A DNA stretch of 64,000 bases from Anaerolineae bacterium (lineage in GTDB: Bacteria > Chloroflexota > Anaerolineae > Aggregatilineales > Phototrophicaceae): the NCBI GenBank assembly GCA_013360465.1, contig JABWBO010000007.1, positions 124,001-188,000 on the forward strand. The letters run 5' to 3'. Numbering within the stretch: position 1 is the stretch's first letter; each line of letters begins with the position of its first letter. This document shows positions 1-64,000 of this stretch, one piece after another. The position numbers and the translations under genes were made by a program. The notes beneath the pieces were generated by a model that was not told the origin of the DNA, did no database searches, and saw nothing but the letters and a program-made list of their open reading frames with translations.

Positions 1-185
1 CCGAACGGATCATCGCCGACCTGCCCCAGGAAGATGCTGCCCACTCCCAGCTTCGCCACAGCGCACGCCACGTTGGCAGGTGCGCCGCCGGGCGCTTTCA
101 CGAAGCCCGATGCCTCGCCGACGGTCACGCCGCTTTCCAGCGCCACGAAGTCGATGAGCAGTTCACCGAACGACACGATGGACAT
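1..185 (-). CDS. PfkB-family sugar kinase, N-terminal part
   Basis: This is the first 61 codons of a minus-strand gene that leaves the window at base 1. The protein starts [14 protein letters not shown] and continues with [16 protein letters not shown] and GQVGDDPFG. These are the N-terminal strand and the sugar-binding GGAPANVA signature of PfkB/ribokinase-family kinases, closest in style to fructokinases and 2-keto-3-deoxygluconate kinases. The family phosphorylates sugars or nucleosides with ATP in the cytoplasm. The ATG at 185 is preceded by AGGGG, nine bases upstream. The catalytic GAGD motif lies outside the window, so the substrate cannot be stated. Confidence 0.85.
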
Positions 186-286
186 GATGTTCCAGCCCCT
201 TCACATGAAGCACGAAAGATGTGGCTGAATTGTGGATCGCCGACAGCAATGCTTCAAGTCGCTGTTCGCGTGCGCCATAGGCAATA

Positions 287-319
287 ACACAAGCCGCCGG
301 GGTCGCCGGCGGCTTGTGT
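287..319 (-). terminator. Long perfect hairpin downstream of tRNA-Ser
   Basis: Bases 287-300 are exactly complementary to 306-319, giving a 14-bp GC-rich stem with a 5-base loop. It lies directly 3' of the minus-strand tRNA-Ser and upstream of the sugar kinase start. No long T-run follows on the minus strand, while a CCTTTTTA stretch follows on the plus strand after 13 bases. It is probably a transcription terminator or processing hairpin, and its orientation is uncertain. Confidence 0.5.
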
Positions 320-346
320 GAAGGATGGGCTGCCTTTTTAACGGTG

Positions 347-431
347 CGGAGAGGGCGGGATTCGAACCCGCGAGGGTGTTACCCCTACTCGCTTTCCAAG
401 CGAGCGCACTAGGCCACTATGCGACCTCTCC
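347..431 (-). tRNA. tRNA-Ser (anticodon GGA)
   Basis: The minus strand reads as an 85-base class II tRNA. The acceptor stem GGAGAGG (431-425) pairs with CCTCTCC (354-348), with discriminator G at 347. The anticodon loop contains CTTGGAAAG, giving anticodon GGA, and the T-arm has GGTTCGAATCC. The extra arm TAGGGGTAACACCCTC is typical of tRNA-Ser. The CCA end is not encoded; the following bases read CACC. Confidence 0.95.
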
Positions 432-478
432 TCTGGCTGCTTGGGTTGCGGCATTATAGCAGTCGCGCCGCCTGCTGA

Positions 479-838
479 CTACGCTGAATTGTCGGCTTCG
501 GCATCGCGCGTGATGAACCCGTGTTTGGCGAGCCAATGCTCCAGTTGGTCGAATGACGGCTCGGTGATCATCACCCCTCGGTCGATGCCCTGAGGGCTGG
601 TCCCGCGCGCCAGGGGCAGCGGCGGCTCAACCGGCAGGTCTTCGCCCTCTGCCGCCACGATCAGGGTCGGAACGGACAAGAAGCCGGTCCAATCAAGCAC
701 ACGCTGTTTCGCCTCCGGGTTTTTGTCGATCATAATCTCACGGTAGGCGACCGCGTGATCTGCCAGGACGCGCTTGGCGACGCTGATGAATGGACAGCCG
801 AAGGTACGAGAGTACATGACGAGCGTTCTTTGGGTCAT
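479..838 (-). CDS. Glutaredoxin-like protein
   Basis: A 119-residue protein with an N-terminal thioredoxin-fold strand (LVMYSRTFGCPF) followed by AKRVLADHAVAYREIMID and a cis-proline segment SVPTLIV. This is the layout of glutaredoxin/NrdH-like proteins. The active site reads CPFI, so only the first cysteine is present (monothiol type), and a serine follows two residues later. The C-terminal extension after residue 75 (proline-rich, then a helix around SFDQLEHWLAKHGF) is longer than in minimal glutaredoxins. Such proteins reduce disulfides or mixed glutathione/bacillithiol-type disulfides; the actual thiol partner is unknown. Confidence 0.75.
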   Translation of the reverse strand: MTQRTLVMYSRTFGCPFISVAKRVLADHAVAYREIMIDKNPEAKQRVLDWTGFLSVPTLIVAAEGEDLPVEPPLPLARGTSPQGIDRGVMITEPSFDQLEHWLAKHGFITRDAEADNSA

Positions 839-901
839 CCGGTAAGTTCACCTGTGGGAAGTAAGGTGCGCTGATGGGCGGTTCAGCCCGCGCACTGCCG
901 G

Positions 902-1960
902 TCAATTCACTGCTGTCGGTTCCAGAAAGCACACCACGCCGTCGCTGATCGCCGCCGCCATAATGTCGGGCTGTTCGGTCAGCAGTTGGCGATCTCCCAG
1001 CATGAAGCCGAGTTCGATGATCGCCGCCGGAGTCAGCGGGTGAATCTCGTTGAATGTGTGATACTCCGTCATATCACGTGTCAGTTCCATGCGCCGCTCC
1101 AGCGCCGTCTCCGCCGCGTATCGAACCGCGATGCAGTCCACCAGGAGCGCGTCGTTGCCGCGCGCCGATATGCGCGCCGCCGGGAAGGAGATCAGAAAAC
1201 CGGAGACGGCTTCGCCGAAATCCTGGCAGGTGTTGGCATGGATGGAGACCAGGGCGTCGGCGCGGTAATTCGCCAGTCGTGGATCGAACTCATCGAGCAG
1301 ATCGACGGCATACCCCCGGCTTTGCAGCAGCGCAACAACGCGCTGCGCGACCGAAAGATTGATCTCGGCTTCGGTCAAGCCATCCGGGCAGACCGCGCCG
1401 GGATCGTTTTCTGGTCCGCGATGCCCAGAGACGATGCCGATCCGCCGCAGCCAGTTGGGAGTCGCCACAAGCGTGGGTTCGGCGGTGGCGGCTTCAGTGG
1501 CGATGGCGGCGCTCAACCCTCGACGGACATTGATAGCGATGAACTCATTAGGGGTCGCCCAGGTGAAGATGGTCGCCGCCAGGACTGCCGCCGTCAATGC
1601 GATGATCAGCGACCGCAGACATCCCCCCAGTGCCGTCGTATTCGACTGACGAGCAGATCGCCGGCGCGAGCGGGGTAAGCGCTCCTGCTCCTCTTCAGCT
1701 TCACCGACCGGCGCTTCGTCGATAGACGAGTTCGCAGTCGTCTCCGGGATTGCCGGCGGCACGGGCTGCCACGAGGGTTCGGGCGACGGGTCCTGGCGAT
1801 CCGGTTCTGCTGGCACAGCCTCCTGGGCGGAGCGCGCCGCCGCCCGGCGCATCATTTCCATGAAGGCGACGCTTGGCGAGACTTCGCCCTCCGGCGGATC
1901 GGGCGGCTCATTCCAGGGATTCATCTCGCCATGATCGTTGGACGGCGGCTGTTCGGGCAT
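902..1960 (-). CDS. N-acetylmuramoyl-L-alanine amidase (Amidase_3), membrane anchored
   Basis: A zinc amidase that cleaves the bond between N-acetylmuramic acid and L-alanine of peptidoglycan. Residues 1-110 are acidic, proline-rich and probably cytoplasmic. A membrane segment follows (LRSLIIALTAAVLAATIF), then the Amidase_3 domain. Zinc ligands are visible as SGHRG, the Glu of TEAEIN and SIHAN, and the catalytic Glu lies in IIELGFM near the C-terminus. I chose the ATG at 1960 (352 residues, MPEQPPSN) because AAGGT lies about eight bases upstream and this avoids overlap with the preceding gene, which stops at 1992. The two genes are probably co-transcribed. Confidence 0.9.
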   Translation of the reverse strand: MPEQPPSNDHGEMNPWNEPPDPPEGEVSPSVAFMEMMRRAAARSAQEAVPAEPDRQDPSPEPSWQPVPPAIPETTANSSIDEAPVGEAEEEQERLPRSRRRSARQSNTTALGGCLRSLIIALTAAVLAATIFTWATPNEFIAINVRRGLSAAIATEAATAEPTLVATPNWLRRIGIVSGHRGPENDPGAVCPDGLTEAEINLSVAQRVVALLQSRGYAVDLLDEFDPRLANYRADALVSIHANTCQDFGEAVSGFLISFPAARISARGNDALLVDCIAVRYAAETALERRMELTRDMTEYHTFNEIHPLTPAAIIELGFMLGDRQLLTEQPDIMAAAISDGVVCFLEPTAVN

Positions 1961-1991
1961 GTGTCGATACCTTGCGCAGTTCAGCGCAGCA

Positions 1992-3926
1992 TTATGCCGC
2001 AGGCGTTTCAGGCGCGCCAGCGGCAGCGGCGGCATCCTGGTCGATCACGGCGAAGACCCGCGCCCCGTCCTGCTCGAACACCTGCGCCAGGTAGGAGAGA
2101 TCAGCGAACTGCGACACATCCGGGCTGAGTACCCCTTCCATGAGCGGTCGCCAACGGAACATCTCGTCAAGACGATTCGGCCCCGCGACGATCTGGGGGA
2201 CGATCACGTAATCGACGCCCGCGCTGCGCAGAAGCTCGGCGTTGCCGTCGTTCGCTGGATCCTCCCAGAAAGCGCGCATCGTCTCTTGAAGCGCATCGCT
2301 CGCTTCGGTATTACGGAAGAACGGCTGCGGGCGGAAGTACACGCTTTCCCGCTCGCTGATGACAGGGACCCAATCGCCCTCGTGAGGACCGGGATGGTTG
2401 AGGATGAGCGCGTCCGCCGGCGCATTTTCGCGCAGCCACTCCATCGCGGCGACATCGGCATGAGACGAAAAAGCGCCGAAGAAGCCAACCCTGCCTTTGC
2501 TGAATGCCAGAAGGTCGCGGTGCGCCAGCAGGGCGACCAGAGCGGCGGCAATGGCGACGATCAGCGCGGCGGGGGCGATCTGATGCAGCCGCGCACTAAG
2601 TCGGGCTTCTCCGAAACGATCCCACAGCCAGAGCAGCCCCATGCCGCCCAGGATGGTGTAGGGGATGATCGGTCCGTGCCAGGCGATGCTGAAAGGATAG
2701 TCGTAGCGGAAGATCTGGGGCAGAAGCCCCCCCAGCAGCATCTCGATCACGCCGGTCGTCGAAAAATCGATCACCAGGATCAGCCAGCCCACCGCTAGAA
2801 TCGCTGTCTGTTCGCGCTTCGCCAGCCCGACCACCGCGCCGAGAACCGCCAGGGGGACGATAACCACGCCGTGATACGTGATCATCACCTGCCAGTGAGA
2901 CGAATCGCGCGCGAAGGGTGACACGATGTCGCCGCTCAGGAGCGGCAGCACGTCGGTCAGCCAGGGCAGAATGCCGAGCAAGGCGACCAGCGGAACGCCA
3001 AACAGCACGGTCAGCCAGCGGCGGGGCGTGGGACGTTCTTTTCCCAGCCACAGGGTCAGCATCCAGGGCGCGATCCCCAGGATGAGGATGATCGTCGTAT
3101 CGGGGTGTGAAAGGACGACTGCGCCCGCCATCAAGCCCGCGCCGATGACATCGACGGCGTGATGCCGCCGGAAATAGCGCATCATGAAGGTAATGCACGC
3201 CTGGGCAAAAGCCAGCGCCAGCAGCGTCGTAATGTGCGAATCCATATAAGCCAGGAACAGCCCAAGACCGCCGAGCATCGCCAGCGCCATCGCCCGTCCC
3301 AGGCGCTTATCGCGAATCTCCGCCCCCATGTCATAGGCGACCCAGACGTTGAGCAGCCCCAGGACTGACGCCACAGCCATCTGGATGCTGTGCAGCCCCA
3401 GGGTCAGCTGCGTGCTGAGATAGGCTGTCAGCGCCGAAAGACCCGGCGCGTAGAGGTACTGGATTTCCGGCTGAAACGGCGCAAGCGAAGAAAAACCGCC
3501 GCCCAGCTTCGCCATCAACGCCAGATAGCCAAATCCCTGGGCATCGGTATCCAGAGGCACAGGGAGAATCAGCGCCGGAATGACGAAGACGGCTGCCGCC
3601 AGAGTGAACAGGAGCAGATCGCGCGGGCTGGTCCACCCCTGATCGGCGTCAAGCAGGACTTCCCCCCGGCTCTCGGCGCGCTTCTGACCGTAAGAAAGCG
3701 TTCCGAATAGAAAAATGCTGGTTACCAGCGCGAACAGCAGATAATCGACGACCAGCGTATCCCAACCAAACAAGGAAGCCCAGAAGACCGCACCGCCGAT
3801 CACCAGCCCCAGCGCCAGCGCCGCCGACAGCCCAATGCGCGGCTGATCCGTCGGCACTGCGGGGGCGAACATCGCCCCGGTCCCGATGATCACCGCGCCG
3901 AAAATGAAGATCGCAAACAGGATCAT
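1992..3926 (-). CDS. Polytopic membrane protein, GT-C glycosyltransferase-like
   Basis: A 644-residue protein with roughly a dozen hydrophobic segments spread from residue 1 to about 480, then a soluble C-terminal domain (about 490-640) containing AAMEWLRENAPADALILNHP. This plan resembles uncharacterised GT-C-type transferases and ArnT/PMT-like membrane proteins, in which a soluble domain follows the membrane bundle. The segment HADVAAMEWLRENAPA is typical of the soluble part of such families. No acceptor or donor specificity can be assigned. It is followed 31 bases later by the amidase start, which is compatible with a cell-envelope operon. Confidence 0.6.
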   Translation of the reverse strand: MILFAIFIFGAVIIGTGAMFAPAVPTDQPRIGLSAALALGLVIGGAVFWASLFGWDTLVVDYLLFALVTSIFLFGTLSYGQKRAESRGEVLLDADQGWTSPRDLLLFTLAAAVFVIPALILPVPLDTDAQGFGYLALMAKLGGGFSSLAPFQPEIQYLYAPGLSALTAYLSTQLTLGLHSIQMAVASVLGLLNVWVAYDMGAEIRDKRLGRAMALAMLGGLGLFLAYMDSHITTLLALAFAQACITFMMRYFRRHHAVDVIGAGLMAGAVVLSHPDTTIILILGIAPWMLTLWLGKERPTPRRWLTVLFGVPLVALLGILPWLTDVLPLLSGDIVSPFARDSSHWQVMITYHGVVIVPLAVLGAVVGLAKREQTAILAVGWLILVIDFSTTGVIEMLLGGLLPQIFRYDYPFSIAWHGPIIPYTILGGMGLLWLWDRFGEARLSARLHQIAPAALIVAIAAALVALLAHRDLLAFSKGRVGFFGAFSSHADVAAMEWLRENAPADALILNHPGPHEGDWVPVISERESVYFRPQPFFRNTEASDALQETMRAFWEDPANDGNAELLRSAGVDYVIVPQIVAGPNRLDEMFRWRPLMEGVLSPDVSQFADLSYLAQVFEQDGARVFAVIDQDAAAAAGAPETPAA

Positions 3927-4001
3927 AGCCCGTCCGATGATAAGAACCGATGCAAGTCAACGGGCTTAGTATAATGCTTTGCGACGCTAAATAAACAGGG
4001 G

Positions 4002-4030
4002 TGCGCCGAAATCGGCACATCCTCGGCGCA
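4002..4030 (-). terminator. Weak terminator after dps
   Basis: Bases 4002-4009 (TGCGCCGA) pair with 4023-4030, leaving a 13-base loop. On the minus strand the hairpin is followed by CCCCTGTTTATTTA. It sits 20 bases downstream of the dps stop codon. The T-rich tract is imperfect. Confidence 0.4.
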
Positions 4031-4050
4031 TCCCTTTAGGCGGCGCTGTC

Positions 4051-4596
4051 CTAGCTTTCCAGATGGGCGCGCAGGAACCACGCCATCTTCTCGTGCGCCT
4101 GGACCAGCCCGACGAAGAAGTCGTTGCTGCCCGTGTCGCCGAGCTTGTCCGCCGTCTCGGCGTCAGCGCGCAGCGTCCGAATCACCGTCTCGTGATCAGC
4201 GAGCAAATTGCGGATCATCCCCTCTGCCGTCGGGCGTTCGCCAGGATTTTCGCTCAGGCTGGCGTTTTTCTTGAACTCGTCCAGCGTGCCGAGGGCGATC
4301 CCGCCCAGCTGCCGGATGCGCTCGGCGATTTCGTCGATGGCTTCCGCGATCTGATCGTACTGCGCCTCAAACAGTGCGTGCAGCGGGGCGAACTGCATAC
4401 CGGTGATGTTCCAGTGGTAGTTGCGCAGCTTGACGTAGAGGACCATCGAATCGGAGAGCCTCTTGTTCAGGATGTCGCACATCTGCCGCCGGGCGCTGTC
4501 GCTCAAGCCAATATCCGGCGTGAGCAGGCGCTTGTCGGCTGCTTTAGCGCTGCCGTTCGTCTTGGCGGCGGTTGCCGCACGTCGTGTTGTCGCCAT
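4051..4596 (-). CDS. dps: Dps-family DNA-binding ferritin-like protein
   Basis: A 181-residue Dps/ferritin-like protein. Dps dodecamers oxidise and store iron using peroxide and shield DNA in stress. The ferroxidase signature is visible: NYHWNITG, then APLHALFEAQYDQ, then AEAIDEIAERIRQLGG, which supplies the conserved His, His, Asp and Glu. The basic, disordered N-terminus (MATTRRAATAAKTNGSAKAADKR) resembles the DNA-binding tails of other Dps proteins. The ATG at 4596 follows AGGGAGG at good spacing. It is a monocistronic gene. Confidence 0.92.
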   Translation of the reverse strand: MATTRRAATAAKTNGSAKAADKRLLTPDIGLSDSARRQMCDILNKRLSDSMVLYVKLRNYHWNITGMQFAPLHALFEAQYDQIAEAIDEIAERIRQLGGIALGTLDEFKKNASLSENPGERPTAEGMIRNLLADHETVIRTLRADAETADKLGDTGSNDFFVGLVQAHEKMAWFLRAHLES

Positions 4597-4755
4597 CGGA
4601 TAGCCTCCCTGCTAACTTTCGAAACGTATCTCTTAATTTTAGCGCGTCTTGTGCGATTTCGCCCGAATCTTCATCATTGCCTCATTCCCGCAGCAAGGCT
4701 CGGCAGCAGGTCGCGCGTTATAATGAGCCTGCAAACTGAAACTGGAGCCTTCCTA

Positions 4756-5637
4756 ATGACCCAATACGGCGTTGATCTCCCGCTAATTCTTGGACACCAG
4801 TTCGAGCCGATCACCTTCACCTACACCGAACGAGATGTCTGCCTCTATGCGCTGGGCGTCGGCGCACCCGCCGATCCGCTCGATCAGAGAGAGCTTCAGT
4901 TCGTCTACGAGCGCAGCGGTGAGGGGTTCAAGGCGCTGCCGACTTATGCCGTCATTTACCCTTCCGGCGTGATCGACCACCTGCTGACCGGCGACCTGCC
5001 AGGACTACGCTTCAACCCGATGATGCTGCTGCACGGCGAGCAGTTTCTTGAGATCTTTCAACCCCTGCCGACATCGGGGACGATCACCTGCCAGCCCAAG
5101 GTCAGCGCCGTCTACGATAAGGGCAGCGGGGCACTGGTGATCACCGATGTGCCCTGCTATGACGAGGCGGGCACGCTCGTCGCGCTGAACCAGATGTCGA
5201 TGTTCATTCGCGGCATCGGCGGTTTCGGCGGCGAACGCGGACCCTCCACCGGCGGGAGCGAACCCCCGGCGCGTGAACCGGATGTCGTCATCCGCCAGCA
5301 GACAAAACCGGAACAGGCATTGATCTACCGCCTGAGCGGCGATATCAACCCCCTTCACGCAGACCCGATGATGGCAGCGTTTGGCAGTTTCGACCGCCCG
5401 ATCCTGCATGGGTTGTGCAGCTTCGGCTTCTCCGCCCGCCATGTCCTGAAAGCCTTCGCCGACAACGACATCGCCCGCTTCAAGCGCATCAAGGCGCGCT
5501 TCGTCAAGCACGTGTTCCCTGGCGAAACGTTGATCACCGAGATGTGGCGCGAGAGCGATCAGCGTATCCTGTTTCAGACGCGCGTCGCCGAACGCGACTC
5601 CGTCGCCATCAGCAGCGCCTACGTCGAGCTGCGCTAA
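4756..5637 (+). CDS. MaoC/hydratase-2-like 2-enoyl-CoA hydratase
   Basis: A 293-residue double hot-dog protein. The C-terminal half carries the hydratase-2 motif: YRLSGDINPLHADPMMAAF with the Asp and His of the catalytic dyad, followed by RPILHGLCSFG. The N-terminal half (VCLYALGVGA, then FKALPTYAVIY) matches the first hot-dog domain of MFE-2/MaoC enzymes. Such enzymes hydrate trans-2-enoyl-CoA to 3-hydroxyacyl-CoA in beta-oxidation or polyester metabolism. The ATG at 4756 (MTQYGVDLP) is preceded by GGAG with eight bases of spacing. A TATAAT hexamer lies at 4719-4724. An open frame extends far upstream on the same strand, but it runs antisense through dps and is not coding. Confidence 0.85.
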   Translation: MTQYGVDLPLILGHQFEPITFTYTERDVCLYALGVGAPADPLDQRELQFVYERSGEGFKALPTYAVIYPSGVIDHLLTGDLPGLRFNPMMLLHGEQFLEIFQPLPTSGTITCQPKVSAVYDKGSGALVITDVPCYDEAGTLVALNQMSMFIRGIGGFGGERGPSTGGSEPPAREPDVVIRQQTKPEQALIYRLSGDINPLHADPMMAAFGSFDRPILHGLCSFGFSARHVLKAFADNDIARFKRIKARFVKHVFPGETLITEMWRESDQRILFQTRVAERDSVAISSAYVELR

Positions 5638-5715
5638 CCGGGGCACAGAAAAGCCCTCCTGAACGCGCGGTTACAGAAGGGCTTATGGAGAAACGATTTA
5701 GAGTTGGCGCAATTC

Positions 5716-5771
5716 GTAGGGACGGCGTTCTTGCCGTCCGCCGTGTCGGACGCGATTAATCGCGTCCCTAC
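5716..5771. repeat. Short double-hairpin repeat between convergent genes
   Basis: The 56-base block is bounded by GTAGGGACG (5716-5724) and its complement CGTCCCTAC (5763-5771). Inside are two hairpins: GGACGGC/GCCGTCC (5720-5739) and a perfect 20-base palindrome at 5748-5767. It lies between the hydratase stop and the prfA stop. It looks like a dispersed REP-like element of the kind common in this phylum, but no second full copy is in this window. Confidence 0.55.
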
Positions 5772-5832
5772 ATCCCGCCAGGTCTAAACCTATTCTCCAT
5801 TAGTGGTTGAGATTTCTACCGGAAAAACTCGT

Positions 5833-6915
5833 TTAAGCCGGTTCGGCGGCGCTTTCGCCAGAGAGTTTCTCCGCCTGATCGCGGGTGATCAGCTCATCGA
5901 TGAACTGATCGATGTCGCCTTCCATGACCACCGGCAGGTTGTAGGATGTGACGTTGATGCGGTGATCAGTCACCCGGTTCTGCGGGAAATTGTAGGTGCG
6001 AATCTTCTCCGACCGCTCGCCCGTCCCCACCTGATCACGCCGTTCACCATCAAGCTGGCTGCGCTGCTTGTCAAGTTCGATTTCGTAGAGTTTGGCGCGC
6101 AGGATCGCCATCGCGCGCTCCTCATTCTGCTTCTGGCTGCGCTCATCCTGCACCGCCACAACGATTCCCGACGGAAGGTGCGTCAGGCGTATCGCCGTCT
6201 CGTTCTTCTGTACGTTCTGACCGCCCGCGCCGCCCGCCCGGAAGGTGTCGCGTCGGATGTCGTTCATGTTGACATTGACATCGACATCGTCCATCTCCGC
6301 CAGCACCGCAACCGTCACCGTGCTGGTGTGGACCCGCCCCTGGCTTTCTGTCTCTGGGACACGCTGCACGCGATGCACTCCGCCTTCGTACTTCAGGCGG
6401 CTGTATGCGCCCCTGCCCTTGATCTCGAAGCGGATTTCTTTGTAGCCGTGAATTCCGGTCTCGCTGCTGTCGATCACTTCGAGCTTCCAGCCGCGCTGCT
6501 GAGCGTAGTAGCTGTACATGCGGAACAGGTCCGCCGCGAACAACCCCGCCTCATCTCCGCCAGCGCCGGCGCGAATTTCCATGATCACATTCTTATCGTC
6601 GCGCGGGTCTTTCGGGAGGAGCATCACCTTCAACTGACCTCCGAGCGCATCGATACTCTCCTGAAGGCGGGTGACCTCTTCCAGCGCCATCTCGCGAAGG
6701 TCGGCGTCCTTCTCGGAATCCAGCATCGCCCGCGCGCCATCCAGTTCGTCGCTCTCGCGGCGGTAGCGCTGATAGGCTTCGACGATCTCGGCGAGATTCG
6801 AGCGTTCCTTATTGTATTCGGCGATCAGTTCGTAGTCGTTCATGATCGCCGGGTCGCCCATCAGGCGTTCCAATTCGTTGTAGCGCGCCTCAATCGCAAT
6901 CAGTTTGTCGTACAT
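5833..6915 (-). CDS. prfA: Peptide chain release factor 1
   Basis: A 360-residue class I release factor that recognises UAA/UAG and hydrolyses peptidyl-tRNA in the ribosome. The peptidyl-transferase loop GAGGQNVQK contains the universal GGQ. RAGAGGDEAGLFA and the C-terminal RTYNFPQNRVTDHR are characteristic of RF1/RF2. The N-terminal coiled-coil region starts MYDKLIAIEARYNELERLM. The length is normal for RF1. It is transcribed leftward after the Uma2 gene, with a 30-base gap. The methyltransferase prmC that often follows prfA is absent here. Confidence 0.96.
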   Translation of the reverse strand: MYDKLIAIEARYNELERLMGDPAIMNDYELIAEYNKERSNLAEIVEAYQRYRRESDELDGARAMLDSEKDADLREMALEEVTRLQESIDALGGQLKVMLLPKDPRDDKNVIMEIRAGAGGDEAGLFAADLFRMYSYYAQQRGWKLEVIDSSETGIHGYKEIRFEIKGRGAYSRLKYEGGVHRVQRVPETESQGRVHTSTVTVAVLAEMDDVDVNVNMNDIRRDTFRAGGAGGQNVQKNETAIRLTHLPSGIVVAVQDERSQKQNEERAMAILRAKLYEIELDKQRSQLDGERRDQVGTGERSEKIRTYNFPQNRVTDHRINVTSYNLPVVMEGDIDQFIDELITRDQAEKLSGESAAEPA

Positions 6916-6945
6916 TCCATCCGTCTCGCTGTCCGTGAACTACCG

Positions 6946-7500
6946 TTATTCCGCACTGAAGAACGCGCTGACCGCCACCTGCCCCATCAGCGGGGACTCG
7001 AAGGTCTGATTTTCCTCGTACAGATCGACGAGGACGAAGTTATCTCCCTGCCTCATCCACACTTCGATCAGCCGATCACGCGGATCGACCAGCCAGTATT
7101 CGCGGACTCCGTGCTGCTCGTACAGCCGGAACTTGGTCCGCCGATCATGAAACACGCTGCCGGGCGAGACGACTTCGATCACCAGATCGGGCGCGCCGCG
7201 CAGGCGCTTGCCGGCATCAGAAATACAGCGCGACCCTTCCGGCGCAATCCACAGCAGATCGGGCTGTACGACGGTGACATCATCAAGGACGACATCGGTC
7301 GGTGAGATATAGACCTTGCCGCCTATTGCCTTCGTCAGCCTACGCAAAAGGATTCCACCGTTTAAGACAATATCCTGATGTTCCAGTTCCGGAGCAGGCA
7401 TCTGAATAATCTCCCCATCGATCAGTTCCGTCGGCAGCATGGTTTCGGGAAGCGCCAGATAGTCTTCCAGCGTCACCTGGGCGCGGACTTGCAGGGTCAT
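6946..7500 (-). CDS. Uma2-family (DUF820) putative restriction-endonuclease-fold protein
   Basis: A 184-residue member of the Uma2/DUF820 family, a PD-(D/E)XK nuclease-fold group that is widespread in cyanobacteria and Chloroflexota and has no settled biological role. Visible signatures are TELIDGEIIQMPAPELEHQDI (N-terminal), VQPDLLWIAPEGS and the core APDLVIEVVSPGS...RRTKFRLYEQHGVREYW, which supplies the Asp, Glu and Lys residues of the fold. The ATG at 7500 is preferred over one at 7518 because TGAGG lies about eight bases before it. Its position between prfA and aroE appears incidental. Confidence 0.85.
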   Translation of the reverse strand: MTLQVRAQVTLEDYLALPETMLPTELIDGEIIQMPAPELEHQDIVLNGGILLRRLTKAIGGKVYISPTDVVLDDVTVVQPDLLWIAPEGSRCISDAGKRLRGAPDLVIEVVSPGSVFHDRRTKFRLYEQHGVREYWLVDPRDRLIEVWMRQGDNFVLVDLYEENQTFESPLMGQVAVSAFFSAE

Positions 7501-7546
7501 CGCAGCGTCCTCAATCACTCTTCATGAACTATTATGCCATAACCGA

Positions 7547-8404
<858 letters not shown>

Positions 8405-8485
8405 TTTCACCCTCTCTGTTCGTCCGAGAGATTATGCCGATGTGAGGTGGGTTCAGCAACCGCACCTGCGCCCCCCGCATCACAG

Positions 8486-8515
8486 TTGACGCCACCGCCC
8501 TGCCGCGCGTACAAT
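8486..8515 (+). promoter_or_regulatory. Predicted promoter of trpS
   Basis: TTGACG at 8486-8491 and TACAAT at 8510-8515 are separated by 18 bases, about 30 bases before the trpS start. Each hexamer matches the sigma-70 consensus at five of six positions. Confidence 0.55.
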
Positions 8516-8547
8516 GCCGCCGTTTCTACCAGAGAGAGAATAAGACG

Positions 8548-9561
8548 ATGGTGAAAAAGGGACGCATCCTGACCGGCGACCGTCCGACAGGGCGAATGCA
8601 TCTGGGGCACTACGTCGGATCGATGCACAATCGCATCCGGCTGCAGGACGAATACGAGTGCTTCTTCATCGTTGCCGATGTACACACCCTCACGACCCGT
8701 CCTGAACGCGAAGCCATTCAGCAGATCGGCAGCAACATCCACGAGATGGTACTCGACTATCTGAGCGTCGGCATCGACCCGGAAAAGAGTACTATCTTCG
8801 TACAGTCTGCCGTGCCGGAGACCTACGAGCTGAACCTGATCTTCGAGATGATGGTCAGCGTCGCCCGCCTGGAGCGCATTCCCAGCCTCAAGGATATGGC
8901 GAACGCCGCCAACATGGACTCCATGCCCTTCGGACTGCTCGGCTACCCGGTCCTGCAAGCCGCCGACATCCTGCTGCCGCGCGCTAATCTGGTCCCCGTC
9001 GGCAAAGACAACGAATCGCACGTCGAAGTCACCCGCGAAATCGCCCGGCGCTTCAACGGACTGTATGGCGATGTCTTCCCGGTTCCTGACGTGATGGTCG
9101 GCGATGTGCCGTCGCTCATCGGCACGGATGGTCAGGCAAAGATGAGCAAGTCGCTCAACAACGCCATCTTCTTGAGCGATGACGCCAAGACGGTGACCGA
9201 AAAAGTGCGCGGCATGTTCACCGACCCGGCACGGGTGCGCGCCGACATTCCAGGGCGCGTCGAAGGCAATCCGGTGTTCATCTATCATGACGCCTTCAAC
9301 CCCAATGTAGATGAGGTGAACGATCTCAAGGAGCGCTATCGTCTGGGCAAGGTGGGCGATGTCGAAGTGAAGAAGAAGCTCACCGCCGCCATCAACACCT
9401 TCCTGGAACCGATGCGTGAACGCCGCGTCGCCTACGAAGCCAAGCCGTCGCTCGTTGATGAAGTTCTCGTCGCCGGCACTGACAAAGTGCGAGCGATTGC
9501 CAGGGAAACGATGACGATGGTGCGTGACGCGATGGGACTGTACCGCCTGCCGGCGCTGTAG
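8548..9561 (+). CDS. trpS: Tryptophanyl-tRNA synthetase
   Basis: A 337-residue class I aminoacyl-tRNA synthetase charging tRNA-Trp. The HIGH-type motif appears as MHLGHYVGS after the TGDRPTGR segment, and the KMSKS loop is exact ([14 protein letters not shown]). [27 protein letters not shown] is the tryptophan/adenylate-binding region typical of bacterial TrpS. The length is normal. The ATG is preceded by AGAGAGAGAA. No tryptophan-codon leader peptide was found upstream. Confidence 0.96.
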
Positions 9562-9562
9562 G

Positions 9563-10180
9563 CTAAAAGCGGCGAGAAGCCGAGCGGGTAGTGAACTCGT
9601 CCCGCACCTGGATATGGTCGAGGAGCGCCGGAAAATCCTTTTCCAGTCGCTCTTTTATTTCCGGGAGCAGGTTCAGGCGCATTTCATAGGCGTCCTCGCC
9701 ATCGCTGTGGTAGTAGCGGGGCTTGACCATGCGCGTCTCAAAGCCGAACTTGCGATACAGGTTCTGAGCAACCGAGTTGCTGACGCGAACTTCCAGGATG
9801 ACATAGGTGGCGCGCAGGTAGAGTGCGCGAACGCACATCGCCGCCAGCAGCAGTTCGCCGTAGCCGAGACCGCGAAAGCGTGGGTGAACAGCAATGGTGC
9901 TGATATGCGCCTCTTTGTCGATGTGCCACAGCCCGCCGTACCCCAGGATTACCCCTGGCGACGGCGCTCTGCCGACCAGAGTACGCAGGAGCCAGCTCAA
10001 ACCCGAAGGAGTCTGGTGCGATTGCATCGCCTCTTCCAGGACGACCATATGGCTGTATCTGGATTCGGCGACTTCGAACTGGTACGCCTGCGCCGACCAT
10101 GCGGGGTCGAAGGAAATCTGATCGATGATCACGACATCGGGGACGTCGGACATCCGCATATGGCGCAGCAGCAGGGTCAT
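9563..10180 (-). CDS. rimI: RimI-like ribosomal protein alanine N-acetyltransferase (GNAT)
   Basis: A 205-residue GNAT acetyltransferase. The acetyl-CoA loop RFRGLGYGELLLAA follows STIAVHPRF, and EVRVSNSVAQNLYRKFGFE is the RimI-type motif B. RimI acetylates the N-terminal alanine of ribosomal protein S18. Its start overlaps the tsaB stop by four bases (10177-10180), and the rimI-tsaB-tsaE order is a common bacterial arrangement. At 205 residues it is longer than E. coli RimI, with about 50 extra residues (including LLPEIKERLEKDFPALLDHI) at the C-terminus. The exact target is an inference from context. Confidence 0.85.
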   Translation of the reverse strand: MTLLLRHMRMSDVPDVVIIDQISFDPAWSAQAYQFEVAESRYSHMVVLEEAMQSHQTPSGLSWLLRTLVGRAPSPGVILGYGGLWHIDKEAHISTIAVHPRFRGLGYGELLLAAMCVRALYLRATYVILEVRVSNSVAQNLYRKFGFETRMVKPRYYHSDGEDAYEMRLNLLPEIKERLEKDFPALLDHIQVRDEFTTRSASRRF

Positions 10181-10857
10181 GACGGAGAATCTTTTGTGTG
10201 GATGTACACCGGGGTGACACCCTGGGGCGGAAAGGCGTCAGCGCCTTGTTCACGCAGCAGCCCCCAGGCGATCTCTGCCAGCGTACCCGCCCGACGCAGG
10301 CGAGCGCTCGCCGGTAAGACCTGTATCGATGCGCCTCCTGCCCGTGCAGCAGACAGGAGTTCGTAGCCGGCGGGATCGATCTCGCCGGTCAGAGTCGCCA
10401 CACCGTCGATGCTGGCGATCAGTTCCTGCCAGGTCATGTTTTCAGGTTCACCGCGCGCCTTCCAGACGCCTTTGCGCCACTGATACCGTGCCGTGCTGAT
10501 GCGCGACCGCCCCGCTGCCAGCACAGCGATCAACGCGCCGCTGACCTGGGGCGTTGCTCCGGCGATGATGTCGAAGGTTGTCACGCCGATCAGCGGCAGC
10601 CCCCTTCCGGCAGCGATCCCTTTCGCCAGCGCCATGCCGACTCGCAGACCGGTGTAGGACCCGGGTCCAGAAGCCGCCGCCACCCCGGTGAGCGATGCAG
10701 CGGTGACGCCGGCGTCGATGAACATGGCGCGCAGGGCGGGCGGAATCTGCCGCGTGTGCTGGTTTGGGGAATGCCAGGTATGCTCGGTGACGATCTGTAA
10801 TCCGTCATGGAGCGCAATGCTTACGTGCTGTGTCGCTGTGTCGATTGCCAGGAGCAT
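10177..10857 (-). CDS. tsaB: tRNA threonylcarbamoyladenosine biosynthesis protein TsaB
   Basis: A 226-residue ASKHA-fold protein of the t6A37 tRNA modification pathway, where TsaB acts as a partner of TsaD and TsaE. Diagnostic segments are MLLAIDTATQHVSIALHDG at the N-terminus and SGPGSYTGLRVGMALAKG, the TsaB/YeaZ signature. The gene lies between rimI (4-base overlap) and tsaE (13-base gap) in a translationally coupled minus-strand cluster. TsaD is not present in this window. Confidence 0.93.
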   Translation of the reverse strand: MLLAIDTATQHVSIALHDGLQIVTEHTWHSPNQHTRQIPPALRAMFIDAGVTAASLTGVAAASGPGSYTGLRVGMALAKGIAAGRGLPLIGVTTFDIIAGATPQVSGALIAVLAAGRSRISTARYQWRKGVWKARGEPENMTWQELIASIDGVATLTGEIDPAGYELLSAARAGGASIQVLPASARLRRAGTLAEIAWGLLREQGADAFPPQGVTPVYIHTKDSPS

Positions 10858-10870
10858 GGTAACTAACCTG

Positions 10871-11380
10871 CTATGGGCGCTTCACGCCGACGGTATCTCC
10901 ACGAAATGACTCCAGCAGCGCCTCATAGCGCGTGCCACTGGGGATGAACAGCAAATTGCGGCGAGCAGCTTCGAAGATGCGAAGATCGACCCACAACCGC
11001 TCTTTCGGAAGCAGCGAGGCGATGCGTTCGGGCCATTCGATCAGCACCGCCGCCTTTTCGTCGAACAGATCATCCAGCCCGAGGGTATCCGCCTCGTCCT
11101 CGCTGTTCAGACGATAGCAGTCGATATGCAGCAGTCGATTCTGATCCTGCTGACGCCGGTGTTCATGGACCAGGCTGAACGTCGGGCTGTTGACGACTGT
11201 GTCTGCCCCCCAGCCCGCGCCCACTCCGGCGGCAAACGCGGTCTTGCCCGCGCCCATCTCGCCCGACAAGCAGATCACATCTCCCGGTCGCAGCAGCGTC
11301 CCCAGGCGCACACCCAGACGCCGCGTCTGTTCGGCGCTGTGGCTGATCAGGTCCAGTTCATCCTGACGCAGAATCGGCAA
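10871..11380 (-). CDS. tsaE: tRNA threonylcarbamoyladenosine biosynthesis ATPase TsaE
   Basis: A 169-residue P-loop ATPase that drives the TsaBDE cycle for t6A formation. The Walker A motif is GEMGAGKTAFA, followed by SPTFSLVHEH and HIDCYRLNSEDEADTLGLDD, which are standard TsaE segments; the catalytic base region is VLIEWPERI. It is the first gene of the tsaE-tsaB-rimI cluster. Confidence 0.94.
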   Translation of the reverse strand: MPILRQDELDLISHSAEQTRRLGVRLGTLLRPGDVICLSGEMGAGKTAFAAGVGAGWGADTVVNSPTFSLVHEHRRQQDQNRLLHIDCYRLNSEDEADTLGLDDLFDEKAAVLIEWPERIASLLPKERLWVDLRIFEAARRNLLFIPSGTRYEALLESFRGDTVGVKRP

Positions 11381-11478
11381 TGTCGTTCACCTCTCGGTCA
11401 AAGGTCGCGATATTATACCACGTCCGTCCCGCGCAGACACCGATTCGAACCCTGCGCGATCTCGTTGAAGATGCATAT

Positions 11479-11506
11479 AGTTTTCTAACAGCACTGTGCT
11501 AAAACT
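11479..11506. promoter_or_regulatory. Inverted repeat upstream of htpG (candidate operator)
   Basis: AGTTTT (11479-11484) and AAAACT (11501-11506) flank the inner palindrome AGCAC-T-GTGCT (11490-11500). The element ends 41 bases before the htpG start and is the only clear dyad there. It does not match the CIRCE element. A heat-shock operator role is an inference. Confidence 0.4.
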
Positions 11507-11547
11507 CATGAGCAGTACTACCGATTATGTGGAAGGATTCGCCAGCC

Positions 11548-13449
11548 ATGAGCGAACAGTTCGCCTTTAAGGCAGAGATTCAGCAGCTCCTCAATATCCT
11601 CATTCACAGCCTCTACACCGACCGTGAGATCTTTCTGCGAGAACTGATCTCCAACGCCTCAGACGCGCTCAACCGCGCCCAGTTCGAGGCGCTGACAAAT
11701 CCACAGATGCTCGACGCCGGAATTGATCTGCGCATCGACATCAAGGCGGATGAGGACGCCGGCACGGTCACTATCAGCGACACCGGCATCGGCATGACCC
11801 ACGACGATCTAATCAACAACCTGGGCGTCATCGCCCACAGCGGCGCGAAGTCGTTCATCGAAATGCTCAAGGCGAATCAGAACGGCGCAGCCACCCCTGT
11901 ACAGGACCTGATCGGACAGTTCGGCGTCGGCTTTTACAGCGTCTTCATGGTCGCCGACAAGGTGCGCGTCGTCAGCCGCTCGGCAAATCCGGAAGAACGC
12001 GCCTGGTCCTGGGAATCGACCGGTGGTGATACTTTCGTCATCGAAGAGAGCGTGCGCAGTACGCGCGGCACGGACATCATCGTCCACCTCAAGGAAGACG
12101 CCAGAGACTACTTGCCGACCTGGACACTGCGCGAGATTGTGCGCCGTCACTCCAATTACATCACTTTCCCTATTTACGTCGCCGACGAGGAGACGCCCGC
12201 TAACAAGCAGACGGCGATCTGGCGGCAGGAACCAAAAGAAGTCACCGAAGAGCAGTACAACGAGTTCTACAAAATGCATACGCTCGACTTCGAGGACCCG
12301 CTGCATCGCATCACCATGCGCGCCGACGTGCCATTTCAGTTTTACGCACTCATGTTCATCCCTGCCAGCGCCGAACGCACTATCCTCAGCCGGCGCACCG
12401 AGCCAGGACTGGCGCTTTACGCGCGCAAGGTGTTGATTCAGGAATACAACAAGGACCTGCTGCCGGAATACCTGGGCTTCGTGCAGGGCGTGGTGGACAG
12501 CGAAGACCTGCCGCTTAATGTCAACCGCGAGAGCGTTCAGGCAAACCGGGTGATGGCGAATCTCAAGCGCAGCCTGACCGGCAAAGTTCTGGGCGAACTC
12601 AAGCGCCTCGCAGACTCCAAACCGGAGATCTATCAGAAAGTGTTCGCCGAATTTGGACGGCTGATCAAGCAGGGCGTGGTCGTCAGTCCTGAGGATCGCG
12701 AGCCGATTCTGCCGCTGCTGCGCTTCCCCTCGACCGGGTCAACCAGCGCTGAGCAGTGGACCACGCTCGCTGAATATGCCAGCCGCATGGTCAAGAACCA
12801 GACCGACATCTACTACGTACTGGGTGATGATTTTGGCAGCGCCAGCCGCAGCCCACACCTGGACAGCTTCCGCAAGCGCGACATCGAGGTTCTTTACCTG
12901 ATCGACCCGGTTGATCCCTTCATGCTCATGGGGCTGACCGAGTTCGAGGGGCATAAGCTGCGCAGCGCCGACGATGTGGACATCGATCTGCGTGACATTG
13001 GCGAACCGGTCGAAGACGAGTCTGAAGATGAAAAACCTGCTCCGCTGCCCGAAAGCGACTTCGCGACCCTGCGCGAGCGCTTTGCCCAGGTACTCGGCGA
13101 CCGGGTCAGCGATGTGCGCGAGAGTAAGTCGCTGGTAGACAGCCCTGCCCGTCTGGTCGGCGAAGGCAGTGCGCCGCAGCGCAACATGTACCGCATTAAC
13201 CGTCTTCTGGAACGTGATGCCGAGCTTCCTGTCAAGATGCTGGAGCTGAACGCCCGCCATGCTCTGATTCGTAATCTGGGGGCAATGCTGGCGCAGGACA
13301 GCGCCAATCCATTGATTGATGTGGTGGTCGAACAGGTCTTCGAGACAGCGCTCTTGCAGGAAGGGCTGCACCCTGATCCAGCCTCGATGGCGCAGCGGTT
13401 GTATCAACTGATGCAGGCGGCAACGCGCGGATCAGGCGATCCCTCGTGA
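11548..13449 (+). CDS. htpG: Molecular chaperone HtpG (bacterial Hsp90)
   Basis: A 633-residue Hsp90 homologue: ATP-dependent homodimeric cytosolic chaperone. The GHKL ATP site shows ELISNASDALNR, DTGIGMT and IGQFGVGFYS. The middle domain contains YLGFVQGVVDSEDLPLNVNRE, with the conserved catalytic-loop Arg, and the C-terminal dimerisation region ends around residue 630. I use the ATG at 11548 (MSEQFAFKAEIQQLL), which has AAGGA ten bases upstream; an ATG at 11527 would add seven atypical residues. It is monocistronic, with a dyad upstream. Confidence 0.97.
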   Translation: MSEQFAFKAEIQQLLNILIHSLYTDREIFLRELISNASDALNRAQFEALTNPQMLDAGIDLRIDIKADEDAGTVTISDTGIGMTHDDLINNLGVIAHSGAKSFIEMLKANQNGAATPVQDLIGQFGVGFYSVFMVADKVRVVSRSANPEERAWSWESTGGDTFVIEESVRSTRGTDIIVHLKEDARDYLPTWTLREIVRRHSNYITFPIYVADEETPANKQTAIWRQEPKEVTEEQYNEFYKMHTLDFEDPLHRITMRADVPFQFYALMFIPASAERTILSRRTEPGLALYARKVLIQEYNKDLLPEYLGFVQGVVDSEDLPLNVNRESVQANRVMANLKRSLTGKVLGELKRLADSKPEIYQKVFAEFGRLIKQGVVVSPEDREPILPLLRFPSTGSTSAEQWTTLAEYASRMVKNQTDIYYVLGDDFGSASRSPHLDSFRKRDIEVLYLIDPVDPFMLMGLTEFEGHKLRSADDVDIDLRDIGEPVEDESEDEKPAPLPESDFATLRERFAQVLGDRVSDVRESKSLVDSPARLVGEGSAPQRNMYRINRLLERDAELPVKMLELNARHALIRNLGAMLAQDSANPLIDVVVEQVFETALLQEGLHPDPASMAQRLYQLMQAATRGSGDPS

Positions 13450-13483
13450 CCCTATCCGCGCCGGCGAAAGCGCCAGGCTGAGC

Positions 13484-13801
13484 CTATTCCACATCTTTCG
13501 CGTTGGCGCAGGAGAGAATGCGCGCGACCATTTCTTCCAGCGTGATCTCCTGTGCCAGCGCGCGGGCATCCTGGACGACGCTAGAGCAAACCTGGCACTC
13601 AAGATTGGAAAAATACGCCAGCGCTCGCTCGAACGTCGTCCCTCGCATGGGGTATTCCAGCGCCAGCGCCAGAATCTCTACGGCGCTGGTGGTGTTGTTC
13701 AGTTTTGTATCGATCTCGGCGATGTCGATCAGGATATCCAGCACCTTGACGACCAGTTCCATCTCCATCGCCGCTTCAAGTTCCGCGTATAACGACTGCA
13801 T
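13484..13801 (-). CDS. Small helical protein of unknown function
   Basis: About 105 residues, predicted almost entirely helical and acidic (MQSLYAELEAAMEMELVVKVLDILIDIAEID). The hydrophobic periodicity and the segment AVEILALALEYPMRGTTFERALAYFSNLE are TPR-like, so it may form a small helical-repeat adaptor. Two cysteines lie in ECQVCSS. Starts at 13810 (GTG), 13807 and 13801 are all in frame; 13801 has CAGG at about eight bases and is preferred. I do not recognise a named family. It lies convergent to htpG, 34 bases after its stop. Confidence 0.55.
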   Translation of the reverse strand: MQSLYAELEAAMEMELVVKVLDILIDIAEIDTKLNNTTSAVEILALALEYPMRGTTFERALAYFSNLECQVCSSVVQDARALAQEITLEEMVARILSCANAKDVE

Positions 13802-13927
13802 AGCCATCACCTGAGGTTAAGGATGATGCCTCTATTCTAGCCGATTGCCCAGCATTGTGATAACGTTTGCCTAAAGAATTGCGAACTCTTATCTGATTGT
13901 GCCGTGAAGTACAAGTGAAGTTGCTAG

Positions 13928-13960
13928 AAACGAACCGACCCGACTTGCGCCGGGTCGGTT
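13928..13960 (-). terminator. Terminator of the Flp pilin gene
   Basis: AACCGACCCG (13933-13942) pairs with CGGGTCGGTT (13951-13960), a 10-bp stem with an 8-base loop. On the minus strand it is followed by CGTTTCT. It lies 18 bases after the pilin stop. Confidence 0.65.
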
Positions 13961-13978
13961 GTTCGACAGGTGCGTAGC

Positions 13979-14125
13979 TTAGAGGGTGTTGACGATGTTC
14001 GAGAAGATGTTGCCGATCGCCGGTCCGAGCAGAGCAAGGATGACGATGACGACGACAGCCACCAGCACGAGGATCAGCGCATATTCTACGAGACCCTGGC
14101 CCTCTTCACGCGGCATGTAAATCAT
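13979..14125 (-). CDS. flp: Flp/Fap-type (type IVb) pilin
   Basis: A 48-residue precursor read directly from the minus strand: MIYMPREEGQGLVEYALIL, then LVAVVVIVILALLG, then PAIGNIFSNIVNTL. The GLVEYALIL segment is the diagnostic Flp pilin motif, with the prepilin cleavage expected around the Gly before Leu and the Glu of VEY at position +4 or +5. A 20-residue hydrophobic helix follows. A strong ribosome site (GGGAGAAG) lies about six bases before the ATG, and a terminator follows. No tad/cpa assembly genes are nearby, so this is an orphan pilin whose machinery must be elsewhere. Confidence 0.88.
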   Translation of the reverse strand: MIYMPREEGQGLVEYALILVLVAVVVIVILALLGPAIGNIFSNIVNTL

Positions 14126-14248
14126 GAGAACTTCTCCCGAGATAAGCGAATAATCGCATCAGTCGATACTCACATGCTATCACAACTTCCCAACGGTGCA
14201 ATGTCTGGAAACCGAAATTTTCGTGAAAATCGTTAGCCCAAAGGTCCT

Positions 14249-14695
14249 TCACGCTGTTTCACCCGGCAGTCCGTCCAGGTGATCGAGCAGAGGATCGGCA
14301 GCGGGCTGGAGCGATGGAGGCAGCGCTTCGCGCATTCGACTCACGGCGAAACGGTCATTGAGGTTGAGCGCCTGAAGCGTCAACCAGCGATGCGGATCAG
14401 CGCCCCCGATCAGGTAAGGATATTCGTGCTGAGCGTGATAGCGCACCCCGGCGACAATTACGCTGGCGAGTCGCCCGCGACCATCCACGCGCACCGACAG
14501 CGCCGCAAGATCGACCTGCGCGGCTTGGGCGGCGGCGAGGAACATATCGGCTCGCCGAATGCACTCCAGACACCATGCCGCCAGCGCCGGGTGGCACAGG
14601 CGCAGCGCTGCCTGCCGGGGCGTCTCGCCGCGCGCTGTCAGCGCTAAAGCCCGGCGAAGGGCGGTGAAAAAGCGAATGACCGACTTGAGCATCAT
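14249..14695 (-). CDS. Hypothetical protein downstream of the CAP-LysM gene
   Basis: 148 residues, Arg- and Ala-rich at the N-terminus (MMLKSVIRFFTALRRALALTAR), without a clear signal peptide. The segment RVDGRGRLASVIVAGVRYHAQHEYPYLIGGADPHRWLTLQALNLNDRFAV looks like a small beta-rich domain. I do not recognise a family. It starts two bases after the stop of the CAP-LysM protein and is likely translated from the same mRNA, so a cell-surface or envelope link is possible but unproven. Two in-frame ATGs (14695 and 14692) are adjacent. Confidence 0.55.
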   Translation of the reverse strand: MMLKSVIRFFTALRRALALTARGETPRQAALRLCHPALAAWCLECIRRADMFLAAAQAAQVDLAALSVRVDGRGRLASVIVAGVRYHAQHEYPYLIGGADPHRWLTLQALNLNDRFAVSRMREALPPSLQPAADPLLDHLDGLPGETA

Positions 14696-14697
14696 GT

Positions 14698-15879
14698 TCA
14701 GCGGCGGCGCAGGCTTCTGCGCGCGAACTCGACTCCTGCTCCCAGCAGAACCACAACCTGCGTCCCCAGGGCGATGACCAGCAGCGTCGAGCGGCTATCC
14801 TCCTGTGACGCCGGGGGAGCGGCGGCAGGAGATGGCTGATCGCCTTGCAGTGTTGGCGCGGCGGCGATCAGGGTCACCGCCGGGTTGGTGAGTTCGGAGG
14901 TCGGAATCGGCGTCGGGATGAGGACGGACGCACCATTCGCGCCCAGGGCAGGCGCATCCGGCGTGAAAACGACGGTTTGTTCCAGATAGTACGCCGACAG
15001 ACCGACCGAAGCATCCGCCGGCGCAGGGGTGACCAGCGGCGGCGTACTGGTCGGCAGCACAAACGGTGTGATCGTCGGCGGCAGCGGAGTCGGCGGCGGG
15101 GTTTCGGTCGGTGGGCGGTCGTCCGGCGTCGGCGGCAGAGTCCCGCCTTTAGGCGGCACCAGGAAGATCGACCCCGGCACAAGATCACGGACGTTATCCA
15201 GACTGTTCGCCGCCATCATCATTGGCAGATCATCCCAGGTGTAGCCGTAGATCAGGGCGATGTCGCCCAGAGTGTCGCCCGGCTGCACAAGATGCTGGAT
15301 GTTTCCAGCCTCGTCAATGCCCATATACGCGACCGGTGCAACCGGCGCAGCGGATGCCCCAGAGCGGCTCCCACCGCTTCCCCCGCCTGACGAAGCCGCC
15401 GCCAGCGAGATGCCTCCGGGATTGCCGAAGACCAGCACATACGCTGCCCCCCAGCCCCCCCGGGCAATGCCGATGCCGATCTCGGCGTAGTTGGTGCTGA
15501 CCAGCCCCGCGTAGTGGATGCCGGAGTTGATCCAGAAGGTCCAGGCGTCTCCAGCGGTGGCATTGGTGCCGCCATAGATGTTTTCGCTCACCTGGGCGGA
15601 AGGATAGCCGGCGGCTGCGGCGCGGGTGCGCGGTCCAGAGCCATCCGGTCGCGTGTGGCTGATCGTACCGGTGTCCACCATCCACTGCGCCTGACTCTGT
15701 GCGGCGGCGCTCAGCGCCCCATTCAGCGAGTAGGCAGGAACGCCGACCGAAGCGCGCAGCGCATTCACCCGTGCCAGCAGATCTGCCGATTCCTGGGCAA
15801 AGATGATCCTGGGCGAACCCAGCATGATGGCTAGCACCGTGGTGAAGAAGAGGAGAAAACGAAGGATTTGGCGGTTCAT
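14698..15879 (-). CDS. Secreted CAP/SCP-domain protein with LysM and C-terminal anchor
   Basis: 393 residues. A signal peptide (ILRFLLFFTTVLAIMLGSPRIIFAQ) is followed by a CAP/SCP domain at about residues 30-155 (LLARVNALRASVG, SENIYGGTN, then IGIGIARG), a LysM domain at about 200-245 (HLVQPGDTLGDIALIYG) that should bind peptidoglycan, a Pro/Thr-rich spacer of about 100 residues, and a C-terminal membrane helix with a basic tail (FARRSLRRR). The product is therefore probably tethered at the cell surface. CAP domains are found in secreted proteins of varied function; a nuclease, protease or lipid-binding role cannot be chosen from sequence. Confidence 0.88.
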   Translation of the reverse strand: MNRQILRFLLFFTTVLAIMLGSPRIIFAQESADLLARVNALRASVGVPAYSLNGALSAAAQSQAQWMVDTGTISHTRPDGSGPRTRAAAAGYPSAQVSENIYGGTNATAGDAWTFWINSGIHYAGLVSTNYAEIGIGIARGGWGAAYVLVFGNPGGISLAAASSGGGSGGSRSGASAAPVAPVAYMGIDEAGNIQHLVQPGDTLGDIALIYGYTWDDLPMMMAANSLDNVRDLVPGSIFLVPPKGGTLPPTPDDRPPTETPPPTPLPPTITPFVLPTSTPPLVTPAPADASVGLSAYYLEQTVVFTPDAPALGANGASVLIPTPIPTSELTNPAVTLIAAAPTLQGDQPSPAAAPPASQEDSRSTLLVIALGTQVVVLLGAGVEFARRSLRRR

Positions 15880-15975
15880 AAGCGCTTCAATCTTGCTGTG
15901 TTCAAGCGTTGACGAAACGGAGCGACCCGCCTAAACTCACTTGGCTGGAATCACGATAGAGGGAAAGGAAGGTTA

Positions 15976-16058
15976 TGCCGATGGTGGGAGTCGAACCCAC
16001 ATGCCCTCGCGAGCAATCGCTTTTGAGGCGATCGTGTCTGCCATTCCACCACATCGGC
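15976..16058 (-). tRNA. tRNA-Leu (anticodon CAA)
   Basis: An 83-base class II tRNA on the minus strand. The acceptor stem GCCGATG (16058-16052) pairs with CATCGGC (983-977 of the 15 kb line), with discriminator A at 15976. The anticodon stem ATCGC/GCGAT encloses CTCAAAA, giving anticodon CAA. The T-loop is GGTTCGACTCC and the long variable arm is TTGCTCGCGAGGGCAT. CCA is not encoded. Confidence 0.95.
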
Positions 16059-16122
16059 GATAGGGAAAAACCAGATGGTGTTCACGCGGTTAAAATGGTA
16101 AAAGCAGCGGACAGGGTTGTCA

Positions 16123-16740
16123 ATGGTTGGCAAAACTGACGACGAATCGCAGAACATTCACGCCGCCCAACGCGGCGATGTGGACGCCTTCAACGTGCTG
16201 GTGCTGCGCTATCAGGATGCCGCTTTCACCCTTGCCTTCCGCCTGCTGAGCGACCGAGCGACGGCGGCGGATATCGCCCAGGAAGCGATGATCGCGGCAT
16301 TCCAGCAGCTGCGCGGTTTTCGGGGCGAGCATTTCCGCGCCTGGCTGCTGCGCATCGTCACCAACCGCTGTTACGACGAACTGCGCCGGCAGCGCCGCCG
16401 CCCTGTCGTCTCGCTGTCCCCCGATCCCGGTGAAGAAGATCTGCCCATTCCCGATGAAGCCCTTTCCCCCGAAGAAGCTGCGCAGCAAGCAGAGCTTCAG
16501 CGCGCGATCCAGCGGTGTATCGATGCCCTCAATCCTGATCAACGGGTGGCGCTGGTGCTGTGTGATGTCGAAGGCTTGGAATATCACGACATCGCCCAGT
16601 CCATCGGGGCGCAGATCGGGACGGTCAAATCACGCATCAGCCGAGCACGATCCAGCGTCCGAGACTGTCTGAGAAAGTTCAGGGAACTTTTGCCGGCATC
16701 TTATCGTCTGATCATTGACGATGAAGACCGAACATCATGA
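16123..16740 (+). CDS. ECF-type RNA polymerase sigma factor
   Basis: A 205-residue extracytoplasmic-function sigma factor. Region 2 is visible as FNVLVLRYQDAAFTLAFRLLSDRATAADIAQEAMIAAFQQL, and region 4 as LNPDQRVALVLCDVEGLEYHDIAQSIGAQIGTVKSRISRARSSVRDCL, the helix-turn-helix that binds the -35 element. The ATG at 16123 has AGGG six bases upstream; a TTG at 16117 is an alternative. Its stop overlaps the next gene by four bases (ATGA), an anti-sigma factor. Its target promoters are unknown. Confidence 0.93.
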   Translation: MVGKTDDESQNIHAAQRGDVDAFNVLVLRYQDAAFTLAFRLLSDRATAADIAQEAMIAAFQQLRGFRGEHFRAWLLRIVTNRCYDELRRQRRRPVVSLSPDPGEEDLPIPDEALSPEEAAQQAELQRAIQRCIDALNPDQRVALVLCDVEGLEYHDIAQSIGAQIGTVKSRISRARSSVRDCLRKFRELLPASYRLIIDDEDRTS

Positions 16741-17783
16741 CCACTCAAGACGACCTCGAACTGCTCAATGCCTACATCGACGGCGCGCTGAATGATCAGG
16801 AACGCGCAGCGCTCGACGCGCGCCTGCAGGATGAGCCTGCATTGCGCCGGGAGTACGAAAGTCTGCGCGCCACCGCTGAACTGCTGCGCGCTCTGCCCAC
16901 ACTGCGGTCCCCGCGTGATCTGACGCTGACGCGGGCGGCTGCCCGATCGGCGCGCGTCTATCGACTGCCAACCGCAGCCATCAGCTTTGCCAGCGCTGCG
17001 GCGTCGATCCTACTCATCCTCGCCGGTCTGACCGTGATGCGCCCGGTCGGCGAGACCGCACAGCGCACTCCATCAGACCAGGCGGCAGCCTCTTTCAGCG
17101 AAGCTGCGACAACCGATATCCTCACGGATGGCGTGATCATCGCCGGACTTCCGACGGCATCACTGCCGCCTACGCAGCCGCCGGCGGCGACTCTGTTCGC
17201 GGCAGAGGCGACCATGCGCCTGCCGACTGGCTCGCCCATGCCTGCCGATGCCCTTGCCCTGGCGCCGCTGCCGGGCGAGCTTCCGCAGCAGACGGCGCAG
17301 TTCTTCGCCGGCGCAGCGCAAGACGAGATCGCGCCGACAGAGACCCCCCTGGCATCCGAGACGGCTGGCGATACCGCCGCCGCCGAAAGCGGACTCGCCG
17401 CAGTTGCGCCGGCAGCGATGGTGGAGTCTGAGCCGGGGGGTTCTGGAGCCACGCCCGCTGAGGAGGTCGATGGCGAGGCGGATATCTTGACGAAACAACC
17501 CTTCCCGGAAGCACAGGACTCGCAGATGAACCTGCAGCCCACGATGGGGATGGAGCGGACCCTTCCGACGCTGGCGGAAGTCATCGGCACGCCAACGCGC
17601 GACGATATAGTCATGGAAGCCGAAAACACCGACGACCGTTCGACACTGCCGGCAGACGAAGGGCGGATCGAATTGCCCTCGGCAGGCGAAGCGGCGCTGC
17701 CCGATGGATGGATTCTGATCGGGATGGGCGCGGTGCTGGGCGTCGTCACCGCCCTGTTCACCCTGTGGGCGCGGCGGCGCTGA
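16737..17783 (+). CDS. Membrane-bound anti-sigma factor
   Basis: A 348-residue protein translationally coupled to the ECF sigma gene. The N-terminal 50 residues (DDLELLNAYIDGALNDQERAALDARLQDEPALRREYESL) match the anti-sigma fold without the HCC zinc motif. Membrane segments are at about residues 85-103 (ISFASAAASILLILAGLTV) and at the C-terminus (WILIGMGAVLGVVTALFTLWARRR). The intervening 200 residues are Ala/Pro/Glu-rich, low complexity and probably extracytoplasmic. The gene pair suggests signal-dependent release of the sigma factor from the membrane. Confidence 0.82.
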   Translation: MTTQDDLELLNAYIDGALNDQERAALDARLQDEPALRREYESLRATAELLRALPTLRSPRDLTLTRAAARSARVYRLPTAAISFASAAASILLILAGLTVMRPVGETAQRTPSDQAAASFSEAATTDILTDGVIIAGLPTASLPPTQPPAATLFAAEATMRLPTGSPMPADALALAPLPGELPQQTAQFFAGAAQDEIAPTETPLASETAGDTAAAESGLAAVAPAAMVESEPGGSGATPAEEVDGEADILTKQPFPEAQDSQMNLQPTMGMERTLPTLAEVIGTPTRDDIVMEAENTDDRSTLPADEGRIELPSAGEAALPDGWILIGMGAVLGVVTALFTLWARRR

Positions 17784-17794
17784 GGCAGCCAGGT

Positions 17795-18388
17795 CTACTC
17801 GTGCCTGCCGTTCAGCGCCGCGTGCTTCATCTCACCCCGGATGTCAAACACCTCGAAGGTCAGTTCGGGCAGGTGTAATACACCATAGCTGTGCGAAGTC
17901 GAACGCGAGTTGCTGAAGGTGTACAGCGAGCCGGGGTTGATCACACAGCCGTGCGCCACCCGCGCATAGAGCGGCACATGAGTATGCCCGGTGATCAGCA
18001 CCTCGACGTTGAGCGATTTCAGCATCATGTCCAGCAGCGTATCGGAGATGTGGTCACGGTAAAGCCCCCACAGGTTGTTCCCCGGTTTTCCGTGACACAT
18101 GTAGACGCTGCTGTCGTTCAGTTTTCCGCGCCAATCCAGCGGTAGATTGCGTAGGTAAGCGCGATTTTCTGGCGAAAGCGCATAGCTCAGCTCATCGTGA
18201 TTCCCACGCACGGTGGGTATACTACGCTCGCGAATCACTGTCACCGCCTCGTCGGGGAGCGGACCACGCCCGACAAGATCACCTGCACATAAGATTTGAT
18301 CGACCTTATGAACATGGTCGAGACGGTTGAGAGCCGTGACTAACGCTTGGAAATCGCCGTGAATGTCTGAGAGGACGCCAACATTCAT
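17795..18388 (-). CDS. Metallophosphoesterase (YfcE/MJ0936-like)
   Basis: A 197-residue calcineurin-like phosphoesterase. The metal ligands are visible in order: LSDIHGDFQAL, CAGDLVGRG, VRGNHDELS, then MCHGKPGN and ITGHTHVPL. These small enzymes hydrolyse phosphodiesters in vitro, and their physiological substrate is usually unknown. Convergent with the anti-sigma gene, with a 12-base gap. Confidence 0.88.
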   Translation of the reverse strand: MNVGVLSDIHGDFQALVTALNRLDHVHKVDQILCAGDLVGRGPLPDEAVTVIRERSIPTVRGNHDELSYALSPENRAYLRNLPLDWRGKLNDSSVYMCHGKPGNNLWGLYRDHISDTLLDMMLKSLNVEVLITGHTHVPLYARVAHGCVINPGSLYTFSNSRSTSHSYGVLHLPELTFEVFDIRGEMKHAALNGRHE

Positions 18389-18477
18389 CCTGCGTTCCTA
18401 ACGGGTGTACGAAAGTACACTCATTATATCAGGATCGGCAGATGGTATCGATTCCGTCTAGGGGAGATCACCTCAAG

Positions 18478-18513
18478 GCAAGAAAAAGAGGGCAGCCGTG
18501 AGTCAAGCTGCCC
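18478..18513 (-). terminator. Terminator of the etfBA operon
   Basis: GGGCAGC (18490-18496) pairs with GCTGCCC (18507-18513). On the minus strand the stem is followed by TCTTTTTCTT. It lies 25 bases after the etfA stop. Confidence 0.8.
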
Positions 18514-18537
18514 CTGTTGCCTGGCATGATACGATGG

Positions 18538-19578
18538 CTACTTGCCGAGGCGCTTCTTGACTTCGGCGGTGAGCGCCGGGATGATCTGGTACAGATCGCC
18601 GACCAAACCGAAACGCGCCATTTTGAAGATCGGCGCTTCCTTGTCCTTGTTGATGGCGACGATGATCTTGCTGGTGCGCATCCCCGCCTGATGCTGGATT
18701 GCGCCGGAAATACCGGCGGCGATGTACAGATCAGGCGCGACGACTTTGCCCGTCTGTCCGACCTGATGCGCATACGGGATGTAACCGGCATCGACGGCAG
18801 CGCGGCTCGCTCCAACTGCTGCGCCGAGCGAATCTGCGAGCGGCTGGAGGACATTGGCGAAACCATCACGCGCCTTCCAGACCGCCGCGTCACCCGCATC
18901 TGCCGGGGCATCCTTCGGGTTGTTCGCCATGCCGCGCCCGCCGGAGACGATGACCGCTGCGTCGGTCAGGTTGACCGTACCGGCTTCCGTCTCGAAGCGC
19001 TCTACCTTGCTGACGATCTGATCTTCGCCGAGCGCCAACGCAACGCTGGAAACCTGCGGCGCTGCCCCCCCCTTCGGATCAAGTGCTTTGAAGGCGCGCG
19101 ATCGCACCGTGACAAACTGTGTCTCGCCGCCGACGACCACAGTCTCGCTCAATACCTTGCCGGCATAACCCGCACGGTCGGCGCTGATCCAGCCATCTGC
19201 GCTCACGCTCAGGCTCAGCACATCGCCCAGCATCGGGCTGTCGGTATCCGCCGCCGAAGCTGCCAGCAGCTCACGCCCCCGGCTGGTTGCGGCTGCGACT
19301 ACCGCGCGCGGCTGACGGCTCTGCACCAGCGCCGTCAGCACGCCGGCATAGGCTTCCAGGCGATAATTGTTCAGAGAAGAATCGGCGCAGAGCAGGACTT
19401 CATCCGCGCCATACTGTCCTGTCTCAGCCGCCAGCGCTTCCCCACCCTCGCCGATGATCAGCGCCGCGACGGACACTCCGAACGTATCCGCCAGCATCCG
19501 GGCGGCGGCAAGCGCCTCCCAGGTCGCCGGGATGGCTTTTCCGTTGAAGGCTTCCACCCATGCAATGACCGCGCTCAC
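18538..19578 (-). CDS. etfA: Electron transfer flavoprotein, alpha subunit
   Basis: 346 residues with the C-terminal FAD-binding domain of EtfA: GQTGKVVAPDLYIAAGISGAIQHQAGM, then KIIVAINKDKEAPIFK and FGLVGDLYQIIPALTAEVKK. ETF accepts electrons from acyl-CoA dehydrogenases and passes them to ETF:quinone oxidoreductase or bifurcating partners. The GTG start at 19578 overlaps the etfB stop (GTGA), so the two subunits are coupled. Confidence 0.94.
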   Translation of the reverse strand: MSAVIAWVEAFNGKAIPATWEALAAARMLADTFGVSVAALIIGEGGEALAAETGQYGADEVLLCADSSLNNYRLEAYAGVLTALVQSRQPRAVVAAATSRGRELLAASAADTDSPMLGDVLSLSVSADGWISADRAGYAGKVLSETVVVGGETQFVTVRSRAFKALDPKGGAAPQVSSVALALGEDQIVSKVERFETEAGTVNLTDAAVIVSGGRGMANNPKDAPADAGDAAVWKARDGFANVLQPLADSLGAAVGASRAAVDAGYIPYAHQVGQTGKVVAPDLYIAAGISGAIQHQAGMRTSKIIVAINKDKEAPIFKMARFGLVGDLYQIIPALTAEVKKRLGK

Positions 19579-20354
19579 AGCACCTTCTCCTCGATCAAGC
19601 GATCCACCAGGACTTTAGCCTGTTCCTCCGGCGTCCCTTCGATCAGTTCGAAGCGGGTGTCACGCGCGGGCAGGTTCTTGTAACGTACGACTTTCGTGCG
19701 CGGCAGCGGCGCGGCGATACCCAGATCGCCGAGCGACCAAACCGGGATCACGGCTTTGGATGCTTTGCGGATGCCGATGAATGACGGGTAGCGCGGTTCG
19801 TTGATGTCCTTCATCACGCTGATCACGACCGGGAGTTTGCTGGTGACGACCTGCTTGCCCTCTTCCAGCATCCGCTCAACCTTGATCGTCTTCGCCGCAT
19901 AATCGACGGCGACGATCTTCGAGACGTAGCTCAGCATCGTCCAGCCCAGCTTGCGGGCGGTCTGCACGATGTGCTGATCCGAGCCGACATCGACGCTCTC
20001 CTTGCCGAACAGCACCAGATCGATATCGCCGATCTTCTTCACCGCAGCAGCGGCAGCCGTCGCGTAAGCGAGCGAGTCGGTCGGATCGATCCCGGCGTCC
20101 TCGACGCGCGCCGCTTCATCCAGCCCCATCGCCAGGCTGTGCTTCAGCGCCTCGTTATGCAGCTCACCGCCGATGGCGACGACGACGGCTTTACCCGCGC
20201 CCGCCTTCGCCTGAAGAATACCTTCTTCCAGTGCATACTCGTCCCAGGGGTTGACGACGGTTGAAGCATCACCCCAGGAGACGCCACCGCTGGCGTCAGC
20301 TTCGACTTTCGCCGCCGTATCCGGCGTACTCCGTGTAAAAACTACGACTGACAA
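19575..20354 (-). CDS. etfB: Electron transfer flavoprotein, beta subunit
   Basis: 259 residues from a TTG start at 20354 (MSVVVFTRSTPDTAAKV), chosen because AGGAGGA lies six to seven bases upstream; a longer ATG-started frame at 20411 adds residues unlike the family. The EtfB domain shows VNPWDEYALEEGILQAK, LFGKESVDVGSDQHIVQTARKLG and a C-terminal VVRYKNLPARDT. It forms the ETF heterodimer with EtfA and binds AMP or FAD. A candidate palindromic operator lies about 107 bases upstream. Confidence 0.94.
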   Translation of the reverse strand: MSVVVFTRSTPDTAAKVEADASGGVSWGDASTVVNPWDEYALEEGILQAKAGAGKAVVVAIGGELHNEALKHSLAMGLDEAARVEDAGIDPTDSLAYATAAAAAVKKIGDIDLVLFGKESVDVGSDQHIVQTARKLGWTMLSYVSKIVAVDYAAKTIKVERMLEEGKQVVTSKLPVVISVMKDINEPRYPSFIGIRKASKAVIPVWSLGDLGIAAPLPRTKVVRYKNLPARDTRFELIEGTPEEQAKVLVDRLIEEKVL

Positions 20355-20460
20355 GGGGACTCCTCCTGAAAGATGCTCGTTTGTCAATAAGGCGGCGCAG
20401 ATGCCCCGCACAGCAAAAGTTGCTGCGATTGTAACGCATGGTATCGGCTGACGAAAGGAC

Positions 20461-20482
20461 TAATCTAATCCAGATTCGATTA
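20461..20482. promoter_or_regulatory. Imperfect palindrome between etfB and the divergent small ORF
   Basis: TAATCTAATC-CA-GATTCGATTA is a 22-base dyad with nine of ten complementary pairs. It sits in the divergent promoter region between etfB (minus) and the 76-residue ORF (plus), and could be an operator for a TetR/FadR-type regulator of fatty-acid electron transfer. This is inferred from symmetry and position only. Confidence 0.4.
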
Positions 20483-20570
20483 ATCTTTATCCTGTCCAAG
20501 CGCCCACAGCACTGCTTATACTTCCCGTCGATGTATCTTCACGCCATCCATACGCCTGGACAACAGCACG

Positions 20571-20801
20571 ATGCCGTCACAGTCTGAACTCGCCGCCCTG
20601 TTTCTGATCATTTTCACCTACGCCGGTGTGGCGGTCGGGTATGTGCCGCGCCTGCGCATGAACCGCGCTTCCATCGCGCTGGTGGGCGCCGCCGGGCTGG
20701 TCGCGGTCGGCGCGCTGAGCGAAACGCAGGCACTGGATGCCATCGACCTGGGGATGCTCATCCTGCTGGCGATTGGGGTGATCTGGCTGTCGATCCTGTG
20801 A
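20571..20801 (+). pseudogene. 76-residue membrane ORF, truncated SLC13/ArsB-like transporter N-terminus
   Basis: The protein (MPSQSELAALFLIIFTYAGVAVGYVPRLRMNRAS is its start, shown in parts: ELAALFLIIFTYAGVAVGY, then PRLRMNRASIALVGAAGLVA, then DLGMLILLAIGVIWLSIL) has three hydrophobic segments. It resembles the first approximately 70 residues of ArsB/NhaD/SLC13 anion transporters, which normally exceed 400 residues. The frame ends in a clean TGA, and none of the next frames continues the family. It is either a remnant or a free-standing small membrane protein. Confidence 0.5.
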
Positions 20802-20840
20802 AAGGCGGAGGCGAAGGCTCGCCACCCGCCATCTCTTGAT

Positions 20841-21011
20841 TTACCGTGACTGCTCCTGCACTGCCATATAGTTGATGATCAGCGCGGCAATCGCGCCGGG
20901 AACCCACCCTGCCAGCGTCAGCAGGAAGACGATCAGAATCGTGCCACAGCCCCGGTCGATTACCGCCAGCGGCGGGAAGACGATGCAGATCAGCGCGCGA
21001 AAACAGCCCAT
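20841..21011 (-). CDS. YqaE/Pmp3 family small membrane protein
   Basis: A 56-residue protein read from the minus strand: ALICIVFPPLAVIDRGCGT, then ILIVFLLTLAGWVPGAIAAL, then IINYMAVQEQSR. Two membrane helices and the FPPLAV...G...GW.PG.I.A pattern are diagnostic of the YqaE/Pmp3/RCI2 (UPF0057) family. In fungi and plants Pmp3/RCI2 modulate membrane potential and salt tolerance; the bacterial role is unknown. The ATG at 21011 has GGGAG five bases upstream. The stop is close to the end of the convergent truncated transporter ORF. Confidence 0.88.
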   Translation of the reverse strand: MGCFRALICIVFPPLAVIDRGCGTILIVFLLTLAGWVPGAIAALIINYMAVQEQSR

Positions 21012-21345
21012 GATGGCTCCCTATCCTTTCCAGTCACCGCCCCTTGCGGGGCTTCTCTATCCTTTACGCGAGGTGAGCCGAAAAGTTGCACCTTCGCACC
21101 GCTGTACGATCACATCGTCAAAAGGGTGTACACTGCGTTTATCACCAATCTCCACACAGCAGCGCAGCATTTCAAAGGGCAGCGCAAACCGTAAGTTCTT
21201 CTAAGAGACTGTTTGCAAACTGCTCACCTCACCCCGTTTCGCTGCGCTCAACTGCCCCTCTCCAATTGGAGAGGGGCAGGAAACCGTCAGGTTTCCGGGG
21301 TGAGCGTAATACTTTTTTCGAAAGTGATTCGACTGGAAGGTCAAG
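21012..21345. other. 334-base intergenic region carrying a dispersed repeat
   Basis: No gene is supported between the YqaE start and the beta-helix gene. The left part (21012-21195) contains only short shadow frames. The right part carries TAAGAGACTGTTTGCAAAC (21202-21220) and the 77-base palindromic repeat at 21228-21304, which ends 41 bases before the exoprotein start. Confidence 0.6.
21228..21304 (+). repeat. Dispersed palindromic repeat, copy A
   Basis: Bounded by CTCACCCCG (21228-21236) and its complement CGGGGTGAG (21296-21304). The centre (21254-21277) is a perfect 24-base palindrome with half-site GCCCCTCTCCAA. Apart from one base, bases 21241-21304 match copy B at about 50692-50758 in reverse orientation. 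Non-coding here. Confidence 0.85.
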
Positions 21346-23046
21346 ATGATGCGTCATATTCTGGCATCCTCTGCGTGCGTTCTCCTGCTCCTGCTGACGC
21401 ACCTGCTTTCTCCTTTAGCCACTCCATCCATGCTTTCGACCGGCGTCGCGCTTCAGACCGCCGAAGAGGTTTATTACATTCGCCCCGACGGCGGCAGCGC
21501 CGATGCGTGTACAGGTCTCATCGACTCGCCATATCCTGATGCATCGGGCGGGCGAGCATGTGCCTGGAATCATCCTTTCCAGGCGCTCCCGCCGGGCGGC
21601 GTCTCGCGCATCGCCGGGGGAGATAGCCTCATGATTGCCGCTGGGGAGTACCGCATGGGATACGGCGCGCCTGGCGCAGAATGGTGTGATGAGGGGGGTT
21701 CCTTTGGCTGCCACATGCCGCCGATTCCTAGCGGTCCCGATCCCGATCGTCCAACCCGCATTCTGGGCGAAGGCTGGGATTCCGGCTGCGCAGCGCCGCC
21801 GGAACTATGGGGGACAGGACGCCCCTGGTTCATCATCAATCTGACCGACGCCAGCAATGTCGAACTCGCCTGTCTGGAAGTCACCGATCACTCCGGATGC
21901 GTCGAAAACCACACAGGCGGGCTTGCCTGCGAACGCGATCAAGCGCCTTATGGTGATTGGGCAGCTTATGGGCTTCACGCCGAAGATTCGACAAACGTAC
22001 ATCTGTCGCATCTAAACATTCACGGGCTGGCAGCGGGCGGAATTCACGCAGGGCGGCTGACGGATTGGACGGTGGACGACGTGCGTATCGCCGGAAATGG
22101 TTCGGTCGGCTGGGATGGCGATCTGTGGGACGACGGCGGCGACTCTAATTCCGGCGTCCTCACCTTCCGACACCTGCTTGTGGAATGGAATGGCTGCGGC
22201 GAAACCTGGCCCGAGAACGAGCCGGTGGGCTGTTGGGGGCAGGAGGCAGGAGGCTATGGAGATGGCGTGGGAACGGCTGAAACAGGAGGGGACTGGATCA
22301 TCGAGGACTCGGCTTTTCTCCACAACACGTCAGATGGCTTGGACCTGCTGTACCACACGCGGGGCGGCAGCGTAACGCTCAACCGAGTTCATGCCGAAGG
22401 TAACGCGGGCAATCAGATCAAAGTCGCCGGGCAGACAACACTAAGCAACAGCCTGCTGGTAGGCAACTGCGCCTTTTTTGAAGACCAGCCTTTCACCTAT
22501 TGGGTCGATCATTGTCGGGCGCTGGGCAGCGCTCTGCTGATCGCCTTTATAGGCGGTGAGCAGATCACTATCGTCAACTCTACGCTTTATGGTCAGGGGG
22601 ATGGATTGATCGCTGCGGGACCGAGAGAGGGCTTTCAGTGCAGTGGTTTGGAGTATCTCCGCGTTCGAAACAGCATCTTGATCGGTGATGCCGATTATTT
22701 TGATCCGTCAGACATCTCCTATTTCTTCTACCAGGAAGGCTGCGGTGAGTTCAAGCTGGAGAGCGACTATAATCTCGCTTTCAACGTCAAGAATATTGAA
22801 TGTGGGCTGACCGGCGACTACACGATCTCTGGAAGTCACGACCTTTGTCAGAACCCGCAACTGCTTGGTCCATTCTCCGGCGAGCATTTTGGAATGATGG
22901 TCCTGCCGGAAAGCCCCGCAGTCGATTCGGGCGACAATGCCGTCTGCCCGCCCGAAGATATCTTCGGCAGTCCACGCCCTTCAGATGGCAATGGCGACGG
23001 CAGCGAGGTCTGTGATCGAGGAGCGTATGAGATGGAACACAGTTAG
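21346..23046 (+). CDS. Secreted right-handed beta-helix protein
   Basis: 566 residues with a signal peptide (MMRHILASSACVLLLLLTHLLSP, cleaved probably near VALQTA). The mature part has repeated short beta-strand turns typical of parallel beta-helices (ASNVELACLEVTDH, STNVHLSHLNIHGLAAGGIHAG, WIIEDSAFLHNTSDGLDLLYH, SVTLNRVHAEGNAGNQIKV), followed by LRVRNSILIGDADYF and a C-terminal choice-of-anchor-like segment ending SPAVDSGDNAVCPPEDIFGSPRPSDGNGDGSEVCDRGAYE. This fold occurs in polysaccharide lyases and surface adhesins, but no catalytic set can be identified. Cysteine content is high, suggesting disulfides outside the cell. Confidence 0.82.
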   Translation: MMRHILASSACVLLLLLTHLLSPLATPSMLSTGVALQTAEEVYYIRPDGGSADACTGLIDSPYPDASGGRACAWNHPFQALPPGGVSRIAGGDSLMIAAGEYRMGYGAPGAEWCDEGGSFGCHMPPIPSGPDPDRPTRILGEGWDSGCAAPPELWGTGRPWFIINLTDASNVELACLEVTDHSGCVENHTGGLACERDQAPYGDWAAYGLHAEDSTNVHLSHLNIHGLAAGGIHAGRLTDWTVDDVRIAGNGSVGWDGDLWDDGGDSNSGVLTFRHLLVEWNGCGETWPENEPVGCWGQEAGGYGDGVGTAETGGDWIIEDSAFLHNTSDGLDLLYHTRGGSVTLNRVHAEGNAGNQIKVAGQTTLSNSLLVGNCAFFEDQPFTYWVDHCRALGSALLIAFIGGEQITIVNSTLYGQGDGLIAAGPREGFQCSGLEYLRVRNSILIGDADYFDPSDISYFFYQEGCGEFKLESDYNLAFNVKNIECGLTGDYTISGSHDLCQNPQLLGPFSGEHFGMMVLPESPAVDSGDNAVCPPEDIFGSPRPSDGNGDGSEVCDRGAYEMEHS

Positions 23047-23082
23047 CGCCGCACTCAGATTCAGCGATGGAGGACGGCATCT

Positions 23083-23766
23083 TCATCCCGCCTGTTCGCG
23101 AATGAAGCGCGCAATGGCTTCTGCAATCTGCTCTGCGCCGGTGTGGGTGGGATGCAGCCCGTCGAACGACCAGGTGTAGCCCCCGGCATCACGCGCGCCG
23201 TCGTAGTCCGTCCAACCGCGCTTCTCGCGCGCGCCGATGGTCAGGATCGTGCCGATATCCAGGTCGGGGCGCGCCGGCACTTCGCCGGGCGGCAGCACTT
23301 CCATCAGATCGAGGACAGGAATATTGAGCGGACGGGCGGCGGCGGCGGCAAGCGCGTTATACTCCCTCAGCGCCGCGACGGTCGTCGGGTTGTACTCGTT
23401 CGGTTCCAGCACCATCCAGGCGACGATGTAGGCGGCGTGCAGGCGCGTCAGCAGGTCGCGGTAGCCCGCCTGAAAGTCGTCCGGCGAGACGAACGATTCC
23501 GGGATGCCCTGCCCCTGCCGATAGTACGACCGGGTCTTCGGCTGACTGTAAGAGACGGCGTCGTTGCCGCCGATCATCACCAGGACGGCATCCGGGTGCT
23601 GCGCCAACACATCGTCATCGAGCCGGCGCAGCAGGTTGATCACGGTGTTGCCACCAACCCCGGCGTTGATGAAGGTATGCTCTGGCATCAGGCGGCGCAG
23701 CGCTTCAACATAGCTTCCGCCATAACCTCCCCAGGTCAGGCTGTCGCCCAAACAAACGATCTTCAC
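23083..23766 (-). CDS. SGNH/GDSL-family hydrolase
   Basis: 227 residues with the four SGNH blocks: CLGDSLTWG (nucleophile Ser), NAGVGGNTV (Gly), MIGGNDAVS (Asn) and DGLHPTHTGAEQIAE (Asp-His). Such enzymes are esterases or lipases. A GTG start at 23766 (MKIVCLGDS) has GGAGG eight bases upstream and places the GDSL block at the N-terminus as usual; an ATG at 23781 is less likely. There is no signal peptide, so it should be cytoplasmic. Confidence 0.88.
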   Translation of the reverse strand: MKIVCLGDSLTWGGYGGSYVEALRRLMPEHTFINAGVGGNTVINLLRRLDDDVLAQHPDAVLVMIGGNDAVSYSQPKTRSYYRQGQGIPESFVSPDDFQAGYRDLLTRLHAAYIVAWMVLEPNEYNPTTVAALREYNALAAAAARPLNIPVLDLMEVLPPGEVPARPDLDIGTILTIGAREKRGWTDYDGARDAGGYTWSFDGLHPTHTGAEQIAEAIARFIREQAG

Positions 23767-23912
23767 CCGTTCAACCTCCAAACGAAAGCACGAAACCCTG
23801 CACGGCGATTATACAGGAACCCCGGCGGCGATCGGCGTTGGGTCCGCCGGACTGGTAGGGTACAATCTTCCCCAGTGGGTTCAACTTCATGACTGAAGCG
23901 AGGATGAAAGCG

Positions 23913-24992
23913 ATGTCCGTCTCCGGTTCTTTGCTGGAACGCGCCCGCGCTGTGGGCACGCCGATCATTGATGGCGATCAGGCAGTGTTCATCTGGCAGG
24001 GGGACGATCCGCCGCTGCTGGTGGGCGACTTCACCAACTGGACGGAGCGACCGATCAGGCTGGAAGAGCGTGAGCCGAGCGTCTGGGCTGCGTCGGTGGC
24101 GCTGCCGCGTGACGCCTACGTCGAGTATGCCTTCGTCCGGCGCTTTCGCGAAGGCGAAGAAGATACCGATATCGACGAGCGTGTCATCGATCCGCTCAAC
24201 CCCCGCCTCCAATACAACGGCGTCAGCGCCATGAACAACACCTTCACCATGCCTGACTTCGCGCCCACCCCCTTGACGGAACGCGGCAAAGGGGTCCAAC
24301 GCGGTAAAATCAGCGCGCATCAGATCTTCGGTGATGCCCTCGGCGGCAGCCACCGCCTGCTCTACCTCTACCATCCCCCGGTCGATTCTCCGACGCCGCT
24401 GGTCGTCGTCTGGGACGGTCCCGACTATCTCAACCGCGCCGGTCTGAACATCATCGTGGACAATCTGATCGCCCAGGGGCGCATCCGTCCGCTTGCGCTG
24501 GCGATGATCCATAATGCGCACCAGGGGCGATTCACCGAATATCTACAGAACGAGGCGACGGTGGGTTTCGCCGTCCACGAACTGCTGCCCTTCGCCCGCA
24601 AGCACCTGAATCTCCTGGATGAAGGGGAACAACCCGGCTGTCACGGCGTACTGGGCGCGTCGATGGGTGGGCTGATGGCGCTCTATGCGGGGCTGCGCGC
24701 TCCGCACATCTTCGGGCAGGTGATCAGCCAGTCGGGGGCATTCCACATTGCGCCGAACGACGAACGCATGTTGATCGATGATTTGATCACCCTGATCCCG
24801 CCGCCGCCGCTGAAGATATGGCAGGATGTCGGCAAGATCGAGTGGCTGCTCGACGGCAACCGCCAAATGCACGCGCAGCTCGTGGGGCGCGGCTATGACG
24901 TAACCTACCTCGAGTATTCTGGCGGTCACAATTTTCCGATGTGGTCGCAGGGAGTGGGCACGGCGCTGGAGACGGTCTTCCCGCCCGGTTAG
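23913..24992 (+). CDS. Esterase-D-like alpha/beta hydrolase with N-terminal CBM48-type domain
   Basis: 359 residues. Residues 10-95 form an E-set/CBM48-like domain (VFIWQGDDPPLLVGDFTNWTERP, YVEYAFVRRFREG). The catalytic domain follows, with the nucleophile elbow GASMGGLMALYAG and the histidine in SGGHNFPMWSQG. The closest known architecture is enterochelin esterase/Fes and putative esterases of the YbbA group. The substrate cannot be assigned, and a siderophore link is not supported by neighbours. The start at 23913 (MSVSGS) has GAGG nine bases upstream; ATGs at 23889 and 23904 are alternatives. Confidence 0.85.
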   Translation: MSVSGSLLERARAVGTPIIDGDQAVFIWQGDDPPLLVGDFTNWTERPIRLEEREPSVWAASVALPRDAYVEYAFVRRFREGEEDTDIDERVIDPLNPRLQYNGVSAMNNTFTMPDFAPTPLTERGKGVQRGKISAHQIFGDALGGSHRLLYLYHPPVDSPTPLVVVWDGPDYLNRAGLNIIVDNLIAQGRIRPLALAMIHNAHQGRFTEYLQNEATVGFAVHELLPFARKHLNLLDEGEQPGCHGVLGASMGGLMALYAGLRAPHIFGQVISQSGAFHIAPNDERMLIDDLITLIPPPPLKIWQDVGKIEWLLDGNRQMHAQLVGRGYDVTYLEYSGGHNFPMWSQGVGTALETVFPPG

Positions 24993-25105
24993 GGAAGACC
25001 AGGCGGGTCCTCCCTAACCGGATAGTTCACTAAGCCCTGTCTCGCATCTTTTCAACGGACGAGCCGCCGGGTCTCCCGCTCGTGGTTTTCTTTCGAGAGC
25101 GTACT

Positions 25106-25233
25106 TTAGGCTGTTCCAGACAAAAGACGCGCCAGCGGTTGCACGGGCGAACCCGCGGGTTCGCCCGTGAACGGCGGGCGGAGACACAGCTCCGCCCCTA
25201 CAACTGCTCGATTATTTTCTTGGAACAGCCTTA
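25106..25233. repeat. MITE-like element with terminal inverted repeats and a central palindrome
   Basis: AGGCTGTTCCA (25108-25118) is complementary to TGGAACAGCCT (25221-25231), flanked by TTA on both sides. Inside are a perfect 28-base palindrome (25142-25169, half-site CACGGGCGAACCCG) and a second hairpin GGGCGGAG/CTCCGCCC near 25176-25197. The right repeat overlaps the stop codon of the moeB-type gene (25231-25233). There is no coding capacity. The structure suggests a small non-autonomous element. Confidence 0.55.
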
Positions 25234-26493
25234 GTACATCGGCATAGAAGCATCCACCTCACGCGCCCAAGCGAGGATGCCGCCTTCGACATTGATCAGA
25301 CTCGCCGGGTGGTAGCCCAGGTCACGCAGAGCATAGATCACATCGGTGCTGCGCACGCCGGAACGGCACAGGAACAACACTTCGCGGTCGCGCGGAATCT
25401 GACCGATCACCGTATCTTCGATGGGCTTGCGCCCGGACAGCACTTCGTCCACCGCGATCATGATCTGCGGCTTAGGGATGAGTACCGTGTTTTCCAGCGC
25501 CGCAATCTCCAGTTCCGGTGGGTTACGCACGTCGATGATCACCGGGGACTCCCCTTGATCCAAGCGTGCCTTCAGCGCCAGTGCGGTGATCTGCGGCACA
25601 GGGGCGTCGGCGTCGAACGCCTCTTCCGCAGTGGAAAGGGCTTCGGCAGGCGCATGATCGTGCGCCGGAACGCCGCAGAATTCCTCGTAATCGATCAGCT
25701 CAACCTGATCTGCCGGGATGCTGCATACCGGGCACTTGGGGTTTTTGCGCACCTTGATGGTGGTGAAGCTCACCTCCAGCGCATCGTAGAGCAGCATTCG
25801 CCCGATCATCGGGTCGCCGATGCCGGTCAGCAGCTTGACGGCTTCGGTCGCCTGCATCGTCCCGATGGTGCCGGGCAGCACGCCCAGCACGCCCGCCTCG
25901 GCGCAGTTCGGCACCAGACCGGGCGGCGGCGGTTCCGGGAACATGCAGCGATAGCAGGGACCTTCCTGGGCGTAGAATACGCTGAGCTGCCCCTCAAAGC
26001 GCAGAATGCTTCCGTAAACGTTGGGTTTGCCCAGTTTGACGCAGGCGTCATTGACCAGATAGCGCGTCGGAAAGTTGTCGGTCCCGTCGATCACCAGATC
26101 ATACGGGGCGATGATTTCAAGCGCGTTGTCCGAAGTCAGCGGCACATCGTAGCGGACGATCTCCAGGAAGGGGTTGAGGTCATTCAGGCGACGCTCGGCG
26201 CTTTCCGTCTTGCTGACCCCAACCGTACTCTGCCCGTGAATGATCTGCCGCTGAAGATTGCTTTCATCCACAATATCGTAATCGACCAAGCCCAAGCGTC
26301 CAACGCCGGCGGCAGCGAGATAGAGCGCCAGCGGGCTGCCCAGCCCACCGGTGCCGACGATCAGAACGCTCGATGCCTTCAGCCGGCGCTGCGCCTCCAT
26401 GCCGAACTCCGGCATGATCAGGTGACGCCCGTAGCGGCGGATTTCGTCGTTCGACAGGTCTCCCAGGTCGGAAACTATCGGTTTCATGCTCAT
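25231..26493 (-). CDS. MoeB/ThiF-like E1 adenylyltransferase fused to rhodanese (candidate HcyF)
   Basis: 420 residues. The N-terminal adenylation domain has the ATP loop VGTGGLGSPLALYLAAAG, DNFPTRYLVND, and the two CxxC zinc pairs (CYRCMF and CPVC). The C-terminal rhodanese domain (about 300-418) ends with the active-site loop LFLCRSGVRSTDVI. Proteins of this layout adenylate the C-terminal glycine of a ubiquitin-like sulfur carrier and load sulfur on it. In this operon the likely partner is the ThiS/MoaD-like protein at 27396-27671. The only carrier and the only E1 in the window are therefore together, as the last and fourth genes of a cluster. Confidence 0.9.
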   Translation of the reverse strand: MSMKPIVSDLGDLSNDEIRRYGRHLIMPEFGMEAQRRLKASSVLIVGTGGLGSPLALYLAAAGVGRLGLVDYDIVDESNLQRQIIHGQSTVGVSKTESAERRLNDLNPFLEIVRYDVPLTSDNALEIIAPYDLVIDGTDNFPTRYLVNDACVKLGKPNVYGSILRFEGQLSVFYAQEGPCYRCMFPEPPPPGLVPNCAEAGVLGVLPGTIGTMQATEAVKLLTGIGDPMIGRMLLYDALEVSFTTIKVRKNPKCPVCSIPADQVELIDYEEFCGVPAHDHAPAEALSTAEEAFDADAPVPQITALALKARLDQGESPVIIDVRNPPELEIAALENTVLIPKPQIMIAVDEVLSGRKPIEDTVIGQIPRDREVLFLCRSGVRSTDVIYALRDLGYHPASLINVEGGILAWAREVDASMPMY

Positions 26494-26505
26494 CCTTTTC
26501 GTCGT

Positions 26506-26910
26506 CTAACGGACGGTGGTCCTCAAAGAGGAAAGCTGGCGTTTCAGCTTTTCGAAGTCGGCGACGCCGTGATTCACGGCATGGGTCTTACCCGCGCTGT
26601 CGATGATGAAGGTCGTCGGGGCGGAGATCACGCCCCAGCGATCTGCCGCTTCCGGCTGCTCGGTCGCATCGACGCGCACCACCGAGACCGAAACTTCCTG
26701 CTGAAGACGGTTCAGCGCCGGAAGCTGCATCGTCCGGCAGGGAATACACATCGGGGTTGTGAAGTACAGGATGACCGGCATACCGTTAGGAACGCCCGCT
26801 AGAAGGGGGTCGCCCTGTGCAGGGCGCGCCAGCTGCGCCCGCACGTACAGGTGATAGACTGCATACCCTACTGCAAGGAGCGCAAGGGCGATCAGCAGAC
26901 GTTCAATCAT
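26506..26910 (-). CDS. Membrane-anchored thioredoxin-like protein
   Basis: 134 residues from the ATG at 26910 (MIERLLIALALLAVGYAVYHLYV, an N-terminal membrane anchor). The thioredoxin fold follows with VILYFTTPMCIPCRTMQLP, an active site CIPC, and the cis-proline segment VISAPTTFIID. The start overlaps the DUF4395 stop by four bases, and the E1 gene begins 12 bases after its stop. It is probably a thiol-disulfide reductant for a sulfur transfer step at the membrane; that role is inferred from the operon. Confidence 0.85.
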   Translation of the reverse strand: MIERLLIALALLAVGYAVYHLYVRAQLARPAQGDPLLAGVPNGMPVILYFTTPMCIPCRTMQLPALNRLQQEVSVSVVRVDATEQPEAADRWGVISAPTTFIIDSAGKTHAVNHGVADFEKLKRQLSSLRTTVR

Positions 26911-27374
26911 GGCTGCTCCGCTCTCAGGCGCGCCTGAGTAAAACCGGGGATACCCAGGCGGTTGAACTGGTAGTACATCCAGCACCCGGCACAGAAATTC
27001 AGCCAGAAATTGAGGTTTGCCAGGGCGATCACGATCCAGACCGGAATCCAGCCCGCCCCACTGCCGCCGAGCAGCAGCAGGAAGCCGATGCTGTTAAAGA
27101 TCGCGCCGAGCAGCATAGCGAAGCGGTGCGGTTCAGGATTATCGGCGATGACGCGCGGGCGCGCGATGCCGCTCGGCTTGACCACATTCTGGTAGAACAG
27201 CCGGTAAGGCGCGAGCGGCAGATCAAGCGCGCCGGCAAGCTGCGCCACCGCCACGACCAGGACCAGAAGTAGGCTGTCCAGGACGAAAGCAAGCAGCAGG
27301 AGCGCGATGGTCAGCGCCTGACCGACTTTGAGACCTGTTTGATCGACTTTGCGAAGCGCGGCAGAGTTCGCCAT
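26907..27374 (-). CDS. DUF4395 membrane protein
   Basis: 155 residues, with about four membrane helices: VGQALTIALLLLAFVLDSLL, LVVAVAQLAGALDL, FAMLLGAIFNSIGFLLLLGG and WIPVWIVIALANLNFWLNFC. The motif NFCAGCWMYYQFNRLGI near the C-terminus contains two cysteines (CAGC) typical of this family. DUF4395 proteins are often encoded next to thioredoxins and sulfurtransferases; a disulfide or persulfide transfer role is a guess. It lies between the sulfur carrier gene (21-base gap) and the thioredoxin gene (overlap). Confidence 0.8.
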   Translation of the reverse strand: MANSAALRKVDQTGLKVGQALTIALLLLAFVLDSLLLVLVVAVAQLAGALDLPLAPYRLFYQNVVKPSGIARPRVIADNPEPHRFAMLLGAIFNSIGFLLLLGGSGAGWIPVWIVIALANLNFWLNFCAGCWMYYQFNRLGIPGFTQARLRAEQP

Positions 27375-27395
27375 GATTCCTCTCTCTGAGAACAG

Positions 27396-27671
27396 TTAAC
27401 CGGCGCCGCCGGCGATGCTGGGGATGATGCGCAGGCTGTCGCCCTCCTCCAGGTTGGTCTCCAGCCCATCCAGAAAGCGAACGTCCTCGTCGCCCAGATA
27501 GACGTTGACGAAGCTGCGCAGGGTTTCGCCGTCGTAGAGGTGCTGCCGCAGCTCTGGAAAGCGGACAGTCAGGTTGGACAGAGCTTCACCGACGGTCGCG
27601 CCGCCGACCTGCACCTGCGCCTCATTGCTGGTGAAGGCGCGAAGCGGTGTCGGAATACGGATGTTGGGCAT
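27396..27671 (-). CDS. ThiS/MoaD-like sulfur carrier ending GG-AG (candidate HcyS)
   Basis: 91 residues with the ubiquitin-like fold pattern (MPNIRIPTPLRAFTSNEAQV, GATVGEALSNLTVRFPELRQHLY, SFVNVYLGDEDVRFL, NLEEGDSLRIIPSIAGGAG). The C-terminus reads SIAGGAG, so two residues (Ala-Gly) follow the di-glycine; I checked the final codons on the minus strand. Sulfur carriers need a terminal GG for adenylation, so processing is expected, and a JAMM protease is encoded in the same operon. MoaD and ThiS proper end in GG. A role in homocysteine rather than molybdopterin synthesis is inferred from metX and metY. Confidence 0.88.
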   Translation of the reverse strand: MPNIRIPTPLRAFTSNEAQVQVGGATVGEALSNLTVRFPELRQHLYDGETLRSFVNVYLGDEDVRFLDGLETNLEEGDSLRIIPSIAGGAG

Positions 27672-27693
27672 GGGGTTTGCATCTCCTCGAATT

Positions 27694-28875
27694 TCACTCT
27701 ACTGGCAAATTGCTGTTGGTGATCGTCCACATCTCGCTCAGGTAACCGCCGACCACATTGGTCATGAGGTCCACCTCGACCAGGAACGAGTCGTGCCCGA
27801 AATCGGCATGAATCAGGTGGTAGCGCACGTCTCGACCGACAGCTTCCAGTGCCGTCACCAGATCAAGCGCCTGCTCTGGCGTGTACAGCCAGTCGCTCGA
27901 AAAACTGACCACCAGAAATCTGGCTTTGGCGACGCGCAGGGCGTCAGCAAGTGTGGGCGCGCCTTCGCCGATGTCGAAGTAGTCGCACGCCTTGGTGATG
28001 TACAGATAGCTGTTGGCGTCGAAGCGCTTGAGGAACTTCTCACCCTGATATTTGAGATAGCTTTCGACCGTATATTCCGGATCGACGAGCTGATACGGCA
28101 GAGCGTCGTAGTTTTGCAGACGCCGCCCAAACTTCTGTTCCAGCGAGTGTTCGCTCATGTAGGTGATATGCCCCACCATGCGCGCTACCGCCAGACCGCC
28201 CACCGGCGGCTCTGTGTCGTAGTAGTCGCCGTCGTTCCAACGCGGATCGGCATAGATCGCCTGCCGCCCGATCTCGTTGAAGGCGACGTTCTGCGCCGAA
28301 GAGCGCGGCGTACTGGCGAGGAACAGGCAGTGTCCGACCATTTCGGGATACTCGACCGCCCACTGAAGCGCCTGCATGCCGCCCAGACTGCCCCCGGCGA
28401 CCGCGAAAAGCGCATCAATGCCGAGATGATCGAGCAGCTGGCGCTGCGCCCGCACCATATCCTGAACCGTCACTGCCGGAAAACGCCGCCCATAGGGTTT
28501 GCCATCAGGGGCGCGCGACGAAGGACCGGTGCTGCCCTGGCATCCGCCGATGACGTTAGAGCAGATCACGAAAAAGCGGTTGGTATCGAACATCTTGCCC
28601 GGACCCACCGCTTCATCCCACCACCCCGGTTTCTCAGCCGGGTCATCCGTATAGTAGCCTGCCACGTGCGAGTCACCGGTCAGGGCATGACAGATCAGGA
28701 TGGCATTCGAGCCATCATCGTTGAGCGTTCCGTAGGTTTCGTAGGCGAGCGTGTAACGTTCCAGAGTCCTGCCGCATCGCAGGTGCAGCGGCTTATTGAA
28801 GTGAGCGGACTGCCGCTTCACCACTCCAACCGAGCCGTTCTGATTACGGTGCGGTTTTGCTCCGTTGAACGTCAT
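27694..28875 (-). CDS. metX: Homoserine O-acetyltransferase
   Basis: 393 residues from the ATG at 28875 (MTFNGAKPH). An alpha/beta hydrolase-fold acyltransferase that activates homoserine as O-acetylhomoserine. The nucleophile elbow is AVAGGSLGGMQALQWA, with SSNVIGGCQGSTGPSS upstream, and the Asp/His parts lie in FSSDWLYTPEQ and HADFGHDSFLVE, all typical of MetX. The upstream open frame to 29049 overlaps metY and does not resemble the family. It is separated from metY by a 113-base gap containing a 30-base palindrome. Confidence 0.93.
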   Translation of the reverse strand: MTFNGAKPHRNQNGSVGVVKRQSAHFNKPLHLRCGRTLERYTLAYETYGTLNDDGSNAILICHALTGDSHVAGYYTDDPAEKPGWWDEAVGPGKMFDTNRFFVICSNVIGGCQGSTGPSSRAPDGKPYGRRFPAVTVQDMVRAQRQLLDHLGIDALFAVAGGSLGGMQALQWAVEYPEMVGHCLFLASTPRSSAQNVAFNEIGRQAIYADPRWNDGDYYDTEPPVGGLAVARMVGHITYMSEHSLEQKFGRRLQNYDALPYQLVDPEYTVESYLKYQGEKFLKRFDANSYLYITKACDYFDIGEGAPTLADALRVAKARFLVVSFSSDWLYTPEQALDLVTALEAVGRDVRYHLIHADFGHDSFLVEVDLMTNVVGGYLSEMWTITNSNLPVE

Positions 28876-28909
28876 CGCTCCAATGACCTTTCGACCACCA
28901 ACTGCCAGA

Positions 28910-28939
28910 GGAAAGTGCGGGCGCGCGCCCGCACTTTCC
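28910..28939. other. Perfect 30-base palindrome between metY and metX
   Basis: Bases 28910-28924 are exactly complementary to 28925-28939 (half-site GGAAAGTGCGGGCGC). No T-run follows on the minus strand, so it is not an obvious intrinsic terminator. It may be an mRNA hairpin setting metY/metX ratios or a repeat. Confidence 0.6.
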
Positions 28940-28988
28940 CATCTTAGCGTATGTCCGCCGTTCTGCACGGGCGAATTCGGAGCGCCGG

Positions 28989-30305
28989 CTACGACACGGA
29001 ATGCACAGTGACACCCTGCGAAACGGTCAGCGCCTGATCGAGATCCCACAGAATGTCGTTGATGTCCTCAATGCCGACGGCAAGACGGATGTAGTCGTCT
29101 GTGACGCCCGTCGTCGCCTGTTCTTCCCCTGAAAGCTGACTGTGGGTGGTGCTTGCCGGGTGAATCGCCAGCGAGCGCGCGTCGCCGACATTTGCCAGAT
29201 GGCTGAACAGCTTCAGGTTGTCGATGAACGCCCGTCCAGCCTGTCTGCCGCCCTTGATGCCGAAGCCGACCACCGCACCTGCCCCCTTGGGCATGTACTT
29301 CCGGGCACGCTCATAGCTGGGATGGCTGGGTAGACCGGGATAATTCACCCACGCCACCGCGCCGTGTTCGCTCAACCACTGAGCAACGGCGAGCGCATTG
29401 CTGACATGCTTCTGCATACGCAGCGAGAGCGTCTCCAAGCCGATGATGTTAAGGAAACTGTTGAACGGCGCCTGGCTGCCGCCGAAATCGCGCAGACCGA
29501 CAACCCGCGCCCGACCAATAAACGCCGCTGCCCCCAGGACATCGGCGATGACCGCGCCGTGATACGCCTCTTCCGGTTGGACGATGCCGCGATGCCGACC
29601 GCTCGCCTTCCAGTCGAAAGTCCCGCCGTCGATGATCACGCCGCCGATGCTCAAACCGTGCCCGCCGATCCATTTGGTGGTCGAATGCAGGCTGATGTTG
29701 ATGCCCCACTTGAAAGGCTGGAAGAGATAGGGGGTCCCAAAGGTGTTATCGACCACGACGGGGATCTTGTGCTGCCGAGCGACCGCGACAATCGCTTCAA
29801 AATCGGGGATCTCCAGCTTCGGGTTGCCGATGGTTTCCAGGTAGATCAGGCGGGTCTTGTCATTAATCAGCGCTTCGATCCGGTTAGGATCGGCATTCTC
29901 GACGAAGTGCGCCTTGATGTTCAGATGACGCAGACTATGCGAGAACAGCGTATAAGTGCCGCCGTAGAGCGCCGATGTGGAGATGAATTCGTCGCCGGCG
30001 TCAGCGAGCGTCAGGATGGCGAGAGTCTCAGCAAACTGCCCCGACGAGGTGGTCAGCGCGCCGATGCCGCCTTCCAGCGCCGCGATGCGCTGTTCAAAGA
30101 CATCGTTGGTCGGGTTCATGATGCGGGTGTAGATGTTGCCCGGTTCCGCCAGCGCGAACAACGCTGCCGCGTGATCGGTATCGCGGAACTGATATGATGT
30201 GGTCTGGTAGATTGGCACAGCGCGGGCGTTAGTCGTCGGGTCCGGGCTGTAGCCGGCATGCAGGGCGAGGGTATCGAAACTGTGCTGGTGTCCGTTGGCG
30301 CTCAT
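28989..30305 (-). CDS. metY: O-acetylhomoserine sulfhydrylase
   Basis: 438 residues of the Cys/Met-metabolism PLP family. The N-terminal THALHAGYSPDPTTNARAVPIYQTTSY, the cofactor region TSSGQFAETLAIL and the PLP lysine in ISLHSTTKWIGGHG identify it. The IxxTxxTHxxL type ending (ATTHSQLSGEEQATTGV) is characteristic of OAH sulfhydrylases. It converts O-acetylhomoserine plus a sulfur donor to homocysteine. With a carrier and E1 in the operon, the donor may be a protein thiocarboxylate rather than free sulfide. Confidence 0.93.
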   Translation of the reverse strand: MSANGHQHSFDTLALHAGYSPDPTTNARAVPIYQTTSYQFRDTDHAAALFALAEPGNIYTRIMNPTNDVFEQRIAALEGGIGALTTSSGQFAETLAILTLADAGDEFISTSALYGGTYTLFSHSLRHLNIKAHFVENADPNRIEALINDKTRLIYLETIGNPKLEIPDFEAIVAVARQHKIPVVVDNTFGTPYLFQPFKWGINISLHSTTKWIGGHGLSIGGVIIDGGTFDWKASGRHRGIVQPEEAYHGAVIADVLGAAAFIGRARVVGLRDFGGSQAPFNSFLNIIGLETLSLRMQKHVSNALAVAQWLSEHGAVAWVNYPGLPSHPSYERARKYMPKGAGAVVGFGIKGGRQAGRAFIDNLKLFSHLANVGDARSLAIHPASTTHSQLSGEEQATTGVTDDYIRLAVGIEDINDILWDLDQALTVSQGVTVHSVS

Positions 30306-30359
30306 GGGTGGGTCTCCTCAAAATCGTACAGTCGGTCCAAGCAGGGTAAGGGTGTCGGT

Positions 30360-30785
30360 TTATTCGACCGACAGAGTATCGGCGGTAAACGCTTGCCGGT
30401 CGTCCTGCAAGCGCCACGCCAGCATCTCGCGCGCGCCATCCGGCATCACCGAGGTGATCAGATAAGCGAAGTTCGGCAGCGCATGATCCCGGTCGTAAAG
30501 CGACGGAATCGCCGGCGAATTCGGGTGGCTGTGGTAGTACCCCACCAGGCTCAGACCACGAGCGTCGGCGGCATCTTCCAGGCGCATCCAATCAACGGGC
30601 GTCATAGCGTAGCGATGGTAGCGTTCTGTCGGCTCAAAGACGTTCTCGACCGGCACAACTCCCGCGATGCTGACAATATCATCGCGGAGTGAACCGAGCA
30701 GGAAGCCGCCGGCTTCATCGGGGTGAGCCGCCTCCAACTGATGGATAATTTGCTGCTTCAGGGTCTGCGTTAGGATAACCTTCAT
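30360..30785 (-). CDS. JAMM/MPN-domain metalloprotease (candidate HcyD, Mec+-like)
   Basis: 141 residues from the ATG at 30785 (MKVILTQTLKQQI), with GGAG five bases upstream. The JAMM zinc motif is complete: YYHSHPNSPAIPSLYDRD gives H-x-H-x7-S-x-x-D, and the upstream glutamate lies in PDEAGGFLLG. JAMM enzymes cleave peptide or isopeptide bonds after the GG of ubiquitin-like proteins. Bacterial Mec+ releases cysteine from its carrier; the metY/metX context here suggests homocysteine release and/or trimming of the GG-AG tail. It is the first gene of the seven-gene operon, after the Cys/Met leader. Confidence 0.88.
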   Translation of the reverse strand: MKVILTQTLKQQIIHQLEAAHPDEAGGFLLGSLRDDIVSIAGVVPVENVFEPTERYHRYAMTPVDWMRLEDAADARGLSLVGYYHSHPNSPAIPSLYDRDHALPNFAYLITSVMPDGAREMLAWRLQDDRQAFTADTLSVE

Positions 30786-30805
30786 GCACACTCCAGCCGT
30801 TGCGC

Positions 30806-30845
30806 CAAATAAAAAGAGCCAGTTCCTCATCGGAACTGGCTCTCG
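30806..30845 (-). terminator. Intrinsic terminator / candidate attenuator of the met operon
   Basis: AGAGCCAGTTCC pairs perfectly with GGAACTGGCTCT (30815-30826 and 30832-30843; loop of five). On the minus strand it is followed by TTTTTATTTGG. It lies downstream of the Cys/Met ORF stop (30871) and 30 bases upstream of the JAMM gene start, so it can end transcription before the operon. The upstream segment 30878-30889 could form an alternative pairing with the 5' arm. Confidence 0.8.
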
Positions 30846-30870
30846 ACCTGCAAAAATCTGGAAAGGTCTG

Positions 30871-30990
30871 CTACTCTGCCTGACGTTCCGGTGAGGACGT
30901 TTTCGTGACGCAACACATCATGCCGCCGCACATGACCATGGGGCAGTTCGCGCAGAAAACACCGGAAAGTTTCAAAGCAGTGTAAGTCAT
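30871..30990 (-). CDS. Cys/Met-rich 39-residue leader peptide
   Basis: The ORF reads MTYTALKLSGVF, then CANCPMVMCGGMMCC, then VTKTSSPERQAE. Five Cys and four Met codons fall within residues 13-27, followed directly by a small hairpin, a complementary segment and the terminator, in front of a methionine/sulfur operon. The layout matches amino-acid attenuation leaders. No Shine-Dalgarno is visible before the ATG at 30990. TTGCGC-17-TAGTTT places a possible transcription start at the ATG itself, so a leaderless start is possible; a GTG at 31017 is an in-frame alternative. A free-standing metal-binding microprotein is the other explanation. Confidence 0.6.
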   Translation of the reverse strand: MTYTALKLSGVFCANCPMVMCGGMMCCVTKTSSPERQAE

Positions 30991-31072
30991 AGAAATAAAA
31001 CTAGCATGGTTTGGCACATTGCGCAAGCGCCGATTCAGCGCCTTAAAGGTTTTTAATCTCACACCAACCCCG

Positions 31073-31101
31073 TTGTTGTGCGTCGTCGGGGATGTTATAC
31101 T
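31073..31101 (+). promoter_or_regulatory. Predicted promoter of citrate synthase
   Basis: TTGTTG at 31073-31078 and TATACT at 31096-31101 are separated by 17 bases, 89 bases before the gene. Confidence 0.5.
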
Positions 31102-31189
31102 CCCTGCACTTTTGTGAATTCTAGCACGACTCCGGTTTTTCTCTTCGGCTGCGAAGTTCTTTAGGGCATTCACGCACAAGGAGTAAGTA

Positions 31190-32332
31190 ATGGTCCAGGC
31201 AAAGAAAGGATTGGACGGCGTTTCCATCGGGGACAGCCGGCTGAGTCTCGTCAATGGCACTGAAGGTAAGCTGATCTACGCCGGCTACAAGATCGAAGAT
31301 CTGGCAGCCAATGCGCTCTACGAAGAGGTGGTTTACCTCTTGTGGAACGGGCGTCTGCCCAATGCAGTCGAGCTTGAAGAACTTCGCGCAGCCCTGTCCG
31401 TCCAGGGCGTCGTCCCAGCGGAAGTCCTCCAGCAGATGAAAAGCTATCCGAAGAGCGCCAACCCGATGGCAGTGCTGCGCACTTCGACTTCGGCGCTGGC
31501 ATTCTATGACCCGGACAGCGAAGACACCGGCATCGAGGCACAGAAGCGCAAGGCGCTGCGCATGACCGGACAGGTCACCACACTGACCGCCGCATGGTAT
31601 CGCATCCGTCAGGGCTTGGAACCGATCTCGCCTCGTAAGGATTTGAACCTGTCGCAGAACTTCATGTACATGCTGACCGGGACGGAGCCAGAGGCAACAG
31701 CCGTTGACGCGGTCAATGCCTACATGGTGCTGCTCACCGAACACAGCATGAACGCCAGCACCTTTTCCTCGCGCGTGGCGACCAGCACCGGCGCGGATAT
31801 GCACAGCGCTGTCGTCGCAGCTATCGGCACGCTCAAGGGACCGGCGCACGGCGGCGCTAACGAAGAAGCGATGCGCATGTTCATGGAGATCGCCGAGGTC
31901 GCTAACGTCGAACCCTGGTTCAACGAGAATATCAAGTCGGGCAAGCGCCGTATCATGGGCATCGGACACCGCGTCTATAAGGCGCTCGACCCACGTGCTG
32001 CCGTCCTGCGCGAACGCGCTGCGGCGCTGTCCAGGGCCTCGGGTAATACGAAGTGGTTCGAAATTGCCGATCAGCTGGCGAATCTGGCGCGCGCCGACCA
32101 GTACTTCATCGAGCGCAATCTGTACCCGAATGTCGATTATTTCAGCGCTATTGTCCTGTACACGCTGAACCTCGATGTCGATATGTTCACCCCGCTCTTC
32201 GCTATGAGCCGCATGGCGGGCTGGACTGCACATATCATCGAACAGCAAACCGATAACCGGTTGATTCGCCCCACCGCCGACTACGTCGGACCGATGGACC
32301 GGCAGTGGGTTCCACTGGATCAGCGTCCGTAA
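31190..32332 (+). CDS. gltA: Citrate synthase
   Basis: 380 residues, the length of the short (archaeal/Gram-positive type) citrate synthases. The catalytic residues are visible: LLTEHSMNASTF (His), GPAHGGANEEA (second His) and DMHSAVVAAIGT plus IMGIGHRVYKALDPRA (His-Arg). The N-terminal KGLDGVSIGDSRLSLVNGTEGKLIYAGYKIEDLA is typical of the family. It condenses acetyl-CoA and oxaloacetate in the TCA cycle; 2-methylcitrate synthase is a close relative and cannot be fully excluded, but no prp genes are nearby. AGGAG lies six bases before the ATG. A terminator follows. Confidence 0.93.
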   Translation: MVQAKKGLDGVSIGDSRLSLVNGTEGKLIYAGYKIEDLAANALYEEVVYLLWNGRLPNAVELEELRAALSVQGVVPAEVLQQMKSYPKSANPMAVLRTSTSALAFYDPDSEDTGIEAQKRKALRMTGQVTTLTAAWYRIRQGLEPISPRKDLNLSQNFMYMLTGTEPEATAVDAVNAYMVLLTEHSMNASTFSSRVATSTGADMHSAVVAAIGTLKGPAHGGANEEAMRMFMEIAEVANVEPWFNENIKSGKRRIMGIGHRVYKALDPRAAVLRERAAALSRASGNTKWFEIADQLANLARADQYFIERNLYPNVDYFSAIVLYTLNLDVDMFTPLFAMSRMAGWTAHIIEQQTDNRLIRPTADYVGPMDRQWVPLDQRP

Positions 32333-32357
32333 GCCACAGAGAATTGTTATCTTCTTT

Positions 32358-32397
32358 CGAGGGAAGCGAAACCGAGCGGTTTCGCCTCCCTCGTTTT
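32358..32397 (+). terminator. Terminator of citrate synthase
   Basis: CGAGGGA (32358-32364) and GCGAAACC (32366-32373) pair with GGTTTCGC (32378-32385) and TCCCTCG (32387-32393), with one mismatch, followed by TTTT. Confidence 0.75.
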
Positions 32398-32411
32398 GGA
32401 GATAGCTCTGA

Positions 32412-34670
32412 TCAGATGCGGAGCGGCATTCTGATCGTGAAGGTTGTCCCTTCGCCCAACCGGCTGGTGACGAAGATAGTCCCTCCGTGCAGTTCGACCG
32501 CCCGCTTGACCAGCGCCAGTCCTATACCGGATCCAGGAATCATCCCGGCGTTGCTGGCGCGGCGGAAGGTTTCGAAGATCGCATCCATCTCTTCAGGCGG
32601 GATGCCGATACCCTGGTCGCTCACAGTGATAACCACCCCGTCGTCTTCTGCGGCGAGTTCAAAAAGCACCTTCCCGGCGCGTGGCGAGTACTTGATGGCA
32701 TTGCCCAGCAGATTGACCAGAATCCTGCGCAGAAGATAGGGGTCCAACCGCGCCGACTCCAGCGATCCGCGATGGCTGAAAGCGATGGTATGGTGTTCCC
32801 CTGCCAGCCGCTGCATATCCTGAGCGACCGTCTCGCAGAATTCGACCAGATCGAGCGTGCGCGGCTTCGCTGCGAGTCCAGACGTATCCGCCTGACTGAT
32901 CAGCATGAGGTTTTCGATCATCTGCGCCATGTAGCCGATCTGCCGGCGGATATTGCCGAACAGATCCGCCCGCCGTCCACTCTCCAGTTTGCCCTCGTAA
33001 CGCTCCAGCATCTCTGCCGACGACTGTATCACCGCCAGCGGCGTTCTGAACTCGTGTGAGATCGTCACGCCGATCTGAGAACGCACTTCCGCCAGCGCCT
33101 GCTCTCGCTCAAGCGCCTGACGCAGATCCTTCTCGATTTGAAGACGTCTCTGGCGGTCAATCAGGCTGCCAATCACCGCGCTCGCCAGATCGGCAATCGC
33201 CAGGACGCGCTCCGCCTCATCCATCGCAAAGGCGTTGGCAAGCGCACTGTCCAACACGATTATGCCCATCGCGACCCGCCGCGTGCGAATCGGCACATAC
33301 AGCCGGCTCTGAACCCAGTCCAGCGTCGCGCTGCCCATGACATCCGGGTACTGTGCCAGATCGGGCAGGATGACCGGTTTTCCCCACCGCGCCACTTCCT
33401 CGTGCTGTGACAGCCTCGACAGGCTGACTTCGAAGGCGGTGCGCCAGCCGCCAAAGCCACGTTCCGCATAGCCGCTGCCCCACACCGCGCGAAACTGCTC
33501 ATCCTCGATCATCAGGATGCAGCCGGCATCGAAGGGCGCAACCTGGGTTACGTGGACGGCGACCTGTTCCAGGACCGCCGGCATTTCTACGATGTCGGTG
33601 AACGACGCGGCGAGGTCGCGAAGGGTGTCGGCGAACATTAACTGGTTCTGTGCATGTTCTTCCGCGCGCCGCCTGTCGCTGATGTCGGTCAATGTGCCTG
33701 CTGTCCCCACCAGCGCGCCCCGCTCATCGAAAATCGCATAGGCGTTGATCTCCACCCAGACGAACGATCCGTTCTTCGTTCGCAGGCGCGTGTGATACAT
33801 CACGGAGTCACGCTGGCGGCTCATGATCAGCCGGCGGTTGCGAAAAACCCTATCGGCGTCATCGGGGTGGCTGAAAACAATGACCGATTTTCCAAGGCTC
33901 TCTTCGACATCAAACCCCGTGATTCGCTTCCAGGCAGGGTTCAGAAAGGAGAGGGTGCCATCCATGCGAGTCTGGTAGATTACCTCACCAATGCTGCCCA
34001 CGAGCATCTGATATGCCTCGTGACTCTGTTGGATGGTGGAGAACAGCCGCGCCCGCTGAATCGCCAGACTGACATGTTCGCTCAAAGCGATGAGCAGTCG
34101 TAGATCCTGATCCATCAGGCGCTGCGGCGCGAAGGTCTCGACATTCAGAATACCGACGACCTTGCCTTCATCATGCAGCGGCACGCAGATTTCCGAGGCG
34201 ATACCCGGCACTGCTTCCAGAAAATCGGCATCGGCGTGAACATCCTCCAACAAGATGGGCTGTCCTGAGCGAACTACTCTTCCCGAAACCCCTCCCGATA
34301 TCGGAATCTGCTCAACCACCTGGTCATAGCCAATTTGATGCTGAAGGGCGAGGCTATCCCCTTCGATGAGATAAATGCTGACCAGGACGTAGCCAAAACT
34401 CTCGGCGGTGCTTTCGACGATAGTCTTGATCACTTCGCGTACGTCACGCTGACGTGCCAGCGCGCCGCGCGCGACCTCCAGCAGCACCAGTTCCTGCGCC
34501 TGCCGTTCGATCTCCCGATACAACGACGCCTCAAGCGCTTCGGATGAGACAAGTTCGCGCCGCAGTGCGTCAACCTGTGCCATCATCGCCGCGCGCAGCG
34601 GCTCTTCCGATACCTGCCGGATTGAGTCGCTCAACCGTTCGAGTGCTGTATTCCAGTGTCGAGAATCCAT
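32412..34670 (-). CDS. Sensor histidine kinase with GAF-PAS-GAF input
   Basis: About 752 residues from ATG 34670 (MDSRHWNTALERL). GAF domain at about 65-205 (REVIKTIVESTAESFGYVLVS, GGVSGRVVRSGQPILLEDV), PAS at about 220-340 (YQTRMDGTLSFLNPAWKRITGF, RTKNGSFVWVEINAYAIFDERG), a second GAF at about 350-505 (FDAGCILMIEDEQFRAVWGSGYAERGF), HisKA with VTISHEFRTPLAVIQ (phospho-acceptor His), and HATPase with NLLGNAIKYSPRAG, DQGIGIPPEE and GSGIGLALVKRAVE. There are no transmembrane segments, so it is likely cytosolic. ATGs at 34721 and 34772 are alternatives. No response regulator is adjacent. Confidence 0.9.
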   Translation of the reverse strand: MDSRHWNTALERLSDSIRQVSEEPLRAAMMAQVDALRRELVSSEALEASLYREIERQAQELVLLEVARGALARQRDVREVIKTIVESTAESFGYVLVSIYLIEGDSLALQHQIGYDQVVEQIPISGGVSGRVVRSGQPILLEDVHADADFLEAVPGIASEICVPLHDEGKVVGILNVETFAPQRLMDQDLRLLIALSEHVSLAIQRARLFSTIQQSHEAYQMLVGSIGEVIYQTRMDGTLSFLNPAWKRITGFDVEESLGKSVIVFSHPDDADRVFRNRRLIMSRQRDSVMYHTRLRTKNGSFVWVEINAYAIFDERGALVGTAGTLTDISDRRRAEEHAQNQLMFADTLRDLAASFTDIVEMPAVLEQVAVHVTQVAPFDAGCILMIEDEQFRAVWGSGYAERGFGGWRTAFEVSLSRLSQHEEVARWGKPVILPDLAQYPDVMGSATLDWVQSRLYVPIRTRRVAMGIIVLDSALANAFAMDEAERVLAIADLASAVIGSLIDRQRRLQIEKDLRQALEREQALAEVRSQIGVTISHEFRTPLAVIQSSAEMLERYEGKLESGRRADLFGNIRRQIGYMAQMIENLMLISQADTSGLAAKPRTLDLVEFCETVAQDMQRLAGEHHTIAFSHRGSLESARLDPYLLRRILVNLLGNAIKYSPRAGKVLFELAAEDDGVVITVSDQGIGIPPEEMDAIFETFRRASNAGMIPGSGIGLALVKRAVELHGGTIFVTSRLGEGTTFTIRMPLRI

Positions 34671-34710
34671 GTGGGCCTTCGCGCCGGCCTCGCCGCAATG
34701 ATTTGGCTCA

Positions 34711-34718
34711 ATTATACT
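34711..34718. promoter_or_regulatory. Overlapping divergent -10 hexamers
   Basis: Minus strand: TATAAT over 34711-34716, upstream of the histidine kinase. Plus strand: TATACT at 34713-34718, upstream of the recombinase at 34772. Neither has a clear -35 element. Overlap could make the two genes compete for polymerase. Confidence 0.35.
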
Positions 34719-34771
34719 CATACAATCCGTCCCGACAGTATCAGTGGTGCTGCTGTAAGCAGACATAGACA

Positions 34772-35830
34772 ATGCTGAAATCTATACAGAGTTCTTCGGA
34801 AAACCTCATCTCGGCGTCACAGGGCGCAGTCTTCAACCTGGTCGCAGCCCTGCCGGGACGGGTCGGCAGCCAGCATACGCACCGCGCTTACTATCGATGG
34901 GTCGATCAGTACCTTGTCGATATTGCCGGGCTTCAGCCAACACAGGGTGAGCAGCGCCTGGCGCGTATGCAGCGCCTTCCGGTGCCGCTGCTGCGCAGCC
35001 ACCTCAGCCCAGCACGGCTGCGCGCCTGGCTGGGGATGCTGGTCCAGCGTAATCACGGAAAACAAGGGCTTAACCAGGCGCGAGCGGCTGTCATGACGCT
35101 TACCGGACTTCTGGCGGAGGCGGAATGGATTGACGACTACACGAACGCCGCCATGAGCCGTGTTCGCATCCCCCGCGCGGAAGATGGGCAGCGACCGGGT
35201 CAGTGGCTCTCCGTCGAACAACTGCGCAGACTAATGGTCTCATCGCGTGCAATCGCCACTTCTGAGAATCAAAGCCTGCGTAACAGGGTCGTGACGACCC
35301 TGCTCTGCACAATGGCGCTGCGACGCGAAGAACTTGCTTCTGCCCGCTGGGATGATCTGAGCGTCCAGAACGAGCGCGTCGTCCTGCGTGTTCACGGAAA
35401 GGGGCGGCGGGTCGCAACCATCGATGTGCCGCGTGCGGTGGTCAACGCGCTGACCCAGTGGCGTAACGCCTTGATTGCCACCAACACCCTGGGGACAGCG
35501 AACAGCCCCATCACCCGGCGTCTGTGGAAAGGCGGGCGGATCAGCCGTTCCGGGCTGACTCCCGATGGAATCTGGATGATCGTTGGGCAAGCCGCGCTGC
35601 ACGCCCAGCTTCCTCATGTCGCACCGCACGATCTGCGCCGTTCAGTCGCCGGCGCGCTCAACGATTCCGGCGTCCCCATCGAGAAGATCAGCCGCCTCCT
35701 CCGTCACAAGAACGTCGCCATCACCGAACGCTACCTGAGCAAGCTGCCGCAGCGCAACGAAGGTGCGGTGCTGATGAGCGGCGTTCTGGGCTTGGAGGAT
35801 GACGACTCGTTTGCCGATCTGAATTCGTGA
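34772..35830 (+). CDS. Tyrosine recombinase (phage-integrase family)
   Basis: 352 residues with the tyrosine recombinase catalytic set: ALRREELASARWDDL (Arg), HGKGRRVATIDVP (Lys), APHDLRRSVAGAL (His-x-x-Arg), RLLRHKNVAITERYLSK (His and the nucleophile Tyr). The N-terminal SAM-like domain (residues 25-155) binds DNA core sites. It resembles integron/XerC-like stand-alone recombinases more than phage integrases in length. No attachment site, excisionase, or cargo genes are visible around it, and the neighbours are ordinary chromosomal genes. No Shine-Dalgarno precedes the ATG. Confidence 0.88.
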   Translation: MLKSIQSSSENLISASQGAVFNLVAALPGRVGSQHTHRAYYRWVDQYLVDIAGLQPTQGEQRLARMQRLPVPLLRSHLSPARLRAWLGMLVQRNHGKQGLNQARAAVMTLTGLLAEAEWIDDYTNAAMSRVRIPRAEDGQRPGQWLSVEQLRRLMVSSRAIATSENQSLRNRVVTTLLCTMALRREELASARWDDLSVQNERVVLRVHGKGRRVATIDVPRAVVNALTQWRNALIATNTLGTANSPITRRLWKGGRISRSGLTPDGIWMIVGQAALHAQLPHVAPHDLRRSVAGALNDSGVPIEKISRLLRHKNVAITERYLSKLPQRNEGAVLMSGVLGLEDDDSFADLNS

Positions 35831-35873
35831 TCGGCGAGCGCTTGGGGGGTGGCTTCGCGCGCGACGGCGAAGA

Positions 35874-36536
35874 TCATTCGAAGCTGATGTAATCCAACAG
35901 GCTTTCGACCAGCGCCGGACCGATGCCGCGCACGTTCATGAGGGCATCAGGGAAAGAGATGCGCCCTCTCGCCGTCCGATATTCGATGATGCGCTCCGCC
36001 AGCACCGGACCAATGCCGGGCAGTGTCAGCAGTTCCTCGTAAGTCGCCGAGTTGATGCGCACAACGTGGACGGCATTCGAAGTCGCCAGCGGGATTTCCG
36101 TCGAGGCTGCCGGCACAAAGATTGTCGAAACCGGTGAGGGTGTCGCCCCTGGGAGGGTAGGTATCAGTGTGTGCGTCGGCGATGGGAGTTCGTAGACATG
36201 GATCTGATCGCCATCGTGTGCGACAGCGGCGAGGTTCAGGCGCGATAGATCGGCGCTGGGCAGCGCCCCACCGGCAGCGTTCAAGGCATCCTGCACCCGA
36301 CTGCCGTATGGCAGCACATAGACAGCATTCGGGTGTGCGACCACCCCCGTCACATAGACCAGGATGGGCGCAGGCGAGGCGGTTGGCGTAGGAGCAGCCG
36401 AAGGCGCAGGAGTGAAGACCTGAATACTGGCGGCGGGAGGGCGCGCGGCGAAGAGAAGCAGCGCCGCGCCGAAGATCAGCAGGACGGCAACCAAGAGAAG
36501 CAGGATGCTGATCGCCGGCGCGGTGTCGCGTTTCAT
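35874..36536 (-). CDS. comEA: ComEA-like helix-hairpin-helix DNA-binding protein with SLBB domain
   Basis: 220 residues: N-terminal membrane anchor (AISILLLLVAVLLIFGAALLLFA), Pro/Thr-rich linker, an SLBB domain (ILVYVTGVVAHPNAVYVLPYGSRVQDALNAAGG) and C-terminal tandem helix-hairpin-helix (INSATYEELLTLPGIGPVLAERIIEYR, FPDALMNVRGIGPALVESLLDYI). ComEA binds incoming DNA at the cell surface during natural transformation. It is located just downstream of the recombinase (convergent), with no other competence genes in the window. Confidence 0.88.
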   Translation of the reverse strand: MKRDTAPAISILLLLVAVLLIFGAALLLFAARPPAASIQVFTPAPSAAPTPTASPAPILVYVTGVVAHPNAVYVLPYGSRVQDALNAAGGALPSADLSRLNLAAVAHDGDQIHVYELPSPTHTLIPTLPGATPSPVSTIFVPAASTEIPLATSNAVHVVRINSATYEELLTLPGIGPVLAERIIEYRTARGRISFPDALMNVRGIGPALVESLLDYISFE

Positions 36537-36565
36537 CGCATCACAGCAGTGAAGACCGCCGCAAC

Positions 36566-37402
36566 TTAGTATCGGCGGACGATAGTCTTGTAGACGGTGG
36601 GCTGGCGATTCTGGATGAGCTGGTGTTCTTCGCGGCTGCGGCGCACTTCGTCGATATCGATACGCGCAGCGGCAAACCCTTCCAGCGGCGCGCCGGTCTT
36701 TTCGTCCGTCTCGCCCGCCAGTGTCGCATAGATCTGCCCGCGCGGACCCACGATCATGCTTTCACCGCCGAAAGTCAGCGTCACATCCTCGCCGACGCGG
36801 TTTGCGCCGACCATGAAGACGGCGTTTTCGTAGGCGCGCGACCGGAGGAAGGTCTTCCATTCGTCGACGGCTGACGCTTCCCAGTTGGCGAGTACGCAGA
36901 CGATCTCCGCGCCATCAAGTACCAGGCTGCGCGCCACTTCGGGGAACGCCAGATCATAGCCGATCATGAGACCGATGGTGCCCATTTCCGTCTCGACCAC
37001 CGGCATCTTGAAGCCCTCACGGAACGCCATGCGCTCCTCGCCGCGCAGGTGTACCTTGTTGTAAACCTCGACGAGATCCCCTTCAGGACCCAGCAGAATC
37101 GCCGAATTATAAAGGACGCTTTCCACCCGCTCCTTGACCACCATGCCGAAGGCTACGTAGACGCCGTATTCGTTGGCGCGCTGCGAGATCAGGTTGACGG
37201 CTGGACCGGGCACGCGCTGCGCCATTTCAGTGAAGCGCACCCCCAGTTCATAGCCGCTGGTGATCAATTCTGGAAAAACGATAAGGTCGACTCGCTGCTG
37301 CGAGGCGATTGTGGTGATCATCTCGGACATCTTGACCAGATTGTCTTCGATTTCCCCAAGGCGCGGTTTCAACTGCACCACTGCGACCGTGACTTCACGC
37401 AT
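36566..37402 (-). CDS. Nitrilase-superfamily (carbon-nitrogen hydrolase) homologue lacking the catalytic Cys
   Basis: 278 residues. The superfamily Glu is present (IVFPELITSGYE) and so is the Lys (YNKVHLRGEERMAF). The catalytic cysteine block, normally ICYD..FPE, reads GLMIGYDLAFPEVARSL here: GGC (Gly) replaces the Cys codon. Nearby VCVLANWEAS supplies another cysteine 19 residues further on, but it is not in the nucleophile position. The protein may be an inactive pseudoenzyme or carry a single-base change. The ATG at 37402 gives a normal N-terminus MREVTVAVVQLKPRLGEIEDN. Confidence 0.85.
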   Translation of the reverse strand: MREVTVAVVQLKPRLGEIEDNLVKMSEMITTIASQQRVDLIVFPELITSGYELGVRFTEMAQRVPGPAVNLISQRANEYGVYVAFGMVVKERVESVLYNSAILLGPEGDLVEVYNKVHLRGEERMAFREGFKMPVVETEMGTIGLMIGYDLAFPEVARSLVLDGAEIVCVLANWEASAVDEWKTFLRSRAYENAVFMVGANRVGEDVTLTFGGESMIVGPRGQIYATLAGETDEKTGAPLEGFAAARIDIDEVRRSREEHQLIQNRQPTVYKTIVRRY

Positions 37403-37467
37403 GGATCGTCCCTAGTAGATGCGGATACACGTATGAGCGTCTCCTATTTTACCCGATCAAGCCATTT

Positions 37468-38394
37468 TCAACGAGGCTTTTTGCGCAGGAAATCGACTGC
37501 TTGTTCTAAATCGGGCGGAAGAGGCGACTCAAAACACAGTCTTTCGCGCGTACGGGGATGGTCAATACACAGCTTGCTGGCATGGAGAAACTGCCGCTGA
37601 ATCGGTGCGCTGCGCTGGCGTCTGCCGTAGACCGTATCGCCGACGATGGGGCAGTCGATGAACGCCATATGGACGCGAATCTGATGCGTGCGACCGGTGA
37701 GCAGGTGTATTTCGACCAGGACCTTGCCATCGGAGAACCATTCGACGCAGCGATATTCGGTCTCCGCCGGTCGCCCGCTCCGCAGGACGGTCATTTTCTG
37801 GCGGTTCGCCGGGTCGCGAGCAATCGGCGCAGTGATCCGACCGATAGATGTGGGTGGGGCTTTTTCGACCAGCGCGAGATAGCGTTTTTCGACGGTGCGT
37901 TTCTGGAACTGCCCTGCAAGGCGCTGCAACATTTGCCCGCGCCGAGCGACGACGAGCAAGCCGCTGGTATCTTTGTCCAGGCGGTGGACGATGCCTCGGC
38001 GTTCCGGCGCGTAGTTCATCTGCGCGATTTCAGGGTAACGTGCCAGGAGGGCATTGACCAGCGTCCCCTGTCGATTCCCTGCGCCGGGATGCACAACCAG
38101 TCCGGCGGGTTTGTCGATGACCGCCAGATCATCGTCTTCGTACATCACCTTCAGGGGTATCGCCTGCGCGATGACCAGATCGCTCTGGGGCGGATCGGGC
38201 AGGGTGACTGAGATTTCTTCTCCGCCGCGCAGCTTGATGCCGGGTTTCAACACAACGCCGTCGACCGTGACGCCGCCAGTGCGAATCACCTGCTGCACCT
38301 GGCTGCGGCTGAGTCGCTCCCCCAGGAATTCGGTGACGACCTGGTCGAGCCTTTTACCTGCCTCTGAAGTCACAAACCGGACTAGTTCGCTCAT
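37468..38394 (-). CDS. rluD: RluD-family 23S rRNA pseudouridine synthase
   Basis: 308 residues. An S4 RNA-binding domain (KRLDQVVTEFLGERLSRSQVQQVIRTGGVTVDG) precedes the pseudouridine synthase domain with the catalytic Asp in RLDKDTSGLLVVARRGQ and the C-terminal motif VEIHLLTGRTHQIRVHMAFIDCPIVGDTVYG. RluD modifies helix 69 of 23S rRNA. The exact target among RluA/C/D enzymes is not certain, but the S4 plus HRLDKDTSG layout fits RluD. Confidence 0.9.
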   Translation of the reverse strand: MSELVRFVTSEAGKRLDQVVTEFLGERLSRSQVQQVIRTGGVTVDGVVLKPGIKLRGGEEISVTLPDPPQSDLVIAQAIPLKVMYEDDDLAVIDKPAGLVVHPGAGNRQGTLVNALLARYPEIAQMNYAPERRGIVHRLDKDTSGLLVVARRGQMLQRLAGQFQKRTVEKRYLALVEKAPPTSIGRITAPIARDPANRQKMTVLRSGRPAETEYRCVEWFSDGKVLVEIHLLTGRTHQIRVHMAFIDCPIVGDTVYGRRQRSAPIQRQFLHASKLCIDHPRTRERLCFESPLPPDLEQAVDFLRKKPR

Positions 38395-38438
38395 AAACGG
38401 GGGTATTTCCTACCTATATTGAGCCTGATGTGACGAAA

Positions 38439-38466
38439 TTGATCCTGAAATACCTTATGATACAAT
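38439..38466 (+). promoter_or_regulatory. Predicted promoter of rsfS
   Basis: TTGATC (38439-38444) and TACAAT (38461-38466) are separated by 16 bases, with the rsfS start 42 bases downstream. Confidence 0.5.
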
Positions 38467-38507
38467 GAGATCAGACCCTTCAAAAACAGTTCGACAGGAG
38501 TGAAAAA

Positions 38508-38855
38508 CTGGACTCGCTTGCATTTGCCCGCGATATTGTCGATGCGGTAGAAGACAAAAAAGCCGAAAACATCGTCCTGCTCGACCTACGCCCCGACGTG
38601 ATCATCTCCGATTTCTTCGTCATCTGCACCGCGGGAAGCGACCGCCAGATTCGCGCGGTGGCTGAAAGCGTTCGCGAGGCGATCAAGAAGAAGTACGGCA
38701 GACTCCCTGTCGCGGTCGAAGGTCAGCCGCAAAGTGGTTGGGTGCTGATGGACTACGGAGAGGTAATCGTACACATCTTCGGCACAAAAGAACGCGCCTA
38801 CTACAATCTGGAAGGCTTCTGGCGGCAGGCAAACGTCCTGTTGAGCATCCAGTGA
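38508..38855 (+). CDS. rsfS: Ribosome silencing factor RsfS, apparently CTG-initiated
   Basis: 115 residues counted from CTG at 38508: (M)DSLAFARDIVDAVEDKKAE, then NIVLLDLRPDVIISDFFVICTA, GSDRQIRAVAESVREAIKKKYG and SGWVLMDYGEVIVHIFGTKERAYYNLEGFW. This covers the full RsfS domain, which binds L14 (uL14) and blocks subunit joining in starvation. There is no ATG, GTG or TTG in frame that would include the family's N-terminus (the first ATG is 90 bases downstream), while AGGAG lies seven bases before the CTG. Initiation at CTG is therefore the best reading. Confidence 0.85.
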   Translation: MDSLAFARDIVDAVEDKKAENIVLLDLRPDVIISDFFVICTAGSDRQIRAVAESVREAIKKKYGRLPVAVEGQPQSGWVLMDYGEVIVHIFGTKERAYYNLEGFWRQANVLLSIQ

Positions 38856-38925
38856 TCCCCCTGTCGGCATTCGACCAGGGGTGCCGCCCACCGCCCTGCT
38901 GCACCCCTGCCCTCTTCAGCCTCGT

Positions 38926-39375
38926 TTATTCGTGAATCCAGGGTTCGACCACGCGCATCCAGCCTGCCAATTCCTGCGGCGCGAACCACAGGGCGAGTTC
39001 GCGCTCAGCGCTCGTCGGCGAATCCGATCCATGCACCAGGTTGCGCCCGACTTCCACGCCGAAATCGCCGCGTATCGTCCCTGGCAGCGCCTCCACCGGC
39101 TTGGTCTTGCCGATCATGTTGCGCGCCAGTTCAACGCAGTTCTTGGCTTCCAGCACCATGACCACGACCGGCGACGAGGTGATGTAGGCAACAAGTCCTT
39201 CGTAGAAGGGCTTGCCTTCGTGTTCGGCGTAGTGCTTCTGCGCCAGTTCACGAGAAACCTGCATGAACTTCATGCCGACGATTTTCAGCCCGCGCTGTTC
39301 AAAGCGGCGGATGATTTCCCCCGTAAGCCCCCGCTGAACCGCATCGGGCTTCACGATGATTAGTGTACGCTCCAC
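38926..39375 (-). CDS. ndk: Nucleoside diphosphate kinase
   Basis: 149 residues from a GTG at 39375 ([16 protein letters not shown]), which has AAGGAG six bases upstream; an ATG at 39438 would add 21 non-family residues. The phosphorylated histidine is in [20 protein letters not shown] transfers the gamma phosphate of ATP to NDPs. The length is exactly that of the bacterial family. Confidence 0.95.
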
Positions 39376-39387
39376 GTCGCACTCCTT

Positions 39388-39426
39388 GTCGAAAACAACG
39401 AACGGGTCAAAGCTTGACCCGTTCGT
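39388..39426 (-). terminator. Terminator after the WL-motif gene pair
   Basis: ACGAACGGGTCAA (39398-39410) pairs with TTGACCCGTTCGT (39414-39426), a 13-bp stem with a 3-base loop. On the minus strand it is followed by TGTTTTC. It is downstream of the 39475 stop and upstream of ndk. Confidence 0.75.
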
Positions 39427-39474
39427 GGATTCTAGCACAAGGCGGCGTGCAGTCGGAGTGTGGGATGATGCCCT

Positions 39475-41727
39475 CTAAAGCTGGTTGAGCGCTTCACGAT
39501 AGGTATCCAGCGCCGCCTGAAGCTTGCCCTGGCGCATCAAGCCGTCGCCAAGGACACGATAGACCGCCGGCACCGTGCGATACGAGCGCACCAGCTGGGC
39601 GAGATCATCCACCACCACATCAAGCGCGCGGTTTCTGCGAATCAGGCTTTCGTATTCGGCAAGCGAAGTTTCCAGGTCGCCCGCCTGTTCGAGATCGCGG
39701 GCGTTCTGCACAAGTGCCGCCGTTTCTTCGTCAGAAACAGGCGGTGCGGCGCGCGCCGGTTCCGGTTTGGGTGCGGGCGGCTGTGCAGCAGCTTTCCGCG
39801 CAACAGGCACAGGTTCCGGTTCTGGCTCTGGCTCAGACGGCGCGAATTCGACAGCGACATCCACCGGCTCGACCGCCGCAATGCTGTCCTTCAGCCATCC
39901 CGGCACTTCGTCCTGAACCTCGATCTCCTTCAGCCATTCGGGCATGTCGCCAATAAACGGCAGGTCCGACGAAGGCGCTGACGGAGCAGCGAGTTCAGGC
40001 ACGGCTTCAATCAGCGACTCGATGCCGATCATCCAGGCAGGAAGCGGCTGTGGCTGTCCAACCGGCAGCCCGGTCTCGGCGGGAAGATGCGCCTCGATGA
40101 GCGGCTCATCTTCGCTGATCAAGCCATAGCGCGTGTCTAGCGCGGCGATGCGACTGGGATCGCTGATGTTGCGCTCGTACCAGTCAGGAACCTGATCAAC
40201 ATCCGGCACATCACCAAGCTGCTCCGAGTCGAACGCCTCGACCCAGGGATCAGAAGGATCAACCTCGATGACGTAGGGCGTCGGTTCTTCGATGCTCACA
40301 ACACTCGGCGGTACGGGTTCTTCCGCCTCCGGGGCGAAGATATCGGCGATTTCGACGGAGACGCCGGTACTCTCGGCTTCGATGAGCCAGGGTGGTATTT
40401 CCAGATCAGCGGGCTGCGCGCTGACTTCGAACAGCGCCTCCAGCGGTTTAGTGGGACCAGCGGGCGGCTGCTCTTCGACCGGCTGCATTTCCTTCAGCCA
40501 GTCGGGGATATCGGCGACCAACGGTTCTATGATCACCTCTTCTTCGTCTTCGTCGCCAAACAACAGGTCCGGGTTTTCGACAAGGTGTTCCGCCTGCTGT
40601 TCCAGGAAATACTGCATCTGATCCGGGGTGACCGTCCCCTTAGAAAGGGCATCCTGGATCGATTCCATCGAATATTCTTCCGGTTCAGATGCAGCCGGCT
40701 GCGTTGTGACCACGCCGGACTCGCTGTAGCCCTCGTCTCCAGCAAGGCTGTTAAGAAAATCGGAAGGGTTGACCGGTGTGCTGTCGTCGTCCACGGCGCG
40801 AGGGTGCGCCAGCGGCGAGTCAAACGAGAATGCCTTGTAGCTCTCGACTTCAACTTCATCCGGCGACGGGATCGGAATATTAAGGCGCGTGCTGGAAATC
40901 AACTCATCGGGGTCCGCGCCGCCGCGCCGTGCCAGCGTTTCCAGCCAGGTGACTGGGTCGGCTTTGGAGGCAAAGGGATCGATCTTCTCTGATCCCTCGT
41001 CCATGTCATCCTCGATCCGCTCCAGCTCTATCCCCGGAAACTCCTGCCGCCCCTGCGAGCGCGCCAGGTCCTCCAACCAGGTCATCGGGTTATCAAGCGA
41101 TGGCGCTGCGGCAGGTTCAGGCGAGCCGATACCAGAGAGGTCCAGGTTGAACAGATCGTCTCCCTGCTCGGCGGCGAGGCTTTCCAGCCAGGCAAGCGCA
41201 CCGGAGTCGACAGCCTCAGCGGCAGGCGGCGGGGGGGGCGGCGGCTCGACCGGCTTGGCGGCGGCGGGAGACTCGGCAAACGATGGAACCGGAGGTCTAG
41301 ACGGCGGAACTACAGGACGACGCGGTGGTTGTGGTTCCTCCCAGGGCGGAGTCGAAGGCGCGGCGGGCTGCGGCGCGCGGGCAGCAGGCTGCGCTGGAGT
41401 CTGAGGAACAGTCGGAGTCGGCTTGACTGCGGGAGCCTCGCGGACGGGCGGCGCGGCAGGTTTCGGAGGAGGTGGAGGCGCGCTTGCCTGTTCCGATGAA
41501 CTCCCGAACGGGACATACCCCGGCTCATCGATATTGACTTTGGAGGCGTCTATGGACGGCAGATCGATGTTGCTGGCTTCCGTCGTAAATCCTTCGGTCG
41601 CGCCCTGCCGCCGTGCCAGGAAATCCATAAACTCCATGAGTTCATCCGGCGACAAGGAGGCTGCCCATGCCTCCATTTCCGCCTCGGTCATGTTCTCCAG
41701 ATCAGGTATTTTGTCGGCGAGCGCCAT
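39475..41727 (-). CDS. Acidic disordered protein with repeated WL motifs and a C-terminal helical domain
   Basis: 750 residues. A short N-terminal helical region (LENMTEAEMEAWAASLSPDELMEFMDFLARRQ) is followed by long Pro/Ala/Glu-rich, probably disordered linkers. These carry about nine copies of a Trp motif: ALAWLESLA, PMTWLEDLA, PVTWLETLA, IPDWLKEMQ, IPPWLIEAE, VPDWYERNI, LPAWMIGIE, MPEWLKEIE, VPGWLKDSI. The C-terminal 90 residues are TPR-like (RDLEQAGDLETSLAEYESLIRR, LRQGKLQAALDTYREAL in part). There is no signal peptide. It lies 47 bases downstream of the related 1134-residue gene. I do not recognise a function; a scaffold binding many copies of one partner is an inference. Confidence 0.75.
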   Translation of the reverse strand: MALADKIPDLENMTEAEMEAWAASLSPDELMEFMDFLARRQGATEGFTTEASNIDLPSIDASKVNIDEPGYVPFGSSSEQASAPPPPPKPAAPPVREAPAVKPTPTVPQTPAQPAARAPQPAAPSTPPWEEPQPPRRPVVPPSRPPVPSFAESPAAAKPVEPPPPPPPAAEAVDSGALAWLESLAAEQGDDLFNLDLSGIGSPEPAAAPSLDNPMTWLEDLARSQGRQEFPGIELERIEDDMDEGSEKIDPFASKADPVTWLETLARRGGADPDELISSTRLNIPIPSPDEVEVESYKAFSFDSPLAHPRAVDDDSTPVNPSDFLNSLAGDEGYSESGVVTTQPAASEPEEYSMESIQDALSKGTVTPDQMQYFLEQQAEHLVENPDLLFGDEDEEEVIIEPLVADIPDWLKEMQPVEEQPPAGPTKPLEALFEVSAQPADLEIPPWLIEAESTGVSVEIADIFAPEAEEPVPPSVVSIEEPTPYVIEVDPSDPWVEAFDSEQLGDVPDVDQVPDWYERNISDPSRIAALDTRYGLISEDEPLIEAHLPAETGLPVGQPQPLPAWMIGIESLIEAVPELAAPSAPSSDLPFIGDMPEWLKEIEVQDEVPGWLKDSIAAVEPVDVAVEFAPSEPEPEPEPVPVARKAAAQPPAPKPEPARAAPPVSDEETAALVQNARDLEQAGDLETSLAEYESLIRRNRALDVVVDDLAQLVRSYRTVPAVYRVLGDGLMRQGKLQAALDTYREALNQL

Positions 41728-41774
41728 ATCACGACCCTCTCAAACCAGGAAAGGCATTACGTAGTGCGTACAGC

Positions 41775-44700
41775 TCAGTTTTCCCCGGATTCGTCGTAAA
41801 CCCAGTCGGGGAAATCATCGTCGGACGGCGACTGGCGCATCCAGGTGGGGCGACGGCTGAACACAAAGCGCGGCAGCGCCGGCACAGGCGCGGAATCCGA
41901 TGCCATTTCTTCGTCAACCATCCGCTCCAGCCAGGAAAACTCGGTTTCGGCTTCAACCGCGTGATCGACAGGAAGCGGCGTCTCAACGATGTGTTCGAAC
42001 TCCTCGTCCGGCAGGACATTCTCCTGCTCTTCGTAATCGACATCCAAGCCGGGCACCATCGCGTTGAGCCAGTCCGGCGCATTTTCGGCAGGGCTTGGCT
42101 CCACCGCTTCGTGAAACTCCGAATCCTCCAGCACGACGGCAAAATCCACGCCCGCATCTTCGGCGACCGCCTCGAACGGCTGCTCGCCTTGCGGAGCGAA
42201 CTCGCCCTCTGCCTCTTCGTCAGCACGTTCGCCGCTGGCTTGCGCCGCCTCGTCAAATACCTCGAATTCGGGTTCCGGAGTCGCCCAGGCGTCGTCAACA
42301 CCCTGGGGCGCACCCCGATCGGCTCCGAACATCTCTGAGGCGAAAGCAGCGTCGGCGTCGGAAGCATCGGCGGTGGCAGTCTCCCAATCGAAATCCTCAG
42401 AAACGCCGCCATAATCTTCGATGGCAGACGATTCGGATACGAGCTTCTCGATGTTCTCGTGTCGCGCGCTCAGTTCATTCGACAGCTCCAGCCCCGCCAG
42501 CCATTCCGGGACAACCGTCTCGGCAGCAGGTTCTTCCGGCTGGGGCGGGATAGGAGCCAGCGCGTCGGCGGCGGCTTGTTCCTCACTCGACGGCAGCGCC
42601 GCCTCTGGAAGCGTACTTAACCAGTCGAACGTATCCTCATCTATCGGTCCATCAGGGGCTGCTGTGGCAGACGCGGCGGCGAGGTCAATGCCGGCAGGCT
42701 CCGGTTCTGACAGCCATTCCGGCTGATCCTCGATCAAGTCGGCGGCGCCCGCCATCTCCGCAGCAGCGTCCTGAACCCCAGCATCCATCGCGGTCTCTTC
42801 CAGTTCGCTCAACCAGGCGAGATCGGCATCCGCCGCTGCTTCGACCAACGAGGAAGAGACTTCTGGCTCAGGCGCGGCAAACCCCGCTTCGCCCTCCATC
42901 GTGAGTTCAGTCAGCCAGTCTGCTTCAGACGACAGGGCTTCGTCGGCGGAAGGCGCTGCTTCTGCCGCCTGCACAGCGGGTTCGGTGTCGAGCGCGGATT
43001 CCAACGCCCATTCGTCGGAGAGGGCGTCAGGTCCATTCAGTTCAACCTGGGTGGCGGCTTCGCCGAGGGTTTCCTCGGTCAGCCAGTCGAGGGTTTCCTC
43101 GGCAGATGGCGAACCGGCTGCCGGGATCTCCTGAAGCGGCGAAGAATCGCGGAGCCAATCTGGTAGATCGCCTTCCAGGCTGGACGCTTCTTCCGGCATC
43201 GAGGCGCTGAACTCGGACAAGCCCGACCAAGCGTCTTCTTCGCTTTCTCCGCCCGCTGCCGTAGGTTCTCCCTGCTGCGCTTCGGAGTTCAGATCGGTTA
43301 GCCAGTCAGGCAGCCCCTCTTCCTCGGGCTGTGTCTCGTTTTCAGGGCGCTCAGATTCGCTCATCCACACCAGCTCCTCTTGCTCTACCTCGAAAGTGGG
43401 TTCTTCCGAAACCCGCGCCGCCGGCTCAGATCGTTCGGCGGATGGGGAGGGTTCGTCCAGCGCACTCAGCCACGCAGGGGTACTCGCCTCATCGGTGATG
43501 GCAGAAGACGGTTGGCTGCCTGGCGCACCGAACTGGTTCAGCCAGTCGTCCATCTCCTCTTCGGAGACGACGGCATCGCCTTCATCGGCTTTCAGCCAAT
43601 CAAGATTTGTCTCGTTCAGGAAAGAGGTCAAACCGCGAATCGCCCCCTGCCCAGAAGCAGAATCGGGCGACGCCGGCACACTTTCGGCGAACTCATCGAA
43701 TTCCGATGGCGCTGCTGCGGCGTCATCTGCCCCACCAAGCCAGTCCAGCTCTTCGACCGTAGTCTCCGACGCTTCTTCCACTTCGTCTGTCGGCGGCGCA
43801 TACGGGTCGTAGACATCAAATCCTGACCTGTCTTCCGTCAGATGGAAAAGATCGTCAAGACCCGCAGCATCCCCCTGGGCTTCCGGCTGCTCGTGCAGCA
43901 GGTTCGAATCGTAAGAGTTCATCCATGCCAGCGGGTTATCATCCTGCTCCAGCGTCGGCAGACTCGCTTCATCGAACAGATCGGCAAATTCCGACTGCGG
44001 ATTTTCCTCCGGCTCATCGAGAATCTCCAGCCCGGCGCGCTGTGCCCAGGCGAACGGATGCTCATCATCTTCGACGCTGGGGGGTACAGAGGTCGATGGG
44101 GGTGGCGCAGCGAATGAATCGGGCTGTTCCCCAAAGAGTGCTTCCAGGTCATCTGTGCTGATAACCTCGGGATTGGTCTGAGCTGCTTGGTCACGCAAAG
44201 GGGACGAACTCAGCCAGTCGAGTTCCTCCTCCCTGCCCGCCGATTCGGAGTCGACGGGCGGCTCTGGTCTCGGCGATGCCGAGCGCGCCGCCAGCATGCC
44301 GCTGGACCACGATGACCATTCATCGGCTTCGCTGCCGGGTTCCGCAGGGGGGTGAACCTCACCGACATCCTTGAGCCAGTCCGGGCGCGCGGCAACGGCT
44401 TCCCGGTGTGCCGACTGGTGAAAGTCGAGTTCCTCCAGCCGAAAGGTCTCGTCGTCCGGCAGTGTTCCCTGCACGAGTTCGACCGCCAGATAAGGATCGA
44501 CCGACTCGACACGGTTGACGTAATGCTGCGCATCGGAAGGGCGATCATACGACAACCACAATTCGGCAAGGATGTGATTGGCTGCCAGACAGTCAGGCAG
44601 TTCTTCAACAACTTCCAGGGCGATCTCAGCGGCGTCCTCGCGGCGTCCGGCTTTCCAGAGGATCTGCGCCAGAAGCGTCTGCAGGTCGAGCCGATCCGGA

Positions 44701-45179
44701 GCATTCTTCAGGGCTGTTCGCAGCGCTTCGGCTGCGCGATCCAAATCGCCCGCGCGCACATACTGCCGTGCCACTGCCCCAGCAGTCATCTGCACTTTCA
44801 TCTGACTCGTCTGACGGCAGCGGTGGTACAGCACACGCAGCGCCTCAATGATCGTCTTGTCGCTCGGTTTCTGATCGAAGGCGCGCTCCAGATGCCAGAT
44901 GGCGTCATCGCAGCGCTGGGTGCGCTCATAGACTTCACCGAGCAGCGCGTACGCTTCAAAATCGTCGGGAATGACGCTCAGCACGCGGCGCAGCGCCGCT
45001 TCCGCCTCCTCCAGCCGTCCGATGATCACCAGGGCGCGTCCCAGGAAGCGGTACACCGCGACATTTTTGGGATAATAGAGTAGGATGTGCCGGCAGTGAT
45101 GGATCACCTCATCAGCCGCATTCTGGCTGAGAAGAGTCTGGATTCGGTTGGAGTATTCCTTCAAATTTGTTTCTGACAT
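41775..45179 (-). CDS. TPR protein with long acidic tail carrying about 18 DWL-type motifs
   Basis: 1134 residues. Residues 1-250 form TPR-type helices (YPKNVAVYRFLGRALVIIGRLEEAEAALRRVLS, FEAYALLGEVYERTQRCDDAIWHLERA). From about 265 to the end the protein is acidic and low complexity, with regularly spaced Trp motifs: RPDWLKDV, ELDWLSSS, ELDWLGGA, NLDWLKAD, MDDWLNQF, TPAWLSAL, LPDWLTDL, LPDWLRDS, TLDWLTEE, EADWLTEL, DLAWLSEL, QPEWLSEP, TFDWLSTL, VPEWLAGL, APDWLNAM, EFSWLERM and more. No enzymatic domain or signal peptide is visible. It forms a two-gene unit with the similar protein at 39475-41727. Confidence 0.8.
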   Translation of the reverse strand: MSETNLKEYSNRIQTLLSQNAADEVIHHCRHILLYYPKNVAVYRFLGRALVIIGRLEEAEAALRRVLSVIPDDFEAYALLGEVYERTQRCDDAIWHLERAFDQKPSDKTIIEALRVLYHRCRQTSQMKVQMTAGAVARQYVRAGDLDRAAEALRTALKNAPDRLDLQTLLAQILWKAGRREDAAEIALEVVEELPDCLAANHILAELWLSYDRPSDAQHYVNRVESVDPYLAVELVQGTLPDDETFRLEELDFHQSAHREAVAARPDWLKDVGEVHPPAEPGSEADEWSSWSSGMLAARSASPRPEPPVDSESAGREEELDWLSSSPLRDQAAQTNPEVISTDDLEALFGEQPDSFAAPPPSTSVPPSVEDDEHPFAWAQRAGLEILDEPEENPQSEFADLFDEASLPTLEQDDNPLAWMNSYDSNLLHEQPEAQGDAAGLDDLFHLTEDRSGFDVYDPYAPPTDEVEEASETTVEELDWLGGADDAAAAPSEFDEFAESVPASPDSASGQGAIRGLTSFLNETNLDWLKADEGDAVVSEEEMDDWLNQFGAPGSQPSSAITDEASTPAWLSALDEPSPSAERSEPAARVSEEPTFEVEQEELVWMSESERPENETQPEEEGLPDWLTDLNSEAQQGEPTAAGGESEEDAWSGLSEFSASMPEEASSLEGDLPDWLRDSSPLQEIPAAGSPSAEETLDWLTEETLGEAATQVELNGPDALSDEWALESALDTEPAVQAAEAAPSADEALSSEADWLTELTMEGEAGFAAPEPEVSSSLVEAAADADLAWLSELEETAMDAGVQDAAAEMAGAADLIEDQPEWLSEPEPAGIDLAAASATAAPDGPIDEDTFDWLSTLPEAALPSSEEQAAADALAPIPPQPEEPAAETVVPEWLAGLELSNELSARHENIEKLVSESSAIEDYGGVSEDFDWETATADASDADAAFASEMFGADRGAPQGVDDAWATPEPEFEVFDEAAQASGERADEEAEGEFAPQGEQPFEAVAEDAGVDFAVVLEDSEFHEAVEPSPAENAPDWLNAMVPGLDVDYEEQENVLPDEEFEHIVETPLPVDHAVEAETEFSWLERMVDEEMASDSAPVPALPRFVFSRRPTWMRQSPSDDDFPDWVYDESGEN

Positions 45180-45341
45180 TCTTCATCCATTCGTCGACCC
45201 AACGAGGCTGTTCGTTGACGCCGAACCTTGGGGGGTGTAATGTCGAGTACGGTGTTCGCTCATGCATTGATAGCATAACACATTTGATGCGAAACCACAG
45301 TTTAATCCGTGCGGATCGAATTCAGGAAGGACCGTTCGCTC

Positions 45342-46538
45342 ATGGTCAAACATCTGGCATTGGTCGTCATCCTCCTCCTTTTCGCTGCGCTGACGCTGTC
45401 GCCGACAGTCGCGCAGGATGATCTGGTATTCGGCTTGATCCTGGTTGGTCCAAAAGATGATCGGGGCTGGAGTCAGGCGCACTACGAAGGCGGGCAGTAC
45501 GTTGTGGATCATATCCCCGATACACGCATGCTGGTCTACGAAAGCCTGAACGAGGCGGACAATCCTGGCGTGACGGTCATCGATGTCGCCGCCGACTTTG
45601 TGAGCGAAGGCGCACAGGTCATCTTCACGACCTCCGACGCCTTCGAGGAGGCTACCGTCCTGGCAGCGGAAGCCTTCCCCGATGTGACGTTCATCAACAT
45701 CTCCGGCGATGATGTGATCACCGGCGCTGCGCCGGCGAATCTGAGCAACCTGATGGGGCAGATTGAATGGGCGAAGCTGATCGCCGGATGCTCGGCGGCG
45801 CTCACAACCGAGACAGGCAGCATCGGTTACCTTGGAGCGCTGATCAACAGTGAGACCCGCCGCCTGGCGGCATCCGCCTATCTGGGCGCACACTACTGTT
45901 ACGAGCAGTATCGCCAGCAGGACCCGGCTGATCTGATCTTCACGGTCATCTGGATCAACTTCTGGTTCAACATCCCCGGCGTAACGCTCGACCCGACCGA
46001 AGTGGTCAACACGTTCTTCGATGATGGGGCGGATGTGGTGATCAGCGGCATCGACACCTCAGAAGCGATCAGCGTCGCCGGGGAACGCGCCGCACAGGGT
46101 GAGGATGTTTTCGCGGTCCCCTTCAATTATGTCGGCGCGTGCGAAGCCGCCCCCGATGTCTGCCTGGGCGTGCCCTACTTCCAGTGGGGACCCTCCTACG
46201 TGGATGTCATCACACGGATCAAAGGCGGGCTATGGTCTCAGGAATGGGAATGGGTCGGTCCCGATTGGGCGGACTTCAATAACCCCGACACATCGTCGAT
46301 TGGCTACGTTCCAGGCGACGGGCTGAGCGACTCGGCGCGCGCTGATCTGAACGACTTCATCGCCGATCTGACTGCCTATGCCACCAGTCCCTTCATCCCG
46401 AACAGCATCGCGCTCTGGGCGGGTCCGCTGCGCAAACAGGACGGCACGCTGATCGCTCAGACCGGCGAACTCGTCGATACGCTGGATATCTGGTATCTCG
46501 ATCAGCTGCTTGAAGGCATGATCGGTCTGAGCAGCTAA
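45342..46538 (+). CDS. BMP-family ABC-type substrate-binding protein
   Basis: 398 residues with a signal peptide (MVKHLALVVILLLFAALTLSPTVAQ). The Bmp/PnrA-type periplasmic fold follows: LVFGLILVGPKDDRGWSQAHYEGGQYV, then GAQVIFTTSDAFEEATVLAAEAFPDVTFINISG, and the ligand segment GADVVISGIDTSEAI. BMP proteins usually bind nucleosides for an ABC permease. There is no lipobox cysteine and no permease or ATPase gene adjacent, so transport partners must be elsewhere or it is a sensor. The ATG at 45342 has AGGAAGGA ten bases upstream. Confidence 0.88.
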   Translation: MVKHLALVVILLLFAALTLSPTVAQDDLVFGLILVGPKDDRGWSQAHYEGGQYVVDHIPDTRMLVYESLNEADNPGVTVIDVAADFVSEGAQVIFTTSDAFEEATVLAAEAFPDVTFINISGDDVITGAAPANLSNLMGQIEWAKLIAGCSAALTTETGSIGYLGALINSETRRLAASAYLGAHYCYEQYRQQDPADLIFTVIWINFWFNIPGVTLDPTEVVNTFFDDGADVVISGIDTSEAISVAGERAAQGEDVFAVPFNYVGACEAAPDVCLGVPYFQWGPSYVDVITRIKGGLWSQEWEWVGPDWADFNNPDTSSIGYVPGDGLSDSARADLNDFIADLTAYATSPFIPNSIALWAGPLRKQDGTLIAQTGELVDTLDIWYLDQLLEGMIGLSS

Positions 46539-46558
46539 CGAGGCAAAGCAACTCGCCT

Positions 46559-48718
46559 TCAGCCGCGCAGGGCAAGCAGCCGTTCCTCGGCGTCGCCCCG
46601 GAACGGATAAGGAAATATCTGGCTCCACGCCAGGACGAATTCGTAATCGGCAGCTGCCTCGGCGGGGCGACCACGCGCTTCGCTGATCCGTCCGCGCCAA
46701 TAACGGCGGCTGCCGGTCTCTGCAACCTCCAGCGCAGTGTCAATGGATGCGGCGGCGTCGGCATCGGAACCGAGTTCGAGCTGCGCTCGCGCCAGGTACT
46801 CGTAAGCGACACCGCGCAGCGCACTGGATGCGACCTCTGGGCTGACGAGCGCCCCTTCCAGGAAGGTCTGTGCCTGCTGGTAGATCGCTCTATCGCCCGG
46901 CGAGCCGCTCTCCACCAGGGCGCGCCCACGCACCAGATTGACCATCCCCTGAGGCGCGGACGTGGCTCGTGCCAGAACTTCGGCGTCGGCAAGCGCTTCA
47001 GTGAAGCGCCCACCTTCGACAGCCACCTCCATCCGCAGCAGGCGATAGTTGAGATCGTCGGTGATCTCGAAAGCACGGCTGTAATCCTCCATCGCCAGCT
47101 GGGTCTCGCCCAGTTGACGGTAGATCGCCGCGCGCGCCGCCAGCATGGCGACGCTGTCGGCGTCGGTAGTGCGCCCGGTCAACCCACGATTGTAGATCGA
47201 CAGCGCCAGGTCGGGCTTGCCCTCCGTCTCGAATGCGCCGCCGAGCAGTCGATAGGCGCGGGTCGAGCCGGGATAGTAAAAGAGATAATCCTGTGCTGCC
47301 AGCACAGCGTCGCCCGGACGATTGCGATCCAGCGCGATCTGCACCCGCAGCTCGTAGCCCGATTCCACCGAAGGATCGACGTAATGCACCAGGAAAACCT
47401 GGTACAGTGCTTGGTCGTAAACGCGCTGTTCGTAGTAGACGCGCGCCTTCGCCATCAGCAGGTCGGTGTTTCCGGCGAGATGCTCGACAGTCAACCCGCT
47501 GTTGAGAAGTTCTACCGCATCGGCGAAGCGCCGGCTGCGCAGGTGATCCGCCGTCAGCAGCAAATACGGTTCCGGCAGGCGAGGATCGCCCTCAATCGCC
47601 AGCTCTGCTTTTTCGCGCATCTGGGCGCGGGCTTCGTTCGCCACCGCAACGTTGCCGTTCTCGTCGGCGCGGTCGGCTTGCAGGGCGTATACCTGCGCAT
47701 AGGCAGAATCCAGGTATGGGCGATACTGCACAATGTCCTCGGCGCGCGCACCAAGCCGCTCGTCCGCCTCTTCCAGCGCCTCCAGCGCCGTGTTGAAGCT
47801 GCCATCGCGCGCCAGAGCGATGGCGTAGTAGTAGTACACGCTGGGGCTGAAGGTCGTGTCGAAGTTTTGTTCCCGCTCACGCTCCAGAGTCGCCAGGGCG
47901 CGCGGCACTTCGCCCTGATCCAGCAGTTGAATAGAATCGCGCACAAGACGATCCAGCACTTCAGGATAGACGGCTGTGGCGCGCGGAAGCGCCGGCGGGC
48001 TGGCGGCAGGGACGTTGAGCGGCACGGTGGCGGTCGCCGCCGGGATCACGCGCGGTGTCACCGAAGGTGTGGCGGTATAGCCGGGTGTGAAGGTCGGCGT
48101 GATCGTCGGGGTCTGGGTTGGCGTGGGGCTGGGACCATAGACCACATATTGCAGGTCCGAATTGGTCTGTAAAGCGATGAAGAAACCGCCCAGGAGCAGG
48201 AGCAGCACGACCAGCACCGCGACCGCAACCTGAATGCGATAGGCGATGATGTCGCGTTCGCCGGCGCGCGACCGGGTTTTGCGAGTCCAGGTGACGCGCC
48301 GGGGGATCGGCTGATTGTAGGCGCGGGCGATCTTCTCCAGGTCGCCCTGAATGCCGGCGATGCGGTCTGGCGGCGGGACCGGAATGCCCGGCTGCTGGGT
48401 GGTCAGCTCGTCGATCCTGGAACTGGAGGAAGTAGGAGCGCTCGCCGGTCGCGCTGCCGGCTGCGGCGTCAGCGGGGGTTCGTTCAGATTCTCCAACGCC
48501 CGCAGCGCCGTCTCGTTGTTCGGGCTGATCTCCAGCACCTTATTGAGGCAGAAGACGCGCTCGCGGTTGTTGTTGGCGACGCTCGCCAGCCACAACCAGG
48601 CGGCTTCGTTATCCGGTTCGAGCCGCAGCGACTGCTGAAGCAGCGCGCGCGCCTCATCCTTTTGTCCTGCCTTTGCCGCCCTGATCCCCTGCTGTCGCAG
48701 CTCTCTTGCGTCTTCCAA
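46559..48718 (-). CDS. TPR-repeat membrane protein
   Basis: 719 residues from a TTG at 48718 (MEDARELRQQGIRAAKAGQKD), preceded by GGGGAG at eight bases; upstream ATG-started sequence is atypical. N-terminal TPR pair (RALLQQSLRLEPDNEAAWLWLASVANNNRERVFCLNKVLEISPNN), a linker, one membrane helix at about residue 180 (IQVAVAVLVVLLLLLGGFFIAL), a Thr/Pro-rich spacer (TPTQTPTITPTFTPGYT), then about 10 more TPRs to the C-terminus (ALATLERERE, FNTALEALEEADERL, QLAMEDYSRAFEIT). The large TPR array should be extracytoplasmic. A role in envelope assembly is possible but no partner is evident. Confidence 0.78.
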   Translation of the reverse strand: MEDARELRQQGIRAAKAGQKDEARALLQQSLRLEPDNEAAWLWLASVANNNRERVFCLNKVLEISPNNETALRALENLNEPPLTPQPAARPASAPTSSSSRIDELTTQQPGIPVPPPDRIAGIQGDLEKIARAYNQPIPRRVTWTRKTRSRAGERDIIAYRIQVAVAVLVVLLLLLGGFFIALQTNSDLQYVVYGPSPTPTQTPTITPTFTPGYTATPSVTPRVIPAATATVPLNVPAASPPALPRATAVYPEVLDRLVRDSIQLLDQGEVPRALATLEREREQNFDTTFSPSVYYYYAIALARDGSFNTALEALEEADERLGARAEDIVQYRPYLDSAYAQVYALQADRADENGNVAVANEARAQMREKAELAIEGDPRLPEPYLLLTADHLRSRRFADAVELLNSGLTVEHLAGNTDLLMAKARVYYEQRVYDQALYQVFLVHYVDPSVESGYELRVQIALDRNRPGDAVLAAQDYLFYYPGSTRAYRLLGGAFETEGKPDLALSIYNRGLTGRTTDADSVAMLAARAAIYRQLGETQLAMEDYSRAFEITDDLNYRLLRMEVAVEGGRFTEALADAEVLARATSAPQGMVNLVRGRALVESGSPGDRAIYQQAQTFLEGALVSPEVASSALRGVAYEYLARAQLELGSDADAAASIDTALEVAETGSRRYWRGRISEARGRPAEAAADYEFVLAWSQIFPYPFRGDAEERLLALRG

Positions 48719-48854
48719 GACCTGCTCTCCCCGCCATCGAAAGCGCCAGACAGCGCTCGGTAATCTGCGCCAATTTTGATTGTAGCGCAAACCCGATGAC
48801 AGAGACACTAGAGCGTCGGAAGTCGGAAGTTCGACACGCGACGACGCTAACCGG

Positions 48855-48893
48855 GACAAACAAAAGAGGCGGCTCAGCGTATGAGCCGCCTCT
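48855..48893 (-). terminator. Terminator after the 5'-nucleotidase gene
   Basis: AGAGGCGGCTCA (48865-48876) pairs with TGAGCCGCCTCT (48882-48893), loop of five, followed on the minus strand by TTTGTTTG. Confidence 0.75.
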
Positions 48894-48918
48894 GCAAACC
48901 GCTTACCGCAGCCGCGCG

Positions 48919-50526
48919 TTATTCAACCGGAGGCATCACCGCGTTGACGACCGTGATACGCCCTTCGAGCGCTGGCTCGACGATGACCATATCCGCCAGA
49001 TATTCGGCAAGTACTTGATCCAGCGGCTTGCCATAGTCGTAGACATTGACCGCGTTGTCAGTGAAGACCGAGTAGCCGTCGCCGCCACGCCGCATAAAGT
49101 CGTTGGACGCCACCGTGTACATGGCAGCCGGGTCAATCGGCGCATACTCGCCGCCCTCGCCCATCACTTCGACGCTGACGATACGGCTGCCCGCTTCCAG
49201 CGTCGGATCGAATGAGAAGCGAATGCCGCTGACCTGCGGGAAGCGCCCACTTGCGCCAGCGCGCACGACCGCGCCATTTTCGACCGTGAGGCGCGACACG
49301 CCATTTTCCAACGCCGCAACCACGTCCGCGCCGCTCAGTTCGAAGGTCGCCACCAGATTGCCGAAGGGCAGCACAGTCAGGACCTCGCCCAGGGTGATCT
49401 CGCCTTCTTCAATATCGGCGCGAATACCGCCGCCGTTGGTGATGGCGATCTGAACGTTGGTCTCCCAGCGCATCGCATCGGCGATCAGGTTGCCGAGCAA
49501 GCACTCTTCGACGCGGCAGAAGATGCGGTCGCCCACCAGGAAGACTTCCGCCGTCGCACCGATAGGCGTCGCGCGCAGTTCTTCGATGGGTCCAGACATC
49601 TCCTCGATGATCGTCTCGATCTCGGGATCGGGCGTGATGTAGCGCGACAGCAGGATGGTATCACCGGCTGCCGCCGTGACCACGCCGGCGGCGTCAAAGG
49701 TCACGTTCAGACGCCCCAGATGGATGTCGTGCTGCCCCGCCTGCACGATGTACACCGGTTCGCCGTCAGGGTTCTCGACGACGACGGGGTATTCGGCGAC
49801 TGACGCCTGATAGGCGTTGCTGAGCAGCGAGTGGCTGTGACCGCCAACGATGACATCCAGACCGGTCACACCCGCCGCCACCGCCATGTCTGATTCCAGA
49901 CCGATATGGGTAACCAGGATGATCTTGTTGACGCCGGCGGCGGTCAGTTCGTCGACCATCGCCTGCGTCACGCCGACCAGGTCGGCGCTGAAGACCAGGG
50001 CAGCGCTGGGGCTGGAGCTGGTCGGAGTCTCAGGCGTCACCAGACCGATCACGCCGATCTGCTGTCCATTCACCTCGATCACCGTGTAGGGATCGACCTT
50101 ACCCGCCAGCGCCGCCGACTCGCTGAAATCGACATTCGCCGTCACCACCGGGAACTCAACCGCGTCGATGAACGCCGAGAGTACATCGTCGCCATCGTCG
50201 AATTCATGATTGCCCAGTGTCATCGCGTCGTAGGCGATGGCGTTCATGATACGCGCGCTGTCCAGCCCGCGATACTGCTGATGATACAGTGTGCCGGTGA
50301 AGCGGTCGCCGCCGTCGAGCAGCAGTACATTGCCACCCTCAGCCCGAATCTGATTGACGACCGCCGACTGACGCCCCGCGCCGCCGTCGCCGCTGCTCTG
50401 TGGCTCATGATGTCCATGCACATCGTTGGTGTGCAGAATCGTCAGGCTGAACGTGTCATCCTGGGCGAGCGCAGGCAGCGCGCTCAAGAGGGCGAACGCG
50501 CCCAGCAGTACGAGTTTTCTCAACAT
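48919..50526 (-). CDS. Secreted bifunctional 5'-nucleotidase / UDP-sugar hydrolase family protein
   Basis: 535 residues from the ATG at 50526 (AGGAGG nine bases upstream). Signal peptide MLRKLVLLGAFALLSALPALAQ. The metallophosphatase domain shows ILHTNDVHGHHEP, LLLDGGDRFTG, TLGNHEFDDG and ILVTHIGLESDM followed by VGGHSHSLL. The C-terminal 5'-nucleotidase domain begins around residue 320 (NLIADAMRWETNVQIAITNGGGIRADIEEGEITLGEVLTVLPFGNLVAT). It probably hydrolyses extracellular nucleotides for phosphate or nucleoside salvage. Confidence 0.93.
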   Translation of the reverse strand: MLRKLVLLGAFALLSALPALAQDDTFSLTILHTNDVHGHHEPQSSGDGGAGRQSAVVNQIRAEGGNVLLLDGGDRFTGTLYHQQYRGLDSARIMNAIAYDAMTLGNHEFDDGDDVLSAFIDAVEFPVVTANVDFSESAALAGKVDPYTVIEVNGQQIGVIGLVTPETPTSSSPSAALVFSADLVGVTQAMVDELTAAGVNKIILVTHIGLESDMAVAAGVTGLDVIVGGHSHSLLSNAYQASVAEYPVVVENPDGEPVYIVQAGQHDIHLGRLNVTFDAAGVVTAAAGDTILLSRYITPDPEIETIIEEMSGPIEELRATPIGATAEVFLVGDRIFCRVEECLLGNLIADAMRWETNVQIAITNGGGIRADIEEGEITLGEVLTVLPFGNLVATFELSGADVVAALENGVSRLTVENGAVVRAGASGRFPQVSGIRFSFDPTLEAGSRIVSVEVMGEGGEYAPIDPAAMYTVASNDFMRRGGDGYSVFTDNAVNVYDYGKPLDQVLAEYLADMVIVEPALEGRITVVNAVMPPVE

Positions 50527-50682
50527 CGAAAAACGCCTCCTGGAAATTGTTTGTGAAGAATACGAAATCACGCAGTGGGACTGGCAACTATTCTCGCAAA
50601 AGAAAGTGATGCCCAACCACGATTCATTTTAACGAATTGTTAAGGGTGTGACAACTTTAGAGCGTGTCTGCAAAGCCGGTTT

Positions 50683-51474
50683 TCACACAACCTCACCCCG
50701 GAAACCTGACGGTTTCCTGCCCCTCTCCAATTGGAGAGGGGCGGTTGAGCGCAGCGGACCGGGCATTGGATAGCGCCGGGTCTTGAGCATCTTAAGGAGG
50801 CGGCGGCGAAATGCCGCAATTTCCTGGTCCGAAAGCAGTTCCGCCAGCGCGCAGGGGAAGGCGTCGTTCGGCTCGTCGAGGCGCGCCGCCACCCGTGTCA
50901 TATCTTCCAGGATCGCATCGGGTACAGACTGTCCCGCGTAATCCCAGATGACAGTCCGCAGCTTATGAGCGGCGTTGAATGAGATGCCGTGATCGATCCC
51001 CCAGATATGCCCTTCGCCATCCAGCAGGCAGTGACCACCCTTGCGGTCGGCATTGTTGACCAGATAATCGAAGGCGGCGATGCGCATGAGCTGAGGCGCG
51101 AACTGCTCGTCGAAGGTGAAGTAATTGACCTGGGGGTCATGCTCGATGTAGTACTGCATCGACCCCAGCCCGCGCGGACCTTCGCGCAGCACGGTCGGGG
51201 GGACGATCTCCCATCCAAGCTGGTGCGATGTGAGGAACGAAGCCTGCTCACGATAGCAGAGTGTGCCATCAGGGAAATCCCACAGTGGGCGTTCTCCGCG
51301 CTGCGGTTTGTAGACCGCCGTGACATCCTGCCCGTCGAGGGTCAGGTTGATCAGGAAAGCGTAGTTCGAACTCCAGCGCAAGATGCCGTACTCGGACGTA
51401 AACTCTCCCCTGTTGAGGATGTCGAGAATCTGGCTGGACGCCAGATTCGGGCGCGCGGCAGACGGTTCGCTCAT
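50683..51474 (-). CDS. SCO1664-family (PI3/4-kinase-like) protein with repeat-derived C-terminus
   Basis: 263 residues. EYGILRWSSNYAFLINLTLDGQDVTAVYKPQRGERPLWDFPDGTLCYREQASFLTS, then RIAAFDYLVNNADRKGGHCLLD and IWGIDHGISFN match the SCO1664-family signature, distantly similar to phosphatidylinositol 3/4-kinase catalytic loops (DYLVNNADRK; GIDHG). The last 22 or so residues (LRSTAPLQLERGRKPSGFR and following) are encoded by a dispersed repeat, so the native C-terminus has been replaced. The family is a partner of DUF3090 and a histidine phosphatase, both of which follow on the same strand; its function is not established. Confidence 0.85.
   Translation of the reverse strand: MSEPSAARPNLASSQILDILNRGEFTSEYGILRWSSNYAFLINLTLDGQDVTAVYKPQRGERPLWDFPDGTLCYREQASFLTSHQLGWEIVPPTVLREGPRGLGSMQYYIEHDPQVNYFTFDEQFAPQLMRIAAFDYLVNNADRKGGHCLLDGEGHIWGIDHGISFNAAHKLRTVIWDYAGQSVPDAILEDMTRVAARLDEPNDAFPCALAELLSDQEIAAFRRRLLKMLKTRRYPMPGPLRSTAPLQLERGRKPSGFRGEVV
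50692..50758 (-). repeat. Dispersed palindromic repeat, copy B
   Basis: The reverse complement of this stretch matches copy A (21241-21304) with one base difference. The same central 24-base palindrome is at 50719-50742. Unlike copy A it lies inside a coding frame and encodes the C-terminus of the SCO1664 protein. Its left flank (TTTAGAGCGTGTCTGCAAAG, 50657-50676) resembles the flank of copy A. Confidence 0.85.
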
Positions 51475-51481
51475 GATCTGC

Positions 51482-51988
51482 TCATGTCCAATAGTAGACT
51501 AACCGCCCGTTTTGCTTCGGGTCCGGGCGTCCCTGCTTGACCGTTGATGAAGAGTGTTCGCTCAGCGCGCGCATCTGCGAACGACTGCACCACATCCTGA
51601 CGACGCCCGGCTTGATGTCCTCGGCGCTTTCTGGATCGGACTCTTCGCTCAACGGGATCAATTCCTGGGCGATCAGGACGACCATGTCATGTTCCTCATC
51701 GTAACCCAGCCCCATCTGGGCGACGCGAAACAACGGCTCAACAGGGTCACGCAGGTCCATATTGGTCGGCAGCCGGTCTCGAACCTTAGGGGGAATGCGG
51801 CTGTCTAGATCATCGATCAGCTCGCGCAGCGCGTCGCTCAACGCCCCTGCCTGCTCTTTCTCGATGATGAGCGTCACCATCTGATCGGCTTTTGCGGCTT
51901 GCAGGTGAAAAACCCGCTGTCCTTTCGGTCCCACCGTGCCGATGGTGATGAAATCCACTGGATTGAGATCGATCTCGATATTGGGCAT
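51482..51988 (-). CDS. DUF3090 family protein
   Basis: 168 residues from the ATG at 51988 (MPNIEIDLNPVDFITIG). The segments GPKGQRVFHLQAAKADQMVTLIIEKEQAGALSDALRELIDDL and FRVAQMGLGYDEEHDMVVLIAQEL match the family. From memory, many family members end with a CxxC-type zinc ribbon of the CPxCGxP form; here the tail reads VKQGRPDPKQNGRLVYYW with no such ribbon, so it may be lost. It lies 7 bases upstream of the SCO1664 gene start and 16 bases after the phosphatase stop. Confidence 0.82.
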   Translation of the reverse strand: MPNIEIDLNPVDFITIGTVGPKGQRVFHLQAAKADQMVTLIIEKEQAGALSDALRELIDDLDSRIPPKVRDRLPTNMDLRDPVEPLFRVAQMGLGYDEEHDMVVLIAQELIPLSEESDPESAEDIKPGVVRMWCSRSQMRALSEHSSSTVKQGRPDPKQNGRLVYYWT

Positions 51989-52004
51989 ACCCTCACCCAC
52001 ACTG

Positions 52005-52661
52005 CTACGGAGGATTCGTCTGAGCCTGCTTCGCCAGGCGTCGTTCATTTTCCAACTGCGCGACATGCGCCATATCATTCACGGTCACCACATATGGACG
52101 CCCAAAACCGAGCATCAGTGTGCTGATCGAGGCAGGAGAAACCACAAGGCGTTGAAACAGGTCGAGATGCATACCGAGATAGTGGGCGATGACCATCTTG
52201 ATGAGGTCAGCGTGCGACACCACTATCACAGTCTCGCGCGGGTGCAGCGCTGCCAGCCGTTCGACCTCGTTGACGGCGCGCTCTTGAACCCCTCGCATCG
52301 TTTCGCCGTTGGGAAAATAGGCGCGCGACGGAGTTTCTTGCACCAACTGCCACATTTTACGCATACGCAGCGCCGCTATCGACTGTCCTTCCCAATCGCC
52401 ATAACGCACCTCACCCAGTGCCGGGGCTGGCACAATTTCCAGCGCCGAATGATAACGCTGTATCGCTTCGGCGGTCTCCATTGTGCGTTCCAGCGGGCTA
52501 GCGTACAGGCGATGGATAGGCGACGAACTCAACCGCCGTCCAAGGGCTTCCGCCTGTTCGCGCCCCTCATCATTAAGATGTACGCCAGGCGTCCAGCCCG
52601 CCAACCGGTTCGTCTTCACGAAGTCGTTGACGGCATGCCTGACCAACAGTATCTGAGTCAT
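52005..52661 (-). CDS. Histidine phosphatase superfamily protein (MSMEG_4193-like)
   Basis: 218 residues from the ATG at 52661 (MTQILLVRHAVNDFV). The phosphohistidine motif is LVRHA, with LYASPLERTMETAEAI, GEVRYGDWEGQSI and the second His in VIVVSHADLIKMVI. The order phosphatase - DUF3090 - SCO1664 is a conserved trio in Actinobacteria and Chloroflexota, pointing to a shared but unknown process. A weak ribosome site precedes the start. Confidence 0.86.
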   Translation of the reverse strand: MTQILLVRHAVNDFVKTNRLAGWTPGVHLNDEGREQAEALGRRLSSSPIHRLYASPLERTMETAEAIQRYHSALEIVPAPALGEVRYGDWEGQSIAALRMRKMWQLVQETPSRAYFPNGETMRGVQERAVNEVERLAALHPRETVIVVSHADLIKMVIAHYLGMHLDLFQRLVVSPASISTLMLGFGRPYVVTVNDMAHVAQLENERRLAKQAQTNPP

Positions 52662-52799
52662 TGGCGTATTTGACCCACCGGAGAGCGCACCGACGATGTT
52701 CTGGATCATAGCATAGACCAACCAATTGCGCATGACGACGGCACTAGACTTTCGTTAGAACCACAGAACACCGATACTTACAAATGATGTTACGTCAGC

Positions 52800-52828
52800 T
52801 TTACATCACAAGGCAAGTCTGCTATACT
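52800..52828 (+). promoter_or_regulatory. Promoter of tmRNA
   Basis: TTTACA (52800-52805) and TATACT (52823-52828) are separated by 17 bases; the RNA 5' end at 52839 lies ten bases downstream. Confidence 0.75.
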
Positions 52829-52838
52829 TAGGCTGAAT

Positions 52839-53221
52839 GGGGGTGAAACAGATTCGACGTTGGAGGCTGACTCTGTGTGGCAGGTCGTGGCGCCTCACCA
52901 CGTAAAAAGGGGCAAGGCATTAACTGCCAACAACAACCAACCTGCTCTGGCTTACGCCGCTTAAGGCTGTTTAGTCAGGGTGCTGGGTCACAGTAACCCA
53001 GCCGTTCGCCCTGATCGGCTCCACCCGGTCAGTCGGCGGGCGTCATAAATGGTGGAGTGCGGTCGCTGTCACACCGATAACCGGCGACCAAAGATCCATC
53101 GGTTAGCAGAGCGCGTACCAGGCTGTCTGGGGCTACGTTCTGCGAAACGCAACAGGCAGCTAAACCTGTAGAAGCACGGTTTCGAGTTCAGCGGACCAGG
53201 GTGCAACTCCCTGCACCTCCA
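52839..53221 (+). ncRNA. ssrA: Transfer-messenger RNA
   Basis: The 5' end GGGGGTG (52839-52845) pairs with CACCTCC (53214-53220), with one G-U pair, and discriminator A at 53221. The 5' half contains AAACAGATTCGACG, the D-arm-like tmRNA signature, and the 3' half ends in TTCGAGTTCAGCGGACC and GGTGCAACTCCCTGCACC (T-arm). The tag reading frame runs from GCC at 52926 to TAA at 52962-52964 and encodes ANNNQPALAYAA, an alanine-rich degradation tag as usual. tmRNA rescues stalled ribosomes with SmpB, which is not in the window. Confidence 0.97.
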
Positions 53222-53236
53222 CAAGCAGCACAAGGG

Positions 53237-53275
53237 AAACACGGTCAGTCGTCGCGGCTGACCGTGTTTTCTTGT
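53237..53275 (+). terminator. Terminator of tmRNA
   Basis: AAACACGGTCAG (53237-53248) pairs with CTGACCGTGTTT (53258-53269), followed by TTCTTG. It lies 16 bases after the tmRNA end. Confidence 0.85.
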
Positions 53276-53278
53276 CGG

Positions 53279-54109
53279 TCAAAGTTCTTCCAGGTGTTCC
53301 GTCACCCACGCCAGATAGCGCTCGCGCAGCGCCCGCGTCTTGGCGCCGGGATGACCGCCGCCAAGGCGCACGCCGTCGATTTCCACGACCGGCACGATGT
53401 TGCGGCTGGCGCTGGTGATGAACGCCTCGGAAATTCGCGGTAGATCGCGCAGGTTGACCGGTTCCAGGCGCACCGGAAGGACCGCCGGCGCGACCTCGAA
53501 GACGACCTGCTGGGCGATGCCCGGCAGCATCCCTTCGCTTGCAGTACGCAGCACCCCATCAAGGATGGCATAGAAATTGCTGCTCACCCCTTCCAGCAGA
53601 TCGCCTTCCGGGCTGAGGAGCAAGCCGGTATAGATGCCGGCGGGCAGCGCCGCCTCTATCGCCTTGCGATCATGCATCCAATCGGTCGTCTTGGCGGCGG
53701 GATCATGCCGCACACTCCCTTTCAGCGTGACGACCCGCACACCAGAGGCGTAGATCGCCGCGTCTACCGGTTTGAACGGCTCGACGGTCAGGATCAGCCG
53801 ATCAGGCGTGTCCTTCGGCGCGGTGACACGATAGCGCACATCGCCGCAGCCGGCGTCCAGGATCATCTGCCGCAGCGCAGCGCGCAGCCGGGGGCGGTCC
53901 AGCTTCAGAGGAATCCCCGCCCGCGCCGCCGAACGCTCCAGGCGATCTAGATGGGCATCAAGCTTGAGGACCTTGGTCGCCTCAAACGTGTTGGCGACCG
54001 TATAAACGCCGTCGTGCGGCTCCAGGTCGGCGGCTTCCGCCAGCGAAGCTGCGGACGTCGGCACAGCGATCAGATCGGTGGGGGTCAGCAGGCGGATCAG
54101 ACAGGGCAT
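53279..54109 (-). CDS. Aminotransferase class IV (branched-chain/aminodeoxychorismate lyase fold)
   Basis: 276 residues of fold type IV PLP enzymes. The early segment VYTVANTFEATKVLKLDAHLDRLERSAARAG is the usual start of the family; the PLP lysine is expected in AKTTDWMHDRKAI; LLLSPEGDLLEGVSSNFYAI and PGIAQQVVFEVA complete the signature. Activities in this family include BCAT, D-amino acid aminotransferase and PabC, which cannot be told apart by sight. It is convergent to the tmRNA terminator. Confidence 0.88.
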   Translation of the reverse strand: MPCLIRLLTPTDLIAVPTSAASLAEAADLEPHDGVYTVANTFEATKVLKLDAHLDRLERSAARAGIPLKLDRPRLRAALRQMILDAGCGDVRYRVTAPKDTPDRLILTVEPFKPVDAAIYASGVRVVTLKGSVRHDPAAKTTDWMHDRKAIEAALPAGIYTGLLLSPEGDLLEGVSSNFYAILDGVLRTASEGMLPGIAQQVVFEVAPAVLPVRLEPVNLRDLPRISEAFITSASRNIVPVVEIDGVRLGGGHPGAKTRALRERYLAWVTEHLEEL

Positions 54110-54185
54110 GGCGTTTGCTCATCACTTCCATCATTCAGGGACAAGGGCAGTCTGCTGCGTTCGCAGACACCCTCTAGCATATCTC

Positions 54186-54214
54186 TTGACAGGCATCCAG
54201 AAAACCGTTACATT
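54186..54214 (+). promoter_or_regulatory. Promoter of the aspartokinase leader transcript
   Basis: TTGACA (54186-54191) and TACATT (54209-54214) are separated by 17 bases. The predicted start at about 54221 is 26 bases before the GTG of the leader peptide. Confidence 0.65.
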
Positions 54215-54246
54215 CAGCGTATTGCATCCTCTCCAGAGGGAATGTC

Positions 54247-54333
54247 GTGCTGTTCCAGCATCGAATGACCACTATGGGCATGACCATGACCACTACGCGG
54301 CGAAAGCGTAGAGGGTGTTTGCGCGTGCCTTGA
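54247..54333 (+). CDS. Thr/Met-rich leader peptide of aspartokinase
   Basis: The short ORF runs from a GTG at 54247 (SD AGAGGG at 54235-54240, spacing six) to TGA at 54331-54333. An internal ATG at 54265 gives the same frame. It encodes (MLFQHR)MTTMGMTMTTT then RRKRRGCLRVP: residues 7-17 contain six Thr and four Met. The run is followed by a small stem (CTACGC/GCGTAG around 54293-54310), a second stem at 54339-54355 and a 13-bp terminator at 54359-54399, upstream of aspartokinase. The layout matches thr-type attenuation: starvation for Thr or Met would stall the ribosome. Short length keeps the confidence below that of a full gene. Confidence 0.7.
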   Translation: MLFQHRMTTMGMTMTTTRRKRRGCLRVP

Positions 54334-54358
54334 GAGGATTTCGGCGAAAGCGAAACCG

Positions 54359-54399
54359 GCGGGCGTGTGGGACACCAAACCCACACGCCCGCTTTTTTT
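54359..54399 (+). terminator. Attenuator-type terminator upstream of aspartokinase
   Basis: GCGGGCGTGTGGG (54359-54371) pairs perfectly with CCCACACGCCCGC (54380-54392), loop of eight, followed by seven T residues (54393-54399). It sits between the leader peptide stop and the aspartokinase start. Confidence 0.9.
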
Positions 54400-54431
54400 G
54401 TTTATCTCGTGATGCAGGGAGTCGTTCTCGA

Positions 54432-55856
54432 ATGTCTACGCTGACGATGAAATTCGGCGGTACATCAGTTGGCAGCCCAGATGCAATCAACGGCGTCGTC
54501 CGCATCGTCGCGGAGTCGGTGCAGCAGGATAACCGCGTGGTGGTGGTGGTCTCGGCGATGGCGGGCGTCACGGATATGCTGGTCACTGCCGTACGCGAGG
54601 CGGCGTTGGGCAACCGCTGGGTCTATCTTTCCACGGCGCAGAAGATCCGTGACCGGCACATTGAAGCGGCAAACTTGTTGATCCCCCCAGGAGCCGACCG
54701 CAACGCCGTCATCGCCGAGATCGAGGCGTTGATGGAGCAGCATGTCGAGATGTGTAACGCCGTCAGTATGCTCGGCGAATCCACGCCACGCATCAACGAC
54801 GCAATCTTCTCTTTCGGAGAACGCCTGAGCAGCCGAGTGATCGCTGCCGCCATGCGGGGTCACGGGCTGCGGGCGCAGCAGTTCGACGCCAGCCAGTTCG
54901 TCATCACCAACGACCATTTCGCGTCGGCGGTCCCTATCTGGGAGGAGACCGAATCGCGCATTCGCGGTGAACTCGTGCCCTTGATCGACGATGGCATCAC
55001 GCCGGTCATCACCGGGTTCGTCGGTGGAACGCGCAGCGGACATTTCACGACCCTGGGACGCGGCGGCAGCGATTACAGCGGCGCGATCTTCGCCGCCTAT
55101 ACCGACAGCGACGAGCTGGTGATCTGGACGGACGTGGACGGCGTGATGACCACCGATCCCCGTGTCGATCAGCGCGCTCGCGTCCTCCCCAGCATCTCCT
55201 ATCAGGAGGTGGGCGAGCTGGCGTTCTACGGCGCAAAGGTGCTGCACCCCAAGACGGTACAGCCGATCCTGAAACGGGGCATCCCGATGCGCGTGCGCAA
55301 CACCTTCAACACGGCGCATCCGGGCACGTTGATCACAAGAGTGGCAGAGCCGATCAACACGATCATCAAAGCGGTGACAAGCATCAAGAACGTCTCCCTG
55401 CTCACCGTCAGCGGGCAGGGCATGATGGGCGTTCCGGGCATCGCCGGGCGCACCTTCCTGGCGACGGCGCACTCTGGGACCAGCATCCTGATGATCTCGC
55501 AAGCCTCATCGGAACAGAACTTCTGCTTCGTCGTGCCTCAAGAGCGGGCGCAGATGGTCAAGCAGTCGGTCGAATCGGAGATGAAGGCGGAGATCGCCCG
55601 CCAGGATGTCGATGGAGTGGACATCCTGAATGATGTGGCGGTCGTCACCGTCGTGGGCGCAGGGATGCGCGGCACACCGGGCGTGGCGGGGCGCGTCTTC
55701 AGCACATTGGGCAGTCAGCGCGTCAACGTGATCGCCATCGCCCAGGGTGCATCGGAGTGCAGCATCTCGTTCGTGATCAGCGAGTCAGAGCGCGAGCAGG
55801 CAGTGCTGGCGCTGCACGCCCTGGCGTTGGATGACGGTGAAGCGATCCCGATCTGA
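54432..55856 (+). CDS. lysC: Aspartokinase with two ACT domains
   Basis: 474 residues from the ATG at 54432 (MSTLTMKFGGTSVG). The kinase domain shows KFGGTS, FSFGERLSSRVIAAAM, TRSGHFTTLGRGGSDYSGA and VWTDVDGVMTTDPRV. Two C-terminal ACT domains (about 330-470, including NVSLLTVSGQGMMGVPGIAGRTF and VAVVTVVGAGMRGTPGVAGRVFS) bind amino-acid effectors. It catalyses the first step of the aspartate family pathway (Lys, Met, Thr, Ile). The leader peptide and terminator upstream suggest transcriptional control by Thr and Met. Confidence 0.95.
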   Translation: MSTLTMKFGGTSVGSPDAINGVVRIVAESVQQDNRVVVVVSAMAGVTDMLVTAVREAALGNRWVYLSTAQKIRDRHIEAANLLIPPGADRNAVIAEIEALMEQHVEMCNAVSMLGESTPRINDAIFSFGERLSSRVIAAAMRGHGLRAQQFDASQFVITNDHFASAVPIWEETESRIRGELVPLIDDGITPVITGFVGGTRSGHFTTLGRGGSDYSGAIFAAYTDSDELVIWTDVDGVMTTDPRVDQRARVLPSISYQEVGELAFYGAKVLHPKTVQPILKRGIPMRVRNTFNTAHPGTLITRVAEPINTIIKAVTSIKNVSLLTVSGQGMMGVPGIAGRTFLATAHSGTSILMISQASSEQNFCFVVPQERAQMVKQSVESEMKAEIARQDVDGVDILNDVAVVTVVGAGMRGTPGVAGRVFSTLGSQRVNVIAIAQGASECSISFVISESEREQAVLALHALALDDGEAIPI

Positions 55857-55892
55857 ATCTGATGCCGACCGCAGGCGCGGCGAGAGCTTCTT

Positions 55893-56603
55893 TCACTCGC
55901 GCTCGCCGGCGTGTTCCTGATAGACCCAGTAGGCGGCGCTGCCCTGCCAGGGAGATTCGACCGAACAGGCGAAACTCGCCAGCATCACCGTCAGCGTCAC
56001 ATCCAGGTCGGCGGTCACGGCGATGCGCGACACTTCGGAATAAGGGGAAAGACGTCCGCCCGGAATCACCTCAGCGATAGTATCGCCGCCGAAAATCAGC
56101 AGCAGATTCGGCGCGGCGGGTTCACAGGATGCGTAAACATGTTCCGGCGTCCCCGACTGCGCCATCAGATCGCCCAACCGCCACAGCTGAATCACCGGCG
56201 ACATCTCGAAGAGGCGCACCGCGCGCACGCTGCCGCCCTGCGGCTGCTGGAAAAGCACCAGCGCCAGCGCCAATCCTTCAGCGGTTTCAGCCTGATCGTC
56301 TATGACACGCTGAACAGCGGCGGGTTTGTCGGCAGGTGCGATCCGCAGGGTGAAGGACGACTGAAGCGCTGTGAGGAACGACGCCGGTTTCACGGCGATC
56401 TGATGATAGGTGTCTTCAGCTGTCTGCCGGTCGGTCACGCCTGGCGTCACCCCGAAGGCACAGGGCAAATCACAGTTATTGTATGCCATGATCGATTCTG
56501 ACCGCGCATCCAGCAGCCCACCCAAGCCCATCGCAAAGGCGATCAGACCAGCACAGACCAGAGTGAGTGACGCCAGCCACCGCCGAAAGAGCGAAGACAT
56601 CAC
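55893..56603 (-). CDS. Hypothetical exported or membrane-anchored protein
   Basis: 236 residues with an N-terminal membrane helix (WLASLTLVCAGLIAFAMGLGG). Two cysteines follow (NNCDLPCAFGVTPGVTDRQTAEDTYHQI), a segment that resembles a small extracytoplasmic domain found in Chloroflexota; two further cysteines lie near the C-terminus. I do not recognise a named family. It starts just after the phosphodiester glycosidase gene (7-base gap), so the two are likely co-transcribed. Confidence 0.55.
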   Translation of the reverse strand: MMSSLFRRWLASLTLVCAGLIAFAMGLGGLLDARSESIMAYNNCDLPCAFGVTPGVTDRQTAEDTYHQIAVKPASFLTALQSSFTLRIAPADKPAAVQRVIDDQAETAEGLALALVLFQQPQGGSVRAVRLFEMSPVIQLWRLGDLMAQSGTPEHVYASCEPAAPNLLLIFGGDTIAEVIPGGRLSPYSEVSRIAVTADLDVTLTVMLASFACSVESPWQGSAAYWVYQEHAGERE

Positions 56604-56609
56604 CGTCTC

Positions 56610-57455
56610 CTAACGCGGATAGACTGCCAGCACCGCAGGCACGGGGTCGAACGAAAAGATGCGCAGCGGATTGGCATCCGGGATGTTCAACCACAGCATC
56701 GTCGAACCGCCGCCGTCCAGGTTCACGGCATTGACCAGCGCCAGGTCGGTCGTCGGCAGATAAGCGCTGAGCGCCGACAGCGTGATCCCCGCCAGCGAGG
56801 GCGTGGAAAGGATGATGATCCGCCCCTGGGCGTCCTGCCCGACCACCGTGCGCCGCGATGGGCGATCACCGCGTGTGTTGGAAAACGAGGCGGCGCCATC
56901 GGTGATCAGCATCGGGAACGCCTGGACCGCCTGCTCCAACGCTTCTCCCAGATAGGGTTCCATCAGGGTTGAGCGCACCCGCACGACGCCATCCTGCACC
57001 TGAACCAGACCCCCTCGATCATTGTAGGCATACCCGTGCGCGATCCCGTCCGCGACCAGCAGTCCCAGGATACGATTTTGCGGATCGAAGAAGTTGGCGT
57101 TGATGAATGCCGCCGCATCGGGCAGGCGGCTGATCCACCCGTTGAGATCGTAGGCAGCTCCCGGCTCGTAGTGGGCGCGCAGCGTGAAGTTCGCCGGGTC
57201 GATGCGCAGCGCCAGCAGCGTCGTGAAGGGGTGGTCACCGCCGGGATGATACGTCCGCCGCTCCAAACCCGGCAGAATTGCCTGCCAGGCTTCCCCGGCG
57301 ATGTCGGTTTCGCCCGCCGGCGTGGCGGACGTTCCAGGCAGGGCACAGCTCACCAGCGACGCCGCCGTGATCAGCGACGAAAACCGCAGCCGCCGCCAGT
57401 GCATCAGCCGGGCAGTCAGACGGCGCGTGATGAAGGTCAAAATCCTCAGGCGCAT
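56610..57455 (-). CDS. Phosphodiester glycosidase (NAGPA-domain) exported protein
   Basis: 281 residues from ATG 57455 (MRLRILTFI); a shorter start at 57404 (MHWRRLRFS) would place a lipobox LVSC about 18 residues on, suggesting a lipoprotein. The NAGPA domain is recognised by AAFINANFFDPQNRILGLLVADGI, LITDGAASFSN, then VVGQDAQGRIIIL and the hallmark NAVNLDGGGSTMLW. The family cleaves GlcNAc-1-phosphodiester links, as in the human uncovering enzyme. Substrates in bacteria are probably cell-wall glycopolymers. Confidence 0.85.
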   Translation of the reverse strand: MRLRILTFITRRLTARLMHWRRLRFSSLITAASLVSCALPGTSATPAGETDIAGEAWQAILPGLERRTYHPGGDHPFTTLLALRIDPANFTLRAHYEPGAAYDLNGWISRLPDAAAFINANFFDPQNRILGLLVADGIAHGYAYNDRGGLVQVQDGVVRVRSTLMEPYLGEALEQAVQAFPMLITDGAASFSNTRGDRPSRRTVVGQDAQGRIIILSTPSLAGITLSALSAYLPTTDLALVNAVNLDGGGSTMLWLNIPDANPLRIFSFDPVPAVLAVYPR

Positions 57456-57562
57456 TGCCTCACCAAATAGTTCGCCGCACAGTTTGCGGTGAATGCTGAC
57501 ATTTCCCATGATCACAGGTATTCTATCATGCGCTTGAAGGTCAGGGCTTGAAGGGAAACATC

Positions 57563-58933
57563 ATGCTGGACCGAGTCCGCGCGCTGCCGCTCTTCGCGCA
57601 GTTCCCGCAGGCGGAACTGGAAATGCTGCTCGAACAGAGTCGGCAGATCGACCTGCCCTCAGGCGAGTATCTGTTTCACGACGGCGACGAACCGACTGGT
57701 TTCTATATCATCCTCGACGGAGAGCTGGAGATCACCAAGAACATCGGCGGGCAAACGGTGGTCCTCGCCCGCCAGCAGCCGGGCGTCTTCGTCGGCGAGA
57801 TCGGCTTTCTGACCGGTCAGCGTCGCAACGCCTCGGCGCAGGCGCGGGGGGACACCCGCCTGCTTGAATTCGACGCGCACCTGGTCGGCAGCGTCACCAT
57901 GTCGTCCACAATTGCCGGTTTGCTGCACGCCACGATGGCGCAGCGTCTGCGCAACACAGAAGCACAGATTCGCCAGACGGAGAAGCTTTCTGCCCTGGGC
58001 AAACTAGCAGCGGGTCTGGCGCACGAGCTGAACAATCCGGCGTCGGCAAACGTGCGTGCTGCCCGGCAGATTCCGGACATGCTGGCAGAGGCGCAGCGCC
58101 AGGCGTTCGCCGTGCCCTATCTGGGGCTGAACGAAGAACAAATGCATCTGATCACCGAATTGGGACAGCGTATCATCATTCAACCCGCACCGCCCCCGCT
58201 CGATGCGCTGCGTCTCAGCGATCTCGAAAACGCCATGACCGATTGGATGGATGCGCACGACATCCCGGACGGCTGGAGGATCGCGCCATCGCTGGCTGCC
58301 GAAGGGATCGGGCTGGATACCCTGGACATGCTGGCGGAAATCCTCCCGGAAGCCTCCCTGTCCGGCGTCCTGTCGTGGCTCGACGCAACGCTGAACCTGG
58401 TCGGGCTGGCGCGAACGGTCGGGCAGAGCGCTACGCGCATCTCCGAAATGATCCAGGCGGTCAAAGCCTATACCTACATGGACGAAGCGCCGCTGCAGGT
58501 CGTCAATATTCACGAGGGCATCGAAAATACGCTGAAAGTACTCTCCAACCGGCTGGCGCGCGTCGCCGTCGAGCGCCACTTTGACCCTTCCTGCCCGCGC
58601 CTGAACGTCTATGCCAGCGAGCTGAATCAGGTCTGGACGAAGGTCATCGAAAACGCACTCGACGCCATGAACGACCGGGGGACGCTGATCATCCACACCG
58701 AACGCGGCGAGACGATGGTGCGCGTCACCATCACAGACAGCGGGCGGGGCATTCAGCCGGATATTCAATCGCGCATCTTCGAGCCTTTCTTTTCAACCAA
58801 GCCGATGGGGACCGGACTGGGTCTCGACATCGCCCGGCGCATCCTCATCGAAAAACATCGCGGGGACATACAGTTCACCTCGCAGCCTGGCAGAACATGC
58901 TTCATCATCACGCTGCCGCTGGCGCAGAGCTAG
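57563..58933 (+). CDS. Histidine kinase with N-terminal cyclic-nucleotide-binding domain
   Basis: 456 residues from ATG 57563 (AAGGG seven bases upstream). A cNMP-binding domain spans about 1-125 (LFAQFPQAELEMLLEQSRQ, GEYLFHDGDEPTGFYIILDGELEIT, FVGEIGFLTGQRRNASAQA). HisKA has the acceptor His in GKLAAGLAHELNNPASANVRAARQ, and HATPase has WTKVIENALDAMNDRG, DSGRGI and GTGLGLDIARRILIEKHRG. It is probably a cytosolic kinase responding to a cyclic nucleotide or redox signal. It is co-directional with the P-type ATPase gene. Confidence 0.9.
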   Translation: MLDRVRALPLFAQFPQAELEMLLEQSRQIDLPSGEYLFHDGDEPTGFYIILDGELEITKNIGGQTVVLARQQPGVFVGEIGFLTGQRRNASAQARGDTRLLEFDAHLVGSVTMSSTIAGLLHATMAQRLRNTEAQIRQTEKLSALGKLAAGLAHELNNPASANVRAARQIPDMLAEAQRQAFAVPYLGLNEEQMHLITELGQRIIIQPAPPPLDALRLSDLENAMTDWMDAHDIPDGWRIAPSLAAEGIGLDTLDMLAEILPEASLSGVLSWLDATLNLVGLARTVGQSATRISEMIQAVKAYTYMDEAPLQVVNIHEGIENTLKVLSNRLARVAVERHFDPSCPRLNVYASELNQVWTKVIENALDAMNDRGTLIIHTERGETMVRVTITDSGRGIQPDIQSRIFEPFFSTKPMGTGLGLDIARRILIEKHRGDIQFTSQPGRTCFIITLPLAQS

Positions 58934-58968
58934 CCTTGATCCCATCTGGTTGCTGTTAGGAGTTCGTA

Positions 58969-61368
58969 TTGTCCGCTCAGAGTCAGACGCCGAAGGGCTT
59001 AACCTCCGCCGAAGTCCAGCAGCGCATTCGGCGCGGCGAAGTGAACGATTTCAAAGCGCGCGTAGGGCGCAGCTATTGGGACATCTTCCGCGATAACATC
59101 CTCAACCTGTTCAATCTGATCTTTGGCGCGCTGCTGGTCGTCGTCTTTCTCTTTCGCGACTATGGAACCTTCTTCTTCGCCGGGTTCAGCGTCGTCACCA
59201 ACTCCTTCCTGGGCATGATTCAGGAGGCGCTGGCGAAGCGCCAGCTGGACCGGCTGGCGGCGCTGGCGGCGGACGACATCAAAGTCTGGCGCGACGGTCA
59301 GCTGGCCAGCATCTCGCCGCTGCAGCTTGTCAAGGATGACGTTATCCCCATCCAGCCCGGCATGCGCATCCCGGTTGACGGCGTTTTGCTGCACAGTGAC
59401 GCGCTGGAGATGGATGAGTCGCAGCTCACCGGCGAATCGGACGCAGTGCTGAAGAACGAAGGCGATCCCGTCGTCTCCGGCTCGTTCTGCATCGCCGGAA
59501 GCGGGACGATGGTCGCCACTCAGGTCGGCAGGCACAGCAGCATCAACCGGCTGTCGGAGACGGCAAAAGCCTACAAGCGAGTACTCACCCCCACCCAGCA
59601 GCGCATCTCGCTGCTGGTGCAGCTCACCGTGATCCTCATGCTGGTCACCCTGCCTATGGTGTTCATCGCCGGCTACCTTCAGGACCAGACGATCATCACG
59701 CTGCCCACCTTTCGCAGCGCGGTGGTCTTCGTCGCCAGCATCGTGCCGCAGGGCTTGGTGCTGACGGCGATCCTGGCGCTGACCATCGGCGCGGTCAACA
59801 TCAGCCGGAAGCAGACGCTCGTCCAGCGGGTCAACGCCGTCGAGTCGATGGCGAATGTCACGACGCTGTGCTTCGACAAGACCGGAACCCTGACCCAGAA
59901 CCGGCTGACCGTCATGGAGATCACGCCGCTGGGCGCGCTTCTTCACGGGCAGATCATCGAACGGCTGGCGCTCTACACCGGCAACCTATCGAGCCAGAAC
60001 CGCACGGCGGCGGCGGTCGCCCACTACGCCGTCGGCGACTCAGGACTGCCCGCCCTGCCGGCGGTCGCCAAGACGCGCGAGGTTCCGTTCACCTCGCAGC
60101 GCAAGTGGGGCGCGATCATCCTGCCGGGAGAGACGCTCATCCTGGGCGCGCCAGAGCGCGTGCTGCCGCGCCGCGATGTGCAGGCGCTCGAACAGGCGCG
60201 CACGCTTTCGACACAGGGGCTGCGGGTGCTGGCATTCGCCCGCTCGAACAGCGCAATGCAGGAAACGGCGCTCGACGACTCGCGCGAGTCGCTGGCGCTG
60301 GTCATCCTTCACGATCAGGTGCGTCCTGGCATCCAGGATACGCTGGCGGAATTCGGCGAAGAACAGGTCGCACTCAAAGTCATCACCGGTGACAACCTGG
60401 AGACGGCGACCGAGATCGCGCGTGAAGCCGGGCTTCTCGTCACCCGCGCCTATTCCGGCGATCAGTTAGAAGCGCTCGATAGCGACGCCTTCGACGACGC
60501 CGTCAGATCGGGGAACTTGTTCGCCCGCATCGAACCGGAGACCAAACGGCGGATCATCGCTGCGCTGAAACGGAATGGTGAATACGTGGCGATGGTCGGT
60601 GACGGCGTGAACGACGTACCGGCGCTCAAGGAAGCGCACCTGGCGATTGCCATGAACGACGGCGCGCAGATCACCAAAGATGTCGCTGACCTGGTGCTGC
60701 TCAACAACGCCCTGACCACCCTGCCGCTCGCCTTCCGCGAGGGGCGCGCCATTCGTCAATCAGTGTTCGGGACGATGAAGATCTTCCTGGTCAAGAACTT
60801 CTACAGCGTCATCTTCTTCATCCTGGTCGGCTTCATGCTGATGCCCTTCCCGATCAACCCGATTCAGATCAGCTGGCTCACCTTCGGTGTCATCAACGTC
60901 CCGGCGACGCTGATCGCCTTTCGCGCCATCAAACCGATTCAGATGCCGACCTTTCGGGCGGGCGTACTCGACTACGCGGTCACGGCAGGATTCATCGGCG
61001 CAGCGTCGATGTGCCTGGTCTACGCCGTCGCCTACATCGTCAGCGGCGAAGAGGTGCAGATCGCGAGGAGTACCGTCAGCCAGTACATGACGCTCTTCGG
61101 CACGCTGGCATACTGGAACATTCACGGCGTGGAAATGTTCGATTGGCGCAGCATCCGCCAGAGACCTTTCATCTTCTGGTCGGGCATAGCGCTCTGCCTC
61201 GGGACGGTTTTTGGTTTTTTCATGCTGCCCCGGCTGACCGAGTTCACAGCCTTCTCGGCAGACCTTGCGGCGCTGGTCGCGCTGACCTTCGTGTTCGCGG
61301 CACTGCTGCTCACCTTCGCCATGCGGGTGCGCTTCGTCAACCGCCTGTGGCGGCTGCTCGCTCCCTGA
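58969..61368 (+). CDS. Cation-transporting P-type ATPase, CtpE-like
   Basis: 799 residues, TTG start at 58969 with AGGAG six bases upstream. The actuator domain has LTGESDAV, the phosphorylation motif is CFDKTGTLTQN, and the hinge is VAMVGDGVNDVPALKEAHLAIAMNDG. The transmembrane segments lie near the N-terminus (about 40-70), about 210-290 (LTVILMLVTLPMVFIAGYL, ...SIVPQGLVLTAIL) and the C-terminal six. EGRAIRQSVFGTMKIFLVKNFYSVIFFILVGF is similar to CtpE/Exp7-type P-ATPases, linked in mycobacteria to calcium. The transported ion is not provable here. Confidence 0.88.
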   Translation: MSAQSQTPKGLTSAEVQQRIRRGEVNDFKARVGRSYWDIFRDNILNLFNLIFGALLVVVFLFRDYGTFFFAGFSVVTNSFLGMIQEALAKRQLDRLAALAADDIKVWRDGQLASISPLQLVKDDVIPIQPGMRIPVDGVLLHSDALEMDESQLTGESDAVLKNEGDPVVSGSFCIAGSGTMVATQVGRHSSINRLSETAKAYKRVLTPTQQRISLLVQLTVILMLVTLPMVFIAGYLQDQTIITLPTFRSAVVFVASIVPQGLVLTAILALTIGAVNISRKQTLVQRVNAVESMANVTTLCFDKTGTLTQNRLTVMEITPLGALLHGQIIERLALYTGNLSSQNRTAAAVAHYAVGDSGLPALPAVAKTREVPFTSQRKWGAIILPGETLILGAPERVLPRRDVQALEQARTLSTQGLRVLAFARSNSAMQETALDDSRESLALVILHDQVRPGIQDTLAEFGEEQVALKVITGDNLETATEIAREAGLLVTRAYSGDQLEALDSDAFDDAVRSGNLFARIEPETKRRIIAALKRNGEYVAMVGDGVNDVPALKEAHLAIAMNDGAQITKDVADLVLLNNALTTLPLAFREGRAIRQSVFGTMKIFLVKNFYSVIFFILVGFMLMPFPINPIQISWLTFGVINVPATLIAFRAIKPIQMPTFRAGVLDYAVTAGFIGAASMCLVYAVAYIVSGEEVQIARSTVSQYMTLFGTLAYWNIHGVEMFDWRSIRQRPFIFWSGIALCLGTVFGFFMLPRLTEFTAFSADLAALVALTFVFAALLLTFAMRVRFVNRLWRLLAP

Positions 61369-61386
61369 AGGTGCGGCAGAGTCAGG

Positions 61387-62139
61387 CTAGACCGTGATAT
61401 CCCAGGCTGCCAGGTCGGCAAGAAGGCGGTGTGCTGTCAAATCGAGATGGATCGGGGTCAGGCTGGCATAGCCGTGATGCACTGCCCACAGATCCGTACC
61501 CTCTTCGTCCGTATAGCCGGATGGCTCCGGTCCGACGATGCGGTAGGTACTGCCGTGTGATTCCAGTTCATCACGATAGATGCGAATGCCCTGGCGGGTC
61601 AGGCGAATCCCCTTCACCCGGTCGATATTCGGGACATTGACGTTGAGGATGGTCAGCGGGGGAAGCTTTCTCGACAGGACGGAACGCACGACCTGCGTAA
61701 CAACCCGCGCCGCTTCGGCATAATCCTCCGGGGTATCGGCGTCACGATGATCCAGAGACACAGCGACCGCCGGCACGCCGTTGATCGCCGCCTCCAGCGC
61801 TGCCGTAACCGTGCCGCTGTAGGTGATATCCTGTCCCATGTTCGGTCCGCGATTGATCCCGGAGACGACGATATCGGTACTCCAATCGATCAAGCCCAGC
61901 GACGCCAGGGCGATGCAGTCCGCCGGCGAACCGCCGACAGCTAACGCCGGAGTGCCGTCAGCAAGCTCCGTTGAGGTCACGACGATGTCCTGGAAAAGGG
62001 TCTTCTTATGCCCGCTGGCGCTCTGGTTGACCGCCGGGGCGACCACGCGAACCTCACCCAGCGGGCGCATCGCTGCCGCCAGCGCCAGGATGCCCGCAGC
62101 GTGGACGCCGTCGTCGTTGGTCACGATGATTCGAGGCAA
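61387..62139 (-). CDS. surE: 5'/3'-nucleotidase SurE
   Basis: 250 residues with the SurE metal motif MPRIIVTNDDGVHAAGI, followed by VVAPAVNQSASGHK (the NxSxxG loop) and VSGINRGPNMGQDITYSGTVTAALEA. It hydrolyses nucleoside 5'- and 3'-monophosphates and exopolyphosphate, as a stationary-phase function. Convergent to the P-type ATPase with an 18-base gap. Confidence 0.95.
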   Translation of the reverse strand: MPRIIVTNDDGVHAAGILALAAAMRPLGEVRVVAPAVNQSASGHKKTLFQDIVVTSTELADGTPALAVGGSPADCIALASLGLIDWSTDIVVSGINRGPNMGQDITYSGTVTAALEAAINGVPAVAVSLDHRDADTPEDYAEAARVVTQVVRSVLSRKLPPLTILNVNVPNIDRVKGIRLTRQGIRIYRDELESHGSTYRIVGPEPSGYTDEEGTDLWAVHHGYASLTPIHLDLTAHRLLADLAAWDITV

Positions 62140-62338
62140 GATGCTCGCCGTCCTTTTCGTGGCGTATGCCAGACGAAACCATGATGAATATCTGATGAGT
62201 CATCGTCAAATGTTTCACATGACATAACAAAGTCTGTGAAAAGCTGCATGAAACCTCATGTAGAATGATTGTGCAGTCCTCGTATTGTACGGAGTCGCAG
62301 ATGACTGTACAGTACGAGTAATGGTCTGGAGGAAGAAG

Positions 62339-63346
62339 ATGCCGGACGACATACAGGATATGAATTATCTCGCTGGGATAAGTGCCTTCCAGAATGCCCG
62401 CATGCGCGGTTTCTGGACGGACGTACTAAGCCTGGTGCGGGGAAAACCGGCGGAACTGCTGAGTTTCGAAGATGTTCGCGCGCGGCTGCGGCTGCGCGAA
62501 GAGAGCTACCTTGGGCTGCACGATGTACCGCTTGCCCAAATCGTCGGCAGCGTCGGTCGCTACCGTGATTTCACAAGGGGTTTCCTGCCCAAATCGGCGA
62601 AGATGCAGGACCGCTGGAGCCGCGTCTACGCTCAGGCGACCGGGCTGACCGGCTTACCGCCGATTGAGCTGTACAAAGTCGGCGAAATGTATTTCGTGCG
62701 CGACGGGAACCACCGTGTCTCGGTGGCGCGTCAGCTGGGATCGGAGACTATTCAGGCACATGTGACCCTGCTGCCGACGACGATCACGCTTGATCCAAAG
62801 ATGTCGCCGGAAGAACTGGATGAGCTGGCGGCATACGCCGAATTTCTGGATAACACGCGGCTGCCCTATATGCGCCCGCGTCATCAGTCGCTGCAGCTTT
62901 CCGAGCCATCGCGCTATACCGACCTGCTGGGGCACATCCACGTTCATAAAGCCGTGCTGGAACAGCAGCAGGGGCGCGAGATCTCGCTGGAGGATGCGGC
63001 AGCGGACTGGTACGACATCGTGTATAGACCGGCGCTGACGCTGATCCGCAAGTATGATGTGATGAAGTACTGGCAGGGTCGCACAGAGGGCGATCTCTAT
63101 CTGTGGATGATCGATCATCTGCGCGAGGTGCAGGCAGCGCTCGATGCCCCGGATGATGACGGCGCGGCGCGGCGTTTCAGCGATGCGCTGGTCGATTTTC
63201 TAGCGAACAAGCGGATCCCTGTACCGAAAGATCTGCTGACCGAGAAGGATGACACGGTCAAACTGGCGCGGGAAGATGTTGAAGCCAGCATCGCAGAGAT
63301 CCGCGCTCGCCAGATGGCGCAGCAGGCGGCTATGGTCGAAGAGTAG
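62339..63346 (+). CDS. ParB/sulfiredoxin-like domain protein of unknown function
   Basis: 335 residues from ATG 62339 (MPDDIQDMNYLAG), with GGAGG six bases upstream. The central segment LPPIELYKVGEMYFVRDGNHRVSVARQLG matches the ParB N-terminal (nuclease-like) motif DGxHRxxAA. The N-terminal helices and the C-terminal 180 residues (IDHLREVQAALD, ADWYDIVYRPALTLIRKY) are family-specific and helical. No partner gene is adjacent. The DGNHR motif suggests nucleotide or DNA binding; any enzymatic role is unproven. Confidence 0.7.
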   Translation: MPDDIQDMNYLAGISAFQNARMRGFWTDVLSLVRGKPAELLSFEDVRARLRLREESYLGLHDVPLAQIVGSVGRYRDFTRGFLPKSAKMQDRWSRVYAQATGLTGLPPIELYKVGEMYFVRDGNHRVSVARQLGSETIQAHVTLLPTTITLDPKMSPEELDELAAYAEFLDNTRLPYMRPRHQSLQLSEPSRYTDLLGHIHVHKAVLEQQQGREISLEDAAADWYDIVYRPALTLIRKYDVMKYWQGRTEGDLYLWMIDHLREVQAALDAPDDDGAARRFSDALVDFLANKRIPVPKDLLTEKDDTVKLAREDVEASIAEIRARQMAQQAAMVEE

Positions 63347-63358
63347 CGCGAATCCCCG

Positions 63359-63382
63359 GGAGGCGGGCAGTGATCCGCCTCC
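63359..63382. terminator. Hairpin after the ParB-like gene
   Basis: GGAGGCGG (63359-63366) pairs with CCGCCTCC (63375-63382). There is no T-run, so termination is uncertain. Confidence 0.35.
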
Positions 63383-63477
63383 TGAGTTCCCCCCTCCCGC
63401 AATTTTCATAGTCAATTCTCATCTTATCTGAGCTACAATCGCTATCCATTCTTTTCCAAGCAGTCGAGTGACTAAAC

Positions 63478-64000
63478 GTGAAACGACAGGCTTTAAGCGC
63501 TATTCCTCTCGAAGCGCCAGTACAGCAAGACGCTTTCGATCTGATTCAGACCCTGCTCGATGCGCTGCGCGACGCTGACGAAACGCTCCAGCATGGCGAT
63601 ATCCTCGCCATATCCTCCAAATACGCCGCCATTGCCGAAGGGCGGATCGTGCGGCTCGCCGATATCGCGATCAGCCCACAGGCAGCCGCTATCGCCGAAC
63701 GCTACCAGATGATCCCCGCTATCGTCGAGCTGGTGCTGTCGCAGGCAGATCACGTCTTCGGGGGCATTCCCGGCTTTCTGCTGACCTACAAAGACGGCAT
63801 CCTTTCGCCTAATGCCGGCATCGACCGGTCCAACATCCCACCGGGCAATGCCGTACTCTTCCCTGCCAATCCTTACGCCACCGCTGCCGCGATCCGTGCA
63901 GCGCTGCACGACCGCCTGACGGTGAGCGTCGGAGTCATCCTGACTGACAGCTGGCTCATGCCGGGGCGTATCGGCTCGACCGGTGTAGCGCTGGCGACGG
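63478..64000 (+). CDS. cofE: CofE-like coenzyme F420-0:L-glutamate ligase, 5' part
   Basis: A GTG at 63478 opens a frame that runs to the window end (174 codons). MKRQALSAIPLEAPVQ is followed by HGDILAISSKYAAIAEGRIV, DHVFGGIPGFLLTYKDGILSPNAGIDRSNIPPG and ILTDSWLMPGRIGSTGVALAT. These match the CofE/FbiB ligase domain (SSK...AEGR and GIDxSN) that adds glutamates to F420-0. The SD is weak, and the C-terminal half is missing. F420 use is known in Chloroflexota; the assignment needs the rest of the gene. Confidence 0.82.
   Translation, partial: MKRQALSAIPLEAPVQQDAFDLIQTLLDALRDADETLQHGDILAISSKYAAIAEGRIVRLADIAISPQAAAIAERYQMIPAIVELVLSQADHVFGGIPGFLLTYKDGILSPNAGIDRSNIPPGNAVLFPANPYATAAAIRAALHDRLTVSVGVILTDSWLMPGRIGSTGVALAT

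Follow-up and report, generated by a model that had tools for sequence, protein, structure and literature searches.

Protein-thiocarboxylate routes of cysteine/methionine synthesis are represented by CysO-CysM-Mec of M. tuberculosis and by HcyS-HcyD of Wolinella. Classical attenuators of the trp/his type have cognate codons in a short ORF, together with an intrinsic terminator and an alternative antiterminator structure. A passage of PMC9413887 summarizes the his attenuator. The leaderless polycysteine upstream ORFs (uORFs) of mycobacteria (Canestrari et al. 2020), as presented in passages of PMC9031893 and PMC13236596, are described as having a translational effect, and a passage of Shell et al. 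2015 (PMC4633059) is a further source on these ORFs. In a passage of PMC1262725, which bears on actinobacterial Cys leaders, no conserved terminator hairpin is reported to have been found upstream of the mycobacterial cys operons. The uORFC-8-2 motif located upstream of cysS in Rhodobacterales carries tandem Cys codons in a uORF, and then an intrinsic terminator (PMC8632094, in the passage that describes the motif). No leader-peptide attenuator from Chloroflexota was found among the matches listed by searches of the open literature, which gave titles and the beginnings of abstracts, and a search for a methionine-codon attenuator matched only a review on pyrrolysine systems. Here we describe a leader from this phylum that, as judged by sequence comparison, very probably acts as a ribosome-mediated transcription attenuator of a JAB-metY-metX-thiS-DUF4395-trx-thiF operon.

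The leader ORF, its promoter and the operon behind it

The window, i.e., the whole stretch of 64,000 nucleotides that was analysed, belongs to a 5.9 Mb assembly of 256 contigs from an Anaerolineae bacterium, and its relevant features are collected in Table 1. From gene context, the operon is read as a protein-thiocarboxylate route to homocysteine/methionine, serving cysteine/methionine synthesis, in which the JAB protein is presumably Mec/HcyD-like and the ThiS-family carrier is taken to be CysO/HcyS-like. The true start of the metX-like gene is probably downstream of 29049. The carrier C-terminus is such that the two residues past GG would need removal, and the JAB peptidase is a plausible remover. 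A citrate synthase gene (31190-32332) is divergent from the leader, at a distance of 200 nt between the two start codons.

Table 1. Features of the leader and of the operon in the window
Feature	Position (strand)	Details
-35 element TTGCGC	31021..31026 (-)	36 nt 5′ of the A in the leader ATG
Extended -10 element TGC-TAGTTT	30998..31006 (-)	Ends 7 nt before the A of ATG; consensus TGnTAnnCT
Leader-peptide ORF, 39 codons	30990-30871 (-)	ATG 30990-30988, stop 30873-30871
Candidate segment 1, TTCCGGTG	30960..30967 (-)	Could sequester the antiterminator segment in ribosome-free RNA; weak in relatives
Cys/Met regulatory codons, CANCPMVMCGGMMCC	30954-30910 (-)	Codons 13-27 of the leader ORF
Antiterminator 5′ strand TCA-C-CGGAAC-GTCA-GGC	30878..30894 (-)	Within the final codons of the leader ORF
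Hairpin GACCT...AGGTC inside the antiterminator	30845..30868 (-)	Predicted fold
Intrinsic terminator hairpin GAGAGCCAGTTCC-GATGA-GGAACTGGCTCTT	30844-30814 (-)	-23.7 kcal/mol
Antiterminator 3′ strand GCC-A-GTTCCG-A-TGA	30827..30840 (-)	Part of the terminator 5′ arm and loop
Shine-Dalgarno GGAG of the JAB gene	30794-30791 (-)	
Prok-JAB metalloprotease, first structural gene	30360..30785 (-)	Pfam; start at 30785
metY-like O-acetylhomoserine sulfhydrylase	28989..30305 (-)	Pfam Cys_Met_Meta_PP; name from context
metX-like homoserine O-acetyltransferase	27694..29049 (-)	Pfam alpha/beta hydrolase; name from context
ThiS-family sulfur carrier	27396..27671 (-)	Pfam ThiS; C-terminus GGAG
DUF4395 protein, thioredoxin-like protein and ThiF-rhodanese protein	25231..27374 (-)	Pfam

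A preliminary description of this DNA had singled out a 39-codon ORF with a Cys/Met block. The peptide encoded by this ORF is MTYTALKLSGVFCANCPMVMCGGMMCCVTKTSSPERQAE, which gave no Pfam match, and of the 15 residues in the block 5 are Cys and 4 are Met. Of 151 genomes, counting the own one, 125 had JAB; 117 of these loci were read, and the remaining 8 genomes had only a distant JAB match (best E 3e-8 to 1e-11). A loose test, which asked for an ATG ORF that had 3 or more Cys within 12 residues, was positive for 82 of 104 upstream regions, the own genome among them (13 further loci were cut by contig ends), versus 2 of 104 reverse-complement controls. A promoter rule, which was drawn up after leaders had been seen, demanded TTG, TANNNT and ATG at fixed spacing (34-37 from TTG to ATG) and ignored composition. 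In 83 of the 117 loci, this rule selected an ORF ahead of JAB, and each of these leaders had 2-7 Cys; of 34 control ORFs that it selected at other places in these loci, 7 had at least 2 Cys and 4 had at least 3. The leaders also exceeded these 34 controls in residue content, both for Cys (12.6% versus 3.7%) and for Met (7.9% versus 2.6%). In the 83 leaders, TGY triplets were found in frame at 13.0% and at 6.8% and 3.9% in the other frames, the corresponding values for ATG triplets being 8.2%, 1.1% and 1.1%, and CC or CxC is present in 78/83 of the peptides. For two loci (L091 and L122) the looser listing had a second candidate farther upstream with no Cys, and the gene-proximal one was used. 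The loci that lacked a promoter-selected ORF numbered 34; cysM comes first in 18 of them, and the sequence of three is cut off within 200 nt. Within the family of the window, the comparison with relatives did not refute the earlier proposal: the leader was kept in 76 of 80 testable genomes (69 by the looser test and 7 by the promoter rule only); the operon was present without it in 4/80, and 4 further genomes were cut by a contig end. ORF, codon run and promoter position are established by comparison.

A functional small peptide, Cys/Met-rich and binding a metal or sulfur, could account for the several closely spaced Cys and for an ORF that is in frame and conserved in position, the terminator being then merely an ordinary upstream or partial one. 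This explanation is very improbable. Across loci the Cys/Met run is retained, whereas its spacing varies, as does the remainder of the peptide. Furthermore, the Cys codon preferred in the leaders, TGT (233 of 352), is rare in the long open frames downstream (174 of 814), and the final codons of the ORF also serve as a pairing segment of the RNA (see below).

The preliminary description had seen no Shine-Dalgarno sequence and had considered a leaderless ORF possible, and the relatives strengthened this view. The distance from TTG to ATG was 36 in 61 of the 83 leaders, 37 in 14, 35 in 6 and 34 in 2, and the 61 leaders with the commonest spacing gave the consensus TTGC at -36, TGnTAnnCT at -16 to -8 and a pyrimidine at -1, with the A of ATG taken as position 0. 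The base at -1 was C or T in 83/83 leaders, and none of the 83 had any of three kinds of Shine-Dalgarno-like tetramers at positions -16 to -4. From the promoter geometry, which places the A of ATG at +1, the pyrimidine at -1 and the lack of a Shine-Dalgarno sequence, we infer that the leader mRNA is probably leaderless. When a 40-nt promoter model was run on the own genome, the leader was the only match at E<=10 (150 of 268 first-look candidates were scored). Of the 8 congeners, 6 gave a single match each at E<=0.5; for G013 and G001 this match was the leader of a detached metY. This model (R1) revealed no further leader in the own genome, its sensitivity being limited, as seen from the score of the own leader (E 0.15) and from the 2 of 8 congeners that gave nothing at E<=0.5. 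A pattern search of the own genome, which was too strict and missed the leader itself, gave 2 places, and the reversed control gave 6.

The terminator and the alternative pairing

Behind the ORF, where a switchable terminator had been proposed, the hairpin 30844-30814(-) continues into TTTTTATTT and has a T-rich tail (30816-30808, CTTTTTATT). A terminator followed the leader in 80 of 83 loci, at a median of 70 nt past the final Cys codon in the densest block, and was absent in L119, L134 and L139. The same terminator finder detected a hairpin in 18 of 415 dinucleotide shuffles at the weakest real energy, and in 128 of 415 at any energy.

Methionine operons in other phyla are often under the control of SAM riboswitches or T-boxes. 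Hence, the terminator could be run by a riboswitch or a T-box (SAM, tRNA-Cys or similar), with the ORF being secondary. This is hardly probable at all, given that Rfam at the gathering score found only a tmRNA and two tRNAs over the window. With permissive settings, the region 30700-31250 gave one sub-threshold lncRNA match (E 0.77), and the search over 10 related loci gave two sub-threshold matches, both in L218.

The antiterminator segment was found at the place assigned to it in the preliminary description. The complementary pairs are GGAAC (30889-30885) with GTTCC (30836-30832) and GGC (30880-30878) with GCC (30840-30838), and in the predicted fold the helices TCA/TGA, CGGAAC/GTTCCG and GGC/GCC surround one inner hairpin. 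In the window the stability of the terminator (-23.7 kcal/mol) exceeds that of the antiterminator region (-16.8 kcal/mol), so that the switch would need to be kinetic; the antiterminator region was the more stable one in 69/80 loci. Across the 80 loci with a terminator, the antiterminator was analysed as the segment 3′ of the Cys codons that pairs with the terminator 5′ arm and loop. The mean pairing energy was -14.65 kcal/mol with the cognate partner versus -12.4 with the segments of other loci (p 9e-9; the cognate was better than the non-cognate mean in 63/80). As non-cognate partners, up to 40 other loci were drawn at random, with relatives among them. This test was used because the pairing register shifts between species (MAFFT alignments A3 and A4), which makes the alignments unsuited to column-wise covariation. 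The pairing was also stronger than that of dinucleotide shuffles (p 2e-11, n=80), so that an excess of alternative pairing is established by comparison, as is the terminator. The antiterminator reached single-locus significance (p<=0.05) in 27/80, with a median shuffle p of 0.175, and the evidence is statistical, over the set of loci rather than for each locus. Three control segments, one taken in the 5′ part of the ORF, one beyond the terminator and one ahead of the promoter, showed no pairing excess, and a fourth, adjacent to the terminator, paired less than expected. The first antiterminator pair was located 13-26 nt past the last Cys codon in 52/80 loci, nearer in 20 and farther in 8. One or two additional hairpins close to the stop codon are often enclosed by the antiterminator in the 18 folds inspected, and in several of these folds a hairpin spans or adjoins the stop codon.

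A leaderless Cys-rich ORF before sulfur genes is the mycobacterial arrangement (PMC9031893 and PMC13236596, in the passages on these uORFs), and it would fit translational attenuation, in which a stalled ribosome unmasks the Shine-Dalgarno sequence of the first gene and the hairpin is incidental. We regard this as unlikely, because a self-contained hairpin with a T-tract stands ahead of the gene in 80/83, the alternative pairing is aimed at the 5′ arm and loop of that hairpin, and in the window the Shine-Dalgarno sequence is downstream of it.

The preliminary description had also included a small protector stem (30895-30900 with 30883-30889). This element did not prove to be a general part of the leader, as in relatives the Cys block did not pair preferentially with the antiterminator segment (mean z 0.08, p 0.17, n=80). 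The part of the ORF 5′ of the last Cys paired weakly with the antiterminator segment (mean z -0.35, p 0.03; 11/80 below -1.64). In the window, a perfect 8-bp match is present between TTCCGGTG (30967-30960) and CACCGGAA (30893-30886).

In a model of ribosome positions, a stall at the last Cys codon left at least 6 antiterminator pairs in 73/80 loci, a ribosome at the stop codon in 21/80, where the masking removes the pairing partner by construction, and ribosome-free RNA in 47/80; the values for the window were 12, 3 and 0 pairs, respectively. Ribosome-free RNA thus favours the antiterminator in 47/80 loci, and a default-off state is not general. When the pre-terminator segment was shuffled, at least 6 pairs were still obtained in the stalled state in 578/800 cases (mean 7.4 versus 9.9 with the real segments), so that the model, which is weak by itself, adds little to the duplex tests.

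The proposed attenuation would proceed as follows. Transcription would begin on the A of the leader ATG, and a 70S ribosome would load on the 5′ end of the nascent RNA. With enough Cys-tRNA (and also Met-tRNA in most genera), this ribosome would reach the stop codon and cover 30894-30878, and with the antiterminator segment covered, the terminator 30844-30814 would form and end transcription ahead of the operon. When cysteine (or methionine) is scarce, the ribosome would stall in CANCPMVMCGGMMCC, so that the segment about 14 nt past the last Cys codon would be free and could pair with the newly made terminator 5′ arm. Once the antiterminator has been formed, RNA polymerase would enter the JAB-metY-metX-thiS-DUF4395-trx-thiF operon.

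The proposed amino acid signal, the operon types and the distribution of the leader

The preliminary description had tied a Cys/Met leader to the methionine operon. The Cys part of this proposal stood. Met proved variable, and the leaders are not tied to methionine genes, with examples found ahead of JAB-metY, JAB-sseA, JAB-thiS-thiF and JAB-thiS-DUF4395 operons. We conclude that Cys is the constant signal and Met a frequent but variable second one. A tracking of metY by the Met run was considered and rejected: its row-level p was 1e-8 (29 loci with metY/metX versus 52 without, two short-downstream loci left out), but the link vanished when the loci were grouped by genus and operon type and those with <1400 nt downstream were dropped (7 versus 19 groups, p 0.84).

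Detached close metY orthologues (74-82% identity) had their own Cys-rich leader in 6/6 cases (L173-L178), five of them by the promoter rule and L176 by the Cys run only. For 24 metY paralogues of 52-56% identity, a promoter-rule ORF was observed in 0/22 judgeable loci; a short Cys-rich ORF lies 415 nt upstream of the paralogue L202 but is unrelated. In G012 (L218) JAB is preceded by a metY-like gene of about 35% identity, which has a mainly Cys leader (MSSFSVMCCACCCLCRQ...), and the closer metY of G012 lies elsewhere (L178), with the leader AAAMCCCMCCMM.

The promoter rule picked no leader upstream of cysM in the 18 cysM-JAB loci. A short Cys-rich leader was nonetheless present upstream of cysM in 8/18 (L108, L110, L208-L210 and L212-L214) and a weaker candidate in 4 (L205, L206, L215 and L217); 5/18 had no leader (L203, L204, L207, L211 and L216), and L142 was cut by the contig end. 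The cysM-type leader, e.g., MNTMRQNCMCCMCEKRGR, is a second, shorter architecture in another family, with a promoter that misfits the rule. Inspection by eye showed that in L208 and L110 the Cys run is followed by GGGGACG or GGGGCG, with a complementary CGTCCC farther on, and that GAGCG is complementary to CGCTC in L108.

JAB is present in 86 genomes among 301 of the phylum. In 20 loci from other orders and classes among these 86 (5 kb upstream of each), no promoter-plus-Cys leader was found, and none of a further 20 upstream regions (nine genomes shared with the first sample) had the promoter. Short Cys-rich ORFs occur within 400 nt in L321 (three of them) and >1 kb away in six other regions (one each). 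On the sample examined, the leader appears to be confined to the order of the window. Three loci from assemblies titled Bacteroidetes, Proteobacteria and Pleurocapsa minor (L234, L268 and L285) carry a JAB of the Anaerolineae clade, which suggests mislabelled or contaminated assemblies.

Comparison with known systems

We consider it reasonably probable that these leaders constitute a clade-wide, undescribed Chloroflexota attenuator without a 5′ UTR, in which transcription start, ribosome loading and amino-acid sensing would come together on one base, and in which a single ribosome, reading Cys always and Met often, would gate protein-thiocarboxylate sulfur assimilation via a multi-helix antiterminator around the stop codon. 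If true, this would be the first amino-acid leader-peptide attenuator in the phylum, as far as open-literature searches reach, and it would join leaderless translation to intrinsic termination. Ribosomes would then load on the emerging 5′ AUG quickly enough to control a terminator that starts 146 nt downstream, and leaderless initiation together with transcription-translation coupling would become directly testable. In addition, JAB/ThiS/DUF4395 operons would be linked to Cys/Met need, and a simple finding rule would be available for uncultured genomes.

The leader shares with the mycobacterial polycysteine uORFs, in so far as these are described in the passages cited above, a probably leaderless start, the run of Cys codons, the sulfur/cysteine genes downstream and Cys-dependent elongation as the proposed signal. 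It differs from those descriptions by the intrinsic terminator (80/83) with its antiterminator, by the common Met codons and by the Chloroflexota host. With the trp/his-type attenuators it has in common an ORF with cognate codons, an intrinsic terminator, an antiterminator and a stall position 5′ of the antiterminator strand, but it has no Shine-Dalgarno sequence and apparently no 5′ UTR, no conserved protector hairpin was found, and two amino acids are involved. The uORFC-8-2 motif, in contrast, has cysteinyl-tRNA synthetase as its target, belongs to Alphaproteobacteria and has its Cys codons within a stem, and the passage that describes it mentions no Met run. Finally, the operon resembles the CysO-CysM-Mec and HcyS-HcyD systems in that a JAB peptidase, a ThiS carrier, a ThiF activator and a PLP sulfhydrylase are found together, and it differs from them by the added DUF4395 and thioredoxin genes and by the leader in front.
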